From positions 1 to 12,678 of the forward strand of contig DCZN01000115.1 of NCBI GenBank assembly GCA_002331625.1: a stretch of DNA of 12,678 nt. Direction: 5' to 3'. The DNA comes from Nitrospira sp. UBA2083 (GTDB taxonomy: Bacteria; Nitrospirota; Nitrospiria; Nitrospirales; Nitrospiraceae). How positions within the stretch are numbered: position 1 is the stretch's first letter; each line of letters begins with the position of its first letter. Shown here piece by piece: positions 1 through 12,678 of the stretch. Made by a program: the position numbers and the translations under genes. The notes under the pieces were generated by a model. That model was not told where the DNA came from and did not search any database. It saw only the letters and a list, made by a program, of their open reading frames with translations.

Positions 1-43
1 ACTGCCAACTGCCACCAACTAAGTTGAGGCTTACTAATAGGAT

Positions 44-964
44 ATGAATCAATCGATGGGTTTGAAAGAGCTGGGCTCTACCCAAGTCTTGTTGCCGGAA
101 ATCGGCCTTGGAACATGGAACTATCATGGAGGGCCTGAGGTGCTTCGCAGAGGACTGGAGGAGGGGGCACTATTTATTGATACCGCGGAGTCGTACGGAA
201 CCGAATCGGTGGTCGGCGAAGCCGTACGTGAGCTTCGCGATCAGGTATTTATTGCCACCAAGGTGTCGCCACAACACTTTAGATATCATGATGTGATTAG
301 GTCAGCAAATGCCAGCCTTCACAAACTCGGTATCGACTGCATTGATCTCTATCAGCTGCACGAGCCCAGTGACGCGATTGCGATTGAAGAGACAATGGGG
401 GCGATGGCTGAGCTTGTGGACTCGGGGAAAGTGCGCTTCATCGGGGTGAGTAACTTTTCCATTCAGCAGCTCGAGAAGGCACAAAAAGCATTGCCCAAAT
501 ATCCAATTGTCTCGAATCAGGTTCGATATAGCGTGATCGATAGGACTATTGAGGCGGGTCTGTTGCAATATTGTCAAGCTCATCACATCACTGTCATTGC
601 ATACAGTCCGCTAGGGCGTGAATTCAACCGTATCCGAGACTGTGACCCCAGCGGTGTAATCAATCAAATCGCAGCGACGACGGCAAAGACTCCCGCCCAA
701 GTGGTGCTTAATTGGATCCTTTCCAAGCCGGGTATCGTTGCAATTCCAAAAAGTAATTCGACCAACCGCATTATTGAAAATTGCGGTGCCTCAGGCTGGC
801 GATTAAGTTCGGGGCAACTTGCCATTCTTGATTCAAGAATTCAATATCGCCGACGCAATCGTTTCGATCAGCTTGTGAGACAATGTGTCCCTGGGCCTCT
901 GCACTCTCTAGCCATTAAGACTCTGAATGCCATGCCGCTGGGTTTACGCCGCAGGTTTCAATAA
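44..964 (+). CDS. Aldo/keto reductase family oxidoreductase
   Basis: Likely a cytoplasmic NADPH-dependent aldo/keto reductase acting on a carbonyl of a sugar or small metabolite; the substrate cannot be read from the sequence. The 306-residue length fits the family. The catalytic tetrad is visible: Asp46 and Tyr51 in FIDTAESYG, Lys73 in IATKVSP, and His106 in YQLHEP. GVSNF follows at 134-138, and IPKSNSTNRIIEN (234-246) matches the NADPH 2'-phosphate loop. The last ~40 residues are Arg-rich and less typical of the family. The start is uncertain: ATG at 44 has only a weak, close AGGAT before it, and ATG at 56 (Met5) is also possible. It is followed 39 bases later by the amidotransferase gene, so it probably belongs to the same transcription unit and may supply or modify a sugar for the exopolysaccharide pathway (inference). 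Family assignment is firm; the role is not. Confidence 0.9.
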   Translation: MNQSMGLKELGSTQVLLPEIGLGTWNYHGGPEVLRRGLEEGALFIDTAESYGTESVVGEAVRELRDQVFIATKVSPQHFRYHDVIRSANASLHKLGIDCIDLYQLHEPSDAIAIEETMGAMAELVDSGKVRFIGVSNFSIQQLEKAQKALPKYPIVSNQVRYSVIDRTIEAGLLQYCQAHHITVIAYSPLGREFNRIRDCDPSGVINQIAATTAKTPAQVVLNWILSKPGIVAIPKSNSTNRIIENCGASGWRLSSGQLAILDSRIQYRRRNRFDQLVRQCVPGPLHSLAIKTLNAMPLGLRRRFQ

Positions 965-1003
965 TTAGACCTAACAATAGACTTGAACGTAGGGGGCGAC
1001 TAG

Positions 1004-2983
1004 ATGTGTGGCATAGCCGGCAGTCTCCAGCTGCATCACGGATCAGCAGACCCGGAACGGCTACATCAGATGATCAGGACAATTCGCTATCGAGGGCCGG
1101 ATGACGTGGGAATCTATAATCATGGTCCGGTTGGGCTCGCGCATGCCCGGCTGAGTATTATTGACCTGGCCGGTGGGCACCAACCGATGTCGATCGCACG
1201 GGAGTCTATCTGGGTCACGTTCAACGGGGAGATTTTTAACTATATTGAGCTTCGTGATGAGTTGATTGCGAAGGGACATCGTTTCACATCGAACTCTGAT
1301 ACGGAGGTCCTGCTGCATCTCTATCAGGAGGAGGGGGAGCAATGTGTGAAGCGACTCAACGGGCAATGGGCGTTTGCCATCTGGGATGCTCCGAAGCAAA
1401 AGCTCTTTCTGTCGCGTGATCGCTTTGGGATTAGGCCACTCTACTATACCGAGGTAAACGGAGAGTTTCTGTTTGCCTCGGAGATCAAGGCCTTGCTGGC
1501 TTGTCCTCAGGTTGCTTGTGCGATTGATCTCAATGGGCTTGATCAGATCTTCACATTTTGGGTGACGGTCCCACCGCGAACCGCCTTCCGAGGCATCAGC
1601 CAGCTGCCCCCAGGACATTCCATGGTCGTCAAAGAAGGTCGTGCCAGGATCTCACCCTATTGGACGATCGATCTTGTTCCTCAGGTCACGAATGGCTGCG
1701 CTAGTGGCAACCAATTAGCTGAGGAATTGCTTGCGCTGCTTCATGATGCGACAAAGATCCGGATGCGCTCCGATGTTCCCGTGGGTGCCTATCTGAGTGG
1801 CGGCATTGATTCGACTGTCATCGCCGCCTTGGCAAGCGGGATCGCTGGCAAACCGGTTTCAACTTTTTCAGTCACGTTTGAAGCTGGCGACTTAGATGAA
1901 AGTAAGTATCAGAGTGAGGCCAGCTCGATTCTCGGGACGTCACACCATGATTTATGTTGTCGCCACGAGGACATTGTTCGCGTATTCCCCGAGGTGATCT
2001 GGCACACGGAGCAGCCAATCCTTCGCAGCGCACCGACTCCTCTCTATCTACTGTCGAAGCGTGTGCGCGATAGCGGCTTCAAAGTGGTGTTGACCGGTGA
2101 AGGGGCGGACGAATTGCTTGGCGGCTATGATATTTTCAAGGAGACGAAGATCCGACAGTTCTGGAGCCGCCGGCCGGACTCCTCCTGGCGTCCGATCCTG
2201 TTAAAGCGTCTCTACCCCTACATGCCTGGTATCCAGCGGCAATCACTGGAGTATCTAAAGTATTTTTTCCATGTTACTCAGGAAGAGCTTGGCAGTCCAT
2301 TCTTCTCCCATCTGCCCCGGTGGGAACTCACGAGCAAAACGAAGCAATTTTTCTCTGAATCCACTCGATCGGAACTGGCTACTGCGGATGCTGTGTTGTC
2401 TCTTCTAGGTGATCTCCCAACTTCCTATGCTATGTGGCCTCCGTTTGCCAAGGCTGAATTCCTCGAAATGCGGTATCTCATGCCTGGGTATATCCTCTCA
2501 TCTCAGGGGGATCGAGTGGCAATGGCGCATGCAGTGGAAGGGCGGTACCCCTTCTTGGATCATCGGCTGGCAACGTTTGCCGCCCGCTTACCGGCCAGCT
2601 TAAAGATGAAAGTGCTCGACCAGAAATACCTATTGAAGCTTGCTGTAAAGGGATTGATACCGGAATCGATAAGGAGAAGGCCAAAACAGCCTTATCGAGC
2701 GCCGGATGGCATAAGTTTCTTCTGTACTAAAGATGGGTATGTCCAGGACCTTCTCTCTCCGACGAGAATCAAACAAGATGGCATTTTCGATGCGCGAGCC
2801 ACTGAGGTATTGGTGAAAAAGTTTCGTTCTGGTAGAGAGACAAGCATCAAGGACAATATGGCTTTGATCGGCATTCTGTCGACGACGCTTCTACTTGACC
2901 GCTTCATGCGTACACGTGGAGAGTGTTTAACGGCTTCTCCCCCTACGAACGCCCAATTGTCCGCATCAGGGTGTCGGCTATAA
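1004..2983 (+). CDS. asnB: Asparagine synthase-type glutamine amidotransferase
   Basis: Class II glutamine amidotransferase fused to an asparagine synthase domain, 659 residues. The N-terminal glutaminase has the nucleophile Cys2 (MCGIAG), RGPDD at 30-34, HARLS near 48, NGE at 74-76 and the glutamine-binding Asp in SDTE near 99. The synthase half has the PP-loop SGGIDS at 265-270 and LTGEGADELLGGY at 363-375, the equivalent of the family's ELFGGY motif. GRYPFLDHRL lies near 520. The enzyme releases ammonia from glutamine and transfers it to an AMP-activated carboxylate. True asparagine synthesis is possible, but such enzymes are common in exopolysaccharide and exosortase loci, where they are thought to amidate a sugar or acyl acid. 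The start is supported by AGGGGG at 991-996, seven bases upstream. The ~30 residues after the synthase domain are unremarkable. An upstream reductase and a downstream carrier protein gene suggest one operon. Confidence 0.92.
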   Translation: MCGIAGSLQLHHGSADPERLHQMIRTIRYRGPDDVGIYNHGPVGLAHARLSIIDLAGGHQPMSIARESIWVTFNGEIFNYIELRDELIAKGHRFTSNSDTEVLLHLYQEEGEQCVKRLNGQWAFAIWDAPKQKLFLSRDRFGIRPLYYTEVNGEFLFASEIKALLACPQVACAIDLNGLDQIFTFWVTVPPRTAFRGISQLPPGHSMVVKEGRARISPYWTIDLVPQVTNGCASGNQLAEELLALLHDATKIRMRSDVPVGAYLSGGIDSTVIAALASGIAGKPVSTFSVTFEAGDLDESKYQSEASSILGTSHHDLCCRHEDIVRVFPEVIWHTEQPILRSAPTPLYLLSKRVRDSGFKVVLTGEGADELLGGYDIFKETKIRQFWSRRPDSSWRPILLKRLYPYMPGIQRQSLEYLKYFFHVTQEELGSPFFSHLPRWELTSKTKQFFSESTRSELATADAVLSLLGDLPTSYAMWPPFAKAEFLEMRYLMPGYILSSQGDRVAMAHAVEGRYPFLDHRLATFAARLPASLKMKVLDQKYLLKLAVKGLIPESIRRRPKQPYRAPDGISFFCTKDGYVQDLLSPTRIKQDGIFDARATEVLVKKFRSGRETSIKDNMALIGILSTTLLLDRFMRTRGECLTASPPTNAQLSASGCRL

Positions 2984-3052
2984 TCGGCCAGAAGTTGATG
3001 TTTAGTCTGGGCCCGATGGTCTCGTGGGGTGAGCAATGGAAAACGCTCAGGC

Positions 3053-3059
3053 GGGAGGA
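3053..3059 (+). promoter_or_regulatory. Ribosome binding site deciding the ACP start
   Basis: GGGAGGA lies nine bases before ATG 3069. That start places the carrier serine at residue 35, as in ordinary acyl carrier proteins. A competing in-frame ATG at 3036 also has a purine-rich GGGGTGAG before it, but only two bases away, and would add eleven residues (MENAQAGGSVS) with no place in the ACP fold. Confidence 0.6.
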
Positions 3060-3068
3060 TCAGTAAGC

Positions 3069-3362
3069 ATGTTACAGGCAATCCGTAGATTCGTCATTGA
3101 CAATTATCTCTTTGGCGAAGACGCGAAATTCGGGAATGAGGACTCCTTTATGGAGACGGGTATTATCGATTCAACCGGCATTCTCGAATTGGTCAGGTTT
3201 GTCGAATCTACTTATAGGATCAAGGTGACTGATGAGGAGTTTATTCCTGACAATCTGGATTCGGTGACCAAACTCGTCTCCTTTATTCACGCAAAACAAT
3301 CAACATCAGTACAGACAGACAGGGAGACCCCAGTTCAATTCGCGGAGAGCTCACTTCAATGA
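3069..3362 (+). CDS. Stand-alone acyl carrier protein
   Basis: A 97-residue phosphopantetheine-carrier protein that would hold an acyl group as a thioester in the cytoplasm. The first helix runs from MLQAIRRFVIDNYLF. The segment EDSFMETGIIDSTGILELVRFVE contains the attachment serine (Ser35, motif DST rather than the usual DSL), followed by the recognition helix. The later EEFIPDNLDSVTKLVSFI is the last helix pair. The ~25-residue tail is Ser/Thr/Gln-rich and likely disordered. It is not the fatty-acid ACP of the cell judging by sequence and context. The stop codon overlaps the next start (ATGA), which signals tight coupling with the NAD synthase-like protein, and an acyl-activating ligase follows as a plausible loading enzyme. 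A start at 3036 (108 residues) cannot be excluded. Confidence 0.85.
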   Translation: MLQAIRRFVIDNYLFGEDAKFGNEDSFMETGIIDSTGILELVRFVESTYRIKVTDEEFIPDNLDSVTKLVSFIHAKQSTSVQTDRETPVQFAESSLQ

Positions 3363-4333
3363 AGACGCAGCCGACTATTGTGTCAGACCTGCTGCATCTG
3401 GACGCTGCAGCAGAAATAGAGCGAATCACTGGATGGATCCGTGAGACCGTCTTTCATAAACTTCGTCGGAAGGGTGCAGTCATTGGAGTTTCTGGCGGGA
3501 TCGATAGTGCTGTCGTGTCCTGCCTCTGTGCGCGAGCTCTTGGGAATAACCGCGTCCTGACTCTTTTTATGCCAGAGGCAGATTCTTCATCAGATAGCCT
3601 TCGGCTTGGTCGAATGGTGACGGAGTCGCTCAACGTTAAATCAATGCTGGAAGACATCAGCCCGATACTCACTGGTGCTCGATGCTACGAGCGGAGGGAT
3701 GCCTCGATCCGTCTAGTGGTCCCGGAATACGGGGATGGCTACAGATGTAAGATTGTCCTTCCAGGCCTTCTTGATGGCAGCCGTTACGCCATTTTTTCCA
3801 TTGTAGTTCAGTCTCCCGATGGGCAAACGAAGAAGGTCCGTCTCACGCCTGAAGCGTATTTGGGCATCGTTGCGGCTACGAATTTTAAGCAGAGGGTCCG
3901 GAAGATGATGGAATACCATCATGCGGATTTGCTGCAGTATGCCGTAGCAGGTACGCCAAACCTCCTGGAGTACGATCAAGGATTTTTTGTGAAGAACGGC
4001 GATGGTGCTGCCGATTTCAAGCCCATTGCACATTTGTACAAGTCACAAGTGTATCAGCTTGCGGCCTATCTTGGCGTGCCTGAGGAAATTCGACGTCGTC
4101 CTCCTACTACAGATACGTACACGTTGGAACAATCGCAGGAAGAATTCTACTTTACATTGCCATACGAGCAGATGGACCTTTGTCTCTACGGGAAAGATCA
4201 TGGCATTTCTGCATCAGATCTAGCGCATGCATGCGGCATGACTGAAGATCTGGTGGAACGCGCGTACCACATGATTGAGTCAAAAAGAAAGGTCGCGAGA
4301 TATCTGCATATGCAATCGATAACCATCGATTAG
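3359..4333 (+). CDS. NAD synthase-like PP-loop amide ligase
   Basis: A 324-residue member of the NadE/PP-loop ATP pyrophosphatase superfamily. VIGVSGGIDSAVV holds the PP-loop (45-50), and MPEADSSSDS (71-80), NFKQRVRKMM (175-184), GTPNLLEYDQGFF (198-210), GDGAADFKPI (214-223) and KSQVYQLAAYLGVPEEI (228-244) follow the NadE order. NadE adenylates a carboxylate and turns it into an amide with ammonia. Three things are unlike housekeeping NadE. About 60 residues (roughly 107-170) are inserted before the NxKxRxR motif. The usual KxPTADL reads RRPPTTDT (247-254). The QxDE motif reads QSQEEF. There is no glutaminase domain, so ammonia must come from elsewhere. The ATGA overlap with the carrier protein gene and its RBS GGAGAG at 3344-3349 indicate co-translation. 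I favour amidation of a pathway acid, possibly carrier-bound, over NAD synthesis; this is inference. Confidence 0.82.
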   Translation: MKTQPTIVSDLLHLDAAAEIERITGWIRETVFHKLRRKGAVIGVSGGIDSAVVSCLCARALGNNRVLTLFMPEADSSSDSLRLGRMVTESLNVKSMLEDISPILTGARCYERRDASIRLVVPEYGDGYRCKIVLPGLLDGSRYAIFSIVVQSPDGQTKKVRLTPEAYLGIVAATNFKQRVRKMMEYHHADLLQYAVAGTPNLLEYDQGFFVKNGDGAADFKPIAHLYKSQVYQLAAYLGVPEEIRRRPPTTDTYTLEQSQEEFYFTLPYEQMDLCLYGKDHGISASDLAHACGMTEDLVERAYHMIESKRKVARYLHMQSITID

Positions 4334-4373
4334 CCCAGAATCCACCCCTCTCTCCTTTCCGCCGCGCTTGAAC

Positions 4374-5912
4374 ATGGTAAGTGAGAAAAACGTTGCACAG
4401 TACTTGCTGTCCGGGAAAGATCCTTCTCGGCTTGCACTCAACTTTCTCCAATCACCGATCTCTTATGGAGCGCTTACCGCTTACGCCGGTCAGATTGCAG
4501 CCTATCTACTTCAATGCGGCGCCAGACATGGCGACCGAGTCCTTCTGGTAAGTGAGAATTCACTCTTTTGGGTGAGCTGCTATTTGGGGACACTGCAAGC
4601 AGGACTTGTTGCGGTGCCCATTGCCGTCAATAGTGCTGCTGGAGATCTCGGCCATATTCTCAGAACGACCGGTGCCAAGATAGCCTGTGTTCAAGTTTCG
4701 GTCGCAACCGCTCACGCTAGCGTTTTCTCGGGAATCCATCTGATCACCGACCGCGACATTTCCCCGATGGCGGCGGCAGTATCTCAACAGAGCTTTTCGA
4801 GTCTCCGCTCTGGCGAGCCATCCTCACCTGGCTATGCGTCGGTCGGCTCGGACGACTTGGCTGCCTTGGTGTTTACATCTGGCTCGACTGGCAAGCCGCG
4901 GGGAGCAATGATTACCCACTCAAATATTGTCGCCAATACAGAATCCATCATCTCCTACCTTTCTCTGAACGCGCAGGACCGCATGATGGCGGTCTTGCCT
5001 TTTCACTATTGTTACGGCGCGTCGCTTCTCCATACGCACTTACGAGTTGGTGGGGAGGTCGTGGTGGACAATCGGTTTATGTATCCAGAAACTGTACTCC
5101 AGCGAATGATTGAAACAAAGTGCACAGGATTTGCCGGAGTACCGAGCCATTTCCAGATTCTCCTGAGAAGTTCTAGCTTTAAGAGGAGGAGGTTCCCGGA
5201 TTTGAGACATGTGCAGCAAGCTGGTGGGCACTTGGCGCCGACCTTTGTTCGAGAATTAATAAAGTTCCTGCCAGGCACGAAGATATACATTATGTACGGA
5301 CAGACAGAGGCTACGGCGCGACTCTCCTACTTGCCGCCCGATGTGCTGGAGGACAAGCTCGGATCAATCGGCAAGGGGATGTTGGGTGTGACGCTGCGTG
5401 TCGTGGATGAGCAAGGACGGGAGGTGCAATCAGGTGAAGTAGGTGAGATTGTTGCTGAAGGCGCTAATGTTGCGATGGGGTATTGGCAAGAGCCTAAAGA
5501 ATCAGCGGTCGTATTCCGTAACGGTTTACTGCACACAGGTGACTTAGCCAGGGTTGATGAAGACGGGTTCATCTATATTGTGGACCGGGCAAAAGACTTT
5601 TTGAAATGCCGTGGAGAAAAGGTCAGTTGCAGGGAGATTGAGGAGGTATTGTTGGAGTGTGGTGAACTAGTTGAAGCCGCGGTCGTCGGCATTCCCGATG
5701 ACGTGCTTGGCGAGGCGATCAAGGCATTTACTGTCCCTCGAAAGAACAATATTGATGGCCTTGAGGAACATGTGGCGTCCTTCTGTAAAGCCAGATTGCC
5801 TCTACACCACCTGCCAAAACAGATTGTTGTCCTGCCGTCCCTTCCTAAGAACAGCGCCGGAAAAGTCATGAAGGCCGCCTTGCGAACTAACACTCAGATT
5901 CAGCCTCACTGA
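4374..5912 (+). CDS. AMP-forming acyl-CoA/acyl-ACP ligase
   Basis: A 512-residue ANL-superfamily adenylating enzyme of the type often annotated as exosortase-associated acyl-CoA ligase. It activates a carboxylic acid as acyl-AMP and passes it to CoA or a phosphopantetheine carrier. Visible motifs are the P-loop LVFTSGSTGKPRG (165-177), PFHYCYG (209-215), YGQTEATAR (308-316), HTGDLA (387-392), DRAKDFLKCRGEKVS (404-418) and the catalytic lysine in NSAGK (Lys497) near the C-terminus. Length is normal and nothing is missing. The start is awkward: ATG 4374 (or TTG 4368) is preceded by a pyrimidine-rich stretch with no Shine-Dalgarno sequence, so translation may depend on coupling with the upstream gene, which ends 40 bases before. 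The acyl carrier protein two genes upstream is the natural acceptor candidate. The acid is unknown. Confidence 0.92.
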   Translation: MVSEKNVAQYLLSGKDPSRLALNFLQSPISYGALTAYAGQIAAYLLQCGARHGDRVLLVSENSLFWVSCYLGTLQAGLVAVPIAVNSAAGDLGHILRTTGAKIACVQVSVATAHASVFSGIHLITDRDISPMAAAVSQQSFSSLRSGEPSSPGYASVGSDDLAALVFTSGSTGKPRGAMITHSNIVANTESIISYLSLNAQDRMMAVLPFHYCYGASLLHTHLRVGGEVVVDNRFMYPETVLQRMIETKCTGFAGVPSHFQILLRSSSFKRRRFPDLRHVQQAGGHLAPTFVRELIKFLPGTKIYIMYGQTEATARLSYLPPDVLEDKLGSIGKGMLGVTLRVVDEQGREVQSGEVGEIVAEGANVAMGYWQEPKESAVVFRNGLLHTGDLARVDEDGFIYIVDRAKDFLKCRGEKVSCREIEEVLLECGELVEAAVVGIPDDVLGEAIKAFTVPRKNNIDGLEEHVASFCKARLPLHHLPKQIVVLPSLPKNSAGKVMKAALRTNTQIQPH

Positions 5913-6236
5913 CCTCCTTTCCCTGATTGCCTGTATCGCGAACGAGAATATCACTCACGAGAATGGTCTGACTACTTCACGTTTCTCTCAGCCTACCTAA
6001 GCACGTCAGCAGTCTGATTCATTCCTGCCCAGAACTGCACATTCCTCAGACCTTCCATCGGTTGCCCCAATCGTAATCGGCATGCGGTGCAGGAGATTGT
6101 CACGCCCCTCAGTGTCCCTCTTTGTGAACTGTAGCAATACAAGTGCGGACGCAGAAATGATCGCCAGAATGGACCATATTGAATCGCGTGTGCCTTTGCA
6201 GAGTCCTTACTGTGACAAAGTCAGGTGTATTCTTCC
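5913..6236 (+). other. Gene-free gap before the exosortase
   Basis: No coding region is convincing on either strand of this 324-base stretch. It separates the five-gene biosynthetic block from the exosortase pair, so a promoter is expected here. I looked for a sigma-54 element (GG-N10-GC with the surrounding consensus) and for a well-spaced sigma-70 pair and found neither clearly. No terminator-like GC stem with a T-run follows the ligase gene. The AGGTG at 6223-6227 serves as ribosome binding site for the exosortase ATG at 6237. Confidence 0.5.
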
Positions 6237-7199
6237 ATGAGAGGGACTCATCTTAGAAAAAGCGAAGACGGCTTGGAAGATGGAGCGGATTCGTTGGAAG
6301 CCCACCATGACCGTGGTCTGCCGAGCCATGCCTTGTCGTGGTGCTCCAGTTGGCGGGATGCTTTCGCTCTCGTGATGTTCATTGGGGTGTGTGTGTGGTT
6401 TTGGGTGCCGCTCGTGAAGCTCTTTGTCCTTGCTTCTGAGAACGAGCACTACTCCCATGTGTTGTTGATTCCAGCATTGACTTTCTATCTGCTGTTCATG
6501 AATAGGACGGCCATACTGACTTCTCAGACATGGTGCCCTGTTGTCGGTCTGTTGGTCATGGTCAGTGGTGCTGTCGGCTATCAGCTCACTGATGGGCTAG
6601 ATTGGACAGAAAATCGATTGGCCGTGGCGATTATAGCCTTTGTTGTGATGTGCTGGGGGCTGTTTCTCATGAGTTTTGGAGCGAGGTGCTTTCGATTGAA
6701 TTTGTTCATCTTGATGATGCTCCTGTTTATGGTTCCCGTGCCTTCTTTTGTTCTGGACGTCATCGTCGGATTTCTGCAGCGCAACTCTGCTGACGCGGTG
6801 AGTTTTCTTTTTTCAGCCCTAGGCATCCCTGTCCTTCGCGAGGGATTCATTTTCAAGCTGTCGAATTTCACCATCGTTGTTGCAGAGGAATGCAGCGGAA
6901 TTCGCTCCTTTCTCTCGCTGGGCATCACCAGTCTGGTCACTGGTTACTGGTTTTTGACATCTGGGTGGGCTAGGGCCACGTTAGTGGTGGTTGTCGTTCC
7001 ACTGGCCATCATCAAGAATGCGTTCCGTATCGTCGGCCTGGCGCTGCTGGCCAATTACGTCGATCCAGTCTATATCACAGACAGTATGTTGCACCGGAGC
7101 GGTGGTATCCCCCTCTTTCTGCTCTCGCTGGTCGTGCTGTTCGGTGTGGTGTGGTTCCTTCGGCGATGTGAGTGCCGACTGGCTTCCACGATAGTGTAG
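6237..7199 (+). CDS. Exosortase (EpsH/Xrt family)
   Basis: A 320-residue inner-membrane cysteine protease/transpeptidase-like enzyme that recognises C-terminal PEP motifs of exported proteins. About eight hydrophobic segments can be seen (near 42-66, 74-88, 101-117, 128-149, 154-180, 224-244, 247-272 and 292-308). The three conserved active-site positions are present: Cys219 in AEECSGIRS, Arg264 in NAFRI and His286 in LHRSGG. The protein ends shortly after the last membrane helix, so it lacks the periplasmic EpsI-like domain fused to many XrtA proteins. I therefore do not assign a subtype. ATG 6237 was chosen over GTG 6225 because AGGTG lies nine bases before it. The FemAB-like gene starts 12 bases after the stop, so the two are co-transcribed. 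A VPEPAS protein encoded 2.9 kb downstream is the visible candidate substrate. Confidence 0.93.
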   Translation: MRGTHLRKSEDGLEDGADSLEAHHDRGLPSHALSWCSSWRDAFALVMFIGVCVWFWVPLVKLFVLASENEHYSHVLLIPALTFYLLFMNRTAILTSQTWCPVVGLLVMVSGAVGYQLTDGLDWTENRLAVAIIAFVVMCWGLFLMSFGARCFRLNLFILMMLLFMVPVPSFVLDVIVGFLQRNSADAVSFLFSALGIPVLREGFIFKLSNFTIVVAEECSGIRSFLSLGITSLVTGYWFLTSGWARATLVVVVVPLAIIKNAFRIVGLALLANYVDPVYITDSMLHRSGGIPLFLLSLVVLFGVVWFLRRCECRLASTIV

Positions 7200-7211
7200 T
7201 GAGGGAGAGGT

Positions 7212-8288
7212 ATGGTGGAATGTGGTGGTAGGGGTGTGGTCGTATCCCAGACGATCCACGTTCTCGATCCGCTAACAGATCCTCGGTGGACTGGATTTGT
7301 TGAAAGGCATCCAGCTGCCTCGGTGTTTCATTCTCGTGGGTGGTTATGCGCCTTGCAGATGACCTATGGCTATGAACCACTTGCCGTCACTACGTCGATG
7401 CCGACCGAGCCGTTGACAAACGCATTGCTGTTTTGCCTGGTTCGAAGCGTGATGACTGGCGGTCGGCTCGTTTCGCTACCCTTCACGGACCACTGCGAGC
7501 CGCTTGTCGAAAACGTCGAGCAACTCCGAGCACTGTGTGATCATCTCGACACGCTGCGAAGAGCAGAGGGATGTCAATATACCGAAATACGAACCAGCGG
7601 CTCGATCATCGGTTTCGAAGAGAGCTTTAAGGAATGCGATGTCTATCAGTGGCATCGGCTCGACCTTCGGTCCAGCCTTGATGCCTTATATAAGGGATTC
7701 CATAAGGATTGCATTAGACGAAGAATTCGTCACGCGGAACGACAAGGCCTTATATATGAAGAGGGACGGACCAAACCCTTAGTACAGTCATTATATGACC
7801 TCATCGTGTTGACGAGATTGCGCAAACATGTTCCGCCACAGCCATTCGAATGGTTCCAAAATCTCGTTGCCTCTATGGGCAATAATGTCTGCATTCGGGT
7901 CGCTTTCAAAGAGGGTCGGCCGATCGCAGGAATTCTGACCATGAATCATGGAAAAACCATGTACTACAAGTACGGCGGATCCGATGCCACATTTAACCAT
8001 TTGGGGGCGACCCCGATGCTTTTCTGGCAAGCCATTCAAGCTGCCAGATCAGCGGGGATGGAAGAACTCGATTTGGGTCGATCGGATGCCGAGAATCGAG
8101 GACTGATTAAGTTCAAGGAACGTTGGGGAGCACAACGTGTACCACTCACTGTGTGGCGAGGCCCTGCTGATACGGTTTCTCCTTTCTTAGACCGTCTAAA
8201 GGTGCACTTGGCAAAAGCTGTTTGCGGGGGTGTACCGTCCAAGTTGCTGGTCTTGGCGGGGAGGCTCCTGTATCGCCATATCGGCTGA
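7212..8288 (+). CDS. FemAB-related GNAT protein of exosortase loci
   Basis: A 358-residue cytoplasmic protein of the FemAB/GNAT fold, matching the group known as FemAB-related, PEP-CTERM system-associated. FemAB relatives transfer aminoacyl or acyl groups onto amines, classically on peptidoglycan precursors; the acceptor of this group is unknown. Seen in order: a first half-domain with FHSRGWLCALQMTYGYEPLA (39-58) and LPFTDHCEPL (89-98); a basic segment KDCIRRRIRHAERQGL (165-180); and the C-terminal acyltransferase core with GRPIAGILTMNHG (235-247), YYKYGGSDATFNHLGATPMLFWQAI (251-275) and ELDLGRSDAENRGLIKFKERWG (285-306). ATG 7212 follows the purine-rich stretch 7201-7210. The first ~12 residues are Gly/Val-rich and atypical, so the true start may be slightly further in. 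It shares an operon with the exosortase, which suggests a role in making the polysaccharide or lipid that goes with sorting. Confidence 0.87.
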   Translation: MVECGGRGVVVSQTIHVLDPLTDPRWTGFVERHPAASVFHSRGWLCALQMTYGYEPLAVTTSMPTEPLTNALLFCLVRSVMTGGRLVSLPFTDHCEPLVENVEQLRALCDHLDTLRRAEGCQYTEIRTSGSIIGFEESFKECDVYQWHRLDLRSSLDALYKGFHKDCIRRRIRHAERQGLIYEEGRTKPLVQSLYDLIVLTRLRKHVPPQPFEWFQNLVASMGNNVCIRVAFKEGRPIAGILTMNHGKTMYYKYGGSDATFNHLGATPMLFWQAIQAARSAGMEELDLGRSDAENRGLIKFKERWGAQRVPLTVWRGPADTVSPFLDRLKVHLAKAVCGGVPSKLLVLAGRLLYRHIG

Positions 8289-8310
8289 ATAACGTAACTC
8301 AGCCTAGAAC

Positions 8311-8341
8311 TTGGAAATGTGGTGTTTCCAACGTATGGAAA
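8311..8341. repeat. Three alternating TGGAAA half-sites
   Basis: TTGGAAA (8311-8317) and TTTCCAA (8325-8331) form a perfect inverted repeat with a seven-base spacer. TTTCCA (8325-8330) and TGGAAA (8336-8341) form a second one with a five-base spacer, so the middle half-site is shared. It lies 68-98 bases before the activator gene. It could be an operator or enhancer, possibly for autoregulation, or a weak hairpin. No T-run follows, so it is not a typical terminator of the FemAB-like gene. Confidence 0.45.
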
Positions 8342-8408
8342 ACGCGAGAAACCAGCATGCGATATCCATCCAAATCGTTGCCGGCCTGAGACAGTGGAGT
8401 ACTAGGGC

Positions 8409-9803
8409 ATGACAACACATCCTACCTTGCTCCTTATCGATGATGAGGCTGTTACTCGGAGCGAGATGACCTCCGCGCTCGCATCCAATTACGAGATCCT
8501 TGAAGCATCGGGTCGCGCCAATGCTCTCTCACAGATTCGCCTGGTCATGCCACCGCTGGTATTGCTTAACCTGGATCCTTCCTCTAACGTGGAAGGAACC
8601 GCGGAGGGTTTGATCATACTGCGAGAGACAGTCCAGCTCAATCCCATGACCAAGGTCATCGTGATGGTCGGAAGCAACGATCGAACGAAAGCCGCTGCAG
8701 CAATGGAAGGTGGGGCGTACGATATTCTTGAAAAGCCTGTCCAGCTCGATGTGTTGAAGGTGGTGTTGCAGAGGGCAATGTATCTGTTCAACCTGGAGCG
8801 CGAGAGTCGCGCTGTTCGGGAGGAGGTCAGTGGGACTGAATTCCAAGGTCTTGTGGGTACCAGCAAGCCGATGCAAGAGGTGTTTGGCATGATCCGCCGT
8901 GTCGGGCCTGCTGACGTTCCGATCCTCATCACAGGTGAGAGCGGGACGGGGAAGGAACTCGTGGCTCGTGCGATCCACCGACTAAGTGGGCGAAAAGACG
9001 CACCTTTTGTCGCGATCAACTGCGGTGCAATCCCGGAGACACTGCTGGAGAGTGAGCTGTTCGGTTATGAGAAAGGGGCATTTACCGGCGCTGTCCAGCA
9101 ACGAAAAGGTCGGATTGAATCCGCGCAAGGCGGCACGCTTTTCCTTGATGAAATCGGAGACATCCCTCTCAGTCTGCAGGTCAAGTTGCTGCGGTTTTTG
9201 CAAGAGCATGAAGTCCATCGGTTGGGAGGAAGACATAAGATTTCAGTCGATGTCCGGGTTCTTGCTGCGACGAACATTGATCTGCAAGAGGCTATCAACT
9301 CTGGTCGATTCAGAGAGGATTTGTTCTACAGGCTTTGTGTCGTGGGTATTCCCGTCCCTAGTCTGAAGACACGGGGTTCTGACATCACTCTCCTCGCGAA
9401 GCAATTCTTCGCGAAGTTTGCGGAAGCACACAAGAAACCCCTGAAAGGGTTTACCTCGCAAGGGATCGAAGCGATACTGGCGCACAATTGGCCTGGGAAT
9501 GTCAGGGAGCTAGAAAATCGGGTTAAACGAGCTGTGGTGATGGCGGAAGGGAAATACATCACCCCTGCTAACTTGGAATTGAAAGACCTCTCCTCCGGTC
9601 ATAGCGATGTTACGACACTCCGAGGCGCACGCGACCTTCGCGAGAAGGAGTTGGTGAGGATCATTCTGGACAAAGTCGATGGCAATGTCTCCAAGGCGGC
9701 TATTGAGCTGGGGATTAGCCGGCCCACCCTCTACCAGTTGCTCTCTCGATATAGGTTAAGACCCTCAAAATTTGACGCTGAACATGGAGAAAGAAGAGTT
9801 TGA
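8409..9803 (+). CDS. prsR: PrsR-type sigma-54 activator with altered receiver
   Basis: A 464-residue NtrC-family response regulator of the PEP-CTERM (PrsR) type, expected to activate sigma-54 promoters of exosortase-related genes. The receiver domain (about 5-120) keeps the acidic pair in LLIDDEA (Asp11, Asp12) and Lys108 in ILEKPV. The phosphoacceptor position reads LLNLDP (Asn54 where Asp is expected), and the conserved Thr/Ser after strand 4 reads Val86 in VIVMVGSND. The AAA+ domain is intact: Walker A GESGTGKE (175-182), the sigma-54-contacting GAFTGA (222-227), Walker B GTLFLDEIGD (241-250) and FREDLFYRL with arginine fingers (300-308). A Fis-type helix-turn-helix (VSKAAIELGISRPTLYQLL, 426-444) ends the protein. 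ATG 8409 has GGAG nine bases upstream. No histidine kinase gene is adjacent, although PrsK commonly accompanies PrsR. Family assignment is strong; the phosphorylation-independent mode is inferred. Confidence 0.92.
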   Translation: MTTHPTLLLIDDEAVTRSEMTSALASNYEILEASGRANALSQIRLVMPPLVLLNLDPSSNVEGTAEGLIILRETVQLNPMTKVIVMVGSNDRTKAAAAMEGGAYDILEKPVQLDVLKVVLQRAMYLFNLERESRAVREEVSGTEFQGLVGTSKPMQEVFGMIRRVGPADVPILITGESGTGKELVARAIHRLSGRKDAPFVAINCGAIPETLLESELFGYEKGAFTGAVQQRKGRIESAQGGTLFLDEIGDIPLSLQVKLLRFLQEHEVHRLGGRHKISVDVRVLAATNIDLQEAINSGRFREDLFYRLCVVGIPVPSLKTRGSDITLLAKQFFAKFAEAHKKPLKGFTSQGIEAILAHNWPGNVRELENRVKRAVVMAEGKYITPANLELKDLSSGHSDVTTLRGARDLREKELVRIILDKVDGNVSKAAIELGISRPTLYQLLSRYRLRPSKFDAEHGERRV

Positions 9804-9976
9804 AGAAGACGCCAAAATGCAAATATATTTTACATACCGAGAGTTTCCTAACTAGTTGAAACCGTTGAAGCAAAATTTTCCAAGATCTTTTTCTAGTAAC
9901 TGGATGTAATACTTCTTTACAGCCCAAATTTTCTGAATGAAGAGTCGAGCACAATAGCCCAATACTTTTAACGGCT

Positions 9977-9982
9977 TATAAT
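9977..9982 (+). promoter_or_regulatory. Possible sigma-70 -10 box (TATAAT)
   Basis: A perfect TATAAT lies about 84 bases before the PEP-CTERM gene start. No recognisable -35 box sits 16-18 bases upstream, so this is an alternative to, or an addition to, the sigma-54-like element just downstream. Chance occurrence in AT-rich DNA is quite possible. Confidence 0.3.
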
Positions 9983-9994
9983 TGAGCACTCTGC

Positions 9995-10010
9995 GAGCAC
10001 GGGTTATGCT
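9995..10010 (+). promoter_or_regulatory. Imperfect sigma-54-like -24/-12 element
   Basis: GAGCACGGGTTATGCT matches the consensus TGGCACG-N4-TTGCT with correct spacing and an intact -12 GC. The nearly invariant -24 GG reads AG, and the T before the -12 TGC reads A. If used, transcription would start near 10020, giving a ~45-base leader before ATG 10066. The element sits directly downstream of a sigma-54 activator gene and before a PEP-CTERM gene, where such promoters are common. The -24 mismatch keeps the confidence low. Confidence 0.4.
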
Positions 10011-10051
10011 TAACAGGTAAGGCGCCGTGATGTTTATCAGGCCCCTAGCTG

Positions 10052-10057
10052 TGAGGA
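10052..10057 (+). promoter_or_regulatory. Ribosome binding site of the PEP-CTERM gene
   Basis: TGAGGA is placed eight bases before ATG 10066. It favours that start over the in-frame GTG 10027 and ATG 10030, which would put 12-13 unneeded residues before the Lys-Lys-Arg of the signal peptide and lack a clear ribosome binding site. Confidence 0.65.
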
Positions 10058-10065
10058 CAACAAAG

Positions 10066-10323
10066 ATGAAGAAACGGGGTAGCTTTATTCACTCTATTCT
10101 TTTTGGAATTGCCATAATGACTCCAGGGTTATCCGAGAATCTGGCAATGGCTCAGACGACTACTAGCCTAGTTAGTGATAGCGCTGGCCTTGCTAGTTTT
10201 AAACCCAGACCGAGACCTTGTGGCCGAGGGTGCGCGTCCGTTCCAGAACCAGCATCGATGATTCTGCTAGGTACTGGCTTAGCTGGGCTTGGAATTTTGA
10301 GGCGGGCCTCCAGAAAAGATTAA
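10066..10323 (+). CDS. Very small PEP-CTERM sorting-domain protein
   Basis: An 85-residue exported protein and the likely exosortase substrate in this window. MKKRGSFIHSILFGIAIM is a signal peptide start with probable cleavage after AMA (about residue 29). The C-terminus is a complete sorting signal: VPEPAS (59-64), the hydrophobic stretch MILLGTGLAGLGIL (65-78) and a basic end RRASRKD. What remains between the two signals is only about 30 residues, TTTSLVSDSAGLASFK followed by PRPRPCGRGCAS, containing two cysteines and a Pro/Arg cluster. It has no recognisable catalytic or binding domain; it might be a surface peptide, a matrix-attached tag or a crosslinking unit, which the sequence does not decide. 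It has its own promoter region upstream and a terminator just after, so it is probably a highly expressed single-gene transcript (inference). Start chosen by the TGAGGA ribosome site. Confidence 0.88.
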   Translation: MKKRGSFIHSILFGIAIMTPGLSENLAMAQTTTSLVSDSAGLASFKPRPRPCGRGCASVPEPASMILLGTGLAGLGILRRASRKD

Positions 10324-10352
10324 CAAATTCATTCAAAAGAGAATTGACTAGA

Positions 10353-10382
10353 AGGGCCACTCCCTCACGGGAGTGGCCCTTT
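10353..10382 (+). terminator. Strong rho-independent terminator
   Basis: A perfect 12-base-pair stem, AGGGCCACTCCC (10353-10364) and GGGAGTGGCCCT (10369-10380), encloses a TCAC loop and is followed by TT. It starts 30 bases after the PEP-CTERM stop codon. The facing minus-strand gene ends at 10466, so the same hairpin may also stop transcription from that side, although the T-run is poorer in that direction. Confidence 0.9.
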
Positions 10383-10465
10383 GTCGTTGTAGGCCCCTCT
10401 CAATAACCGATTTCTATTTCACAGTAATAAATCTCTGTATGTTTCTCGGATATCACACAGTTGGG

Positions 10466-11158
10466 TCATTGAATCGTCTTGCTCACTATGTTGGAAGATG
10501 GGCTCTCGCCAGCACTGTTATAGGCCCTGACGACGAAGTAGTAGGTTCTGCCTACTGTCAAACTGGATACGGTCGAGGAGGTGACATTGCCTACGTTAAT
10601 GGTTCGAGTATATTGGTTGGGAATTTCTCCAACATAGACTCTATAGCCGGTGAGACTTGTCGCGGTGACCGCATTCCATGTGAGAGTTGCCGAGGACATG
10701 GTTGATGGCGTTGTGGGTGACAGGATCAATGTCACGGGAACAGTTTTAGTGCACCAGGTAGCACTCTTGATCGTGACGATGGCGTTGTAGGTCCCCGCCG
10801 TGCGTCCGCTGGTATTGACAGCAACTGTGAACGTCGCACTTTTGGTAATGGACGTTGTGGCGGGCGACTCTGAAATCCAGGAGGCATTGTCGGAAGCATT
10901 TAAAGTAACGGTCCCAGTACCCGACCGGGAAATAGTTATTGTCTGCTTTGGAGGGTTGGTCGCACCCTGCACCGCATGAAAGGTCAGTGATGCCGGACTA
11001 ACAGGAGTAAGGTGGCACGCCAAGCCTTCAGAACCGAGTCCCAGACAGATGAATACTACAATTCCAACGATCTGCCATGGCCACTGTATGGTCGAAAAGT
11101 GAGTCTTGCGTCGAAATCGCATCGCTTGGTGAGAGATTGCTCCAAAAATGTATCTCAT
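10466..11158 (-). CDS. Secreted BACON-like and fibronectin type III protein
   Basis: A 230-residue exported or membrane-anchored protein. A hydrophobic segment, WPWQIVGIVVFICLGLG (about 26-42), ends in SEGLAC and acts as signal peptide or anchor; the cysteine context is not a good lipobox. Residues ~55-146 look like a BACON/Ig-type beta domain (TITISRSGTGTVTLNASDNASWI, then GTYNAIVTI). Residues ~155-229 form a fibronectin type III domain (ATLTWNAVTATSLTGYRVYVG, TYYFVVRAYNSAGES). Both domains suggest binding to surface carbohydrate or protein. No PEP-CTERM signal is present, so exosortase would not process it. ATG 11158 is preferred because GGAGA (11164-11168) lies five bases upstream. Starts at 11257 (263 residues) and 11122 (a more classical signal peptide but no ribosome site) are alternatives. 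It converges on the PEP-CTERM gene across the shared terminator. Confidence 0.82.
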   Translation of the reverse strand: MRYIFGAISHQAMRFRRKTHFSTIQWPWQIVGIVVFICLGLGSEGLACHLTPVSPASLTFHAVQGATNPPKQTITISRSGTGTVTLNASDNASWISESPATTSITKSATFTVAVNTSGRTAGTYNAIVTIKSATWCTKTVPVTLILSPTTPSTMSSATLTWNAVTATSLTGYRVYVGEIPNQYTRTINVGNVTSSTVSSLTVGRTYYFVVRAYNSAGESPSSNIVSKTIQ

Positions 11159-11163
11159 TAGTT

Positions 11164-11168
11164 TCTCC
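11164..11168 (-). promoter_or_regulatory. Ribosome binding site deciding the start at 11158
   Basis: On the minus strand the order is GGAGA, five bases, then ATG 11158. The other candidate starts, 11257 and 11122, have no comparable site. Confidence 0.5.
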
Positions 11169-11258
11169 ATCCGCTGATACGCATGATCCTGGTGTTGGTC
11201 TGTGTTTTTGAAAATGTTTCCGCAACACTTCTTACTGTCATTGGGAAGGCGGCTCACT

Positions 11259-11460
11259 TGAATCTATATGAGAATTGAAAAACATCGTTTCGAACGAGCG
11301 CGATTGCTGTTGACTAGGAGAACGGCTCGCACATTTTTAACCAATGTGATTCTTTGCAATGCGAGTAACTGCGTTGAGCAAGCATGAACCAATCGAGACT
11401 TGGTTTTGAGCTAGGTATTAGTTGAGGCATGAGTGTTCTTACCATAGGCTTCATCCCCCT
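11259..11460. other. Gap between the two fibronectin genes
   Basis: Gene-free region upstream of the BACON-like gene (minus strand) and downstream of the lipoprotein gene. It should contain the promoter of the former. On the minus strand I see TGG-N7-TTGCT around 11378-11392, which resembles a sigma-54 site but is one base too short, and a weak TATAGAT-like box near 11265. No clear terminator hairpin was found. Confidence 0.4.
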
Positions 11461-12051
11461 TTAGGATTGGGCCGAAGGCGTCACCGCTGTGATTTCAGTT
11501 GAACAAACGCTGTCGGTCTTGTTGAACGCGCGGATAGCGAAAAAGTATTGTGTATTGGGTTCGAGCCCGGTAATTGTTGCGGATGAATCCTCCACGGCAA
11601 GGCTTTCCCCTTGAGAGCATGAATTTGGTTCTTCCGGGTTTGACTCTTGCTGACCTGGTTCTTCTGAATCTACCTCTTCCGAATTTGATTCTTGTGAAGC
11701 TGATTCTGCTGATGAGCGTTTCCCATAGTGGATGGAGTAACCATCAACGTTGAAATTGGAAGGACGATCCCAAGTCACATGCGCAGTCACTCCGGTTGAT
11801 GTCAAAGTCATAGTGATCTTTGGATCTTCTTCGTGTCCAGAATCTGTTGCTTGGGAGCTGAACCCTTGATCTGAGTCCAGTCTTGCCGGCTCATCCGTTG
11901 GCGTCGAGAGGCTCGACACGATCGGTCCTCCCGCTCCATCATTTGTGCAGCCGGCCAGTAGTACGAGGGGCAGAATCAAAAATGCGAGATGGGGTATTGC
12001 AATGATGGATTTCCTGGAGGCAAAGCTGACGAAAGTTTTACGCGACAACAT
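11461..12051 (-). CDS. Fibronectin type III lipoprotein with acidic insertion
   Basis: A 196-residue lipoprotein. The signal peptide ends in the lipobox LLAGC (Cys35), so the protein should be lipid-anchored in the cell envelope. After a disordered Ser/Thr/Asp linker (36-77), one fibronectin type III domain spans 78-193: TAHVTWDRPSNFNVDGYSIHYGKR at the front and ATITGLEPNTQYFFAIRAFNKTDS at the back. The loop between the two halves carries a ~36-residue Glu/Ser/Gln-rich insertion (113-148) built from imperfect ten-residue units; Cys145 and Cys183 may form a disulfide. No PEP-CTERM signal is present. The start is supported by GAGGAG about seven bases before ATG. It lies behind the other fibronectin gene on the same strand but 302 bases from it, so co-transcription is uncertain. 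Its role is unknown, most likely envelope or extracellular matrix binding. Confidence 0.85.
   Translation of the reverse strand: MLSRKTFVSFASRKSIIAIPHLAFLILPLVLLAGCTNDGAGGPIVSSLSTPTDEPARLDSDQGFSSQATDSGHEEDPKITMTLTSTGVTAHVTWDRPSNFNVDGYSIHYGKRSSAESASQESNSEEVDSEEPGQQESNPEEPNSCSQGESLAVEDSSATITGLEPNTQYFFAIRAFNKTDSVCSTEITAVTPSAQS
11627..11716 (-). repeat. Three imperfect 30-base tandem units inside the lipoprotein gene
   Basis: On the plus strand the units 11627-11656, 11657-11686 and 11687-11716 begin GGTTCTTCC, GGTTCTTCT and GATTCTTGT and share a T-C-T-rich pattern. In the protein they give residues 112-142, with repeated ESNxEE/SEEP motifs. The length, a multiple of three, keeps the frame. Confidence 0.55.
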
Positions 12052-12678
12052 AGAGACACTCCTCTTCAGTAATTTGGTATAGGAACTATGCTGGCGTTTA
12101 GCCCGTGCCTATTGGTGATCAATTAGGAGAATGTAAGGCAGAAGGGATCACCACCATTACCGTCTTCCTTATGCGCAGGAGGGGCAGCAAAAATGATGCC
12201 GTCAGAAACATGATCTATAAGTTTGATTTCTCAGTTCTTCGAGTAAATAGTCGGATCTGGAAAGTGTAGCGAGTGAAGGGTTCAGCCTTCAGAAGGCTCA
12301 AGCAGAAGTGAGAGGAAAGATCAAGAAAAGGCCTAGTGGCTGTTCAAGGTTTCTGCTTGCTTGTGGTCCAACGATGCAGGATTGAGTGGCCAAAATACAT
12401 TTGGGATTCCTTAAGGAGCGAAGCAGTCTCGAGAAAAAATGAACGCAAATAGCCGCTCACCATCATGCAACGGGGCTTTGCTGGAGTGGCGAGGTTCCAC
12501 TCCGCCGAGAAGTGCTCTGTATCTGAACTTGGGATATGACTTAGGTGATAATAGAGTGCTCTTACGCACTTTTTTGGACGAGGAGCTTTCCCTGGTGTCG
12601 TTATAGACAGAAACAGAGTAGGTTATACCAGCATAAGTTGTCCACTTGTGGTCATGGATGTTGTGGAAGTGAAATAGT
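12052..12678. other. 627 bases without a convincing gene
   Basis: The left part must hold the promoter of the lipoprotein gene (minus strand). An eight-base inverted repeat, TGGTGATC (12113-12120) / GATCACCA (12146-12153), lies 62-102 bases before its start. Smaller hairpins occur at 12284-12298 (AGCCTT/AAGGCT) and 12483-12503 (GGAGTGG/CCACTCC). On the minus strand a frame stays open from the window edge (12677) to a stop at 12411, without an in-frame ATG; its peptide resembles nothing I know and it may be chance. No tRNA, insertion sequence or CRISPR array was seen. Confidence 0.45.

Follow-up and report, generated by a model that had tools for sequence, protein, structure and literature searches.

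Pseudo-receivers in activators such as FleQ, which works with sigma-54, are already known. The protein considered here resembles FleQ of Pseudomonas (c-di-GMP, FleN; PMC12632262) in being an ATPase-type activator with an apparent pseudo-receiver, the family being a different one, and it resembles the pseudo-receivers and aspartate-less receivers described more generally (PMC12632262, PMC4395418) in being an orphan that has lost at least one of five conserved residues. How bacterial pseudo-receivers are activated and inactivated remains a mystery, according to a 2025 review (PMC12632262). Closest in family is PrsR, the regulator of the PEP-CTERM/exosortase system (TIGR02915; PMC1569441). In the 2006 account by Haft, PEP-CTERM genes of Proteobacteria are preceded by a -24/-12 element and, on average 63 nt before that element, by a 17-nt motif ending in TTTACA; the same profile led to the proposal of the three Prs proteins (PMC1569441).

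The window analysed here, a whole contig of 12,678 bases from a Nitrospira assembly (4.44 Mb in 137 contigs, 89.5% complete), carries on its plus strand, in this order, genes for an aldo/keto reductase, an asparagine-synthase-type amidotransferase, an acyl-carrier-like protein, a NAD-synthase-type protein, an AMP ligase, an exosortase, a FemAB-like protein, PrsR and a small PEP-CTERM protein, followed by two fibronectin-type genes on the minus strand. Those immediately upstream of the likely target are:

6225..7199, plus strand: exosortase (TIGR02602, 123.7 bits, cut-off 105.55)
7212..8288, plus strand: FemAB-like gene, whose counterpart precedes prsK-prsR in six relatives
8409..9803, plus strand: prsR, a sigma-54 activator of the NtrC kind, 464 aa, with a receiver (about residues 1-125, Pfam Response_reg), an ATPase (about 143-395, Sigma54_activat) and a Fis-type helix-turn-helix (HTH, 411-448, HTH_8)

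The likeness to the described PrsR (PMC1569441) extends from the NtrC-like domains and the family score, which at 559.3 bits exceeds the curated TIGR02915 cut-off of 502.6, to a 17-nt motif and a -24/-12 element before a PEP-CTERM gene and an exosortase nearby. Four differences stand against it: no PrsK was found, pocket residues of the receiver are lost, there is apparently a single, adjacent target, and the locus lies in Nitrospira whereas Haft describes the motif only from Proteobacteria (PMC1569441). The hallmarks of an NtrC-type activator are all present (GESGTGKE as Walker A, GAFTGA and the Fis-type HTH), and in an alignment of 44 sequences the Walker A, GAFTGA and HTH columns are mostly invariant, so that the intact output half reported by the initial annotation is borne out. 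As for the neighbourhood, the cassette at 1004-5912 (amidotransferase, acyl-carrier-like protein, NAD-synthase-type protein and AMP ligase) adjoins the exosortase in the window and in genome G046; some of its genes occur at G040 on the opposite strand, and none at the other loci viewed that lack a kinase gene, so the cassette is not fixed to prsR.

The receiver pocket was read from an alignment with 28 other orthologues and from an AlphaFold2 model built from the window protein and 43 of 120 listed homologues. The model is confident over the receiver (pLDDT 73-92 per ten-residue block over residues 1-130) and poor over the remainder (whole-model mean 54.3), and for that reason only the strand positions of the receiver were used. 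In it the ends of strands 3, 4 and 5 fall at residues 54, 87 and 108, which makes residues 54, 87 and 109 the canonical positions of the acceptor, the Thr/Ser and the Lys; a long helix 5 continues into the linker. All positions below are on the plus strand:

8439..8444: Asp11-Asp12 acidic pair, retained (alignment, codons)
8568..8570: Asn54 at the phospho-acceptor position, end of strand 3, codon AAC (alignment, model)
8574..8576: Asp56, in the loop between strand 3 and helix 3, not the canonical acceptor (alignment, model)
8667..8669: Val87 at the switch Thr/Ser position, end of strand 4, codon GTC (alignment, model)
8724..8726: Ile106 at the K-3 position, where all 19 reference orthologues have Phe (alignment)
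8733..8735: Lys109, retained (alignment)

Column 54 holds Asp in the other orthologues, with Gly in one, and column 87 holds Thr or its replacement. The initial annotation had therefore been right that the acceptor aspartate is replaced by Asn54 and that the Asp11/Asp12 pair is kept; it had also recognised the loss of the switch residue and the retention of the lysine, and gave the correct nucleotide range, but numbered the two residues Val86 and Lys108, one residue short in each case. With D54N and T87V the protein lacks conserved pocket residues, as pseudo-receivers do; it does not qualify as a phosphorylatable receiver and, judged from its pocket, should not accept phosphate in the usual way. 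The best full-length solved match, PDB 4l4u, shares the three-domain layout, aligned over window residues 4-449, and the long helix 5 leading into the linker, but has Asp and Thr where the window protein has Asn54 and Val87. We take this structure to be NtrC1 of Aquifex, an NtrC1-type regulator that is presumably repressed by its own unphosphorylated receiver.

In the 13 species described by Haft, kinase and regulator are always at least close to each other (PMC1569441), whereas the window has no PrsK. As the initial annotation had noted, none adjoins prsR; none lies between femAB and prsR, an interval that is contiguous in the window although the assembly is 89.5% complete. A profile search of the whole assembly, made to look for a PrsK elsewhere in the genome, likewise returned none over the family cut-off: among 46 matches to the PrsK model the best reaches 126.9 bits against the required 300 and sits 58 nt before a match of another NtrC-type regulator. 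The order exosortase-FemAB-PrsK-PrsR is found in six of the 12 PrsK-bearing regions viewed (G059, G023, G042, G100, G040 and G130), the other six having PrsK before PrsR behind different genes. By comparison, seven of nine regions from genomes without a PrsK match have FemAB followed directly by PrsR, preceded by the exosortase in six (the seventh is G099), and G146 and G167 have other genes upstream of prsR. Within the 120-nt gap of the window there is a further feature:

8348..8389, plus strand: relic of the last 13 codons and stop codon of prsK (28 of 42 nt shared with the sister genome G023)

This stretch keeps the register of G023, stop codon included, and in both genomes a 19-nt spacer separates it from the ATG of prsR; none of 20,000 shuffles gave an equally good in-register match. 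By local alignment, as good a match arose in two of 2000 shuffles for the window, in none of 2000 for G126 and in eight of 2000 for G105; in the last two the stop of the prsK tail lies 20 and 18 nt before prsR, respectively, one base out of register with G023. Local alignment found no relic in the other six of the nine gaps. From the sequence comparison, prsK is deleted from a conserved gene order and a relic of it persists in the window.

The nine genomes come from a family-level search of 175 genomes at 1e-192, which gave 17 matches: eight with a PrsK match and nine without (G000, which is the genome of the window, G146, G126, G151, G046, G099, G105, G167 and G158; PrsK searched at 1e-55 for six and 1e-50 for three). 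Three of the nine besides that of the window are under 90% complete. Weaker prsR orthologues were drawn from a genus search (79 genomes) and a sample of 147. The comparison set consists of 18 orthologues with a readable receiver and PrsK within 2 kb, 17 of them over the cut-off; G079 is counted here despite a partial kinase match of 237 bits, under the cut-off. Together with G144 they form the reference set of 19. G144 itself, which has an intact pocket, no PrsK found and its prsR at the start of a contig, stands outside the pocket counts, as do G130 (PrsK present; Asp11, Asp12 and Asp54 intact, the rest of the receiver not readable), G008 (PrsK present, receiver sequence not covered), G027 (Glu-Asp/Asp/Thr/Lys, with a piece of PrsK at a contig end), G125 and eight more distant PrsR-like proteins.

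Written as residues 11 and 12/54/87/109, the pocket is DD/D/T/K in all 18 orthologues with PrsK. The kinase-less genomes read DD/N/V/K (G000), DD/D/T/K (G146), GD/D/T/K (G126), DD/D/M/K (G151), DN/D/A/K (G046), GD/D/I/K (G099), GR/G/M/K (G105), AS/D/T/K (G167) and TH/D/L/L (G158), so that the pocket is substituted in eight of nine, with one to four changes and a different set in each, against none of 18 (Fisher p 4e-6, a value that ignores shared ancestry); G146 alone among the nine has the whole pocket intact. Over residues 4-145, Phe106 is the sole residue shared by all 19 reference orthologues and found in none of the nine kinase-less proteins, which have Ile (seven) or Val (two) instead.

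A tree of the ATPase and DNA-binding domains of 29 sequences groups the nine as a clade with support 79, beside the PrsK-bearing G023, and gives the nine plus G023 a support of 100. Adding the best 120 of 4301 passing homologues to these 29 gave a 149-sequence tree in which 51 of those 120 database proteins join the nine in a 60-member clade (node support 0.73), the lack of a PrsK match within it referring to the nine genomes; the separation of the kinase-less clade from its sister G023 is thus only moderately supported by these trees (79; 0.73). Among the 51, P0069 is without its N-terminus, and 47 of the 50 with a readable pocket are changed, the three intact ones being P0003 (taken as the G146 protein), P0016 and P0047. 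The acceptor is lost in nine of the 51, three times by deletion; neither Thr nor Ser is present at position 87 in 23, the Lys is lost in eight, and Phe106 is kept in two (P0016 and P0044). The Asp pair as such is lost in 34 of 50, with a non-acidic residue in 30. Outside the clade, again within the best 120 of 4301 and the genome sequences, 84 of 89 read DD/D/T/F/K (F being residue 106), and the five exceptions comprise two incomplete sequences, the changed P0032 and P0045 in neighbouring branches, and G027. Parsimony on the 149-sequence tree places 53 pocket changes inside the clade (51 without P0069, two reflecting only its missing N-terminus) and three outside, over branch lengths of 6.3 and 6.1. 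The corresponding counts inside and outside, in the same sample, are 3 and 6 for Walker A, 5 and 2 for GAFTGA and 3 and 0 for Walker B (11 and 8 in sum), and 24 and 37 for the HTH.

Some further PrsR-like proteins were observed along the way. One in G104 (L137:3439-4809; 520 bits, over the cut-off) has the pocket Glu-Tyr/Asn/Leu/Arg, and G104 gave no PrsK match at 1e-55; its sequence possibly represents an independent case of the same decay. In genus g18, PrsR-like genes were seen at L135, L136, L138 and L139, two of them scoring 501.3 and 494.5 bits, just under the cut-off; no PrsK-like gene occurs in the stretch viewed at these four loci, the first acidic residue is Thr or Glu, and one protein (G069) has Asn54. 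In G058 and G101 a similar protein of 190-200 aa, by eye of the M15 peptidase type, follows the PrsR-like gene.

These comparisons bear on two other ways of accounting for the pocket. An error of sequencing at codons 54 and 87, or of assembly in a contig join that dropped prsK, might be suspected in a draft of 137 contigs and 89.5% completeness. Asp54 to Asn requires a single base change, but Thr87 to Val requires at least two; pocket losses recur in seven other kinase-less genomes and in the 47 of 50 readable clade proteins among the best 120 of 4301, and in other genomes, too, contiguous sequence lacks prsK at this position, in G099 on a 1.8-Mb contig. We therefore reject the idea of error, to which we attach almost no probability. 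It might also be supposed that PrsR is still phosphorylated, by a different kinase or by acetyl phosphate, whether at Asp56 or at some other site, since Asp11, Asp12 and Lys109 are retained and histidine kinases are many (the 46 PrsK-model matches). Asp56, which the initial annotation had offered as a shifted acceptor, fails in this role: the alignment and the strand ends place residue 54 at the acceptor position with no indel and Asp56 two residues off, outside the canonical site, in a column that is Gly in 19 of 19 reference orthologues, and among the nine it recurs only in G167, which retains Asp54 as well. As other members have lost Asp11 or Asp12, or have deleted the acceptor, continued phosphorylation seems very improbable.

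The rates of evolution separate the receiver from the rest of the protein. On a fixed topology, the ratio of total branch length in the nine kinase-less members to that in the PrsK-bearing ingroup is 1.09 for the receiver (bootstrap range 0.89-1.41 over 40 replicates). The ATPase gives 0.46 (0.37-0.53) and the DNA-binding domain 0.44 (no bootstrap), so that receiver evolution in the kinase-less members is up about 2.4-fold relative to the ATPase. Median pairwise dN/dS, compared between the nine kinase-less and six PrsK-bearing sequences, is 0.27 against 0.08 for the receiver, 0.28 against 0.18 for the linker, 0.12 against 0.07 for the ATPase and 0.22 against 0.12 for the DNA-binding domain, values that are rough because synonymous sites are near saturation. 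The somewhat higher values in the ATPase and DNA-binding domain mean that part of the rise is general, yet on these estimates the receiver shows the largest rise by a wide margin, and its dN/dS, well below 1, indicates that purifying selection on it continues.

The persistence of this selection on the receiver would fit a domain that now senses some other input (a small molecule, redox state or a partner protein), so that activity is still regulated. Helix 5 and the linker are kept (V119, Q121, R122, A123, Y125 and L129, for example, are invariant in the 44 sequences), and pseudo-receivers under ligand, redox or protein control have been described (PMC12632262). No new conserved pocket is apparent, however: over residues 4-145, Ser41 alone is invariant among the nine and infrequent in the reference set, and the losses differ between lineages, as would be expected of drift. 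We hold a new input to be possible but rather unlikely. The initial annotation had proposed an activator that is constitutive or responds to another signal; its premise, a receiver that should not take up phosphate in the normal manner, is supported, and the lineage-by-lineage losses favour plain phosphorylation independence over a remodelled sensor.

Whether PrsR still has something to activate is addressed by the intergenic region behind it, which contains, on the plus strand:

9818..9834: predicted PrsR box 1, TGTAA-N7-TTACA, 9 of 10 positions (pattern scan)
9905..9921: predicted PrsR box 2, TGTAA-N7-TTACA, 10 of 10 positions, the sole exact copy in the assembly (pattern scan)
9995..10010: -24/-12-like sigma-54 promoter, 90 nt from the start of box 2, with AG rather than GG at -24
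10066..10323: small PEP-CTERM gene, likely target (TIGR02595, 25.3 bits, cut-off 16, scanned from 10027; the start at 10066 was chosen from an alignment, the list of open reading frames having 10027)

The boxes agree with the motif of Haft in length, end and distance (73 nt), the comparison being with its description in the text rather than its logo; the upstream motif and sigma-54 element associated with TIGR02915 are thus both found in the window, the -24 element imperfectly. A small PEP-CTERM gene stands behind prsR in all nine kinase-less genomes, and each of the nine gaps has at least one box with nine or more matches, seven having two, 78-88 nt apart. Over 20 regions, 38 copies of TGTAA-N7-TTACA were found against 6.6 expected from mononucleotide shuffles, and no other spacing from 4 to 10 was enriched in these regions; an intergenic copy is present in seven of 11 PrsK-bearing regions and in none of the remaining four. 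A combined pattern of box plus promoter has one match each in six of the nine kinase-less genomes, always in the prsR gap and the sole match in the assembly, as against 11 matches in seven of 13 PrsK-bearing genomes (two directly behind prsR, one about 4 kb on and eight elsewhere); a reversed-pattern control gave no match in 22 genomes. This distribution is a weak hint at a regulon reduced to the neighbouring gene. Counts of exact boxes were not used as evidence, since the genome of the window has one against three in the reversed-pattern control, and the sigma-54 scan alone gives 180 matches, hardly above the 141 in mononucleotide shuffles. RpoN is present in all seven genomes searched, including that of the window.

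The AG in place of GG at -24 is shared by six of the nine kinase-less genomes, and the predicted promoter before the PEP-CTERM gene of the window may on this account be weak or dead; such a change may offset an always-active PrsR, or may mark a dying promoter. It is thus one of the points that would suit a PrsR decaying towards a pseudogene and activating nothing, along with the few exact boxes in kinase-less genomes, the fast-evolving receiver and the somewhat raised dN/dS of the other domains. All nine copies are nonetheless free of internal stops (two matches run past their own C-terminal stop), the ATPase and the DNA-binding domain have a common branch-length ratio that is much lower than that of the receiver, and boxes are kept in every gap, so we judge such decay unlikely, more so than a change of input.

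A separate sigma-54 signal was noticed at the far end of the window, where the lipoprotein-like fibronectin gene (11461-12051, minus strand) has a conserved -24/-12 promoter, YGGCATCRYTYTTGCT, near 12201; the same promoter stands before fibronectin-type relatives at L093, L094 and L096-L099. Its upstream palindrome, TGAAGG-N6-CCTTCA, differs from the PrsR box, and these genes were accordingly set aside as PrsR targets. By this pattern, a second sigma-54 activator may act on the same locus.

The reading that we consider probable is that deletion of PrsK left a phosphorylation-independent local sigma-54 activator, one that we infer to be constitutively active. The loss of the kinase gene would go back, most likely, to a single deletion in an ancestor of this Nitrospira group, and PrsR would, as we propose, have survived because it was able to act without phosphate. 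The sequences show that its receiver pocket is eroding in many lineages, to a much greater extent than the output half, and that the boxes and the sigma-54-type promoter are kept. PrsR would still bind the two predicted boxes and drive the PEP-CTERM promoter constitutively, its amount setting the output as the simplest control left, and the PEP-CTERM product would presumably be processed by the exosortase encoded upstream. The receiver may have been kept as a folded, perhaps dimer-forming, module rather than as a phosphate switch. A candidate for the change that released PrsR is the replacement of Phe at K-3 by Ile or Val in all nine kinase-less proteins. Phe106 is the K-3 residue of Y-T coupling (PMC12632262), which is the reason to point at it; that this coupling is disputed for NtrC (PMC4395418) counts against it. 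Also counting against this explanation as a whole are the intact pocket of G146, the retention of Phe106 in P0016 and P0044 and the missing relic in six of nine gaps.

As to the order of events, we lean slightly towards a course in which a single gene deletion converted a two-component system into a module of one component, always on and with a single target, the K-3 aromatic residue having been lost early and in common, and the metal-binding pair, the Thr, the acceptor Asp and the Lys in independent losses thereafter. Among the matches listed, the titles and abstract openings on Prs and on atypical and orphan receivers mention neither a PrsR without PrsK nor a decay series of this kind. Set against known pseudo-receivers, the lineage of the window differs in that pocket loss can be seen in many degrees, together with relatives that still have the kinase and a relic of its deleted gene. 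The likely cause (loss of the kinase gene), the relatives that keep the kinase, the degrees of decay and a predicted operator and target are thus all found in one gene lineage, and with cause, relatives and degrees of decay so united, a handful of proteins would suffice to test in which order the events took place and which change was the activating one. If the explanation is true, these PrsR proteins would constitute a natural evolutionary series for response regulators becoming independent of phosphorylation.
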